NCBI RefSeq assembly: GCF_000003815.2
Contig: NC_049979.1
Span: 12,190,766-12,254,765, forward strand
Reading direction: 5' to 3'
DNA: 64,000 nt
DNA from: Branchiostoma floridae
Lineage: Eukaryota > Chordata > Leptocardii > Amphioxiformes > Branchiostomatidae
In this document: piece by piece, positions 1 to 64,000 of the stretch
Layout: each line of letters opens with the position of its first letter
Numbering within the stretch: position 1 is the stretch's first letter
Translations under genes and position numbers: made by a program
Notes under the pieces: model-generated
Seen by the model: the letters and a program-made list of their open reading frames with translations, nothing else
Databases searched by the model: none
What the model was told of the DNA's origin: nothing

Positions 1-1440
1 TTCAAACAGTTAATGGCTGACTTCCTTGCTTGCATATATTGATTTTCACTTGTGCCGGATAAATCTGCAGAAAATAGAGCATATCAACTCGCTCATATCT
101 GTATGAAATATGTTTTTGAATATAAGAGAATGATGGTCTATGCCAGTATGTAAACATATGTTCAAGGTTGTTTAAAGTGTATGAAAATGCAATACAACAA
201 AAGGCTAAGCGTTTAGAATTTTGTTGACTTTGAATTATTGATTTTGCGGGGGAAATTTGTCTATCTTAAGGTAAAGGTTAAAAGACCTTCAATCTGTCAC
301 ACTCAAAAAGGTGGGAGATGTGATGCCACTGATGGGGCAACAATTTTCATACCTCAGTCAGGTTTGTTTATTTTGATTATAGAAGGTCTGTCAAGCTTGG
401 AGGAAGTCTGTAGGCACAATGGCCCCAGGCCAGTTAGAGCGTTGATCAGGCCAACACCTTTGTTCTATGTGAAATTTTTTTTGTCTTTCGTTGTGTATGA
501 TTTTTTTTAATTAGATGAAACAATGATTTCTAATTACTACAGATCATTAGAAGATATTGATTTGTGCAATGGTGAGTTTGTAGCTTTCATCATTATGCAC
601 ATGAAAAACATAGTTTCATTGCAATGGTTTATTTTCTCATAGAAAGAAATAATATTAGGGGCAATAAAACCGGATGACGTCATCCATATGGCCTAAAAAA
701 ATCAGATTTAGAATTCTTTCGTGCCCATCTATCAATATTCGTTACAACTCCATTCTTTCTTAATTCAATACTGAGAAAACAAAGGAAGGTCAAAATGCCA
801 ATTTAACCAGGTGAAATACAGTCAGTGTTTCCCAGTAGTGTTCATGCTTGGAGAGCTAAGTAATGGCCCAGGTGCTTTTACAGACACTTGTACTTGTAGC
901 CACCATCTTCCAAATCACTTGAGTTGTGTTTTGGGAAACTTCACAGTCAGGATCAGGTTACCCAGGGCTCATTCCTGTATAGCTCCCCATAGCCTACTGG
1001 TGTTCTGTCTTGCTAGCTTGAGTCTGCTCCCAGCCATCACTACCCTAACAGCTGGGTAGATTAGGTAGTGACTGTTGGAAGTGCACTTCAGCTTACAAGA
1101 CCTGATTCGGCACTATCCCATCATCCAAACTGTGAACAAACCCCTTTTAAGTCACACAAACCACTTCATAATTTCATTAGTTTGGTGCTAACGTTTGTCT
1201 TCCAAATTTTGTCAAATGTGGCAACATTACTGGAGTGTAGACAATACAAATACTTTTCTAGGGAAGGTGTAGTACATGGTCTGGTAAAGGAAATGTTCGG
1301 ATCAAAACAACATTTTATAATCAGTGAATCACTATGACTTGTCCATCCACGTGTGTGAAAAGATACAGCATCCCAGGTAAGGTCATTTTGTTATTGACAT
1401 GCAATATTGGAAAGCCCTTGATGGAAAAGGCACTCTAAAT
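1..1440. other. Intron or upstream sequence, no exon recognised
   Basis: AT-rich sequence upstream of the first recognisable RNF8 exon. Six-frame reading shows only short, low-complexity open stretches. The FHA domain expected at the RNF8 N-terminus is not visible, so those exons probably lie before the window. A donor-like CAG/GTAAGG sits near 1376, but the sequence before it has stops in the frames tested. Confidence 0.5.
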
Positions 1441-1479
1441 TTTTAAAAAGATGGCTGTGGCTGTGTTGTAGACTTGTAG

Positions 1480-2172
1480 TATTGCATTGTCATGGTTTTG
1501 CCATTGCTGTGTTGTGGTACAGCCATCTCTGTGTTGTAGTACAACCCTCAATGTGTTATTATAGTACAATCATTGCCGTATTGAAGTGCAACTATTGCTG
1601 TGTTGTAGTACAACCATCAATGTGTTGTAGTACAACCATCATTGTGTTTTAGTGCATTACCGTTGCTGAGTTGTAGTGCATCCATTGATGTGCTGTAGTA
1701 CAACCGTTGATGTGCTGTAGTACAACCGTTGATGTGCTGTAGTACAACCGTTGATGTGCTGTAGTACAACCGTTGATATGCTGTAGTACAACCGTTGACG
1801 TGCTGTAGTACAACCGTTGATGTGCTGTAGTACAGCTGTTGATGTGCTGTAGTACAACCATTGATGTTCTGTAGTACAACCGTTGATGTGCTGTAATACA
1901 ACCGTTGATGTGCTGTAGTACAGCCGTTGATGTGCTGTAGTACAACCGTTGATGTGCTGTAATACAACCGTTGATGTGCTGTAGTACAACCATTGATGTG
2001 CTGTAGTACAACCGTTGATGTGCTGTAGTACAGCGGTTGATGTGCTGTAGTACAACCGTTGATGTGCTGTAAGACAACCGTTGATGTGCTGTAGTACAAC
2101 CATTGATGTGCTGTAGTACAACCGTTGATGTGCTGTAGTACAACCGTTGATGTGCTGTAGTACAACCGTTAT
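1480..2172. repeat. 22-bp minisatellite next to an RNF8 splice acceptor
   Basis: About 30 tandem copies of a 22-bp unit, consensus GTTGATGTGCTGTAGTACAA plus CC. Copies are nearly exact from about 1685 to 2172 and more degenerate from about 1480. Because 22 is not a multiple of 3, all three minus-strand frames stay open and read the same residue repeat, so the long minus-strand ORFs here are artefacts. The array ends about 14 bp before the acceptor of the exon at 2187, so it occupies the branch-point region. Confidence 0.93.
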
Positions 2173-2186
2173 GTTGCGTGTGGTAG

Positions 2187-5100
2187 GTGGTGCGGCTGGA
2201 GGAGGAGAAGCATCAGATGCAGGCGGAGCTGCAGGAGATGATGACTCGGGAGATGCAGCAGAAGGAGCAGGAGCTGCTGGAGCGCCTGGAGCAGCAGGGC
2301 CTCGCGCTGCAGGAGGAGAAACAGCAGGTGGGACAACTCAACATCACATCTTTCTTCACTAATGATGGATTTTGTCTATTTGTATACTGTAATTCACTTA
2401 TTCTCGGAACAAAATGTTCAGGGTGAAAAAATTATTTGTTATCGTCACCAAGGCAAATTAATGATAAGTTCATGTTACAGTCGTCACTGTGAAACCCTTG
2501 AACATAAAAGTACATTGAAAAAAATCAGGAATTACAGTATTTGATTTGATATTTTTGTTTGATGCTTTTTCATTTTGTTTGTTGTATACTACATTCATTA
2601 ATACATTTTCTCAACCTCCTATTAAGTACCTGTTGATGTTGTTAATATGTACGTCTGACCTCTTGATGAATGTATCCTTTATCATATCATTTTAGTGTCT
2701 CAGAAGCCAACACGGGCTGAATGGATAAAGTACAAGACACTGGATTTCTAATTTGTTGGTTACCAGGTTTTAAAAGATACTGAGTCACTGACATAGTGAC
2801 TCTACCTTGGGCACTAAAGCATGATCCAGCAAGGGTATTGAAACTGTGTGTAACCCTACTTATAATATATATCAACTTTGCAAGGATCCAGGATGTCAAT
2901 TGGATGATCTACTGGTACCTAGAGCTTTGGAGGACTGGGAGAAATGGAGGGAACTGGTCAAGTACATCTTAGCTACTACATTTTGTACTTCTAGGTTAGC
3001 TAGATGATGAATGAAATATCAAGAGGAAGTCTATACCTTGGATTATACAGTGTGGGTAATGGGGTGAAGTCTGCCATCTCTGATTGCCTTGTTTGTTGTT
3101 GTGTGTATCAGGTGGAGGCACGTCTACAGCAGCAACTGGCCCAGCAGCTTGAGGAGAAGGACAAGGACCTTGAGGAGCAGCTGCTGAAGCACAAGGCAGC
3201 GCTGGACCAGATCATCTCACAGAAGGAGCGTGAACACTCCGACCTGCAGGCCAAGCTGCTGCAGAGCAAGGTACCACACTCGCTTCTCTGGGCTGGTAGC
3301 CTGTACACTCAAACCTGCCCATGTTGTTAATATATGTTTGTCGTAGGGAAAACATATTGTTCTTGCTGATGCGTTCTTCTTCTTGATTCTTATTCTGTCA
3401 TGAATTAATCAGAACTGCCGCTGACATCAGCATACTGGCTGTTCCAAATTTGAACAAAATATGAGCTGTGCCAGCAAATATGATCAAAATATTAGCTTTG
3501 GCAGCAAATATAGTGGTCTTTTTTTGCATTGCTTCAGGGCAGTAGCTTGGCAAATGGCGAATCATGGGGAGGGAAACATCCTACATTTTCTAAACAATTT
3601 TGCCTTTCTAGTTTTCTTTGTTAAATTTGCCAATTTCAGCTTAAGAAACTACATTTCCATTATCCCAACAAACAACTTTCCATCCTAGGACAGAGGGATG
3701 GGTCCTTGAGACAGTTTCACAGGGGACTTAAAAAATATGGTCTGTGTAGACTGATAGTCACTTAAGTTATTTCAATGGGTAAAATCATCTAAGGGGCCAA
3801 ATTGACCAGGAGGGCCTTATGTAGAGGTGTAGATGTGATAATTTCTTAACTCATCTTTTCAGCTGGAGAAGGAACAGCAGGAGCAGTCGGTAAAGAAGGT
3901 TCGTGAAGAAGTGGTGGAGAATGTCACCAATGTGATGGAGTCAGAGCTGCAGTGTAACATCTGCACAGAGCTGTTTGTACAGGTAAGTACATCTGTGCAG
4001 TTACAATTCACCAATTTACAAATCAAATAAAGTTTAAGCCATACTGATTTATATGGATGACATACTTTGGGCAAGCCCAAACTGATGCCAGTATGAGAAA
4101 CAAATTGCCTTTATAATGAAATCTACATATAAGTGGTCAGGAAGTTTGAACAAAGACTGAACCCCTTAAAAAAGATTTACCAAAGAATAAATGCTTTATT
4201 TTTGTTTGTGTTCTTTGAGATTTGAAGCCTTCTCTCATTAATATGATTTATTTTCTATTTTTTGTTCTAAAATGTAAGGTAATTGCTAAGTAAGTGCACA
4301 TTGCTTCTTACAGTACGGTCACACCTTTTTTGGAAACACAAATACTGATGTACATGTACATGGGCATTGCAGCAACTGGTTATATTAACTTTTTGCACAT
4401 CTATAATAGTAAGCATTATCTAAAACTATCTAATAAGGATGCTCCTACAGTACTTGGTGGTGACAAATTCCACTCTACGATAGTAAAAAAAGTAAATTTT
4501 TTAATCCATCAATACTGAGTTGATAACTCTGGTACATGAAGGCATGACTATTTCCTGCTCTCCAGGCCACCACCCTCCACTGCTCGCACACGTTCTGTTA
4601 CGCCTGCATCCTGGAGTGGACCAAGACCAGGAAGATGGAGTGCCCGACCTGCCGGACCAAGGTGACCAGCCAGACCCGCTCCCTGGTGCTGGACAGCTAC
4701 ATCGACAAGATGGTGGAGTCCTACAGCGAGGAGCTCAAACAGCACAGGATGGCACTGCTGCAGGACAGGAAAGGTACTGACACTTGCTGGTGTTTATATC
4801 ACACAGCTGTAAAGAAAGTCATAGAAACAGAATTCTATCAAAGACAATGGTATATGTTTGATTGAATCAAAAACTGTGCTGGAAGGATGTCAGACAACAC
4901 AAGATGGAGTCTAGAGCTACTTCATTGCAGCCCAGAGAAAGGAAGCAGACAGATATGTTGTTACTTACAATATTGTGTGCAAGAAAATTCTGATGTCCTA
5001 TAATCTACATACCTGACAAAGCTAGTCATGGTCACATCACATCCACTCACATAAAGTGGCATGAAATCACACATAACTCTCTTCATAACCTGCTAGATCA

Positions 5101-7220
5101 CAACACTGTCATTTTACCTATGCAGAGAAAGCGGCATTAAAATAAATGTGCATAACTATGTTCAGTGACCAGTTTCCCTTGGTCGAGCCATTTATAACAG
5201 AACACTTGCATATTCTCCACACAGAGAAAGTGGCGACCCTGGAGAGGCAGAGCCCCCGGCAGGGGAAGGATTCGCCCATCAGTGTGGGGAGTGCCAGCTC
5301 TGATGAGGAGCCTCTCTCCGTCAGCTCCGGCGGCTCCAGCGGCTCCCAGTGGACCCAGAGCTCCTCCTCCTCCACACACAACTCCCCTCCGCACTCCCGG
5401 GGGAACAGCGCCTCCATGGACAATGACTTTGTCCCGGGGGACCCCATGGCTTACTACGGAGGCTATGGGCGCTGCCACATCTGTGGTGAGTTCAACGGAT
5501 CAAACTTCTGTTGCAGGAGATTGTGATGGACTTGGAAGTAAACCACTTTGTTCACAACGACAAATCTGTCACATTGTCCACTGTCTTGTTAGCTGCCTTT
5601 GTCAGGACAGTAAGAAGTAGCAGAGGTCTCGAGCCAACACCCATCAATCTATCATTTGACAGAATCCTACTGTGTTTGATGGAAAAATTTTAAGACCATT
5701 TGTACTTGTAGAGGAAAAAAGGTCTACTTATAATTTCTCTCTCAATCATAGTCAATGGGAATTGGATGACAATAATGAATTTAAAGCTGGCTCGAGCCCT
5801 GAAAGGTCATTGCACCCTAATCAACAAAGCTGACAAGGTGTAGGAACATCTTGTAGGTGACATAATTGTGGTTGTGAGCAAAGAGCTTTATTTTCAAATG
5901 ACATGATCAAGCCATGAGGAGGACTGTAATGCAGTACATGCATTGTTATCACTGTATAGTTGTACAGTTGAAAGAAAAATTAAATTACTTATTTATTCTT
6001 TGTTACCAAGCCAAAATAAATGATAGGAAACCCCAAAGCAGTAGTATTGTATTATTTCTGTGTTTGTAAACATCAATTTTTATATCGTGTTGATAACCGA
6101 GGCTACCTCAGCCCAAGGATTTGCCCGTATTTATCACTTGAATCTTTCAGTACTTACCCTCTGGCACTGAGATTTGGAGGAAGATTGCGAGTTGTTGACC
6201 TTCAGATGGTTGGGTGGCTGTAGATAAAGTTGGCATGTCTGCAGGTCTGGCATTGTTGGGAAGTGTTGTTTCTCTTGTTACCCTCTGGCTGCAAAACTGT
6301 GCACACAAGTATTATCCTTGTCTCTTAACTTTGATGCTCATCAAGACGTAAGCTCACAATTGCCTGGTACTAGGCCACCTTGCTTAGACTTAGGGGCTCC
6401 CGTGTTGTCCGACATGAGGCAGTTAGGTTGGCCCAGCAAGCTCTGTCGGCAGGCTACCTTGTTCAAAGCAAAAAGAGCCATATCCAAGAAACAAACAAAT
6501 CAAAACACCACTTGTCTTGGTAGTACCTCTTGTGGAGACTGCACAGAGTCTTGTTGGGTTGTTGTGCATATATGTTGGTTGGCAAGTATCAATGCCAGCA
6601 TTGCTAACAATTATGTTATGTGCATAGGAAACTTTGTCAGACTTGCAGGCATGTGGGTTTTACCTACTTGACATGGGTTTTAGCGTAACTGATGTGACTG
6701 TTGTATAAAGAGGTTTGCTGGTTGTGTGTTTGGCTGCAGGCAGGAGAGGCCACTGGGCACCAGGATGTCCCTACAGGCTTAGGTTCTGAGGAAGGGGCGC
6801 TGTACCGTAGGGTCGGACAGGCTAGGGCATTTAGGGGACATTACAGAAGGAAAAGAAGTGCCAGCAATGCCTCCCTACCACTGCAGTCCTTAGGAATCAT
6901 GTATTCTGCAATCAGTATGATTTGTGTTGCTAGGAGTCGGAGGATAGCAAAGAAATGATTTAGAATATTCTTTATGAAACATTCCTCCCTCGAATGTTGC
7001 CTTGTAAAGACAAAAGGAAAGAGGATTTTTTTCTCAATGCTGCGTCAAACGTCACCATGTCGTCTACTTGTGTGAGACAAGTTATAGGAGCGAAGGCAGC
7101 TGTCTTGTGTACAAAGAGAGTGAATAAAAGAGTTGAAAATGAACCTTGTGGATGTTGTTGTTGTTGTTTTCAGGCCATCGCGGCCACTGGGCTCGGGGCT
7201 GTCCATTCAGGTACCGCTGA
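2187..7220 (+). CDS. RNF8: E3 ubiquitin-protein ligase RNF8 (3' portion; zinc-knuckle form)
   Basis: RNF8 is a nuclear RING ligase that ubiquitinates chromatin proteins at DNA double-strand breaks. Exons: 2187-2327, 3112-3270, 3863-3982, 4566-4773, 5225-5485, then either 6740-6789 or 7174-7220. Phases match throughout. The first two exons encode a Glu/Gln-rich coiled coil. The next two encode a C3HC4 RING starting CNICTELF and continuing LHCSHTFCYACILEW and MECPTC, followed by LVLDSYIDKMV, a stretch characteristic of RNF8 just after its RING. The 5225 exon is a Ser-rich tail ending YGRCHICG. The final exon completes a CCHC zinc knuckle, C-x2-C-x4-H-x4-C. The FHA-encoding 5' part is not in the window. 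The family call is firm; the knuckle is a feature I do not associate with human RNF8. Confidence 0.9.
6740..6789 (+). CDS. RNF8: RNF8 alternative last exon 1 (second half of zinc knuckle)
   Basis: The acceptor TTTGGCTGCAG precedes 6740. Joined in phase to the 5225-5485 exon (donor TGTG/GTGAGT), it supplies residues RRGHWAPGCPYRLRF and a TGA at 6787-6789. With the upstream CHICG this gives a perfect CCHC zinc knuckle. A polyadenylation signal at 7123-7128 lies before the next alternative exon, so this exon has its own 3' end. Confidence 0.8.
7123..7128 (+). terminator. Polyadenylation signal for RNF8 last exon 1
   Basis: AATAAA, 334 bp after the stop at 6789 and 45 bp before the acceptor of the second alternative last exon. 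Confidence 0.55.
7174..7220 (+). CDS. RNF8: RNF8 alternative last exon 2 (second half of zinc knuckle)
   Basis: A strong acceptor (GTTGTTGTTTTCAG) precedes 7174. Joined to the same donor at 5485/5486 it supplies HRGHWARGCPFRYR and a TGA at 7218-7220. It is a clear paralogue of the exon at 6740: same phase, same H and C ligand positions, same length class. AATAAA at 7494-7499 would end this transcript. Confidence 0.8.
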
Positions 7221-7493
7221 GGGCCGGCGGGGTGTGTGAGGGGAACAGACTGCCGGGACAGCGTAGTCTGCATGGGGAGTTAAACAGAGAAAGAGAGGAA
7301 TGGATGGGGCTTGGCGGGCCTGGACGGTACTGGTGCTACATGGACGTCCGGTGGGCCGCAGTGTACGGCCAACTCGGCACCATTCCAGCTGCTTTCTCAT
7401 TGTCCCGAGTTTTGTGAATGAAGACTTGCAAGGGCACACATGCTGTACTTCCAACCACTCAGTAGTTTTGGTGCAAAAAGCTATAAACCTGAA

Positions 7494-7499
7494 AATAAA
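7494..7499 (+). terminator. Polyadenylation signal for RNF8 last exon 2
   Basis: AATAAA, 274 bp after the stop at 7220. This is the last plausible end of the RNF8 transcription unit. Confidence 0.6.
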
Positions 7500-7509
7500 G
7501 ACTATGTCA

Positions 7510-10500
7510 CGTGTTGAACTTGACTGGCAAGAACAGACAATGATACAGGATATGTAATGTTTAGGCAGATGGCTATATGTTACATCAAGGAAAGATAAAG
7601 TAAGATGTATTTAAATTGTGTTATGAACTACAGAATGTGGTTCAAACCACCTTTACCTCAATGCTGGTGTTGGCAATAAGGGTTGTAAGGCTTTGAATTC
7701 AGTACAGTTCTCCAGTGTTGCTAACTGCCCTTGCAAGTCCTTCATTAATGTATGGTTGCAAGTGTTAGGAGTAGCGTGGGCCAAAGAAGAGTATTATAAA
7801 GGGATATTGGGTACACAACGTATGATAGGCTACCCCAATGTCATTAGTTGGCTCTCAGACTTTGTTATGCAGGAAATAGTTTGAACTAGTTCCAAGTAGA
7901 TGTGTACTGTTGGCTTGTTTGTAGAAAGTATTTCAGCTACTACACTTTTATAACTTAAAAAATGCTGTAAAAGATTTTAAGCGCCTAAATTACGTAAATC
8001 TTACTATGTAAAAAGACTAGCCCAAACAAAAATTCACTTGGAGATTAAGACTATTCTATCTTCCCTGAAATCTTCATGAATTCTGGACCAAAACTGATTT
8101 CAACATGGTGTTGCAGTATGTTAATGGGAAGAATCTGGGAATCGGAGCAATTTTAAGGCAGTTTGCCTTGTTAACAAGAGTTTCCATGTTCCCAGTTAAA
8201 GTAACTGGACATAAAAGTCTGAGAGCCAAATAAAGGAATTGGTGTCTATAAAGGTATACGAAAGTCCATGACCCTCTAACATAGGAAGGAACTATATATA
8301 CTCTCCAAAAGGAGGTCAGGCTCTGACTAAATTGGGGGCATTTTTAGGCATTCTTGTCAGGCTTTCTATTTTATCAGGCTTTCCCTATGTTGCCAAGCTA
8401 AACTTGGAGACATAAAGAAATCATGACAACATAGAAAGCAGCCAGAGCCTAACCTCTGCTTGGAGTGTAGGCAGAGACTGGGTGAGGTAAGAAATATTAT
8501 GATAGAGATGGTTGCAGACATACATACAGGCAGATCAAGTATTGTGTTTGCAGTTTGTTTTGTGCCAGGTATCCATTCCTTTGTAGCTTCTGTACCAGGG
8601 CTCTCTCTCTGTCCCCTCAGTTTCACAGATCTTCAGTGCCATCCTATTAAAAGGTCACTTCTACTTGGCTCCCATAGTCAAGGTAGGAGTATGATAACCT
8701 GGAGTCCAGTCTTCTTGGCTTTGGTCTGCTCCCAACACTTACTACCCCACCAACAACTTTGTTGGCAGGACAGTAAGCTGTCTGGAGTGGATCAAAACTA
8801 ACAAGGCTGGACTCCAGTCTAGGGGTATGGGATCAGTGGAATAGTAACCAAGGGAGTGAGGAAGCTGGGACATCTGGAAAATTTGAAACTTGTTATTAGC
8901 CTTTTGGAATCTGATTGCAATTTAGAAGTTTCAAATGGCTTCATTTCGATTTTGCATGTCGAGCTGATAAAAATGTCCTTAGCTTAAGTTTTGAGTTTTG
9001 TCCATCAGGGGGTACAGCAATATATAGATGAAAATTTTGTTCATCCTGAGCAGCAAAATCCTGTTTAGGAAAGTGAGGGATGACAGAAGCTGTTACAGAA
9101 GCTAAAAGGGGATAGATACCGGGCTAGTTTGTATGACAAAGTCAGAGATGTAACAATGTGGATTTTTCTGAGATAACAAAAAAATGAATGCAAAATTGAT
9201 TATCTTGTTGCGCTGTGGATAAACAAAATGGTCACAATGTTTTATGATTATTTTATTTTGGATATTAAAAAAGAAAATTTGAGAGCTAAAAAAAAGGGTT
9301 ACATGTCTTGCTTGTTGATACCTGGACTCACCAATTTAGATTCTTGGTCCATGAATTTTTGCTAGAAGGAAAATGGAGCAAGCAGATCAAATAGAAATGA
9401 AATGAAATCCTGTGATAGACCCAGGTGCTACCAGAGGAGCCAAAAAGTCAATACCCAGGCTTGTAAATGTTTCAAACAATGATTTTTCAACTTTTAATGC
9501 ATTGACAAGTTGAGAAACTTTTTTGACCATTTTGGGATTGATTCATGTCCTGAATTATACTTTTTTGAAAATTAGAGAGAGAAAGAAAGGCAAAGCGACA
9601 AATTCAAGAAGCAGGAAATTGAATTGGTGTGTCCTTGCTATAATACTGTATGGTGTGAGATATAGAGCTGGAGTCTGTACATGTGTGGGCAGTAAGTGAT
9701 GATGTATATAGATCAGAGTGAAGCTGTCGCTGTATTTGTCAGGCACAGGTACATGGATGTGCACATCTGCATCCTCGCAACAAAGTTTCTTCTCTTTCCA
9801 TGCTGAGGTATGATGTACAAGTTAGTACTGTGCAGCTGTACCATCATGATGGATGTCTTTTATATGGCAATATGTGTTGATACTTGTAGGTTTCTTGTTT
9901 TGAACTGTGATTTAGAAATTTGTTTCAGAACCACCATTAGCAACAGTTAGTCCTAAAGAATGCTGTGTGCTTACATTGTACCCCTCTGAAGTTTTTCTCT
10001 CACCTGTTGACACTGCTACTACTGCCTTTCAGAACAGACCTTTGTTCAGTTCTTTGTACATGTATTTCCATTTGCTAGACATCATAAGACATTCTCCTAT
10101 GCAGAGTTGAACCTGCATCCTAGAACTCCACTTGTAAATTAGAACAGGCAGGTAGCAAAAAACAATGTTATGTAACTAATTGCTTTTTTCTGAGTACTAC
10201 TTCACCTGTGCTGTACTGTACCATGCTGTGCTACACAAATTGTTGGGAAGCAAATGAAGCTAAAACGTCTGGATTTGGATACATAGCAAGGCATATGTCC
10301 CAAAGCAATGTTATTTGTCTGGCCAATTGTTTATAACACTATGTAGATGTCTGACAAAGCAGTGACAGCTGTGTGAATTACTGTTAACTAGGTTAGTGTA
10401 ACTCAACTGTACTTGAGACTTACATGTAGATGCAAAATTGAAGTTTTGTAGGCCTAATGCTGACTCACAAACTTGTTTCATGATTCTTTCAACAGTTTTT

Positions 10501-12400
10501 AAGGTATTGATTTGTTCTCGCTGTCTTGTGTTTGGTGACATACATTGATGTGGCCTTGGTTTAATTACCCTGGAAAAGGAGGAGGGAGGAAAGGGAGATT
10601 ACTGGAAGATGATCAGGATATTCTCCTCTATGATGGCAGCACACAGCTGGAAAGTAGTTTGCAAGCTCTAATAGCATTTCGGCAGCATTGCTGCGGGTAT
10701 CGTCTTGATCGCCACAAAATTTTTAAGAATTGGCTGACGTTCGGAGGTCACTAAGCCTAATGTCCCATGTTAGGGTAGATTTTCGGGCAAAGAAATTCAC
10801 TTGACTCTAACAATTTTGAAATTGGCAACATTTCAAATTTTCATTCTCCTATGCTGACCCAAACCCACATTATAAATTTGCTTGCTTTGTAAAAAGTGGA
10901 CTTGGTGCATGGGTTTGGGTTTGCATACTGAAGAATGCAACCTTCAAGTGACAACAAAGTCAGCGGAAAGTCCATGACAGTGTGTCACAGGCCTTAAGTC
11001 TGGTTAGGCCACACTGACGTAATTTTATGGATGACATCCACTGGAGACCCCAAAACTAATGCACGCGGGTGGAAAAAAAATCCAGCAAAAAAAAAGTCCT
11101 GCTAAACCACAGGATTAAAAACATCCAGCCCATCTTTCATTGGCTTGGTTTGTCGTATGTTCACCTCCAGTTCAATCACGTTTATATTCAATTTACCGTT
11201 CTTGTTTAAAGAGGGGATCGAGGACGTTGCGGGTACATGCCCTGACTATGTGTGCCCTTACCATGGAGAGCAGATCCTCTGGCAAGGGTGAAATTCCAGG
11301 GATGCTACTAGTATTGTGTGACATGTCAACAGGCAAAAATAAATGCCCGCGCAGATGTCATCCATGATATTAACTCAGTGTGGGCTTATGATGAGTGGGG
11401 ATTTCTGCAAGCCCAGCTCTTAAGCCTGTGGATGGCACAGATCTCACATTGGGAGGACTTTGGCCAGTTGTCCTGGCATGATCGTAAAATCGGTCTCAAA
11501 TAGGAAACCTGACAATCAACCTTTTTTTAAAACCTTCTATCTGCTGCCTTACCCCTCAACAAATGCAAATTTGGTGTCAAAAGGTTTCCACAGCATTCCT
11601 CCCCTCAAATAAATATTGTCGCTCCGAAAGTCTGCGAAGGAGGCTACCAATATACATGTACCCTAGTCTTTGTAATGCAAACTCTGCTGTCTGGGGCTGA
11701 AACTGGCCCCTCCAGGGGTGGATGGATGTTGGGGGGCCAATCGGGCTAAATATACCCCAGTGTAAGTTTTTCTCTTGTGTCTACATACTGATTGTGACAC
11801 AAATTTGTTGGTTCTTGTCAAAAATATGATGACAAACTGAAAGAACAATAGCCTGAATTTCAGCCTTACTGTGCTTTCAGGGAGGGACTGAAAGCACAAC
11901 ATTGACAAGGCTGGACTCCAGGCTAGAACAACATGGAAACAGCATTGGTACATGTTTAGTCAGATCCACGTTTTCCTTCCAGCCCTCTGTTCCAAGAAGT
12001 TAGGGCTAGATTGGTTGGGCCGAACGTCTTTTGTTTTTGTCTCTTATTTAACAAGTTCTCTGGTGCAAGTTGTATGTTCTCCACAATGTCAAAGCCTATG
12101 ATTTTAGTATGAAAGTATGGAAAGCTAGTCTGTAGACAAATATTGTACATTTTGATGATAACACGAGAGGCTCATATCTTTGTGAGTTGGGTCTTTTTTT
12201 ATTATCTTCAAGATCTTTCTACCACACTCCTTAAGTAATTAAGGATTACATTGTATACTTCAAATATATGCCATGTGGCATTTACATCAGCTTTCATCAA
12301 AAATAGGTTCTCTCATTAATCTATTACACAGCAATGTGTTACATCAGTTTTCTGTGCAATCACTTTTTAACAGAAGTGAGAAGTCTCATTACTACACTCC
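7510..12400. other. Intergenic region between convergent RNF8 and selenoprotein L
   Basis: AT-rich sequence between the two 3' ends. No open frame has recognisable protein similarity or matched splice sites. One small inverted-repeat element lies at 8697-8822; otherwise I see nothing organised. Confidence 0.6.
8697..8822. mobile_element. Small inverted-repeat (MITE-like) element
   Basis: The ends carry CTGGAGTCCAG (8699-8709) and CTGGACTCCAG (8807-8817) in inverted orientation about 100 bp apart. A related half-copy, GGCTGGACTCCAGGCTAG, occurs near 11909-11926. There is no coding capacity. Confidence 0.5.
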
Positions 12401-12423
12401 AAGTCCTACTTGAGTGATGAACA

Positions 12424-12429
12424 TTTATT
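12424..12429 (-). terminator. Polyadenylation signal for selenoprotein L
   Basis: TTTATT on the plus strand is AATAAA on the minus strand, about 715 nt after the stop codon. It lies beyond the candidate SECIS element, which would therefore be inside the 3' UTR. Confidence 0.5.
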
Positions 12430-12749
12430 CACCTCAAGATTGGTGGCACATCCATATCATTGCATCAGTATAGATAGTGCAGTATAAATTGATAAACAAA
12501 CTGATAATATACATGTAGTGCTTACATGCGGACAGTCAAAAATTTCGCCGTCCATCCCTGTGGTTGGGCAAAATCTTTTAAGTATATATATGACATTTGA
12601 AATATGTTTTTGCCACAATTGCCCCCAAATCATCAAAACACCTCTTACATGAAGAACGAACAATTCAAAGCTGGTGACAGCCCTCCACAAAAGTAAGGCA
12701 TTTGTCAATTTTCTCTGCAGTGACATTGATTTGACCTTTCACCCAACCT

Positions 12750-12835
12750 GACCCCACACAGACCCGTCCAGCTGGCTCGGCTGACTCAGCAGTTTGTGAA
12801 GCAGCCTTCATTAACTGTGCAGAGGTGCAGCAGTG
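12750..12835 (-). ncRNA. Candidate SECIS element in the selenoprotein L 3' UTR
   Basis: Minus-strand RNA has an ATGA (plus 12808-12811), then AGGCTGCTTC, an apical loop with AAA (12793-12795), then GAGTCAGCC followed immediately by GA. GGCTG/CAGCC plus outer pairs form the upper helix. GCACAG upstream and CTGTGT downstream can form a lower helix. The ATGA-to-AAA distance of 12 nt fits the SECIS pattern. The quartet is imperfect, with one unpaired A after ATGA, so this is tentative. A covariance search of 12400-13143 would settle it. Confidence 0.3.
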
Positions 12836-13143
12836 GGGAAACGTCCCAACCAAACATCAACAGCCACTTCTATTAAACACAACAGCTGACACTTTTAAAC
12901 TTCCTGCCATATATTTGACGTGTCCACTGGCACCTGAAAAAGGTGTCCAAAGTCGAGCAGGAAAGCTGACATGAATTACTGTTACAGTACTCTACAACAG
13001 GTACAGTGTGGCCTGAAAGCCAAGACTAGCCAGAGCTTGGCTCACTTTTATGTCCATGAATTCATGAAGCTGGAAACATGATATGTTGGATATGTAACTA
13101 GTTGGAGGTTACTTTGGCTGCTGGGCAGGTTTGCTGACTATCT

Positions 13144-16100
13144 AAGTACCCTCTTCTTTTTTTACCCTCTTTGACATCGGTTCTCCCTTGCCTTGGTAGT
13201 CCTGGTAATGAAAAATGAAAGAAGTAAGAAAACCAGCAACACCACACCAAATTGTCTGCTGTATTATACTTTTTGTTACCGAAAGCTGCCCGACCGGGCC
13301 CAATTTTGGAAAGGTGACCATAGCATATTTAAGGACCTGGCTCTGCACATAAATCTGACAGGTGCAAGAGAAGATGAACAACTGTACCTTCAGCACACTG
13401 ATGATGGTTGACACCTCAGGCCTGTCGGTGGAGACCTTACTACAGTGGACCAGCAGTGCCTTACCCTGGGGATCGAAGATGAAGTCTCCTCCCATCTGTG
13501 AACAAACACACATTCAAGGACATGGAAATGTTTGATCCCTACAGACTGCATGGAAAACTTGTATAAGTTGGATTTTACATTGCAGCTGAGTGTGATGCCG
13601 AGTGATAAATTCAGTGCTTGGCTGATTTTCATATACTTGTAGACGTTTTTTAAGACGATGCAAGGATATGGCACAGTGTTGGAAGGTGGAGCTAATCCCT
13701 CCCCTTTCACCCCCTTTCACCTCTCCAAGTGAAGTCAGGTACCCATTTTGGTGAAAAGAAAGTCATGTGAAATTCTTTTCCCGAGAACACAATGTCTAGC
13801 CAGGAATGTCAGTAATCAGACCTGTGACCTCTCTTTCTCATGTCTGCTACCCTAGCCAGTTGGCCATTTGATGACACCAAAGGTTGACTTTGCTAATGAT
13901 AAAGTATCAGCGTATCACCTGATGGGGGTCGTCCTCCACATTCTCGTACTTCTTTGGCAGTGTCCGTCTTGCAGCCTTCTGTTCAGCATAGTAAGTTAGA
14001 GCAGCAACAGACCAGACCTATGGAGGGAGTTAAACATTCCCTGTGATGTGCTTGTGATGGTAACATTCTGTGGCAGCTGATCTTCAGCAGGCATAAACAG
14101 ATGCCTTATGTATCCCGCCAGGTACAAAGTATAAGATACACCAAAAAACAGTTACACAAGCTAATTGGATACGATTTGGAAATGGTCAGATGTTTCAGAT
14201 AGTATCCACTATCTTTCATTAGGGACACTGAAGAGATCTGGAAGAAACTGTTTTATTTTCTATACCCTAACTATGAATGCAAAAGACAATTTTGGATGTC
14301 CAATAGGAAACAAGGTTCATTGACATTGAACTAGAAGATAAAAGTCAAGACATGACATAAGAAGTCTCACCTTGGATACTGATCTCCCAAGGCCAAAGGC
14401 ACCATACAACTGAAAAAAAAACATCAATCCGGATTTCCATATGTCTATATGTCCTTCCGTCCAGTGTGTAAATCAAAACACGCTTTACTTACACAGCACA
14501 AAGTATACCAGTAAACAATCATTTACTTCTAGCTGTGGGTAGTTGGTGCTATCTAAACATTTACTTTTCCCTCCCCCATTCAAGATGCTACAGTTGGGAG
14601 TTGATGTCCATTATAATCATTGCACTCTTTATCCAGTCTGAACCATTTGCCAGTCATTATTCTGCAAAAGGTCTGACTGTTCAACCATTGAACGGCCAAT
14701 TGTATGCACTTACACATTTGAATAAAGTAAGTCCCAATAGCCCCAAAAACTACCCGATAATGATCGTAACGTCTGCCAACTTCTGCCACTCTAACTTCTG
14801 CCACTGCACCCCAATACTGAACAGTATTTATTTCAGGCTTAATGGAGTAGGATCTTGTTTTTGTCTTACTCTTCATCTCCTACCAAGAAAACCAGACTTA
14901 AGCCAGGGCTGGCAAAGAATTTGTTCAGCAGCCAAGGCAGTTCTTTGCGAGGACCTGAGCACTCCAGGGAGGAGTCTAGCTAGGCTGGCAACTCTCTCCC
15001 TGCATGACACCTCCCCGGAGTGCTCACTTAAGGTCCTCGGGAAGAACTGCCTTGGATGCCGAACAGATTCTCTGTCATCTCTGGCTTAAGTCTGGTTTCC
15101 AGGGTATTCATCTCCCATCTGTACCTTCCTGTCCTGATCCAGCAGCATGTCGTACGGACAGCTGGTGTCCTGTAACCAGCGCTGCGCACCTGCCTGGGAC
15201 CCGAAGGACACCACCATCACACGACCACCTGCAGCCTGGACCTCAGCCTGTATAGGGACACAGAGTTACTAACTAACACACGGCCGCCTGCAGCCTGGAC
15301 CTCAGCCTGTATAGGGACATGGACACGGAGTTACTAACTAACACACGGCCGCCTGCAGCCTGGACCTCAGCCTGTATAGGGACACGGAGTTACTAACTAA
15401 CACACGGCCGCCTGCAGCCTGGACCTCAGCCTGTATAGGGACACGGACACGGAGTTACTAACACACGACCGCCTGCAGCATGGACCTCAGCCTGTATAGG
15501 GACACGGACACGGAGTTACTAACAAACACACGACCACCTGCTCAGCTTGAGGAGGATGCAGACACACAAAGAGTTACTGACATACAAATAGGGAAACTTT
15601 GGAGGGGACATGAAGCCATTGATCCTGTGTATAGACAAGCTGCAGGCATTTGATTGCTGCAGGTATTTATATATTATCAAATTTTATAGATAAACAAAGA
15701 ACCCATCACACTCACTGGAGTGACCTTGTTTGCTCGGCTGAAAACCTGAGATATTCATCAGACATGATAAATTTGAGGCAAAAATTAAGAACACCTCTCT
15801 GCACTGATGTAGGTGCAATGTATGTGCAGTTCTACTTTGTATATCCCTAAAGCAAAGAGTTTCATCAGACATTACACACATTACCTAAAATTTGAAACAG
15901 CCCTACCTCTTGGGCCTTGATCTGGGCGATGTGGTCGCGTCACGGTAGTCAGGCAAAGTGTCGCAGTAACACCAGCACCAGGCACTGGGAACCCAGGTAG
16001 TCCTGCAGGCTCACTGATCTGGGAGGGCAGAATAGCACGTTCAAGGGAAAAGAATGTCATTTGAATCTGCACCTAAAATACACACAAGAATTATATTTGG

Positions 16101-17655
16101 CTTCCTGAATTGAGTAGAGTAACAGTGGGGTTCAAGCACCACCACTGCTCTGGACCTTTGGTCTAGCAGTGAAGGAGTTGGGTTAGTAAGCTGGCAGCAA
16201 AGCTTCCAATTCAACCATGAAGACTGTTTCTACTCATCTATGGTGTTTCATTATTGTTTGATGTCATACTGAAGAACAAAATGTCTTTGTTAGACACCAA
16301 AAATGTTCCTACCTCCCTGTTCTAGCATCTACCAGAGGAACATCCACCGGTCCCCTCGCCCCCACCCTGAGGTCCTCTCCTCCTGCCCTGTCTGCGTTTA
16401 ACTGTTTGTCCACATCCTGCAGGAAGGTGTCCCACTGATCCTGTGGGGAGGGGAGTGACCCAGTCTGTTATCACAATTCTTACTAAACAACCCCTCTCTA
16501 TATTATATCGTACATAAACTTTATTTCCTGCCAGTCTAACTGAAAGGACCACCCTGTCATTTCTTATGATGAATGAACAAATTAATCTATGCTGGTTTCT
16601 TACACAGACTCCTGGGCGAGATGCTCCTGAAGGGGGCTTTACCCAGTAATGTATAGAAATAGAAATATAAAAGTAGCACAGACTCTAGATTACTGTACCA
16701 ACAATCAACAATAATCAATAACCTGTATCTCACCTCCACCTCCCACAGGTCTTCTACTGCTGACTGCACAGATGGGTACCTGTCAATCAAGAGTGTAACC
16801 ATAGTGACAAGGGTGTCACATGAAACCTCTAACATCAGTAGCATACATGTAACTCATCATCATCATATCAAGGTCAAAGTAGGATGACCTCTAATGTAAT
16901 GCACTGGTTTTTGACATCTGATAGTGCAACAGGGCTTAAATGCTCATATTTCTCACCAAGCACAATGGACCATCCCTGCTATTGCTCGATATTAAGAAGG
17001 CGACAGTGGTCGTTTGAAAATTTAATTCTTGTGTACTTTTGTGTTGGACGAAAGTTTAGCTTTGTTCTATGATTACTACCAACACAGGTGAGCTTGCATG
17101 ATTATTTATCTGTTAGATTCTTCAAGGTGCAGTGGCTACCCCAAACACATAATCACCATTAACCAAACGCTGTGACTGTACCGGTATATCAAGGGCCAGG
17201 TGGTCCTTATATAGAGATGATCACTAGTACAAGTTTGACTCTATTGATTTTGACCAAATATCATCAGTCGCAACTCACCTGTACAGATGTTCCCATAGTC
17301 TCTCAGCCTCCAGCCTTGTCTTCACACATAATCTGCAGGTACAAAATGACATCCTAGTTCATAAATGTAGAGCAAATAATGGAGTATGTTTATAGAGAGA
17401 TACGATTTCAACTGTGCTGTGACTACAATTTTCAAGTCAAACAAGATATTTGGCATCAAAATATCAAAAACATAGCACATCCAGGTCAAAAGATACAAAA
17501 ACTGGAAGTTCTGCTGCAGTACGCAGGTCACATATAAGGGGGCCAAAATTGACCTTGATGTTTGTCTTTCAAGTCCCTAACTACTTATAAAATCATTACA
17601 ACCCATCCAGAGGTTCTAAAGTTATGTTGACCACAAATATCAGGAAACACAAACA

Positions 17656-17691
<36 letters not shown>

Positions 17692-19582
17692 AAAACAATA
17701 TCTCATTTTTTTCTGGAGATAACCATGAAAGTGACCTGGTGTAGAAGTTGTGGTAGATTCCGATCAGACCCCCCAAACATCCCACCCTGCTGTCCATGAA
17801 ATCATCCAGAGACCCTGTGGCGGGATGGAATGGGAAAGAAATGTGTTTGGAATTATCAAGACAAACTTTTTATACCTTCACCTTAGGCAGGCTGGATATA
17901 ATGGCAAGTAAATGTAACATAAGGTAAGCTCAATAGATTTTGTAATGAATCATGACACTAGTAACCTGGTCCAGGTATGCAAACCTCGTCTGTCCATATA
18001 TAACAGACCAGGTTTGTACTGAAGATTACATACTGCGTATTGATTTTTTTCATCCATTCACACCAGGATGCAGTTTGTTTGAGGGTGTTCTAAACACCTG
18101 TTTGTGTTTGAGGGTGTTCCAAACACCTATTTGTTTGAGGGTGTTCCAAACACCTTTTGGCAGGTGTTCCAAACACCTGCTGCCTGGAGGATGTTCCAAG
18201 CACCTGTTTGTTTGAGAGTGTTCCAAACACCTGTTTGCTAGCAGTTGATCCAAACATCTGTTTCTTGCAGGACGTTTCAAACACCTGTTTCCTTGAGGGT
18301 GTTCCAAACACCTGTTTGTTGGCAGGTGTTCCAAACACTTGTTTCCTTGAAGAATGAACGTGTTCTTAACATCTGTTTGTCTGAGGGTGTTTTAACATGT
18401 TTGTTGGCAGATGTTCCAAACACCTGTTTGTAGGCAGATGTTCCAAACACCTGTTTGTTGGCAGGTGTTCAAAACACCTGTTTGTTGGCAGGTGTTCAAA
18501 CACCTGCTGCTTGGAGGATGTTCCAAACGCCTGTTTCCTTGAGGGTGTCCAAACACCTGCTTGAATACTTTGAGTGCTACATTAATTTCAAGGATCGTCT
18601 AGAGACGAACTAGGACACAATGATTACTATTTGTGAAGCGTAGGCTTTTTTTTAAAGGGACATAATGTAAAATGTAAAGTTACTGTTTTCGGCCATTTTT
18701 CTACATTATGAGTTGGGTCTACCTTATTACACTGCATGGCAATATTTACAACGTATTGATACGACTTTGTTGTGAGGTGAGGACGTCTTGAAATATGCGC
18801 ACTTCCCTCCGCCGCTTGAGTTGTCCACCATTTTATCCAACTCTCCAACGAACCAAAGTGCGCTTTAGAACGTGTTCGGTGGTTCGCTCGAATCGTTACT
18901 GAAGTTTGTTGAAAGTCCCCGCTAAGCTCCGAAGATCTGCGACCGCAACGGTCGATTCGGAAATCTACGGTCGGCTTACTTCCGGTAGGCTACCCGGAAG
19001 TAAGTGAATTTGGTCGCGGCTAACTTTGGCTTTGTTAATTAGCGCTAGAAATGTCATAAAATGACGCAGATATGTTGGAAATAAGTTACAAAAGTCAATC
19101 TGACTGGTGATTTTTAAGTTCAGAACATTTGAAATTTTGGCGCCAAATTTCTACATTATGTCCCTTTAAAGAGCCCTATGAAGATTGAGTCAGGTTTTAA
19201 GGAGAGTTGCTTCACCCCTCAAGCCTATCCTGACTGACACAAACAGTTATGCAAGACATAACGGTTAACTGTTAACAGTTACTCAAACAACGGGATAGAT
19301 TTTGTAAATCGTCAGACGTTTCAGGTAGCATCCACTACGTTTCGTCCTTGACTGAACAATCGCTGTAACGTTAGTTGTAGTAACTGCTATCTTGTGTTAC
19401 TTGTGTAACATTATATTATTTCCTGGATGTCTCAACCTTCATCGACTACACCTGTTACTGTTAGTTTACTCACCTTTCACGAAGTTCCTGGCTCTCTCCA
19501 AGAGTTCCTCCATCTCCGACACGGTCTTGGAGACATTGTCAACAAGAGACGTTGGACTGGAAGCTACAGCTTCCTTGTCCAT
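13144..19582 (-). CDS. Selenoprotein L (thioredoxin/peroxiredoxin-like fold, UxxU motif)
   Basis: Complete gene, 11 exons on the minus strand: 19474-19582 (ATG at 19580-19582), 17736-17814, 17279-17332, 16734-16779, 16313-16440, 15907-16018, 15125-15247, 14371-14409, 13919-14017, 13388-13495, 13144-13203 (TAG at 13144-13146). All phases match; 957 nt make 318 residues plus stop. Residues 1-139 are an alpha-helical N-terminal region. Then comes a thioredoxin-like strand VLVLLRHFA followed by TGA-Leu-Pro-TGA and RDHIAQIKAQE, so the redox motif is Sec162-x-x-Sec165. Later VMVVSFGSQ, LYGAFGL and GGDFIFDPQG fit the AhpC/TSA-like (PRXL2/SelU) superfamily. A UxxU motif in this fold is the hallmark of selenoprotein L, described from aquatic organisms and shown to form a diselenide. 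The only stops in frame are these two TGAs. A decayed gene is the alternative, but less likely. Confidence 0.85.
14887..15100. mobile_element. Fold-back MITE in selenoprotein L intron
   Basis: Terminal inverted repeats ACCAGACTTAAGCCAG (14891-14906) and CTGGCTTAAGTCTGGT (15081-15096). Further inward, complementary segments such as AAGGCAGTTCTT/AAGAACTGCCTT and AGGACCTGAGCACTCC/GGAGTGCTCACTTAAGG make the element almost a full hairpin. There is no coding capacity. Confidence 0.7.
15218..15540. repeat. Tandem repeat made from a duplicated splice acceptor
   Basis: About five copies of a 59-66 bp unit. Each contains GCCTGCAGCCTGGACCTCAG/CCTGTATAGG, which on the minus strand is a copy of the acceptor CCTATACAG plus the first ~25 coding nucleotides of the selenoprotein L exon at 15125-15247, followed by a GGACACGGAGTTACTAAC spacer. 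The true exon is the downstream-most copy on the minus strand. Confidence 0.85.
15907..16018 (-). CDS. Selenoprotein L redox exon with two in-frame TGA (Sec) codons
   Basis: The exon enters with one nucleotide completing AG/A (Arg) and leaves in phase 0 at GAG/GTAGGG. TGA codons lie at plus positions 15949-15951 and 15940-15942, separated by CTA CCG. The context RHF-A-U-L-P-U-R aligns with the RHFxCxxC motif of the cysteine homologues. Every other exon of the gene is free of stops. Reading either flanking frame instead breaks the homology on one side. Confidence 0.85.
17656..17690. repeat. (AC)n microsatellite
   Basis: Uninterrupted CA dinucleotide run in a selenoprotein L intron. Confidence 0.95.
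18065..18565. repeat. Minisatellite, about 28-34 bp unit, in selenoprotein L intron 1
   Basis: About 15 to 16 imperfect copies built on GTTCCAAACACCTGTTTG followed by variable spacers (TTGAGGGT or TTGGCAGGT). It reads open in several frames on both strands, which explains the short ORFs here. It is not coding. Confidence 0.9.
18651..19170. mobile_element. 520-bp inverted-repeat element in selenoprotein L intron 1
   Basis: The ends are TTTAAAGGGACATAATGTA (18651-18669) and its reverse complement TACATTATGTCCCTTTAAA (19152-19170). The interior has no ORF, so this looks like a non-autonomous DNA transposon. Confidence 0.75.
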
Positions 19583-21406
19583 CGTCTTTTCTCAACGAAG
19601 ACGCTCTTCCAGACTCAATCGTTCATGAGGTCAGTCAGCTGATTGAATGTAAACACCACATGTGTCACGAGGATGAGGCGGTTGCCCCCCTCCCCAGTCA
19701 CGAACTTCTCGGTCTCAACTTTGACAGGGTCTGTGACGTTTGGTCTCCTTCAAGTCGGTCTCAAAATGTTGAGTCCACAGTCCAACTGCTGTCGATTGCT
19801 GCCTTGGTGCTTGGGCGTGATGGAAAAGGGCGCTACTATAAACGATGATACAACTGCAGGGGCAGAACGAACAACGTTGTGTACGGAAGATCGCGGTGAA
19901 GTCAAGAGCCACTTCGGGGTAAAAGCGACACCTAGTGGAATGCATGGTAGATGCCAGCATTAGGCATCACTCCTCCCAAAGCAAGCAAAGCGACGGGGGT
20001 TGCGAAGGCTTTTCGATAAGTGTGGTGGGTTGTTTAATGTGCTCGAGGACACCTCCACTTAACGTCCTATCCGAGGGATGTCCCTAAGCTAGATATTAAT
20101 CTACACCTGAGTGAAGTGACCCAAATTTTCACCACTTGTTCCTTACATCAAAAGCGTTATGTGTCGCCAGAAAATGAAGACCACAGCACGTCCAGGACAG
20201 AAGTACTGCTTCAGTGCCAAGGTCGGCCACCGGGCCCAAAATGGAGGAGAGACGTCAGGTGAACAACGCCCATGTATTAGATATAATCGCGATCAATTCA
20301 GGAAACGGATTGAAAAAGCAGTACCAAGGCTAGCCGACAGGAGGCCCAAAATCGAGGAGGGCCGCCATGTCACACCCTCCCACACGGGGTTTATTATCGC
20401 GGCAATGCCATTGTATGCAGTAGGAAAGACTCTAACGTTATAACGTTACTTTAATAACTCCTGTGCTGGACATGCCATGCTGCATTCATGACAGGATTAT
20501 TCAAAACATGTGACATATGTAACAGAGAAAGAGAGGGACATTGATAGATAAGAATTATGCAAATGAAGACCAAATTTGCATAATTGATGAGGAAATGCTA
20601 TAATCCTATAGTGCTAAATGGAGGGAATTTCATACTTCTGTGCATTAGAAGTTGCAAATGAGGAATTGAGAAATGCATACTGTAATTGATCAGAACAGAC
20701 GGAAACAGACGGAGCCGAACCTAGCTAGCTGTTGGAGAGTAGGTCTCACGTTGAAGTACCCAACCCCCTGATGTCTTGCTTGACCAGCTGGATGTTGAAG
20801 CGTTCGCTCACCATGAAAGAAACTAACGGCCACGGAAACTCGTGGCTAAACGAGTTTTAATTTACGAATCATGTTTCAAGCAGAATTCAAAGCGCTTCCT
20901 GTTCTTTCTGTGAGTTCTCAACCGTAGTTATAATTTACGTCGATAACAAAACGGCGGGATGAAAAGTTACGAGAGTAAAGGCCTGCACCAGGCCGTCCTG
21001 AGGCGGTGTGGATAACCTTAGTATGATTCGATGATTCGGTAGAAATAGGGTGAATCATAATGGCCATCAGAGTCAATCCGTGGGAAGGGTTAACATTCAT
21101 AGATATCAGCGCGGCAAATGTTACCTTATGAGTTATGGTGGGCAAACTCCCCTGGCAAAATATTCCCCCAATAGCCAGCGAAGTTACGTTAATAGAGGCG
21201 AACGAGGTATCAAACGAGGAAAAGTCAGTTATTTGTGTAGCTCAATGTTTGCGGCCTACGTCACAGCGGGGGGTCACCAAGGTCCAAGTAGATAGAATCG
21301 GTGACGTCAGCTTACACGTATGGCATCCGTCTGACGGTGTTGTTAGCTACACGTCATGTGCAAACAACGCTATCGAGAATTTGATTCCTGAAGACAAATG
21401 GCATGT

Positions 21407-21445
<39 letters not shown>

Positions 21446-22237
21446 AAGGCAGGCGTCTCTGCCTTCGATTAGTCCCTTCGAGACTACTTATTAACTACGC
21501 TGTAACGATATTTGCCGGGGGAGGTTGGCCATCATAGGGTTTCATTTGCCCGCGTCGTAGGGCGAAATTCACTTTCCACGGATTGATTCTCCTTGCTGAT
21601 TGGTTATTGATATAACGTTATTGATATTTATCCTATTTGGCCTGGTGGAGGCAAGCCTTCGGCCGGGGCAAAATATCTCCATTGGGCCTAAAATACATGT
21701 ATTCATGTTTACATCGTGAAACTGTGCCACACCTTAAAAGGACACAAGCGTAACTCGTCAAAGCTGTACATGTACTTAGTAAACCTCCGTAGTGTATCTG
21801 CTCTCTTTGGAAATTTCTCTGCCCCGTGGAGATATTTACCGTAGGAGCAAACATCACAAACCGATCAGTCAACCAGACGAACTTTTAAGCTGTCGTGTGT
21901 CCTGAAAAGAACAGATCGTAGGAGAGTTGACGCGGAACTTTGAATAAACTGGAACCGTACGCGAAGAAAGAGTGGGTGTCGACTCGTAAACACGCTCATT
22001 CAAATTTACCTGGCGAAGGCAAACACACCTTTGGACGCAAAGTCAACAACAGGGGTCACAAAGTTAGGCATTATAAATGAGTAAGGGACGCGTCCGAGAC
22101 GGGGTAGTGTAGTGGCCGGATGCTGCTTTCAGAAGGGCTTCCGAGCTGGCTAAGCTTCCCATTTCCACTCTTAATGTCCCTGTAGAAGGCGGGAATTCTG
22201 CAGCTTTGTGTCACTCGTTACCGCTAATACTACAGAC
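19583..22237. other. Divergent intergenic region (selenoprotein L / VWA7)
   Basis: 2.65 kb between two ATG codons that face away from each other, so both promoters should lie here. I see no coding exon and no convincing TATA box. It contains a short ATGCAAAT inverted repeat near 20556-20585 and a (GT)n run at 21405-21440. Confidence 0.6.
21405..21440. repeat. (GT)n microsatellite
   Basis: GT dinucleotide run, interrupted near its ends, in the divergent intergenic region. Confidence 0.9.
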
Positions 22238-25200
22238 ATGGCCCGCTCTGTAACACTTTGCCTCCCGTTGTTAGTCGTGTTTATTCTGTGCCTCTCCCGG
22301 AGCGGGCGGTGTTTCGTACCGATGGTTGGAGTGAGCCTGAACCCCACGGACCAAGACTCGGACGACAACTGGACGCACGGCGCGATCACACGCCGGGCCC
22401 TGCTCAACGTCGCCGCGGACTTCCAGAGCTCGCACCTGGACTGCGACGTCGGCGACCTGCTGGACGTCAGGCCCGACATGATTTTTCAGGAGATCTCCCG
22501 ACTGTTCCGGCGGTGCTACGGGCAGGTGGTCTCCGCCGCCAGGTTCTACCAGGCTGCGCTACAGGTAGGTCCGTCTTAGCAAACCTCCGAGCAGATGTAA
22601 GGTTCATCAATGCTTTACACAAGATGGGGTCGAATCGTTAAAGCGTGTGATTATAATAGAAAGTTGTAAAGAATGTAGTGAAAACGGGCGTAAACAGACT
22701 ACGTTGGATCCTTACATTTGCTTGGAGATTAGACCCGTCTATCGTTGTTAAAAAAAGATAACAATCAAGCCTATTGTTCATTTCAGTCATATCAGCCCCA
22801 AGCAATTATCAATATCCATGGCACAAAGGCGTGTCTGTGTGACTGTGTGTGAATCCTAATCTCCAATCAGATGTGAGAGAGGCAGATCGTAACGTCTCTG
22901 ACACGCGACCATCCTATTTCCAGATCAATCTGCAGCTGTTGATATGGTCCACACACACACAGTCCTCAGAAATTAGCAATTGCAGACATTAGTTTCCAAC
23001 CCTAACATCTGCTTGGAGATGGCAGGAATAATTCTTGAATGACGAAGGAAGGCATAGACGTAGCCTGATACTAGTACCTTAAAGGTAGACGTTTTACTCG
23101 TTGTAGAATAAAAACAACCACCGCTAATGCATCCGAAAGAGTCTTGTCCGAGGCTTTACTTAGCTTGAACTTAGCCTCCTTAAAAGGTTCTAGAGACGAG
23201 TCGGGCTATCTAATGAAGGTATATCAGTTCTATTGCACTCGGTTTCTATTGCACTGGGTTTCTTTTTGAAACGTTAAGGATTTACCAAATAGACAGATGA
23301 CATGCCAGGGTTAGAGGAGTAAGCTGGCCAGCTAACTCCTCTGATATGTTATCTGTTTGTTTGTTTGTTTGTTTGTTTGTTTGTTTGTTTGTTTGTTTGG
23401 CCAAAATCTACTATTTTCCAGCGACCCATAAAGCCTGGTAGAAGCCAAGTAACACGCAGACTCCGTGCAATAGAAATGGAATGCAGTAGAAGTGTGATAT
23501 GCCATCTGAAAAAAAACCCGAGCGGTAGAGCCTCATAAGCGGGCAAAGTTACTAGTATGCTCGAGTGTATAGATCTCGAGTTGCAGGTAATTATGTCAGT
23601 TTACATGACAAAGCGCCTTGTGCTATGTGTTGAGTAGACTAACCTCGCTCTATGGGCTGTAACTGGCGGAAAGGACGGGCCGCTATAAGCGCCATTTAAT
23701 CAGGCTATAAGCTGATATGTACACAGGAGAACAACAGGTGGTCAGACGCATGGGTGCCGGCGGAGAGTACCTCAAACATAGTAAATCTCCAAGCAGAGGT
23801 AGGGTCCGGTGCAGTGTTGTTGTTTTTGAAGAATTTTAGATTTCTTGCTAGTGTTTCTCTTTTCCCTTTCGCCTAACGGGGACCGATAGGAAGAAGTATA
23901 AAAGCCTAAAAAAACACGTCTTAAACACTTAAACATCTGCTTGGAGACTACTCAAATATAGCAGCCAAGAAGGCTTGCATACTGGTAATCTCTAACTCAA
24001 TATCTTCATGTATACTAGTACTGTTCCAGTAATCGCCAACCAGATGATGTGACTGTGTGTGTTTGTCTCGTTTCGTGCGCCTCTTGTGTAATGCGGGCAT
24101 TATCTCCAAGCAGGATCCGGGCTCAGTCTGCGGCCAGCTAACTCCTCTGGCAAGTTATGTATCTAGATTTCTCCAATTTCTCCTACTTTTTTTCAGAGAC
24201 CTGCGGAGCCTTGTAGAGGCTAATATAAGAACTCCATAAGGCTCGGACCTCATACGGACTTGCGTATATACGCACGTGTGAACCTAGCTTTGGACATGAC
24301 TGCAGCTGGTACCTGGCGGTGTGAGGTCCATCATGTAGGCTAGACTATACATGTCAATCGTGCTTAATCCAGGAAGAAAGATAAGGAAAAGGGGATTAAC
24401 TTAGGACATGGAGAAAGGAGAATTGATACATTATATATCGAGTCTGACCAGGAGAAAGGAAGTGAGTGAGTCAGAGAACGGAAAGGAAAAGTGAGACGAA
24501 GAATGTGGAGTGACCAAACAGATTCTTGAGGGGTACTTGATCCACAATAGAGCGAGCTGTGTCAGCTGGTGGCGGGGTGAAAGTTTCATGCTAATCGTAT
24601 GCGGGGCATTGTGGAACCAGGAAGTGTGTCACCGCTCAGCGTTGCCAATTAAAATAGCTTAGGAGTGAACCAACGACAGAGAAGGCCTTCTAAGGGGTAA
24701 TTGATAAATTGCAAAAAGGGGAATAGTTGGCCAGGAGAGTCCGTCCGCAGGAAGGTTAACATTTCCTCCAATTATTCCTCTAACTACGCGGCCGGTCAAA
24801 CCCTATAGCCTATGGTGGCCTAATCTCCAAGCTGATCTATCGAGACAGAATCCAAGAGCTAGTGGATTAAAGGAGATCTACAAATGCAGAATCAGTTGTG
24901 CCCAATGTATAACGTTGCACTCTTCAAATATCCAGTTGTTCAAGACATTCCTAGATATCGCCGTCTTTTTTTAGGGCAACCACCAGAATCATCATAATCA
25001 AGAGTTGATTAACATTTTCTTTCGGAGTCCACTTGGAACAACCACCATACCAATGTTCAATGCGTTCTTTTATTTGTTTTTATGTTAAAGTTATACAAAC
25101 TTAACAAAATGTCTCTCCAAAACAGATCGAGACAGCTAACGGTTGTGTGGACATGAACTTCGCCACTAAAAAGCTGCCGTCCGCGCATTTCGACGCGGAG

Positions 25201-28200
25201 AGGTTTGTTGGCGGGAACGAGCGCCTGCTGGAGCTGAGGACTCAGGTGCTGACAGCCATCCACCAGGGCGAGTACGAGGCGGCCCGGGTCTACACAGGGC
25301 AGCTGCTACACACGCTGCAGGTAAGGTGCAAGCCGGTAGAACGTAGTCGGTAGCCGGTAGGCTTCGCGAATCGCTAGTGGAGTCGGCCCGCCAGAGGAGT
25401 CAGTACGCGACTCACGGACTCCTCTGGCCGACCGACTCCCATAGCAGGTGTTAACCACTGAGACATGATGCTGATCCTTACATCTACCTCGGAATGATTC
25501 TCCCGACCCTGGCTTGCCCCCACTAAGCTCCAAGTAGATGTCAGGCTTGTTATTTTATACGGTGTTTTTCTGTACGTTTTTCTGGACGTCACGACAGGAA
25601 GACAACGGTAGCTATAGAAAGCACGCACCTCAACAAAAACTACAAAACAACTCTAGAAAAACGAACAGAACGCTCAAAACAAACCCGACTACTATATCTG
25701 CTTGGACTTGTTGGAGATCAGTGTTGGAGGCAAGCTAGGGGTCACAGGATGAGTAATATTGAAGCAGATGTAAGGATCCGGTCATTCCCGGTGTTTGGCA
25801 GCGGTATTGTCTTTTTTAGGGGTTCGCTAAAGCTACTAATGAATGTTACAAAAACATGCCTAAAACACCGAGAATGAGTACGTACTCGAGTAGCCTCCTT
25901 AAGCCTACGTCACATTTCCAAACCGGGGCCCGGCCGGGCAGCGTTCAGGAACGAAAAGTATGATATGAAAAAAAAAAAAACCAAAAACACAAGATGTAAG
26001 GAGCATAGTCGTGACTCCTGGGCATCATTTGTGTATATTCTTACTAAGCATTTCTATTTTTCATTTTCACCTACTGTCCGGCCGGGCCCAGTTTGGAAAT
26101 GTGATGGATGCCTTAGCAGGCTAAGGCTTAGGTCACATTTGAAAAAAGGGGCCCGGCCGGGCAGCTTTCGGGAGCGACAAAAATGATATGAAAGACATCA
26201 AAATATACAAAATGTCATGATAAGATGCAAGGGCATAATTTGTGTATTTTTCTAGGTATACATTTTGATTTTTCGTTTCTTAAAACATCCCGGCCGGCCC
26301 CGGCTTGGAAATGTGACCCAGGACTAAAGGACGAGCCGGGCCCTTACGAGTACATCTGTTTTGAGATTAACATAAGCTGGGTGTCGGGATGAAAAATCAT
26401 AATGTTTTCTTACGGCCCTGTTTCTTGAAACCTGTTGATTTTGTAAACACATCGCAGGATTTCTATTCCCACTCGAACTGGGTTGAGATGGGCCACACGG
26501 AGCCGAACGCGGGGCTGGCTGTCCCCGGGGCGGACATCGGAAAGGTCGCCGGCCCTGACACGCCCACCTGCGAGGACTGCAGCAAGACTCTGGGCTTCCT
26601 CTGGTACCGTAGATCTTCTGTTTGTGTACCTCAGAAGAATTAGATTTTACATGCTTATATATCTGATAATTGAGTTAGTTAGTTTCTTTATCGTTGCCTG
26701 CCTCGTCTGTTTAGTGTAATTCTAGGCGAGTTAACATGCTTGTACATCTGGCAATTGAGTGAGTGATACCTGCAGTAGCAAAATTCTTGTACTGTATCTA
26801 AAATCTATTTGTGTTTTTTTTTGTTCACTCACGCGCCCGTGTTTCATTTGTCTTTTTTCACTCACGCGCCCGTATTTCTTTCTTTTTCTTTCACTGTATA
26901 TTTAACTACTTCCTCTTACTATTTCCCTTCCTGTTTTCTTTCCTTACCATTTTAGCTCTTTTGTATAAATGATAAATGAAAGTTACTTGACTTCTGTTCC
27001 CGCGCCTTTTCCATGTATGATAAAGTTATGTTAAACTCGACAAACCGATCAGAAGTGACGGCATACCTGTTGTTGCTCAGGTACAAGTGTGAGGACAACA
27101 TCCGCCCCGATGTGAACCAGCAGGGGTTACTGACCAGCGGCTACTCCAGTAACCAGAGGGACCTGGACGGAAACCCCGTGCCGAAACCTGAAGGAGGTTA
27201 GCACACTTTGTCTTACAAACCTGTCAATCGTTGTCATTACACTGGTAAATCAATTCAGCAGAGGTTTCTTAGTTACACAATCGGCAACTCCTCTGCTACA
27301 TGTACCTTTATCAGGGCAATATGAACATTCTTCCTGTCAAACCTGTACTAGTAACCATCTGTATATATGGATCACCTGGCCATAGTGATCACTCTGATGG
27401 TCACCTACACTTCTTTGAATTTCCAGTTGACTGTCTATAGTGGCCACCTGTCTTGAGTAGTCACATTTGACAGGTTTGACTGTACATAGTGTAATACATG
27501 TATGACGAAGGACTAGTAACGCAGTTTATGACAAATGCATATTGTAAAATCAGCTCTATAAATAATGGGAAATGGGCTAGGCTGTAAAAAGACAGCACGG
27601 AGAAATAAAACCATACCAGTACAACTGCTTGGTAATTAATTTATCAATGAACCCTAGCTATTGACATGGGGTTGCTATTTCTATATCGAAATAAATCTAT
27701 ACTGTTCATTGATCTCCAAGCAGACGTTTGTCCCTCCCAACATTTGCTTGGAGATTTACCTTCACTCCCCTACATTACAGTAGGGAAGTGCAGTCACGGA
27801 GGACACTTTGATGGGTCCAAGGACGTGCCGGCTGTGGGCGGCATCAACAAGGACACGAAATGGTCGCTCTTCTCTCCGCACAGCGACCTTCACAACCAAG
27901 CCGCACAGTTGGCAGTCAAGGTCAGAAAGTCTTACAATATTCTTCACTGGCTAGGCATGATGTTTTTCCATGTAATTTGACTGGTCATTAACCCCAGGAA
28001 AATACAGGTATTGTTTGGGGTCTGTCTGTCTGTATATTTCATGCATAATTTGAGGTCTTGATGGATTGTTGTGATATTTGGTATCTGGGTAGGTTTGGGG
28101 AAGATTAAGGACTCAAGGTCAATTTTGGACCTCCCACAGGCTTTCCTTGCCAGTGCATCAGAAAGTCATGTTTTTGTTTTTGTTTTGTTCTGGTTTAAGG

Positions 28201-31200
28201 GTTTTTCATTTCTAGCAGTTAATCAAGTTGGGTGGCTTTAATCTTGCAACAAACATATTACTAAGTTCAAACAGATAAACTCACAGCAGACAAAGCTATC
28301 TTCATAAGCAACTTATTGATTAATAAACATTTCAACGTAATGTAAGAAAAGAACAAAGCGTGAGGTAAAAAAAATACAAGGTGAGAGTTGTAAACATCAT
28401 CCTATCTCTATCTCTTCCTTTTAACTGACAAACGTAGTCCAGAAGTTGTCTTTCAATACACCTCAATAAAATTCTCAAATAGAGGGTTATTCCTATATAT
28501 TAATATACTAGAAAAACACTTAGTGAGACTAAATACATGCTAGCTAAAAAGGTGCAATTTGTATTAACATTTGAACAAATAAATATAAAACAAGAGCATA
28601 GAAAATGTTATTGGTATAAAGGGGTCAGGGGCTTAAAACTGCTCTTGACTGTACCTCCCACTCTTTTTTATCTGAATAGGAAACTTTCTATAGTGTCACA
28701 GTCTTGACATTAGTCTGTAGAAAGGCAAAGCAAACCAGGTATACACAATGATCATTTACTGGCATCTGCACGGAAGAGTTGCCATGTCTGGCTTCTCTAT
28801 AAATAGAGACATACGGTACCTCAGAATTTTGATAATCAGGTCTCTCACATGTCAAGACATCTGGAGTAATACGTTTCACATCTTGTAAAGAAGATGGTTC
28901 AAACTTCAAAGAAGTACCCTTTAATACCTGAATGGTTATAAAACTTTTAAAAGGAATCACTTTGATACTCAGCTGCTACAATGAATGATGGCTTTTTCCA
29001 ACATACCACTTTCACAAGTTATGATTGTATTGTGTTCAACATTGCTTTTGCACAAGTTTTAAACTAAATTAACATCATCAGATGTCAACAAACTATCATA
29101 TCAATGATACTACTGATTACCAGAGGACTGTAGCCTGACTTGTGGTATTCTAGTGTGTGCTGCCTTCACTATAGTGACACATGCATGGCCATATAGGGCC
29201 TCATGCATTTGTCCCACAGGCTTGAGTGTCATGGCTTCTGGATCATGGCACAAAACCTGGCCATCTGGGGAGCGTCCGAACAGTCCAGAGCCAAGGCCAC
29301 CATAGATGTAAACTTTCCCGTTACTGACAGTCATTCCACATCTGGGTAGAAGATAACCTGTGATGGCTACAACACTCCAGCAACCCCCGTTTTCACCAGG
29401 GCTGTAAGAGAACAACTTGTTGGGTAGCCCAGCCACATAGATGGCCCCATTGAGAACTGCAGTAGTGATGTCAGCAGCTCTTTCAGGCATGTTGCTCTGC
29501 GGTTCCCACTGGATTTTCCAAGGGCTAAGGCGGTACACTGTAGATGTATCTCTGTTCTCAGCATCTCGTCCACCCATCACATATCGCCCATTCCTCGTTA
29601 AAGGGGCAAATTGCTGTCGCACATAAGCAGCGGGCCACAGTTTTCTTTAAAGACACAATGACTACGTATTTTGCCCTTTTCCGTTACAAGTACATGATTG
29701 TAATATGCTAAGCAATGTTTTCCCACCATTGTTAGTTGCCTTTTGGTCGTCCGGGGTAAGGTTTTGCTTAGAAACACGCTAAAAACACGTGTCGGAAATG
29801 CTATAAAGGTGAATATCGTGGCATTCTGATAATGAAAAGACGTTAGTTCTTTAAATTTTCAGTCATAATTTACATCAACCACTTAGGCCGGCTTGTCACG
29901 TGTTGATGAACTTGTCCAGCAGACGACCTTTTTACGTCAGATGCCGTTTTATTCTTGTCGCCAACTTTTGTATAATTTACGTTACCGAACTTCTGTTGGG
30001 TGTAATTCGCTTACGAAAAGACATTTTCCGATAATTTTTTCACTGTTTTATCTGCTAAACAGTGGTGTTGCGTAACAAACAAATGACAGAACACATAAAA
30101 CACGAATGTTGGAAACATGACTATAACCGCCAATCTCAGGCCGTTTGTCACTTTTTTGATATAATTTACGTTACCATAATAAGTCCCTTAGAATTATAGA
30201 AAGATCATTACTTAGGTACTCATAGGAAAGAATGCTCCCAGATAAGTAATTGCCTGCAGAGTTAATCTTTCCAGAGCTGTTTGTTAAAATTTTATTTATC
30301 ATTAAAAGCATAAATATAATTTACGTTACCATATAATTTACGTTACCATTTTTTTTCTTCAACATGTCATCGGATGTTCAGCAAGAGCACATCAACCAAA
30401 GACGTATTATCTGCTGTAATGTTACTGTAGGTGGGCTTGGCTTGCCATAGAGTCACAATGCAGTCTGTTTATATGTTCCTGTTTCAGTGAATTTTACGAT
30501 GCTGGGACTTTTCATTTCTCATAGGAATGTAGAAATACGAGGGGCGAGTAAGAACAGAAAGAAACAACACCCCGACTCCCGGGATTCGAACCCGCGCCGA
30601 ACCCGGGCAGCCGGATCACAAATCGAACGTGCAAACCGTTCGGCCAAAAGGCTTAAGCCATTAGGCGTCTTCGGTTTAGCAGTCCTTGAACACCACTGTT
30701 ACACTACTCCCCCTTTTCTTTTCAAGATTCGTCCTCGAATCTCCGAGATCGACATCCCTGTGTGGCACATACTAGCCTGTTACTCACAGGGCCGGCGTGG
30801 GAACCATTGTAGAAATTCAGAGGGGCGAGTAAGAACAGAAATAAACAACATCCCGACTCGATCCCGGGATTCGAACCCGCGCCGAACTCGGGCAGCCGGA
30901 TCACAAATCCAACGTGCTAACCACAACACCAAAAGCTCAAGAGCTGTTGGCGTGGTCAGTTTGGCAGCGCTAGAACCCCACTACAGGAACGATGTTCAAA
31001 TGATAAACCTGACATGCACCAACTTGGAAAGATGCGGGTGTTTATATTGATATCTGATGCTTCAATAATCAACATTACACGGAATGTATAGTACCAAGTT
31101 GAATAAATGTATATTGGGTTGGACTGAACCAAAATAAACCCCTGTTGTCAAAGTAGACTCGTCATTTTCGCGCGCTTTTTGAAGATCACACGACTGGAAT

Positions 31201-34200
31201 GACAGAAATTCATGCTCAACACTGACTGATGAAGTAAGGTACGTTTCAAGCATGTTTGTCTTAAATAGCAACAGAGATTATGATCAGCTAATTATGAAGG
31301 TCAATGTAGTCAAGATTCGTGTCACAGAAATATTTCTCGTTTTACACAGTGGACCCCTTTATATAAACGTACAGACGGCGGTAAATCAGCGACACTATTT
31401 ACGCTAGCGCCACGTTATCTACATTGAGGACTTGTCATTGAGTTATAAGCTCCATGATCAAAAGCATATGGGCTGCAGAAGTTAATAGCTAACTTAAGTT
31501 AAGACTTCACTATCATTAGATGTTCCGAAGTTTTCACCATTGCTTGTTTAGGTTGGAAATCTTCTTAATTAGAAGCAAACTACTCTTTCAACCAGTCGTG
31601 ACTGCACAGAATTGATGCACAGAATTGTTTTACATGGACAGACACATGGTTCAAGGCAGAAAGCTATTTGTGAAACCAATCCCACTCTATAAAGTCAAGA
31701 TCTATATAACGTCAGGCGTGTCATGTAATCATGTGGCATTAGTATAAAGGGACAGGCTGCCAGGATAACTGTAGAACAGAATGCCTTTACACATGCTCTT
31801 TTACTATTACTCTNNNNNNNNNNNNNNNNNNNNNNNNNNNNNNNNNNNNNNNNNNNNNNNNNNNNNNNNNNNNNNNNNNNNNNNNNNNNNNNNNNNNNNN
31901 NNNNNNNNNNNNNNNNNNNNNNNNNNNNNNNNNNNNNNNNNNNNNNNNNNNNNNNNNNNNCAGGCGTTATGACACCATGTACACCGAGGAACAGGTGGGT
32001 CATTAACGTTATTATCATATAGCCTTCCGAAACTTTCAAACTCCGGTATGACGCATAGATCTCTTGGTACTCTACGTGTGAATTCCTTTATCGAATTTCT
32101 GAAAATTCACATTTGTTCTTTGGTACGTGCATATGTAAGGAGATTACACACTGCATTTTGAAACCAAAAATTTCCACAGAAAATATCCGAAACATTGCGG
32201 GCTTTTTAGAACGAACAAAACTCATTATCAATGTTAGAAGGAGCCATCCCCCTTACAGTCTGTACTTATTCCCTCTGCTCTGGTATTTGTTTCGCTCCTT
32301 TTTATTGGTCAATGCCTGCATATATCTTACTTTCTTGTGTGTATCGCTATTTTTGATTGGTCAAAATGAATCGCACCGGTGTCGATTCATTCTGACCAAT
32401 CAGAGGAGCGAAACCCACCTGCCTGGCCTGGATCTTTGTGTTACGGCGTCATAACCAACGTGGAACGGGGCCTTCTGATTGGTCCGCGGCGCCTGGCTAT
32501 ATGATAATGTTGTTTATAGCCTTGCTCATCACCAAAAGCCTTGTTATACACATATTACACAGTTCTTTCTGCCGGTATTATTAAACCACACGATAGAAGG
32601 TGTATGGATGGACATTTTGTTAGGTAGCACATTCATTCTATATTGATGTGACATTGTGTTTGTTCCACGAACAAAGATTGTCCTGACATTAAAAAATGTT
32701 TTATAAGAAGTGCGATAACTGTTGTTTAGTTTGTTGTCTTTCCAATATCGAAAGCTTGTGCTAGAAAGGCCCAGTCCATCTGGTGCATGTTGCCATCGCA
32801 TCATGTCCTGCTATTCCCAAAGACTTAATCAAAGGACGCGAGGACGAAGCGGTTCTGACCTAGAGCGTGTGATTGCGTGAATCCTTTGTTACGTAGCATG
32901 TATTCAAATAGACCCCGCCAAGATAGAGACCTTGCATATCTTGGGTGTCTTTCCGCAGAGTCCGGGTGGGTACAGGACGAACAAGATTATACGGGTATTC
33001 CGGATAACAAAAATACACTTTTTTGCTACTCTGAGTTAGCAACATGAAGATAAGAGGTCCAGCATTATAGACGAACATGACCTGATCAGTTCAAATAGAG
33101 CCAGTATGTACACTATTCGGCTTTCCTCCAAATGTTAGAGATTCTGTAATTTACGTTACCACAGTTCATTGGCATTTACCTGTAGAATAGATATCGCCTG
33201 CTTCCAACCATTTTCATAAATATATTCTATCGCTCTTTTCCCATCCTACAGGGTGAAAATTAAGGAGTATTAAACGGTTTGTCTTCATATCAGAAAAAAA
33301 TATATCATTTATTTACTTTTATACAAATGTAGCAAACTTAATAGCTAGTAAATTTGATGATTATTCCGAAACAAATGACACGGCGGTTAAATATTTCTCA
33401 TTGGCGTGCAATTTGAAGGTTTTGGGTTGGAAAATTCGCTAATTTGGCTGTTGTTAATCCACTATTACTTGCTGGAACATTTCTCTGTGTAGTAATATGC
33501 TCTTTATTACGAAATTGTTGGAAAGATGACATGGCCTACTAAAAATCAAATATCTCCAAAATTAAGCGTGTTAGCACCAGACAAAAATAGCAAAAGATAG
33601 TCGATATAAGTGGTAACAAGTTCATACCAGCAGGTAAGCGTTTTGGACAACTTTATTTTTTACAATTTTTTACCTCCAATTTTCCCAGTTAATGAGGAAT
33701 GGGCGATATATGCTGCCATTTACCACTGCAACAGCATGCTTGTACCTTGGCTGAGGGAGTGGAACACATTCAGTCCACTTGTTCTGGCAACGGTCATACA
33801 CTTCTACAGCAGCCAAAACAGACTTTAGGCCACTTGCATTCACACGGTCGTCTAGGCCACCAATTGCATACACTTTATCATGTACCACTGCCAGCTTGTG
33901 ATGGTTCCGGGGAACATTCAATGGAGCAAGTTGGGACCAGAGATTGAGTTCCAGCTGGTATAGCCACACTTCCCTGTTGGAACTATCACCAGCACACACA
34001 AAGATGTCATTAGAGCCTAGTACAGCCACAGCAAATCCCCGGTCATAGCTATGCTTCATTTTGGTGATAGGAACCCAACTTGAGCTGCAAGGCATCATAA
34101 GATAGTTTGAGAACTCCACACTGTCTTGCCCCTGCCCTAAGATCCCTCCAACAACAACTACTGCCTCCTTCAGATCACGCGGACGAGTGCGAGGTGACTG

Positions 34201-35671
34201 AACATTCTCTGGGAACAGCTGGTACTTGAGTGTTTCTGCCACGATGTCCGGGCAAGACTTGCGCACAGCCTCATTGCTCTGTACATTGTCCAAGAAGTAC
34301 ATCTTGTCCATGAGGGGGAACCTGACCAGTTCCATCAGCTCTCTCATCTCCTTCTGCCGTTTACTGGTGTTGTGATTGATCCAAGTCATCACAGCCATGT
34401 ACACAGTTTCTTCCTGTGCATTCAGGTCATCTGATGAGATGATTGTGATGAGTTCGTCTTTTGTCAGGTTAAGAAACTCCTGCCTTTTGCTGATTGCCGT
34501 GAACTCTTTCATTACACACGACAAAGCCTTCTCATACAGCTCTGGGGATAGCATACTGCCCATGCACATCATTTCCAAACAGTTTTTGACACTCAAGTGC
34601 TCAGATATGAACTTTGCACATGCATCAAACACGGGGTGGATCTGAAAGAAGTTGGCCGCTTCCAGCAGGTTCACAGCATTGCCTTCTGTGATGGTGACTT
34701 TTGATGTGTACGCATAGTCAACAATAAGCTGCAGTGTATTCGGGCCAACTCCATTGATGTCCACCTTATGTGCCTTGCTTTCACGATGACCATAACAGAA
34801 CATTCCTTGAAAGTATCCACTGCAAGCAGAAAGGACAGGCCTGTGGCAGGGAATCTCTTTTCCAGAAACACACAGCACGACGTCAACCAGTAGACTCTCC
34901 GACCGTAGATCCTGCAGGCCATAGAGGAGGGAGGCTGCGTGTTGATTGTGGCAGAAGTCAAACGATGCTTGTGATGTCTGCCCTGTTGCCATTGTGCCCT
35001 GGATCCTGCAATATCATAAAAATTTCACCAGTGTAAATTCAGGTGACTAGATCATTCACAAGAGCACTTTCTGTATACCTGATATTGTGCAAACTTTAGG
35101 TTCTTTTTCTGTACAGCATCTAACATTGCATTCTACATTCTATGTTATTGCCTGGGTACCATCTGATTACTACTGGAACTCCTTAGACAGAGTAACAATA
35201 ACCAAGGACGTTATTTCATATGCAACAACAAGGTAATTAGGAGCTCAAGACAATCTTGAGAAGGTCTCTAGAACAATGTTCTAAATATGTGGCTATATCA
35301 TGGCACCTGGTATGGTGGAATTTGTATTGTTGATGTTAATGCGGCCGTTACAATTACTTTCTGTGGAAAACAGAATTTTTACATCCTCTTCTGATGTATG
35401 GATGTGCATGTAACGTTATAATAAAAACAAGTGACCGTAGGTAACATAGTCTGTGACGTCGGTTTGGTATTTTGTTGGTTGTTATGTTCTTTTTGCTTGT
35501 TGTTTGCTTATATTCTTGATGTATTTAATCATGGTGTTAAATAGATGGTATATGTAATTTTGCTTGTGATGTCTGTGTATGAAGCAGGTTGACTGAAAGC
35601 TATGTTGTTTGGCGATCCTCTTTACTGAGGTTGACCATGATGCACGTAGCTTTCTTTTGGGGCAGGTGATG

Positions 35672-35709
<38 letters not shown>

Positions 35710-38700
35710 GGTTTACTGATATCCAGTTGTGATTCTTCATTAAACATCCGGTGTCAGGTGCACACAATGAGCAATGCTGACACCACATTTCCTGTCTCCT
35801 CCAATCTCATTGATGAATCTATGAAACCGCACATCCATGTCCCCATTATAACGAAGAGTGCAAACACTACCTATTGAGCAACGCAAATTGTAAGATGTTG
35901 CGGCAACTTTCCAACGACTTTACACGTTCTAACCATAAAGGCATATGACTACCAACCACGCAAATTATTTTTTACTATAATCTGTGATCCCAACCTCAAT
36001 AATAAAGGCACAATGCCGGAGCAAGGGGAAAACAGCATAGTGCAAGAAAAATCAGTTACGTACCATCAACTGCAGTGCCAGGCATAAAGTAATATTGAAC
36101 AACACGCGGAATTCAGCGTCACACAAAAGACCGAAAAGTCAACTCACAGCCACACTGTAAAGGAGATCGGACAAGAGACTGATGTAGAAGTATATATGAA
36201 GACAGCATTATCATAATAAAGGTTCCAACCATGTTAATTTAAAACGTAAATGGCGATTGGCCTCGCAGCTATTTAGAATTACCGTAAATAGGTGATACTG
36301 TCATATTCAAAGTAGATCGATGTTATAATACATACCATGACCAGCTGGTCGCAGCTGTTGACAACAAGAACAGATCGTCACAGCTGGCCACAGCTGGTCA
36401 CAGATGTTGACAAATTTTGAGCAACTTGTATGAATGGTAAAATAAATATCAAACATATTTCGAGAAAGGTGAACAACGGCCCAGAACCGAAACACACCGC
36501 CAAAACAAACCCACGTGCATCATCGACAACCTCAGTGTACATAGCGGACCTGCCAACCCACATACGATTCAGACAGAGAACATACAGATACCAATACGAC
36601 CGCGCGTAAACGTGATAAAACGACGACGGGAATATGATAATACAGATGAAACGCGCGTAAATTGATGTACATATCACGCATTTGCTTGAACAAGCAGACT
36701 TGGACCAATACATCGTGAAACGTACAATTTCAAGGGGTGATATCTGACATTATTACATCCATAATGAAAGCAACTAGCGCGACAAAAAAACACCGTGCGT
36801 CATCGTCTAACACTGTGCAGAGAACCTGCCAAACCACAAACGTATGCGACAACGGAAACTACAGATACAGGTGCGAACGCGCGTTTGACGACAAGAAAAC
36901 ATGACGCATCTGCTTGCAATATTTCATTATGGCAAGGCTCACACAGAGCGGCTCTGGACCAAAACACCACTAGACGAACAAATTGTAGGGGTGATATATT
37001 TTTTTTATACATCCATAATAAAACCAGCAGCCGCGAAAAAAACCGTGCGTCATCGTCAACCTCATTGCAAAGGACTTGCCAAACAACGTACGTATGCGAC
37101 AACGGGAACATGCAGATAAAGATGCAAACGGGAATTACTTTGACGATCCGATAAAACCACGCATCTGCTTGCTATATTTTATATGGCAAGGCTCAAACAA
37201 AGCGGTCCTGGACCAAAACACCACAGGACAAAGAAATTATAGGGGTGATATTTTTATACATCCATAATAAAACCAGCAGCCGCGAAAAAAAACAACGTGC
37301 ATCATCCTCAACCTCAGTGCAGAGGCCCTGCCAAACAACGTAGGTATGGGACAACGGGAACATGCAAATACAGATGCGAACGCGAATAACTTTTACGATC
37401 AGATAAAACCACGCATCTGCTTGACAATATCCGATTACATCATTACCTACATGCAGAAGATCTGGACCAAAACACCGCAAGAAGAACAAATTGTAGGGGT
37501 GCTATTTTTATAACACCCATAATAAAACCACCTGCCGCAAAAAAAAATCACGTGCATCATCGTCAACCTCAGTACAGAGGACCTGCCAAACCACATAGAA
37601 TTCAGACAATGGGAACATATAGATACAGCTGCGAACGCGCGAAAAACCAGACAAAACTAAAAGTCTGTCGACCAGAGCTAATAATTTGGTGATGACAGTT
37701 TCGGATTACTTTTCCCGCGTGCAAGCTTGGGGAAGAGGACTCTACCAACAGGACTCTACCAACAAACACACATAAGTAATCACAAACACATTTTTAATTT
37801 GACTCACTAATATTAGTATCCCCGTACAATCTTCAACCCTGCAGTAAGCCTACTGTATGTTTATCTACTTATCATCGGAGTTGACGTTAGGAGTTCAACT
37901 CCAGACAGTTAAAAAGCTACGACAAAAATATTGAAAGTTTGAAATCATGCCAGTTACCCCGTCACGGGATGGACTACTCCGCGTAGCAAGGCGGGTTTAT
38001 CTCTCCAGATTTACATACTAAACGATAGTCTGATTAGATTTGTCCGATCAGACGGTGGTCCCTCAATTTAGCCTGGTATCCAGCCGTAATATGCTAGTAC
38101 TGTAGCTCCCGAGTCTCTTCTATCCTCGGTAATTGCGAAGAGCAGCGAAGAGACTCGGGAGCTATTAGTATTATTACGGCTGGATACCAGGCTACCCTCA
38201 AGTCCGTGTGGCCCGGGCCGAAACTTGGACGACAGTGTCTCTGAGCAAAGCTTCCCCCAAAACGAATTTTCAAACAATGTGGATAACTCAAATGTAACAG
38301 TATACTGTCCTCTATCAAACAACACGAGAAACGGTACGACAAGGCCTCTACTCGCGTCAAAACGAGAAACAGATGCTTTGAACAGGCCTTTGGAGCAACC
38401 ATCATGCAAAACAAAACAAAATTTCATAAGCCTTTGGAACGCTCGGTTCTTCTTTCTCATTTTTCAGCTCATAGACTCAACAAAACATGTTGAGATGGTA
38501 ACTCTACAAACATTACAGACTGCCGTTATGACAATAGCTTGTTCTTACCTAAATCTACGGCAGCTCTTGCTTTTAATACCGCCAAAAGAATCGGTTGACA
38601 CCCGAGGGCCCTGCCTCCAGCTTTCCGCCTGGTCTGTCGGAATGGTAGCGTCAGGGACACAAAAAGCGCGGGAAACTTTGGAAAGGTCAAAGGTTGTTTA

Positions 38701-41700
38701 AGGAATGTTCGAAATCAACTAATAGGGGTAATGCATGAATGGGTGATACAAAATTATCATTATTTAGTTATTTTTCAATTAGGCATAAAATGCGATGATA
38801 CAGTAATATGAAAAGAGTATAAGGAATTCATGTGAATTAGAAGTCACGTTATCATTGAATTTTGAGGTAAGAAAGAAAAACATATTTTCCCTCATTGTGG
38901 AATAGGCAGATGGTAGGAAAGTCGTGACACCTCTTTTTAATATTTCATCAAAAGCAATTCAATGGGGTCACCTCTTTGATGCATCGTGGGGTAGCAAATA
39001 TATCGTTCCGAGTATCTATTTCCGATGTATGTTTTGATATCAGTTTTGCATCACGGTCTTCAACCAAAGTCATTTAAAGGCCCTTTATTTATATTTATTT
39101 ATATAGTATCTCATAATAGACCGCCCTGGTGTAAACAATTATTATTGTCTAATGGTGGATTTCATGAGGGTCTCACTATATAGACTAACGTTTTTGTCCT
39201 TACTGGTCTAAGTTCCGATTACGTTTGATGACGAGAGACATGCAAACCTGTCTTCTAACCAGCTATAACGAAAGGGTATGGCACCCTTACGAAAGGGGTG
39301 CGTAAGCACGTCAACCGATGATAATGATGATGATGTCGATAATGATGATGATGATGATGAACGTTTCATACTGACAGGCTACAGAGGAGTTCTTCCGGTC
39401 CATCCGCACGGCCGCGGGAGACGCCCAGTTCGCCAACTTTCTGAACCTGAACACGGGCAGCACGCTGTGTTTCGTCATCGACACCACGCTCAGCATGGAG
39501 GACGACATCGCCGCGTCCAAGGATCGGGCAATCGAGATCATCAGCAGCCGGCTGGGCTCGCCCACAGCCCCGTCCAACTTCATCCTCGTGCCCTTCAGTG
39601 ATCCACGTGAGTAGGCGGGCGGGCATTATAAGGGCATGAAACTGTTTGTAAGGAGGTTGTATATTGCTAAACTATGACGTGTGTGATCCAACACACATAC
39701 ACAGACACAGACACACACACACAGACACATACACACACGCGCGCGCGCGCGCACGCACGTACACACACATCGGATACCCTTTTGTTACCAAGCATTACAT
39801 AAAAATGCATAACCCGATGCATTACTAGTATATGCTGCATTATATGCTGCTCATGAGCGACCTCATGTGTCATCATCATGCGGTAATACGTAAGTTTACG
39901 TGGGCTTTGGTGCTCTCCTCTTGGTGAGGGGAGAATGGCAGCCCCGGCCGCGCGCGCGGTTAATTATACTAAGATGAAGCTCAGGCTAGTTCAAGAACCC
40001 AATGCTGTATTTTCCGCAGACGTGGGCCCGGCCGTGGTGACGAACGATCCCGAAGAGTTTGAGACAGCCATCGGGAACCTGCAGGCATCGGGAGGGGGCG
40101 ACGCTCCTGAGTACTCCCTGAGCGCCCTGCAGATCGCCCTGGCCAGGAGCCTGCCCGGATCCACCGTCTTCGTCTTCACGGACGCCGGGGCCAAGGACGC
40201 CGGGCTGGTGGAGTCGGTAACGTCACTGGGCATACAGAAGAACATCAAGGTGCGTTTGAATGTTCCTTTGAACTAGCAATTTTTAATTAACGTTCCTAGT
40301 CCAAACATGATACATGTATTAAGAACTGTGTAGTAGCCTTGTCAGCAAAACTGCCGAGCTCAAACTTCTGTGTGGAGAATGGTGAATTGAAAGCCAGTCT
40401 ATTCACAGTATCTTTCTAATTAAAAAAACACGTCTTTTTCTGCGTCGTTGCCTTTTGTAAGGAAGTCAGTTATTGTTCTTTGGGAGAAAAAAATGCAACA
40501 CAAAGGGAAATATTGACATTTTAGGTGAGCCATATTTAAAAACATAAAAACGCGTTAAGAGCGTTCAAATAAATAAAAAATATTCTAACCTACTTGTTTC
40601 AAAAATATTTTAGTGATAGACAAAACCGTTGGGACATTCAAACGGATCCGATTTTTTAAAACACCCTAACCCCGTGTTGTGTCTTCAGGTCACCTTCTTC
40701 TTGTCGGGCTCTGTCGGCCAGAGAAGGCGGAGACGGTCGGACAGGCCCAGAGCCCCGCGGGAGGCCGGAGACAGAGACACCTACCTCTCCATAGCACAGG
40801 CTACAGGTGGGTGCCGCGGAACAGGAACACCTGTTCACCTGTTCTGGTCATCCCCTCGCTGTTATGTCGGTGTTTTCTTCTTCCTCTAAATACGGCATAC
40901 AGCTGGATGTCGACAAGCATGTATTTGTGTGTCCTGGTCGACACGCGGTATTTATACCCGGTAGTAACAAGGCAGCCTTGTGGTACTCTCCAAGCAGATC
41001 GAGGTTCGTCATTGCTGTTTTAGACTTGTCTCAGGTGTTTTTGTCGGGCTTTTTATATTGTATCGGATATCGTTTTTTATATACAGGAAGGCATATATAA
41101 AGAAAGTAGAAAGCCGGATAAAAGCCGGATAAAAACGCCTAAAAACACGTCAGAAAAAAACCCGAGCCGAACCTCTGCTTGGAGGGTAGGTGATACCAGC
41201 GAACGTTCCGATCTTAGTTCCTTTATTCTCGTTCCCAGGCGGCCAGGTGCTGGACATCACCAAGTCGGAGGTGTTCGAGACCACCAAGCTGGTGGACCTC
41301 GTGGTGACGTCAGCAGAGGTAAGGGGTCATGAATGGGCAGATCCCCCCAAATATACATAAAATGTATATTCCTAATATATATTCCTACAGAGATGAGACC
41401 TCAAGCGATCTATTTGCTTGAAGAAATAGCACACGACTTAGTACCCTTTAAATATTATCCTGTCATCGACAATAAAAGCATCGCATGTTTAGTGCTTATA
41501 TGTATCTTTAATCCACGCACTGTACGTTACCACTTACCCACTCACTAACTCGCTTGTTTACTCACTCATTCACTCACACAATGACACACACTCGCTCACA
41601 CTCACTCACTTTTCCACTCATACATTAATATTCATGCACTCACTCGCTCATTCACTCACTTGGCACGTACTCGTTCACTCACTCACTCACTCACTCACTG

Positions 41701-44700
41701 AACTCTTTGTCATAGGTCAACATCCTGCAGATCCGAGACGCCCCGGCTGGGACGGGAGATCACGTGATTCCATTGGACCTGACTATGAGTGACGTCATCA
41801 TCCAGGTGACAGGACAAGGTGCCGAACTGCAGGTGCTCGATCCAACAGGTGCGTCATCTTTCTATTAAAACACTCCGGTCGCTGTATGTGCGCTACGGCC
41901 ACATTCCCAACGTCGGAGCCTAACAGGGCAGCTTTCCGGATCAAAAAGTATGATATAACAACAAACAAAAGACACAGGGACGTAAAGAAATTAGTAGTCA
42001 TGAGAATATTTTTTGTATATTAATGTTACTTCATAAACACTTTTATTTTTCGTATTCGCAAACAACCCGGCTCCTGGCTCCAAGTCGACTCGAAAAACGC
42101 GTGTGTAAACCCAACCCAGCCATACTTACACTCACTCGTTGCTCGTTGCCATTCCTTCAGGTGTTCTCCAAGCGACAGGTGAGAACGCCACCGTCAGCGT
42201 GGAGGTCCAGCTGAGCGACGTGCTGGTGGTGCGCGTGCGTGACGTCACGCCGGGGCTGTGGCACGTCGTGGTCCTCTCAGACGTGACCTATGACCTGCGC
42301 GTCACGGCGCAGAGCAGCGTGGACTTCTTGTACGCCTTCGTGGACCGGACGGCGAACGACACCGAACACCCGGGCGTGTGTGACGTGGACGGGAGACCTG
42401 TGTCAGGTACGGGCCCGGTCACATCGGTCGTGCGATTGTCGTACGATCGTTGCACAATCGCAAACTAACTAAGGGAACGTGCACTTGTCGTTCAGGACCG
42501 TTCAGCTGTCTTGTTACTGAAAAAGGCTGTCTCAGATAACTGTCGGTGGTGTCACAGACTACTGGAAAATCCGACGTCAAAGTCCTACGACGACCTGCAA
42601 CCTTCTTGCTGCAAAGAACGTGCACGTGGTGGCGCTTTAAGAGACAGATTCATGATACTGATCACAAGAGAAGTGGCATCCTTGACCATTTATGTCTATT
42701 GGCCGAGAAATCCATCAGATGCATGGCCTGCTCAAATTTGTCCCTCCGACGAGAAACAAAACACAGGAAATTGGTTTATGATCAAATTACTTTACTTGTT
42801 ACTTGTTAAGGTCTCCTCCTGTGGAGTGGCCTGCATCAAGGATTTTCCGTCTCCTGCGAACCATCCGTCGCCATTCCAGGCGGTTCTGGGCCATCTTTTC
42901 TACGTCATTCAGTTTCAGGTTGTTGTTTCCGGTGGTTAGTCTGGTATCCTCGAGGGCAGTGTTGAGCCATGTCTTCCTCGGTCTCCCTCTGGACCTTTTA
43001 CCAAAGTTCGGGTTCCAGTCCAAGAGGAATCTGGGCAACCTCTCTTTAGGCATCCTCAAGACGTGACCCAGCCACCTGAGTCTGCTGGCTGCTACAAGAG
43101 CTTCAATGTTCGTTGTTTCTGTCTGTTGAAATACACTTATGTTGGAGATATGATGAAACCATCGAACACGTAAGATCCTTCTAAGACAGCGCTGATGGAA
43201 CACTTCTAACCTGCTCATTTGTGCCTTGGTAGTGACCCATACTTCACTCCCATAAGTCAGAATAGTTAGTACTGCTGCCTCGTAGATCCTGATTTTTGTT
43301 GAGAGGAGAATGCTGCTATTGTTCCATATTTTACCAAGTTGGGAAAAAGCCCCGGAAGCTTTCTGAATGCGCAATGAAAGTTCAGTGTCCATTTTCCCAT
43401 CACTGCTAAACGTCGTTCCCAGGTAAGTGAAGGTGCTGACTTGCTCAGCTGGGCATCCTTCAACAGTTACACTGAGCGTTCCTTCCTCAGTGTATGGTCG
43501 TTGAGTGGTGTGCTTGCCAACTGCCATAACTTGGGTCTTCTTGGCATTGGCCTTGAGGCCAGCAAGGGAGCTGTTCTTGCATAGCAAGTCAGTTGTTTCC
43601 TGTAAACCCGGCTTTGTGTTGTCTAGTAGGGCCATGTCGTCAGCATAATCTGTGTCCAATACTGAAACAGCCGGCTGTCCAGGAGTCTCCTGTAGTAGCA
43701 CTGCACCTGTGCTGAGCCGTTTCCTCTGTTCAGTAAGGTAAGCTGCCAGATTAATGCAGACATTGAAAACTGGAGGGCCTTGTATGTCACCCTGACCAGT
43801 ACCAGATTCGACATTAAACCAGCTTGACTGCTCCCCATTCACTCTTACGGCGCTCACAGTATTGTAGAAAAAGGCTTGCAGGACTCTGATGTACTTCATA
43901 GGCAGCCCGTAAAAGGAGAAAGCTTTCCAGATGAATTGCCTTTTGATGCTGTCAAATGCGGCCTTAAAGTCAATGAAGTTTATATACAAGGGGATGTTGA
44001 ACTCAATACTCTTATGGATGATTGTCTGTAGGGAGTAAATCTGATCGATGCAAGATCTGTTCTTCCTGAAGCCACATTGATTTTCCCTTAGTAATCTTTC
44101 CAACCCCAGGTTGATGCGTTCCAGGATGATGATCTGAAAGAGTTTTGATGCTGTCGATCGGAGTGTTATTCCCCTGTTGTTGCCGCAGTATGTAGTATCC
44201 CCCTTCTTGGGTAGCACAATGATGATGCCTTTGGACCAGTCCTCGGGAATGGCTTCACCAAACCAAACCTTGGCAAACAGAACCTCCAGAGCTTTGATTA
44301 GTCCTGACGCACCGTACTTCAACTGTCCATTGGCTATCCCATCTACTCCAGGAGATTTGTGGTTCTTCAATTTCTTAAGAGCATTCTGAATCTCAATAGT
44401 TGTTGGAGGGCCATCATCTTCTCCCAGGTACGCAAAGCTGGGAACACCTGGTATCCTGTCCAGCTCAGCTAGGTCAGAGTCTTCCTGCTGCGGGTTGAGT
44501 AGCTCAGAGAAATGTTCAGCCCACCTTTCCCGCTGAGCATCAGGATCGGAAATCAGTTTTCCGGACTTGTCCCTAACTGCTGAAGACTTCTTGCTTCTCT
44601 TGTTTGACAGGATCCGAATCTTCTGCCAGACTTCTCTCTGGTTTCCCTGCTTTGCTGCACTTTCTAGATCTGATGCTACCCTGAGAGCCCAGTTATTGTC

Positions 44701-47700
44701 GTCAACTTTACAACTCTTCTTGACCATCTTGTTTAGCCTGGAATACTCCGACTTGTTAGTATCATATGTGGGGTCACGCCTCTTGACCTCAGCACGCTTT
44801 CTGATCAAGTCCTTGGTTTCCTGTGAAAGATGCTGTTGTCGTCTCTTTCTGGGACGATCTCCAAGCACTTCTAAAGACACAGAGTGCACTGTTTCTGTGA
44901 ACTTTTCCCATGTGTCCTCTAGAGGTTCATCTTCCACATACAGACATTCAAAACGGTTAGTGAGTTCTATGTTGTACTCTTCAGCCTTTGTTCCATCTCG
45001 AAGATGTTCTATGGCTGGAAAAGTGTGATCTACTGCGTCTAGTTTCTTTGCTGCCTTTAGCCTAATCCGCAGATAGCCCCTTACCAGGTAGTGGTCTGAT
45101 CCGATGTCAGCACCCCTGCAAGCTTTGACATCCAGTAGAGAATGGCTCCACTTGGTGCTTATACATATATGATCAATTTGATTGACAGTCCTGCCATCTG
45201 GGGATCTCCAAGTCCCCTTGTGGATGTCTTTATGTTCAAAAAGAGTCCCCCCGATCGTCAACTGGTTCAAGGCGCAGAAGTCCAGTAATCGGATCCCGTT
45301 GTCACTTGATTCGCTGTGCAAAGAGTGACGTCCTATCACGCCCCTCCTGGTTGTGTAGTCAGATGTCACTTTACTGTTGAAGTCCCCCAAGAGTAACTTG
45401 ATGTCATGTCCGGGCAGATCAGCAAAGGTATCAGCTAATTGGGTATAGAAACTGTCTTTATCTCCTTCATCAGCCCCATCCGTAGGCGCATACGCCACGA
45501 TGACAGAAATGTTGATCTGTTGACTATGCAGTCTGGCACATAAAATCCTTTCAGACACAGGGGAGTATGAGATGAGNNNNNNNNNNNNNNNNNNNNNNNN
45601 NNNNNNNNNNNNNNNNNNNNNNNNNNNNNNNNNNNNNNNNNNNNNNNNNNNNNNNNNNNNNNNNNNNNNNNNNNNNGACCAACTCCTTGCCGTCTAGTTC
45701 CATCAGTACGTCCAGAGAAGACCAGTAGTGAACCGTTCTCAAGTTTCTCGATACCACTGCTTGGCATGTGTGTCTCAGTAACACCTAGGAGGTCTAGTCT
45801 ATAGTCGTCTATCACTGATGCCAGCTGATACAGCTTGGAGGAGTTGCTAACTAGTGTCCGCACATTCCATGTGGCTATACACAGACGTTTCTTCACATGG
45901 TTGCTAGGGTGTAGTTTGTTGTAATTAACATCAACATGACTAGCCTTAGGACGAATACAACACTTAGGGTGATGCGCCCGTTTCCTTCCCTTCAACGTGG
46001 TAGGGTCCTTTCGGCTTTGCCCACCACGCGTCATCCTGGTCCCAGTTGACCCAGAATTTCGCGGGACGCTTCGAGACGATTTCTTCCTTGATGTTCCGGT
46101 AGCCATGAGTGTTCTACAGAGCGGGTAGCTGACCCACTGCTGTGGCCTTTTATCGACTTGTCTGGTCTAGATCCGTAGTGTTCTGTTGTGATGTAACGGC
46201 GGCACCTCGGGAAGGATGTGGCTCTTCACCACGCACTACGGTCTTGAGCTAGGAGAGGTTGTGTATTGCACTTCACTAGCCCCTGGAGCAGATCTTGAGC
46301 TCCTCGCCGCCAAATGATCAATTGATCATCATGATCAAATGATAACAATAAATCATTAATAGTTTGATAACCATAATCCTAATCATAGCTCAATCTTACC
46401 CTAAGTCTACCATAGCCGTGATCCGAGCCGTCCTAGACCTGGTGCCGAATTCTTCCGATCGGCTAGGGCCGAACTGCCAGGTGCCGAAATGCCCAGATAG
46501 TGGCTATTATTTGACCATCTTGTCTTCCAGGACAGCGCCCGAACATCCGCGTGAACATGGTGGGCTCGGACCCGAGCCTGGTGCAGAACGTGACGTCACT
46601 AGACCTGGTGAGCTCGGGCGGGGCAGTTCTGCAGGTCCTGTCTTTGCAGGAGAACGAGGCTCTGTCTGAGTACTTCGCCGTCAGCCCCACCCTGCCGCAG
46701 CAGCCGTTCAAGTTCAGGGTACGGGGATATGACGCGGCTGCTAATGCGTTCCAGAGGTACGACAATGAGTTATACGTATCGATAAGTAACGTTACAGTAC
46801 TGCTTTTTAACAATATTCTGCTTTATCTGAGCCCTTCAAGTTTAGGATACGACGCCGCTGATAATGCCCTGCAGAGGTACCTACCAGTCCAGTGTCCATA
46901 GGAGGCTGGAAATTTACAGTAGAAATTGACCAAATAGATAATTTCCAGAGGAGATAGCCAGCCAATGCTTGCGTCCTAGGTAGAGGGCACGCCTAAAAGT
47001 GATGAAGACCAACCCATCAACTACCCGGAGGGGTACCTTTGTTTCCAAATGGGACCGTAGCATGTGAAGGTTTATGTTAAACATCCCCGATTGCCTTGTT
47101 TTCTGACAGAGTCATCCCCACGATGGTCCAGACGTCCACGTGCCGATTCGAAATCACCACGGACCTGACGACGTTACGCCTGGTCCCCGGCGGGACAGTG
47201 GACGTCACCTTCACCCTGTACAACGCCGGGCAGTACGGCCTCTTCACCATCTCTGCTGACGACGATAAAAGATACGTGCAGTCGCTGGCCACTAACAGGT
47301 GGGTATTGTATATGTACCTATAGTGTTTTATGGAAAATGAGTTTCAATAAAAGAAAGTGGACTGCACTAAACTTCAACCAGTTCTCTTATCTCCGGATAA
47401 GCTGAAAGGGTCAAAGGTTGTTTGCAGTCTGTGTCGGCCCCGTCACAGTCCTAAAACCCATCTATTAGGAAACATCCCTACATGCCTAATCCTATGCTCT
47501 GTCTCACCACCAGCACTGCTAGTATGAGCTGTTCGAAAGTGATTACATCCAGAGGAAAATTGGTGATTGCAAGACAGACAATCCAATTATTACCTTTTCA
47601 CTTTTCATTAGATAGCCTTCTTCAAAATGATGATGAGTGGTACCACGCCCATTGGCTGTTTGCAAGAGTTTCATACGGATGGCGTTACTGGTTCGTTACT

Positions 47701-49217
47701 AAACCGTGGCCTGTTCCTCCCCAGTCTGCCCCTGGATGCGGGTGATTCCGGGTACAACAGGATGACTCTCGCAGCGCCGGCATCAGCAGCCTTCGGCACC
47801 ACCACCACCGTCACCCTGACTGCCCGGTCCGAGTCCGGAGCCTACAACTTCGTGGTGTTCAGAATCACGGTGTTACCACCGGTGGGTAGGGCTAATCTCC
47901 AAGCAGACGTTGGGAGGCACAATCGTAACATTTTTAAGGACATAACGTCCTTGCATTTTTCTATCGTTTGTAATAGAAACATGCAACTAGGAAAATTGGT
48001 TTCTCCTCAAATATTCATGTTGACTTTTGTCTTTTGCCACTTAAAATTATTTATCCTTTTCACTACACTTCTGTTGGTAATCTTCTTTCTTCCTCCCGTC
48101 CTTAACATGCCTGTCACACAGTAGACGAGCTTAAGCTTCGGCCGTGTTTGCTGATCACGTTGCACTACTTTCAGGCTTTTCGTTTGAATGTTTATAGTAT
48201 TAAATTCTCCGTGGTTGTTGATATTGCAANNNNNNNNNNNNNNNNNNNNNNNNNNNNNNNNNNNNNNNNNNNNNNNNNNNNNNNNNNNNNNNNNNNNNNN
48301 NNNNNNNNNNNNNNNNNNNNNNNNNNNNNGGTAGAACAAAAATGATGATTCTAGACACTCTATTTCCGGTTCTTTGTCCTTTCGTCCATTCATCCATGCA
48401 TCCATCCAAACAGGAGCGAGACTTCATCCCACCGACTTGTGAAGTGGTTTCCGTGGACGGGACGTGCCGGGACGTCGACGCTTCCACCTGCGACTCCCGC
48501 ACGTTCACGGTGACCACGGCGTACCGGGACCAGGGCTACGGGCTGAGGAGCATCTCCCCCCGAGCGACCAACGGCAACTTCACCTGGATACTACAGGACT
48601 TTCGGCCCGGACTTACTAACCAGACCATCACAGCGAACTTTACAGCCAGTTGTTGTCAAACGAAGTAAGAAGTTTTCCGTCTCAGCGATCCTAGTTTTTG
48701 TCACAGTCATTCTCGTTTATTACCTTCACTGGAAGGCCATGTGTAATTCTAGTTTATCAACAAAATTGATGAATGTATATTTCTGATCTAATGTTCCAGT
48801 GTCGAATTCGTGGTGAGTGACCGTGTGGGCAACTATGACGTGTGTAGACCAAACCTGTCCCCTCCCCTCCCTAAGCAAGCGGTCAACGTGGCCATGTTTG
48901 TTTTCATCGGCATCGGCGTCCTACTGTTCCTCATCCTTCTGATCGTACTCATCATCCTCTTCGTTCGGCACCGAAGACGAAGGAAGTACAAGGCGCAGGA
49001 AAAGTACCGAGACGAGGTGAAGACCGGCGGAGCCGGCAAGGCACTGATGAAGCGGGACACGTCTGGGGCAGTCACGGCCACGGCAACAAGGACAGACGTG
49101 GCCGTCAGGTCGTCTGAAACCAGGATCAAGTATCAGAGGGTTGCCATGACGACGGGGTCGGAAGGTCACCGCGTGGAGATCAGCGCGCACAGAGAGATGC
49201 GCACCGTGAGAACGTGA
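22238..49217 (+). CDS. VWA7: von Willebrand factor A domain-containing protein 7 (VWA7-like)
   Basis: Complete gene, 16 exons: 22238-22564, 25126-25320, 26458-26603, 27081-27196, 27781-27920, 39378-39606, 40020-40249, 40689-40806, 41239-41318, 41716-41848, 42161-42406, 46531-46756, 47110-47298, 47725-47881, 48414-48664, 48800-49217. Phases close to 3201 nt (1066 residues). A signal peptide covers about residues 1-25. Residues ~40-308 form the VWA7 N-terminal region with DNWTHGAITRRAL, HFDAERF and HTLQDFYSHSNWVEMG. The VWA domain spans ~335-480 with a MIDAS-like DTTLS at 343-347. Beta-rich domains follow, then a transmembrane helix at ~958-983 and a basic tail of ~83 residues. It is probably a type I surface protein whose function is unknown. 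The start is the ATG opening the signal peptide. The 47725 acceptor is the least certain boundary. Confidence 0.9.
22700..23020. mobile_element. Cluster of MITE termini (CTCCAAGCAGA family)
   Basis: TTGCTTGGAGATTA at 22718-22731, ATCTCCAATCAGATGTG at 22859-22875 and ACATCTGCTTGGAGAT at 23005-23020 are ends of one family of short elements, in alternating orientation in VWA7 intron 1. Confidence 0.6.
23353..23398. repeat. (TTTG)n microsatellite
   Basis: About eleven GTTT/TTTG tetranucleotide copies in VWA7 intron 1. Confidence 0.95.
23783..23950. mobile_element. MITE, CTCCAAGCAGA family
   Basis: Starts AAATCTCCAAGCAGAGGT and ends ACATCTGCTTGGAGAC, about 168 bp, with no ORF. It lies in VWA7 intron 1. 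Confidence 0.65.
25524..25712. mobile_element. MITE, CTCCAAGCAGA family (diverged)
   Basis: AGCTCCAAGTAGATGTCAGG near 25526 pairs with ATATCTGCTTGG near 25694, in inverted orientation. It lies in VWA7 intron 2. Confidence 0.5.
25899..26114. mobile_element. MITE, GGCCCGGCCGGG family, copy A
   Basis: Starts GTCACATTTCCAAACCGGGG followed by CCCGGCCGGGCAGC, and ends CGGCCGGGCCCAGTTTGGAA followed by ATGTGA. The long terminal inverted repeats flank a core with a GAAAAGTATGATATGAAA-like stretch. No ORF. Confidence 0.75.
26121..26328. mobile_element. MITE, GGCCCGGCCGGG family, copy B
   Basis: A second copy immediately after copy A: TTAGGTCACATTTGAAAAAA then GGGGCCCGGCCGGGCAGC, ending CCCGGCTTGGAAATGTGACC. 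The internal GATATGAAAGACATCAAAAT is shared with the copy at 58916. Confidence 0.75.
27711..27757. mobile_element. Minimal MITE relic (two termini back to back)
   Basis: ATCTCCAAGCAGACGTTTG and ATTTGCTTGGAGATTT lie only about 15 bp apart, so nearly the whole element interior is gone. It sits 25 bp before the VWA7 exon at 27781. Confidence 0.6.
28920..28925 (-). terminator. Possible polyadenylation signal of the nested kelch gene
   Basis: TTTAAT on plus is ATTAAA on minus, about 185 nt after the stop codon. It is a weak variant signal, so this is tentative. Confidence 0.3.
29110..34992 (-). CDS. Kelch-like BTB-BACK-kelch protein, split by a transposon; nested in VWA7 intron 5
   Basis: KLHL proteins are substrate adaptors for cullin-3 ubiquitin ligases. 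The CDS starts at ATG 34990-34992; an acceptor-like TATTGCAG just upstream suggests a 5' UTR intron. It runs without introns to 33706: BTB about residues 25-130 (DVVLCVSGKEIPCHRPVLSA), BACK about 135-240, then kelch repeats. After AGC ATA TAT the sequence changes to a transposon end. The kelch repeats resume in the same frame at 29580 (VMGGRDAENRD) and stop with TAG at 29110-29112. The two pieces add to about 585 codons, a normal KLHL length. The body is otherwise free of stops, so the insertion is recent, is spliced out, or the allele is null. Which human KLHL is closest I cannot say. Confidence 0.85.
30529..30712 (-). mobile_element. tRNA-derived SINE-like repeat, copy 1
   Basis: On the minus strand it contains GGGTTCGAATCCCGGG, a perfect pol III B box. 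It shares about 180 bp with copy 2, including GGGGCGAGTAAGAACAGAAA and GGGCAGCCGGATCACAAATC. The A box is less well preserved here (GTTTGCACG). Confidence 0.7.
30809..30990 (-). mobile_element. tRNA-derived SINE-like repeat, copy 2
   Basis: On the minus strand GTGGTTAGCACG (A box, near 30918-30930) and GGTTCGAATCCC (B box, 30866-30877) are both intact, with GGATTTGTGATCCG in between as in a tRNA body. It is the same orientation as copy 1, about 280 bp away. Confidence 0.7.
31814..31960. other. Assembly gap (N)
   Basis: 147 N inside the transposon in the kelch gene. Confidence 0.99.
32288..32490. repeat. Nested inverted repeats rich in CCAAT boxes
   Basis: GATTGGTCAAAATGAATCG and CGATTCATTCTGACCAATC form arms of about 19 bp around CACCGGTGT near 32355-32401. 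GTTTCGCTCC upstream pairs with GGAGCGAAAC downstream. Four ATTGG/CCAAT motifs occur in about 180 bp. This is either another fold-back element or a promoter-like block inside the transposon. Confidence 0.6.
34993..36480. other. Intron sequence upstream of the nested kelch gene
   Basis: This must hold the promoter of the minus-strand kelch gene and is also VWA7 intron 5. Apart from an (AT)n run at 35677-35704, I see no exon or recognisable element. Confidence 0.5.
35677..35704. repeat. (AT)n microsatellite
   Basis: About 14 TA dinucleotides. Confidence 0.9.
36490..37680. repeat. Satellite: about five tandem copies of a ~253-bp unit
   Basis: CGTGCGTCATCGTCAACCTC or close variants recur near 36510, 36792, 37043, 37298 and 37551. 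Each is followed by GACCTGCCAAACCAC, ACAACGGGAACATGCAGATA, CGCATCTGCTTG, TGGACCAAAACACCAC and TACATCCATAATAAAACCA. Spacing is 252-255 bp for the last units and about 283 bp for the first. The conserved order shows a true tandem array. The ORFs over it share one repeated product and are not genes. Confidence 0.88.
38069..38194. mobile_element. MITE, TAGCCTGGTATCCAGCCG family, copy 1
   Basis: Ends TAGCCTGGTATCCAGCCG and CGGCTGGATACCAGGCTA. Inner arms AGCTCCCGAGTCTCTTC/GAAGAGACTCGGGAGCT make it a near-complete hairpin. It is flanked by CCCTCAATT and CCCTCAAGT, a 9-bp target-site duplication with one mismatch. Confidence 0.85.
39690..39772. repeat. (CA)n/(CG)n microsatellite
   Basis: Mixed ACAC, ACACAG and GCGCGC dinucleotide tract in VWA7 intron 6. 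Confidence 0.9.
40984..41190. mobile_element. MITE, CTCCAAGCAGA family
   Basis: Starts TACTCTCCAAGCAGATCGAG and ends CCGAACCTCTGCTTGGAGGG, about 200 bp. The interior repeats AAAGCCGGATA twice. It lies in VWA7 intron 8. Confidence 0.7.
41570..41700. repeat. Degenerate (ACTC)n tract
   Basis: CACTCACTCACT-type tetranucleotides ending 15 bp before the VWA7 exon at 41716. Confidence 0.85.
42799..46106 (-). CDS. RTE-type endonuclease / reverse transcriptase polyprotein
   Basis: It starts at ATG 46104-46106. The N-terminus is basic, then comes an exonuclease-endonuclease-phosphatase domain: LCIATWNVRTL, LGVTETHM, LLLGDFNSKV, NQIDHICI and SDHYLV are the usual motifs. The reverse transcriptase follows with NHKSPGVDGI, CGFRKNRSCIDQI, FIDFKAAFDSI, GTGQGDIQGPPVF and the catalytic TDYADDMALL. 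It ends with RLRWLGHVLRMP and GRPRKTW, typical of the RTE clade. The 100-N gap at 45577-45676 falls in the endonuclease and hides the join; frames on the two sides differ only because the gap size is arbitrary. No stop or frameshift is seen elsewhere (about 1100 residues), so the copy is young and may be active. Confidence 0.9.
45577..45676. other. Assembly gap (100 N)
   Basis: Within the endonuclease region of the RTE element. Confidence 0.99.
46829..46880 (+). pseudogene. Decayed duplicate of the 3' end of VWA7 exon 12
   Basis: CCCTTCAAGTTTAGGATACG then ACGCCGCTGATAATGCCCTGCAGAG/GTAC closely matches the end of the real exon at 46702-46760, including the donor site. It lacks a few nucleotides and has a frame-breaking change, and no acceptor precedes it. 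It is a local duplication about 120 bp downstream. Confidence 0.75.
48230..48329. other. Assembly gap (100 N)
   Basis: In VWA7 intron 14; it does not interrupt a recognised exon. Confidence 0.99.
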
Positions 49218-49454
49218 AGTATCCTCTATTAGCTTCCTCATCAGCCTCAACGGGTCTGGCTTTTCTGGCTTACAATGTGAATTTCCCTGGTTGTGTATCA
49301 GTTCTGAGAGTGTCGCAGTTGAGCTCTAGGTCCCGGTTCAATTCCTGCCAGGGCATCTCGGTTCGGGCTGCGCCCGTCTATGGAAGGGAGGCAAAATGTG
49401 GACCCCGTGTTTGTCTACGTCAAAAGGGAAGGGCCAGCTATAGTAACCCCTTCC

Positions 49455-49460
49455 AATAAA
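49455..49460 (+). terminator. Polyadenylation signal of VWA7
   Basis: AATAAA 238 bp after the VWA7 stop codon. Confidence 0.6.
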
Positions 49461-51230
49461 AATAATACAATAGCAATATAACTTTCTGCCGTATACGCAT
49501 GTGCCACTAAAAACAGGATATAAAGGAACGAATGAATGATCAGTACTGATAGCACCCGATTTCTTGTACATGTAAACGTTAACCGCCTCCTAGCCGGATG
49601 AACTGATACACACCCAGAATTAGGCTAGCCCATGAGGCGTCGCCAAAAAACATTATAATCACAAAACAAAGCCGGACGCGTAGGTCCTGTTGACGAGGCT
49701 AAGATATCGTCACAACTCAAGCTGCCAGAATGGATGATTTAACAATATTTTTGACTCCGTGTAATGTTAATCCCCACTATCACAGTACCATGCAGGGACA
49801 TACAGAGGTAATTAATTTGTTTATAGTAGCTATGATATTGTTATTTGATATAATTATGATACAAGAAAGATAATTATAACATTTGTTATAATCAAATAAT
49901 GCTTACTCTCACATGACCTAGCTTAACAAATTACTGCTATTCTTACTCAAACACATATATGGTGACCAGCCCCTCCAGCTTTGTCCTGCCACTTGCTACG
50001 TAAGAAACGGAGCATAGACAACATGTTTCCCTCCCGTGATGGTAAACATTATTATCATTGGTCACATCGTCAAATACAAAGGATGATACAGCACCACTGG
50101 ATACCGCCCATATGGTACTTAGGAGTGTAACTAAGATCACCATGCTACCCTTATTGAGGTCTTGGAGTTGCTCGTTGCCATTTATACACTGAATGATTAC
50201 TAAAATTTACTTTCAAATTGCTTGCTTAGTCTGCTCAAGTGTTCATATTTTTGTATTGAGTATTGAACCAGGCTCTGACTGATGATGCAGTTTTGCTTCT
50301 CTTTGAGGTAGAAGTAAGCCGACGTCACCGCGCACAATTCATGTAGTTCACAAAGACGACCGCTAGAGGTCATTGCTTGGTAAATATATGTGTACATGTA
50401 GTTTCACACCTTTTGAAATTGGAGCTGTTATGGAAAGTAAAAAGAGAAAGAGGTGATACAGAAGATATGTAACGTTACATGTATAAGATTTTTCTAATCT
50501 AAAGTAATTGTATTTTTGTAATTCACATTATGATGCAGTATACTTTCAACGTCCTAGGTATCCTTCACCTGTTATTTTAGCATTGGATATATACATGTAT
50601 GATACTTTTTCACTTGTATTTCTGAATAACAATAAAGTGCCAAATGTACATGGATTACATGAAAATATGAACCGCTATGGAACTGAATGGCTGCTGGAAA
50701 CATAGAAGACTTCATTGCTTATTTTGATGTCATTACACACACACTTTTACATTATATTCCCATTATGATTATATCGATTATGATTATATACAATCATATC
50801 CCGTTAGTAATTACACAAATCTAGTATAGGTCACAGCGACGTTGCAGGGCCGTCTTGTTGAATGGGGGCCTTAGGGTGCGGTCACACGTGCGTACAAATC
50901 CACACATATATTAAAGTCCGTATGAGCTCTGTATTCTTAGCCTCCACAAGGCTCCACTGGTAGTTAGAAAAATAATAGAAATTGGACAAATATAGACAGA
51001 TAGCATGCTAAAGGAGTTGGCCTGTGTTTACACAATGTCTTACGGGCGTTGGTTGTAGGCCGGCTGGTAGGAGTGCGATTTTAGTCAGGCTACCAGAGGA
51101 GTTATCTGGTAGCAAACCGTACACCTCAGCTGGCTTTGACACGTTGTCTGTCTATGATCTACTGTTTTTCCCGCGATCTGTCAAGCCGGGCAGAGGATGA
51201 CAATATCGGAACCTGATTCGGACTTGAATA
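49461..51230. other. Intergenic region with a partial gene duplicate
   Basis: No complete gene. Near 50290-50410 the minus strand resembles the last exon of the lipid-binding gene and its 3' flank (shared GACCGCTAGAGGTCATTGCTT-type sequence). The rest is AT-rich without recognisable features. Confidence 0.5.
50340..50415 (-). pseudogene. Degenerate copy of the lipid-binding protein last exon
   Basis: Minus-strand AACAGCTCCAATTTCAAAAG then GTGTGAAACTACATG...CCAAGCAATGA matches the real last exon (ACAGCTCCGAACGGCGTGAA ... CAAGCAATGA), but small insertions shift the frame before the TGA. The downstream flank is also conserved, so it arose by duplication of the gene's 3' end. Confidence 0.65.
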
Positions 51231-51441
51231 CTGTAAATGCAGAAACTTTCGCGGTGGATTAATGTTCGCGGTTTTCGCGGTGGCCGCTTCACCGCGAACT
51301 AAAACCACCGCGAACATTTTTCCATGGCAGTAAGAGACTACAGTCAGTGCCTGGTGCTACCGCGAAATTCAAACCACCGCGAAAAGTCCTTTTTCCCGCT
51401 ACCGCGAAATCAAATTCCCGCGAACTTAAATACATTTACAG
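51231..51441. mobile_element. MITE with repeated TTCGCGGT motifs
   Basis: CTGTAAATG at the left end and CATTTACAG at the right end, flanked by AATA on both sides. The interior is a set of inverted TTCGCGGT/ACCGCGAA units (at least eight) capable of multiple hairpins. It lies 36 bp from the duplicated lipid-binding exon. Confidence 0.8.
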
Positions 51442-51477
51442 AATATAACGTTGTGTACGTGTGACTACACCCTTACA

Positions 51478-51585
51478 CTAGAGCATGGTGCCGTCATTCC
51501 GTATGTGTCGCTTGGCCAGGATAACCCCGGCCCCTTGAGTCTCGGAGTAGCTCAGTAACACGTCTCCGTCCCAGGCGGCAGCAAT
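51478..51585 (-). CDS. Duplicated lipid-binding protein exon 4 ending in a stop (alternative last exon or relic)
   Basis: An acceptor TTCTGTAG precedes it. The frame encodes a paralogue of exon 4 at 52510-52614, sharing AWDGDVLLSYSET and RHIRNDGTML with the real WDGDVLRGYTET and RYIREDGTMLY. All 35 codons are open. Then TAG stands where the real exon has TAT followed by its GTAAGC donor, a one-base insertion. It could serve as an alternative 3' end of the gene or be a recent duplicate without function. Confidence 0.6.
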   Translation of the reverse strand: MAAAWDGDVLLSYSETQGAGVILAKRHIRNDGTML

Positions 51586-51659
51586 CTACAGAAAGCGGTC
51601 GACGTGACGTAATGCTAGTTCACCATAATCAGTGGGATTGCATGTTGTATGTTATTTTC

Positions 51660-51772
51660 TTTTTAACAAGGTATTTTGGGATATCAAGTCAACAGACCGT
51701 GCTTTCAAGCGGTAATATTTTGAAAGCATTGCAGTTTGAAACCACAGTCCGTGGACTTGATATTCCAAAATA
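51660..51772. mobile_element. Small fold-back element
   Basis: TATTTTGGGATATCAAGTC and GACTTGATATTCCAAAATA are inverted ends about 75 bp apart, with GCTTTCAAGCGGTAATATTT/TTGAAAGCATTG inside. A half-copy (TTAGGGATATCAAGTCGACG) occurs near 55325. Confidence 0.65.
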
Positions 51773-52186
51773 TTTTTTTTTACTTCTGTTCCGCTACTTC
51801 TGTCAAAAATAGACCCACGTGACCAAGGTCACGCGACAAAGTCAGTCACCAAACATGAGTCCGTAGGACACAAACCTCCGCAAAGTAATTAACGTTAAGG
51901 TGTTTGTGGTGTTCTATCAAATGTGTTTGTGTCCATGCCCAGTGGAAGAGTAGTTCTGGTTCAACATCACTTTCACTTTCTTTCTTTTGAATTGGCATTG
52001 TTGACTAAATCACCAAGTAATACTTCCAAAGTTTTTGTTTGTTTGCTTGGTCCGCTGACGCTTTCATACTTGATGGTGCAATGTTTTTCTCTCAGAATAG
52101 GTCTGATGACGCGTCTCTTTGTTTGTGAGGTAGAACGGAGTCGACGTCACAGCGCACATGTAGTTCACACAGACGGCCGCTAGACG

Positions 52187-54728
52187 TCATTGCTTGACAA
52201 ATATCTGTGTAGTTTTCACGCCGTTCGGAGCTGTCATGGCCTGAAAAACATGTTACATTGTATAAAGAAGAGATGTATAAGGTTTCGTAAACCACAAAAA
52301 ATTGTGTTTCCATCTTTGAAGTTTCATCGTGGCAGACGAAATGGGCACTTTACTATGATATGTACTTTCGATTAGAAGACACCTTACTTAATTGTAACCC
52401 CACCAGTTTCTATTTCAATGTAGACGTAGCCTATCAACGAATATGTAAAAAAAACACATTCAGTCAACAGGCTGCAAAATGTTTTCATGAAATCTTACAG
52501 CGTGCTTACATAGAGCATGGTGCCATCCTCCCGTATGTACCGCTCCGTCCGGATGATCCCCTTGTCTGTCTCGGTGTAGCCTCGTAAAACGTCTCCGTCC
52601 CAGGTCACGGTAACCTGCAGGGAGGTGTCAGCGTGACGTATATGGGCGTTTGTACTCACGTGGATATGACGTGCTCTAGCTAGCGTCCGTTGTGCTAAAC
52701 GGATGCGGATTCGCTGTATGTATGAGGAACTTCAGGAAATTCTAAAGTCTTGATAGTTTATTTCTCTCGCCATTGCTTGTTTTCACTCATAACGTATTAT
52801 ATATCATAAATGTGCGTTGGCACATAGAATCATACAAGGGAAAGTAAATACAGTAATCACATAGTATGTCGCCGACGGGTTCACTGTGTACGCTATGTTA
52901 TGTAGTGTTATGTCCAATAATCTAGGTTGATGTATCTATCAACGTTTCATGAAAGTTTATTGCAAATTCTATTGCAATTCCCGTGAAAAAAAGGAATGTC
53001 AACAAAGATTGCCGATTTGCTTGACGAAGTGTATAGTTTGCAAGATCAATGTTTTTCGTCAAATATTTGATTCAAGCGACGTACCCTGTACTTCCCTATC
53101 ACGGTGGTCCCCTCCACTGGAACTCCTATCTGGAAGGTGACTTCGTGCGTCTACCCGGCCACGGACAGACAAAAGGGACGTCAATGAAGGTTAGACATTA
53201 ATTAATATTAGGCACGCAATACCAAAGTTAATCTAGCAGCGTTCTGCAAATGAGTAGATGTTCCAGGCAGGATCGTTCGTCAGTGACTGAATTCACTGAA
53301 AAGAAGTCAAACAGGTATTCAATCCAAGTTATGAACTGATGTGTACATGAGGTGGAGACAATTGTAGGACGGTTCCATTAAAGACGAAGTCAAGACTTGT
53401 TTGAGTACAGGAAACCTATGATTTTGGTCACTCTTCGGTTGCTGAAGCGTTTCCCTCCTGCGATACACGTCGAAATGATGCTTTTAAGCATATTACACTT
53501 TACACATATAGGTGTTAAAGGATTTCAACCATTATATTTAGATAAATAGGAAATGTCACCTGTAAGGTGTTGATGTCCTTGACGTAAAAGCTGTCTCCAT
53601 CTTGCTCGATGATTTGGGTGTTGCTCAACATCTTGGCGATGGCACGAAGTACAAACCCAATGCCTAGGATGATTGAAGACGTGCACCTTGTTAATGTTAA
53701 CGATGTCACGAGAAGCTTGTGGGCATGATGGACATATCTCAATCAGAATTGCCGTCGGCAGCCGGCCTGGTAGATTGAGGGAACTAAAACGGCATTTTAT
53801 TATTATTTTTTTTTATTTCAGGCACAGAGCCAGAGGCATATCATTACACAACTCATAGCATGATAATAGTAGAGTAGATTAGAGTTCTTCGGTTAGGCAG
53901 GAGTCTCGCTCCAATTGAACCCGCTCCTCTTGAAAGTCCTTGATATGAATAAACAAACAAGCAAACAAGCGTACAAAGCTAAAACATCATAATTGTATAA
54001 CGTTATAGTCATACATGAAGATAGAGTACAGTGGTGGTTAACGCTAGATGTATGGGGACAGGTCGTAGAACGCACACGTTATTACTCTCCATGCAGAGGT
54101 TGGTGGTGAAAATCGTGACCTTTTTCTTGATGACGTATATGAGTTATATGACGTATTTTTCGACCAGCCTCTCCACCAACAACCTTGGTGGTGAGGCTGG
54201 TCGAAATATACGGCATAAAAGGAAAAGGTCACGATTTTTCCCACCAACCTCTGCTTGGAGAGTACACGTTATGTTCCCGTGTCTGTTCTGTACCCAAGAA
54301 TTAGCCTAGTGACCAGAAACACAGAGCACACCGGGGCGATCGAGTATCATGATATAGTACTTAATGTTCAACACGGGGGTCCGCAGCTAGCCTGAATGCC
54401 ATACTATTTTCAGCCCGCACGGGCCAACTCCTCCTATCTGGGGACCAACATGCCTACAAAAGCGAAGATCCCGTACGATAGATATCATTGAGATCGTGCC
54501 AGGGGTCTGGTATTCCGGAGCTATCCACAAGCTTGACCCTTATCCTAACTAGCTCTGATCTTAACAAAAGGTGAACCGCATTAGTATCAATCAAGTATCA
54601 TAAAAACAGCTCCCAAACACCCATATCTCTCAGAAAGGCTTACCTAGAGCCTGTAGATACGCATCGAAGTTCTCTACCTGCACCATCTTCCAGGTACCTG
54701 AGAGGTCGACTCTTTCCGTAGGCGACAT
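52187..54728 (-). CDS. Intracellular lipid-binding protein (FABP/CRABP family)
   Basis: Cytosolic ten-strand beta-barrel carrier of fatty acids or retinoids. Complete on the minus strand: 54644-54728 (ATG 54726-54728), 53560-53663, 53085-53150, 52510-52614, 52187-52240 (TGA 52187-52189). All phases match; 137 residues plus stop, a normal length for the family. The N-terminus VDLSGTWKMVQVENFDAYLQ then ALG carries the family signature (G-x-W, N-F-x-x-Y-x-x-A-L-G). Exon 2 begins GIGFVLRAIAK. Exon 4 has the VTVTWDGDVL strand pair. The last exon ends GVKTTQIFVKQ, equivalent to the usual GVxxTRxFKR. The standard second exon of vertebrate FABPs is split in two here. Ligand class cannot be read from sequence alone: the usual C-terminal Arg-x-Tyr/Phe is replaced (TTQIF), so binding may differ. 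Confidence 0.88.
54083..54263. mobile_element. Complete MITE of the CTCCAAGCAGA family with 9-bp target-site duplication
   Basis: Terminal inverted repeats of about 35 bp: ACTCTCCATGCAGAGGTTGG ... CCAACCTCTGCTTGGAGAGT, including ATCGTGACCTTTT inside. ACACGTTAT is duplicated at 54074-54082 and 54264-54272. A second internal palindrome is built on CGACCAGCCTC/GAGGCTGGTCG. It sits in intron 1 of the lipid-binding gene. A 9-bp duplication suggests mobilisation by a Mutator-like transposase. Confidence 0.88.
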
Positions 54729-56020
54729 TTTCTTTTCGATCGCGACGCTATGTAAAACATAGGCTGTTAAAAATTAATTGGCACGATGAAGCCAGTCACC
54801 AAGTCATACTGAGAGAATATTGCACAGTACAGCATTGAAACACAACAAGATGTACTACACTGTTGTACACGCTACACTGCGATCTGGTCATAAAGAATTA
54901 GTCATTTCTGAATGGCCGATTCCCTCTTTCGCCGGTGACTAAGGTATGCAGGTCATAGTTTAGGGGTCAAACACACGCATAAGAAGATGTGGGTCATCGA
55001 TCTGTAATCTCCAAGCAGATCTTTCGAGGGCAAAGGCAGTGGCCAAAGGGCTGTAACAGTGTCCAATTGGCTCGGGGGCCAGCTGTATACTGTTTTCCAC
55101 TTTGGGTACTGCCTTTGCCTCCTGCTTGGGGATAAGGTCATAGAAAAGCGCAATGTTTAGTGGCATCTACTCACTACTTAATACCAGACTACTAGTACTA
55201 TGGCTGCTGGCGAAACAGTTGAAACCGGTCAAATGGGGTAGATGATTTTTCAGTTGGCCGAACGCAGAGTTATTGTTGTTTTATAGGTGATATAGGTAAC
55301 TTTGCTTATCCGTTATCAACGTATTTAGGGATATCAAGTCGACGACAGGTATGTAATTTGATGGTTTCAAATTACATTTAAAGACATATAAAAAACATTA
55401 AAATATTGCATTAATATCTTTTTTAAACAACGGATATAGGTAACCACCCGGATAAAAGTAAACCAGCGTTAACTCCATGTGTATTTAATAGTATGTGGCC
55501 AATTTGTACTTTGACGAGTCATTTGGAGACTGATATTAATGTTTAAATGGCCTATTCGACCTAGAAATGCCATCTATAAGAATTAGAAACTAACTGCCTG
55601 TGCAGGCTCCCGTTGAAATAGAGTAGAGTAGAGTCTGAGTTCGTCAGGCCAGGTAGGAACGGCTGGTTTGCGTTTGGGGTGACTTATGCGGGGGGAAATG
55701 TAACAAGAAAATAAAGCTTGATATGCATATTTGCACCGAGTACATGTATTTGGAACCAGGAGTTCTAACAGTTGAGCTACAGGGACAGCTGGCGTAGATA
55801 CAGGTGATCATAACGCGTAAGAAATGGCGTCGGACGTGGGGCACACTGAAAGAACACTTTCTCTTTCTGACGTTCTTTGTTTTGACGACGTGAACAAGGC
55901 GCATTCGAACATGTTCTGCACCAACAATAACAAACACGGAACAATAACAAACACTACACTGCCCATACCCTGTGGCAGAAGTAGACCTCTTATCAACAGC
56001 TTCTAGCCTTTATCGCGTTC
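54729..56020. other. Divergent intergenic region (lipid-binding / double-BTB kelch)
   Basis: 1.3 kb between two oppositely facing ATGs. It contains a MITE at 55005-55135. No coding exon is recognised. Confidence 0.6.
55005..55135. mobile_element. MITE, CTCCAAGCAGA family (short copy)
   Basis: TAATCTCCAAGCAGATCTTT at one end and CCTGCTTGGGGAT at the other. Inner arms GGGCAAAGGCAGT and ACTGCCTTTGCCT are complementary. Confidence 0.65.
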
Positions 56021-59000
56021 ATGGCCGTCACAATGTTTCCTGCTCCTCCATTGGGTGAAGGTTCCCACAGCGCGTGGCTGCTCGACCGGCTTTACACCTT
56101 CCGGAGCCAGGGTTTCCAGTGTGACACCACCGTGGTGACAGAGGACGGGATGAGGTCTGTACTACTAAAGTTGTAAACACTCAATCACTCAGTCATAGCC
56201 TGGTATCCAGCCGTAATATAGCTCCCGAGTCTCTTCTCTCCTCTTGGCGTGCACAGCCCATCATTGACAGTGACTTCGGACCTATATTACGGCTAGATAC
56301 CAGGCTACTCAGTCACTCAGTCACTCACTCCCTCGCTCGCTCGCTCAGGCGCTCACTCACTCACTCACTCACTCACTCACTCACTCACTCACTCACTCAC
56401 TCACTCACTCACTCACTCACTCACTCACTCACTCACTCACTCACTCACTCACATTCACTCACTCACTGACAGTCACTCACTCACTCGCCCACTCACTCAC
56501 TCACTCACTCATTCGATCACTCTCTCACTCACTTACTTACTCGCTCACTCTCTAAGTCACTCAATCCCTCACTTGTTCACTCACTCACTATCACTTGCTT
56601 GCTCGCTCAGCAATATCACAATGTCCGTATTTTGTCGTTCATATAGAATGTGGAGTACAAATGATTCTATCAAAACTGTTCATTTGGTAAAAATTAATAC
56701 AAATCAACGTTAATTATTTCTTCCTTTGCTGCCACATGACAAGGTTCGACGCCCACAAGGTGATCCTGGCGTCATGCAGCGCCTGGTTCCTTGGCAGGTT
56801 CGTTTGTCTGTTTGTCTGTTTGTTTGTTTGTTTGTTTGTTTTTTTGTTTTTTTGTTTGCTTGCTTGTTTTGCATGACCGGTAAACCACATTTAGGCACAA
56901 CACAGCAGTTTTGTACAGTACGTTACAGATGCGTAAGAACTGTAAGGTTTGATACACACTCCGGGACGGCCTTGTAGGCAGTAGTAGCCCTACTTTTCCC
57001 GATAAGCGTGGAATATTTTAACATGCTCGAGCTGTGGCTCTCCTAAAGCACGGGGCCTACTGCTTTTCGTCCCATCCGAGGGACATCTCTAACCGAAGAT
57101 CAGTAACAAGCGTAAAGTATTTACACATATACAGTGATTGTTTTCTGAGATGGTCCCAACCGAACATAAAGCATGGGTTGTGAAAAAAAGAGTCTCTTTA
57201 GGCATACGTCTAAACCTTGGCCGGCTGGGCAGCTTTTGGGAACGAAAAGTATGATATAACGTTAAAATACACATAATACATAAGACATAAAGAGAATAGC
57301 CATGGGCATCATTTGTGCATATGCGTACGTATTCATTTCTATGTTTTGTTTCCACAAACGGCCCGACCGGCCCCCGATTTGGAAATGAGAAGTTAGCCCT
57401 AGTCAATGACGTACCAAACTGATGAACCTACTCCCGCACCCCAGGTTCTGTCTGGTGACGGAGCGGGAGACCCTAATCCCCGTGCCCTGGTCATACTTCG
57501 CCGTGGTGCTGGAGTACGCCTACGCCAGGTGATTTTCTGTTACCTAACCTCTGCTTGGAAAGTAAGTTTATCATGCGTATTTGAACAAAAAGTCGGTGTT
57601 AATAAACCCTCACACACCCCGCCCCTAACCCTAGGACTTTCGCGGTTCCCGAGACCCAGAGGCAGGGGATGGTCGAGGTCGCGAAGGCGCTGAGAATGAG
57701 AGAGCTTCTCCAGCTTCTAGAGCAAGGTCAGATGACTTTTTTTTAATGATACGTAAGAATCTTGGAAATCAGTTGAATAACTGAAGGGGGAACCATAAAG
57801 TTGAAAAAAAAATTAAATAGATAAAAATATAGAATATGATGGAGTCTTACCGTTTCACTACAATAGATTGCACACCAATATTACAAAAATCTTTGCGGAT
57901 TCTGATAGTACATGTACTTTAGTGAGTGCTAGCTGTTGTCATTATGGGAAGAAGTTATATGTGTGTATAATATCTGTAAATGTATACCTTTTAAGCAACA
58001 ATTATCATCAAAAAGCGCAATTTCGACAATGGCTTATTCAACATAGCAACACGACGGGACAAAGTTGCATTGCACTAAAGTTGTGGAACATATTCAACAT
58101 TATTCTGTGAAGCCGTTGCTTTCAATTTGGGCACCATTATCATTGAATATCATAATTATCCTTTTGACGAAATATTTAAACCATTTCTCAAATCAAAGTT
58201 TTCTACTTGGGAGCTTTCGAGACGCAGCCTGTCCCTTTTTTTCAACGCGGTAGATCTGGTCGATCTTGGAGTCAGTCTTTTGAGTCGAATCCCGGGTGGG
58301 TCTGGAATTTTGCAAGCTTCTGGAGTCTTTTCAAGACCCTGACCTTATGGGGACAAACTTTGACGTAATCTAAAGCGAGACATTGAAGGAAGTTAAGCTG
58401 CTGTGGTGTTGTCATAGTTATCATTATTATCATGTCCTAAATATTCAGGTCATGGCGACGCGAGCGTGCCTCAACAAGACCAACTGTTCCTCGTCACCCG
58501 CACGAGTGACGAGGCTCTGAAATCCCTCCGCGCGCTGTTCGAGACGGGCGCTCTGTGCGACATCCTGCTCCACTCTGCCAGCGAGGAGGACAGGATCAGC
58601 ATCCCGGTCCACCGAGTCATCCTGGCCGCCTGCGTCGACTTCTTCGCTAAGAAACTCCCGCGGAGCAAAGCTAAAGGCTGGATAGTGAACGGCGTTCCCG
58701 ACAAGCGCCTGAAGCCGTTTCTGGCGTACCTGTACACGGGCGAGTTCGACATATCCTCCCCGGCGGAGTGGAAGGAGGTGGCGATGTTTGCCACTTACCT
58801 CGGTTGCACTACCCTTGTCGGTCATTGTTGCAGGTGTTTTTTTATATTCTTTCTCTTTGTCAAAAAGTATTGTTCAGATTTGAACAGTGAACCAATGTTT
58901 AAATATGTCGCCTTTTAGGCTTAGGCCACATTTAAAAAAGGGGGCCCGGCCGGGCAGCTTTCGGGAGCGAAAAAAACGATATGATAAACATCAAAATACA

Positions 59001-62000
59001 CAAAATGTCAAAATAAGATTCAAGGGCATAATTTGTGTACTTTTCTTGGTATACAATTTGATTTTTCTTTTCTTAAAACATCTCGGCTGGGCCCCAGCTT
59101 GGAAATGTGACCCAGGCCTTACCTACTCGTTGTATATAGTAAATACCCTTGCATTTCAGCCTTAACTATAAATCTTGTTCTTTTGAATAATAATTTTTTT
59201 TTGTGCAAAATCATGCCTGAAGGCTAGTATACACGGAAAGGAAAAATGATAAGGTATAGTATACAACAATGAACTAATAATAACGTGACATGAGAGTCAA
59301 CTACCGCCACTGTTGATCTAAAAACGGTGTTTATTGGGTTTGATTCCTTTACAATAAACCAGTCCACGTTATTCTACTCAGGTTTGTGGAAAAACACGTG
59401 AGGCTGGAGAACATAGTTCACGCCTTCAGGTTCGCCAGGCAGACGGGCTCGCTGGCCCTGACCCAGGCGGTGCACGCGGTGCTGGGCCGCCCGGACGTCT
59501 TCCGCAGCTTCGTGGACTCCGAGGTGTTCCTGGACCTGGACGCGGACGAGATCGCGGAGATCCTGCAGGAAGACACGCTGGCCGCGTTCTCGGAAGAGAC
59601 TTTGTTCGACGTGGCGCTGCGATGGATCTTGTGGGAGAGTGAAAACAGGTATGGTATGGTACTTTCATTATCTATGTAATCATGATGAGTTGTCAGTGTT
59701 CCCCATTTCAAGTGATTCAAGTTGCTATATTGTACTTTTCAATGTATATATTTTTCCATATGATGAAATAAGTTGTTGATATCGATTGTAATTTCTAACG
59801 TTATGCGTTTTACGTATGATAAAGTAAGGACTTCAGGAAGAATATTATGCATATTNNNNNNNNNNNNNNNNNNNNNNNNNNNNNNNNNNNNNNNNNNNNN
59901 NNNNNNNNNNNNNNNNNNNNNNNNNNNNNNNNNNNNNNNNNNNNNNNNNNNNNNNNNNNNNNNNNNNNNNNNNNNNNNNNNNNNNNNNNNNNNNNNNNNN
60001 NNNNNNNNNNNNNNNNNNNNNNNNNNNNNNNNNNNNNNNNNNNNNNNNNNNNNNNNNNNNNNNNNNNNNNNNNNNNNNNNNNNNNNNNNNNNNNNNNNNN
60101 NNNNNNNNNNNNNNNNNNNNNNNNNNNNNNNNNNNNNNNNNNNNNNNNNNNNNNNNNNNNNNNNNNNNNNNNNNNNNNNNNNNNNNNNNNNNNNNNNNNN
60201 NNNNNNNNNNNNNNNNNNNNNNNNNNNNNNNNNNNNNNNNNNNNNNNNNNNNNNNNNNNNNNNNNNNNGACATGCTATGCTCATATTTTGGTGACAGAAG
60301 TTGTGTAGGTTTTGGCCCCATAGCAGCTTACTCTGGAGCTGCAGGGGCATTTTCTGTCTCACATTGCTTGTGCACGGTACCACTGTGCATTACATTTATA
60401 TGTATCCTTCAATTAGAAAAAAAAAGTAAGGCAACGGTAGGCCCATGGATATCCTTCTTATGGTCGTAAGGATAGTGTGTTGTTATCCACTGTGTTTAGG
60501 GCACGGAATTGAGGGGCGAAGCCCAGCCCTCTCCTTCCACTTTTTACCTCCCTAACCGAAGTCAAAAGCCCATTTTACACTTGGATGGGGTGAGGAAAGA
60601 CGTGAAAAGTGCATTTCATTTTCAAAAGAGCACAAGATTGTTTATTAGCATGACAGGATTTGAACCTAGGGTTTTGAGCCAACCAACCTGCAGGTGCGCT
60701 ACACCATCACACGTGTTTACCTTTTGTTTTTGTATCTGACAATAAAAACAACAGACAGACGTGGGTCCGCTGCGCCGCGGAGTCGCTGGTGGTGCTGGGT
60801 GGCTGCTGCCTGACACCCGAGGCTCTGGTGGCGGACACCGTCCTCTCCGCGGAGGTCACGACTCTCCGGCACAACCAAGACAAGTGGACAGGCCTGACAA
60901 AGATGCCTCTATCGGGAGTATACGGCAGTAAGGTTTGTACCTCGATCTCTGAGCCTCTTCTACAGCAATAGTTCCTTCGTATCCCCCAGTAATATAATGG
61001 GCGGTGTTCATTTTAAATTCAGTCAATATCGATTGTTACTTTAATCGTGGCTACATCTATATAAGAGATTTTCATCATTTTAGGCATGTAGGTATCTTTG
61101 GCAAAGATGTAAACAATGACCATATTATGCAAATGAGTACTTAATTTGCATAATTAATGAGGAGCTGGTATCATTGCATTGTTTTACATAACTGAACTGC
61201 AATAAATGTAACACATGTACTTAATGACAGAGGGGACATAAACTGATACCAAACAATCTATTTCGTGGAGGTATGAGGTCGCCGAACTCTTGTTAATGGT
61301 TTTATATAACTGACGACGCAAAACATGTTTCATGTCACATGCCGTGCCAATCAATAATAAATGTGATGAATCTGAATCTAAGGTCCGAGGGCTGCAGTAC
61401 GCCTCCGTGGCCGTTCTGGACAACTTCCTGTACGTCGCCGGCGGGTTCCACGACTCGGGCGACTGCGGAGACCACGTGGACTGCACCGACGCCGTCATGC
61501 GGTTCGACCCGAGAATCTGCGTGTGGCACCGAGTCTGCGACATGCTGTCGCCGCGGCGGCACTTCCAGCTCGTGGCCGTCAATAAGTACCTGTACGCCCT
61601 CGGCGGAACGGTCTTCAGAGACCCCTACACGTCTGTAGAGAGGTATGTGACAATTTGACACTTTACATTTCTAAGTCTAGCGGCTATACAGGCTAGAGAT
61701 GTAACAATATCGAGCCGGATGGTTTACTCTTGTATGGATCGTTGTTTAGTCAATGATGTCTGCTGTACCTTATATACTATTCAGGTCTATGCAATGGGAT
61801 AGCTGAAAGAAAAAGACGCACATATCAGAAAAAGGTGACGATTATCCCTACCAACCTCTGCTTGGAGAGTAACGCCATCGATCCTATCTGTTGCCAGGTA
61901 CGCCCCGAGTCAGCGATGCTGGCAGCACGTCTCGCCGCTGATGGAGGACCCCGATGCCTTCGCGGCCGTCTCCCTGGCCGGCTGGCTGATGATCTCCGGC

Positions 62001-63250
62001 GGGAGGGAGTTCGGCATGGCGGCGGCCGTGAGGAGGGTGCGGGTGCTGGACCCCTACACCGGCTGCTGGGACGAGCGCTGCCCCATGTGGACTCCACGGG
62101 CTAACCACAACATGGTGGCTACAAGCAGGTTCGCTCGTCCACTCGGTTGGTTCCTTAATCCTCCGTTCATTCAGTCATTCTTTCATTCGTTCGTTCCTTC
62201 CGTCATCCTTTCCCTTCATTTTTCTTGCATTCATTTGTTCATATTAATGTCTTTCTTTAAAGTCCTTCATCCTTCACCCTTTCTTTCTATTTTTCCATCC
62301 ATTAGTTCATATCCATTTCATTCATGTTCCCTTCTTTTTCTTTCGTTCCCATTCATTCACATTCTTTTCAACCCGCTTTCATTCATAATCCCCTTTTCCT
62401 CTTACTTTCTTTCTTTCTCCGGATCCCTTCCTTTCTTGCTTCCTTCCCCCGTTCTCCAGGTACGTGTACGTGCTTGGCGGTGAGGTGCAGTTCTCGGACG
62501 ACGCGGCTCCGTTCGCCCTGACAATAATGGAGCGGTAAGACACTCTCACCTTTCCCAACCGTGACTATTATTCATCGAAAAAGCATATATTGCAATATTC
62601 TATAAACATAACAGTACATAACGCTACATAGACAGTACGATTCACAACTGTTAAAAAAAACCGTTTGCTCAATTTGTCGTTTATAATGTTCAACAGCAGA
62701 ATGACTGATGAGCCTCTTCAACAAAAGAATAACTTCATTCTATAACCACAACCAGGGCTTTTAAAGAAGACACTTTGCAATTGTCATTAACATGATTGGC
62801 ATGATTCGCATGTGTCCGATGATAATGCGTCTTTCATAAGTATTTAGCGTTACATCTTAACACTTATATATAACGTTATCAACTCACAGAAAAGATTCCA
62901 GAATTGCTTCATTCCCTTGCACTGTAGGAACATGCGCTCACAATCTTCCACACAGGTAACAAAGATTACATGTCCTTTGGATATTTTTCCATAGGTACGA
63001 CCCGTTCCCCAACCAGTGGACGGTGATCCCGGGCGAGGCGCTGCCGAGGCTGGAGGCCGCCGCCGCCGTGGTGAACGACGACGTCTACCTGGTGGGAGGG
63101 TACGATCCAGCCGAGCCGTTCGTGCCGAGCGACACGGTGCAGGTGTACAGCACAGCGGAACAGACGTGGCGGCTGGCGCCGAACATGCCCCGGGGGCTGT
63201 TAGGAGCTTGTGCCTGTTCTCTGACCATACGGGACGCTGACTTGTTCTGA
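56021..63250 (+). CDS. Kelch-like protein with two tandem BTB domains
   Basis: Exons: 56021-56154, 56744-56797, 57445-57528, 57635-57726, 58449-58833, 59382-59648, 60755-60932, 61383-61642, 61898-62128, 62460-62534, 62995-63250. Phases match; 671 residues as assembled. The first BTB (exons 1-4) reads GFQCDTTVVTEDGMRFDAHK, VILASCSAWFLGRF and VVLEYAYAR. A second BTB follows in exon 5: GALCDILLHSA, IPVHRVILAACVDFFAKKLP and FLAYLYTGEFDI. BACK is in exon 6 (VEKHVRLENIVHAFRFARQT ... LRWILWESENR). Six kelch blades follow (VVLGG, YVAGG, YALGG, MISGG, YVLGG, YLVGG). The C-terminal half of BACK is missing between 59648 and 60755, where a 413-bp gap lies, so one exon is probably lost. Likely a cullin-3 adaptor; the orthologue is uncertain. 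An upstream ATG at 55824 opens another short frame but has no BTB continuity. Confidence 0.87.
56196..56307. mobile_element. MITE, TAGCCTGGTATCCAGCCG family, copy 2
   Basis: Ends TAGCCTGGTATCCAGCCG and CGGCTAGATACCAGGCTA, flanked by CTCAGTCA on both sides (8-bp duplication). It shares AGCTCCCGAGTCTCTTCT with copy 1 at 38069. It inserted at the edge of an ACTC microsatellite. Confidence 0.85.
56308..56620. repeat. (ACTC)n microsatellite
   Basis: Long, mostly regular ACTC array, degenerate toward 56620, in the double-BTB kelch gene intron 1. Confidence 0.95.
56800..56866. repeat. (GTTT)n microsatellite
   Basis: GTTTGTTTGTTT run starting at the donor of exon 2 of the double-BTB gene. Confidence 0.9.
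57199..57398. mobile_element. MITE, GGCCCGGCCGGG family, copy C
   Basis: TTAGGCATACGTC then CCGGCTGGGCAGCTTTTGGG at one end and CGGCCCGACCGGCCCCCGAT then TTGGAAATGAGA at the other. The core AACGAAAAGTATGATATAAC is shared with copies near 25950 and 41940. Confidence 0.7.
58916..59120. mobile_element. MITE, GGCCCGGCCGGG family, copy D
   Basis: TTAGGCCACATTTAAAAAAG then GGGGCCCGGCCGGGCAGC, ending CAGCTTGGAAATGTGACCCA. It is closely similar to copy B at 26121. Confidence 0.75.
59856..60268. other. Assembly gap (413 N)
   Basis: Between kelch-gene exons 6 and 7, where the second half of the BACK domain would be expected. Confidence 0.99.
62160..62450. repeat. Pyrimidine-rich CATT/TTCC tract
   Basis: Degenerate TTCATTC/TTCC repeats filling the 3' part of an intron, ending in the acceptor of the exon at 62460. 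It is open in one frame by composition only. Confidence 0.7.
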
Positions 63251-63460
63251 CACTAAAATCACATGAAGAAAAATATTCGAATGTATTGATGTACATATTA
63301 AGCATTGTAAAGAGTACTGTGTATTGTAAACTCAGGTATACAGCACAGGAGCGTGCGCCTGTTCTTTGACTTGTTCTGACTAGTAAAATCGCTAGCAAGA
63401 AAAATATTCAGTATATTGATGTACACTGTATATATCTAGCGATGTAAAGAGTACTCTCTG
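63212..63460. repeat. Tandem duplication of the stop-codon region and 3' UTR
   Basis: TGACTTGTTCTGACACTAAA then AAGAAAAATATTCG, TATTGATGTACA and TGTAAAGAGTACT are repeated about 133 bp later (TGACTTGTTCTGACTAGTAA ... GTAAAGAGTACTC). The second copy even repeats TACAGCACAG and GCCTGTTCT from the coding region. Confidence 0.8.
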
Positions 63461-63521
63461 CCTTTGTCAAGTAAGTATTTCTTAGTCTCAAATGATATTT
63501 TAGTTTTACATACAGTAACAA

Positions 63522-63527
63522 AATAAA
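63522..63527 (+). terminator. Polyadenylation signal of the double-BTB kelch gene
   Basis: AATAAA 272 bp after the stop, beyond both copies of the duplicated UTR. Confidence 0.55.
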
Positions 63528-64000
63528 AATGATCACAATCATTTTTCTCGTGTTGTCAAGTAGCGACGCAGCATTCTACACAAAACGTCATGAAACAACG
63601 CCTAGGATCTGTTCATAGGATGCGGTCGCCTCATTGTTCAGCGACATCCATTGTTCAGCGACATCCGTAAAAGGTTCGTTAAAGACCTACCGACCATAAC
63701 ACGAAAACCCTACCCACATTGCACGCGTAACGACTTTCTGAGAGAAATTAGGTAACGTTAGTGACTTACTTGATCTTCATGATAGTGATTATGATATTAT
63801 AATAATTGATGTAAGGCTTGGGTGATAAACCACATGATGAACGCAGAACTGATTTAAACATGCAGTACAGAGAAGACCACACTTTCACGGACCTGTGCGT
63901 GTCACTGTGTCACTAACAGTAACATTGGATGATCTACAACATCATTCTCATTCTGTTCTGGCAAACATTCGAGCGCGCTCAATACGTTCGAATGTGGAAC
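63528..64000. other. 3' flank, nothing recognised
   Basis: AT-rich sequence without coding exons or repeats that I can identify. Confidence 0.5.

Follow-up and report, generated by a model that had tools for sequence, protein, structure and literature searches.

The window analysed here, i.e. a stretch of 64,000 nucleotides of the Branchiostoma floridae genome (contig NC_049979.1, positions 12,190,766 to 12,254,765; window positions are used throughout), contains on its minus strand a gene with 11 coding exons, running from 19582 to 13142. The gene was rebuilt by script, with exon borders set from the sequence alone, and its coding elements are as follows:

19474..19582, minus strand, coding exon 1, with the ATG start at 19582-19580
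17736..17814, minus strand, coding exon 2
17279..17332, minus strand, coding exon 3
16734..16779, minus strand, coding exon 4
16313..16440, minus strand, coding exon 5
15907..16018, minus strand, coding exon 6, with both putative selenocysteine (Sec) codons (RHFAULPURDH)
15949..15951, minus strand, TGA, putative Sec codon 162
15940..15942, minus strand, TGA, putative Sec codon 165
15125..15247, minus strand, coding exon 7
14371..14409, minus strand, coding exon 8
13919..14017, minus strand, coding exon 9
13388..13495, minus strand, coding exon 10, with the segment GGDFIFDPQG and the place matched by the NF040769 profile
13142..13201, minus strand, coding exon 11, with the terminal stop TAG at 13144-13142

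All ten introns have GT-AG borders and all phases close, giving a spliced coding sequence of 957 nt, that is, 318 codons followed by TAG. Two internal stops are present in it, both of them TGA, at codons 162 and 165, three codons apart, and in the protein they lie in the context LLRHFA-U-LP-U-RDHIAQ, a UxxU motif. The preliminary description of this locus had proposed the same exon, frame, motif and number of codons, along with closing phases and an absence of stops in the other ten exons, and the rebuilt model agrees with it on each of these points, the two TGAs being the sole internal stops. Exon 6 is bordered by AG and GT and is 112 nt long (112 mod 3 = 1). A second frame of this exon is free of stops, yet it is out of phase with the neighbouring exons, in line with the earlier statement that no other frame joins both of them. 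The nucleotide pattern MGNCAYTTYGSNTGAN6TGAMG was matched once in the window, at exon 6, and in none of 100 dinucleotide shuffles.

Other coding pieces were observed elsewhere in the window. Pieces of KLHL type, with BTB, BACK and Kelch domains, are found in two parts of it (33673-35013 and 29113-29646 on the minus strand, and 58418-58915 plus 61314-61655 on the plus strand). On the plus strand, within 39887-42465, a von Willebrand A domain is encoded at 39887-40273 and a hemicentin galactose-binding-like domain at 42109-42465, and the two perhaps come from one gene.

Several repeats are located within the gene. A tandem array at 15218-15541, with units of 59-65 nt, repeats the splice acceptor and the first part of exon 7; of its five acceptors the last alone (15247) leads into an open exon, and reading from the four upstream ones stops after 21-32 codons. 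These four are possible decoy acceptors ahead of a selenoprotein exon. An inverted repeat (14881-15106) in the intron that separates exon 7 from exon 8 has 76-nt arms with 84% complementarity and a further pair of 21 nt inside, and looks like a foldback or MITE element; intron 1 holds a minisatellite (18073-18563) with 27 nt units and a higher-order unit of 81 nt. When the gene region was compared with Rfam, none of the matches other than the one described below reached its gathering score, and the strongest of them was MIR868 (43.5 bits versus 200, E 4.2e-06); four of these matches fall on the inverted repeat and two on the minisatellite, and were discarded as repeats, the rest being taken as chance.

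Downstream of the terminal stop, two further elements were identified:

12755..12819, minus strand, SECIS candidate in the 3' UTR, from Rfam SECIS_1 and a pattern scan, with its AUGA core at 12811-12808
12424..12429, minus strand, candidate AATAAA poly(A) signal, downstream of the SECIS candidate

The candidate SECIS is situated about 320 bases past the stop, upstream of AATAAA, and shows the canonical features, namely an AUGA core, an apical loop containing AAA, and GA on its 3' side. At gathering thresholds Rfam gave no match in the whole window. With a permissive threshold SECIS_1 reached 20.4 bits, below its gathering score of 35, with an E of 3.9 over the 8.3 kb scanned, and within the 742-base 3' UTR it was the sole match with E up to 1 among 4227 Rfam families, with an E of 0.35 at this sub-gathering score. 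In a scan of both strands of the window with a SECIS pattern that was designed after the candidate had been seen, 12819-12755 was the best of four candidates, and 6 of 2000 UTR shuffles scored as well under this same pattern. The hairpin energy of the candidate is ordinary (z 0.23, with 106 of 200 shuffles as good). A weaker, second SECIS-like pattern (13766-13717, minus strand) lies in the intron before exon 10 and is probably due to chance.

The genome (513,431,437 bases in 431 contigs) was searched with the tRNA-Sec model, which gave 12 matches, four of them above the gathering score. ARAGORN, run on six of these loci, classified three as tRNA-Sec with anticodon TCA and three as tRNA-Ser; the three tRNA-Sec genes (L061, L062 and L063) are on three different contigs. 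The same genome was searched with the NCBIfam profile NF040769 (SelL-related redox protein, SelL_rel_redox) at E <= 0.001, exon by exon and thus with low sensitivity, and with three candidates scored. One place was found, exon 10 (E 3.3e-4), and no second copy of the gene was reported by this weak search. A search for the GFP family, intended as an amphioxus marker, returned nothing in this genome, with two candidates scored and no hit in any control, and carries no weight in either direction. PMC3419175 gives 19 chromosomes for B. floridae; of the cloning primers printed there, the two for BfMT1 match exactly on contig C4, about 1.7 kb apart, and neither of those for BfMT2 occurs, with up to 2 mismatches, in the 19 kb around BfMT1, although that paper describes the two genes as linked. 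As it also reports the same cDNA sequences from B. lanceolatum, the primers make the genus firm and the species B. floridae very likely.

The protein, with X at both Sec positions, was compared with family profiles. It scored 130.8 bits on NF040769, over the curated cut-off of 120, and matched Pfam AhpC-TSA_2 (1.1e-15) and AhpC-TSA. No family match was obtained in the Pfam and NCBIfam searches, at the thresholds used, for residues 1 to about 130; residues from about 130 to 300 form a peroxiredoxin-like domain of thioredoxin type. As a control, a piece of prostamide/prostaglandin F synthase taken from the PDB sequence alignment, which we take to be of PRXL2B type, was run on NF040769 and scored 45.9 bits. 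A prostamide/prostaglandin F synthase was also the best PDB sequence match of the amphioxus protein (E 0.0026), and the control chain matched the amphioxus protein only with E 0.0044.

Prokaryote genomes were scanned with the pattern RHF(G/A)UxxURxH, and 51 loci were obtained; UxxU being demanded by the scan, its outcome shows the existence of the motif, not its frequency. With tblastn, 15 of these loci were recognised as relatives with both TGAs in the same places (E from 4e-25 to 2.4e-15). Among the other 36, 34 were without a match up to E 10, the remaining two matched at E 1.7 and 7.2, and all 36 were taken as chance because the best E among them was 1.7. To judge from their record titles, the relatives belong mostly to Chloroflexi, SAR202 or Dehalococcoidia (13 of the 15), with one from Bacillota and one from Acidobacteria. 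One of them, L008, from a Dehalococcoidia bacterium, is identical to the amphioxus gene in all 11 residues of RHFAULPURDH; its record names ALOHA, presumably the ocean station. Twelve of the 15 relatives were included in the alignment (A1), from which three were left out, namely L007 because it is cut short, L022 because of unknown residues and L038 because its frame is shorter at the 3' end, and L007, with its frame cut short, was likewise omitted from the count of invariant columns. In their catalytic domain, motif and GGDF segment, the SelL-related bacterial proteins of NF040769, including the UxxU forms of Chloroflexi, SAR202 and Dehalococcoidia, resemble the amphioxus protein. However, RHF is preceded by 157 open residues in the amphioxus gene and by no more than 82 in any of the 15 bacterial UxxU frames, so that the bacterial proteins would lack most of the N-terminal part; their genes are also uninterrupted frames, unlike the 11-exon amphioxus gene. 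PMC2398784 describes, from ocean microbial sequences, a Prx-like 2 family with UxxU forms.

A profile search that was free of the motif was carried out in 148 genomes of the same class as the genome of L008 (G001). Matches were present in 94 of them, and in 14 a locus was over the family cut-off, with UxxU in three cases, UxxC in six, UxxS in one and CxxC in four. A follow-up tblastn at 1e-3 left 11 of 31 loci without a match, none of which was over the family cut-off. In the control genomes no locus passed this cut-off in the profile searches; no plasmid was matched by tblastn at E 1e-5, and in a scan of viral contigs seven stretches fitted a pattern, none of them a relative. The mixture of UxxU, UxxC and CxxC in the 14 profile-found loci indicates that the amphioxus TGAs occupy Cys/Sec positions of the relatives, and that both are redox positions where Sec and Cys replace one another.

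The structure predicted for the bacterial L008 protein, with Sec modelled as Cys, has a pLDDT of 88.9 and a pTM of 0.86. Strand 36-41 is followed by a turn and helix 48-59, and motif residues 47 and 50 fall in this turn and in the opening part of the helix, presumably the place that such a motif takes in thioredoxin folds. In the Prx-like domain of the amphioxus protein the UxxU would accordingly stand immediately before and at the beginning of the first helix that follows the central strand. Taking the sequence together with what is established for Sec decoding in eukaryotes, the ribosome would read UGA 162 and UGA 165 as selenocysteine by means of tRNA-Sec and one SECIS in the 3' UTR, and the UxxU domain would then perform thioredoxin-fold catalysis. 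According to PMC2397514, SelL has a diselenide bond and is present in fish, invertebrates and marine bacteria. By analogy, the amphioxus protein is most likely a thiol or peroxide oxidoreductase whose two selenocysteines alternate between a diselenide and a pair of selenols. PMC3316567 states that a single SECIS serves the insertion of both Sec residues of SelL.

The gene is almost certainly the amphioxus selenoprotein L (SelL/SELENOL), with UGA 162 and UGA 165 presumably read as Sec through tRNA-Sec and the one SECIS candidate, and both in-frame TGAs are very probably real selenocysteine codons. The same had been advanced in the preliminary description, as two Sec codons in a SelL-like UxxU, and this reading is supported by the SelL-related profile, the structure of the gene, the bacterial relatives with both TGAs, the candidate SECIS, sub-threshold in Rfam, and the tRNA-Sec genes. 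These data also bear on whether the locus might be a pseudogene, derived from a CxxC gene of PRXL2-like or SelL-like type in which the two cysteine codons decayed to TGA. A single-base change, from TGT or TGC, is enough to produce each of them, and the SECIS score is sub-threshold; but no damage is seen in the other ten exons, whose phases close and whose introns are bordered by GT and AG; the decay would need to have struck precisely at both redox positions; TGA stands at these two places in bacterial relatives too; the 3' UTR has a SECIS candidate and the genome has tRNA-Sec genes; and no second copy was reported in the genome, as far as the exon-by-exon search with three scored candidates goes. 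The pseudogene reading was therefore rejected as extremely improbable. Much the same can be said of exon skipping or ordinary termination at TGA, with a non-selenoprotein as the main product. Nothing was found in its favour apart from the second stop-free frame of exon 6, which is out of phase with the neighbours, and skipping would shift the frame, since the 112 nt that would be lost are not a multiple of three; with the frame broken in this way, we discarded the skipping of exon 6 and give this explanation hardly any credence.

There is also the matter of the family to which this selenoprotein belongs. PRXL2 belongs to Pfam AhpC-TSA_2, and PRXL2A, PRXL2B and PRXL2C constitute the SelU family, which is not known to have more than one Sec. 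SelL is a relative of PRXL2/SelU, and the AhpC-TSA_2 domain is common to both, so it does not discriminate between them. A PRXL2 (SelU) paralogue that gained a second Sec independently would share this Pfam family, as the amphioxus protein does, and could have prostamide/prostaglandin F synthase as its top PDB match, here with E 0.0026; against it stand the SelL-related profile, passed by the amphioxus protein and missed by far by the synthase fragment, and the 11 active-site residues identical to those of a bacterial UxxU protein. We thus rejected membership in PRXL2, and consider such a paralogue very unlikely. The protein was not found to be closer to PRXL2 than to SelL, in a comparison made with the PRXL2B-type fragment alone, and given 130.8 bits versus 45.9 for that fragment SelL is a more fitting assignment for the gene than PRXL2-type. 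The preliminary description had placed the TGAs at the cysteines of a PRXL2-type motif; the positions hold, with Cys or Sec there in relatives, whereas the family label is better replaced by SelL.

The SelL family is already known in B. floridae, and genes of this kind have been described before: Table 1 of PMC3473315 lists one SelL for this species (2012) and the paper gives the family two Sec. Like the selenoprotein L of fish, invertebrates and marine bacteria, the amphioxus protein has UxxU in a Prx-like domain together with one 3' UTR SECIS, in this case a candidate, and no difference from SelL as published was found. Amphioxus SELENOW shares the presence of two Sec in one UxxU motif, according to PMC7539508 and PMC3473315, but it is a member of another family (SelW). 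Since a chordate and the Dehalococcoidia bacterium L008 share 11 identical active-site residues, the two-Sec gene could have passed from marine bacteria to animals, or in the opposite direction, with both Sec codons kept and the bacterial-type SECIS swapped for one in the 3' UTR, although we regard such a transfer as unlikely.

The amphioxus SelL gene does not open a new kind of biology. Genetically encoded diselenide motifs occur in few protein families, SelL among them, and the gene model and SECIS candidate described here can be used to correct the annotation and to study this family at the base of the chordates.
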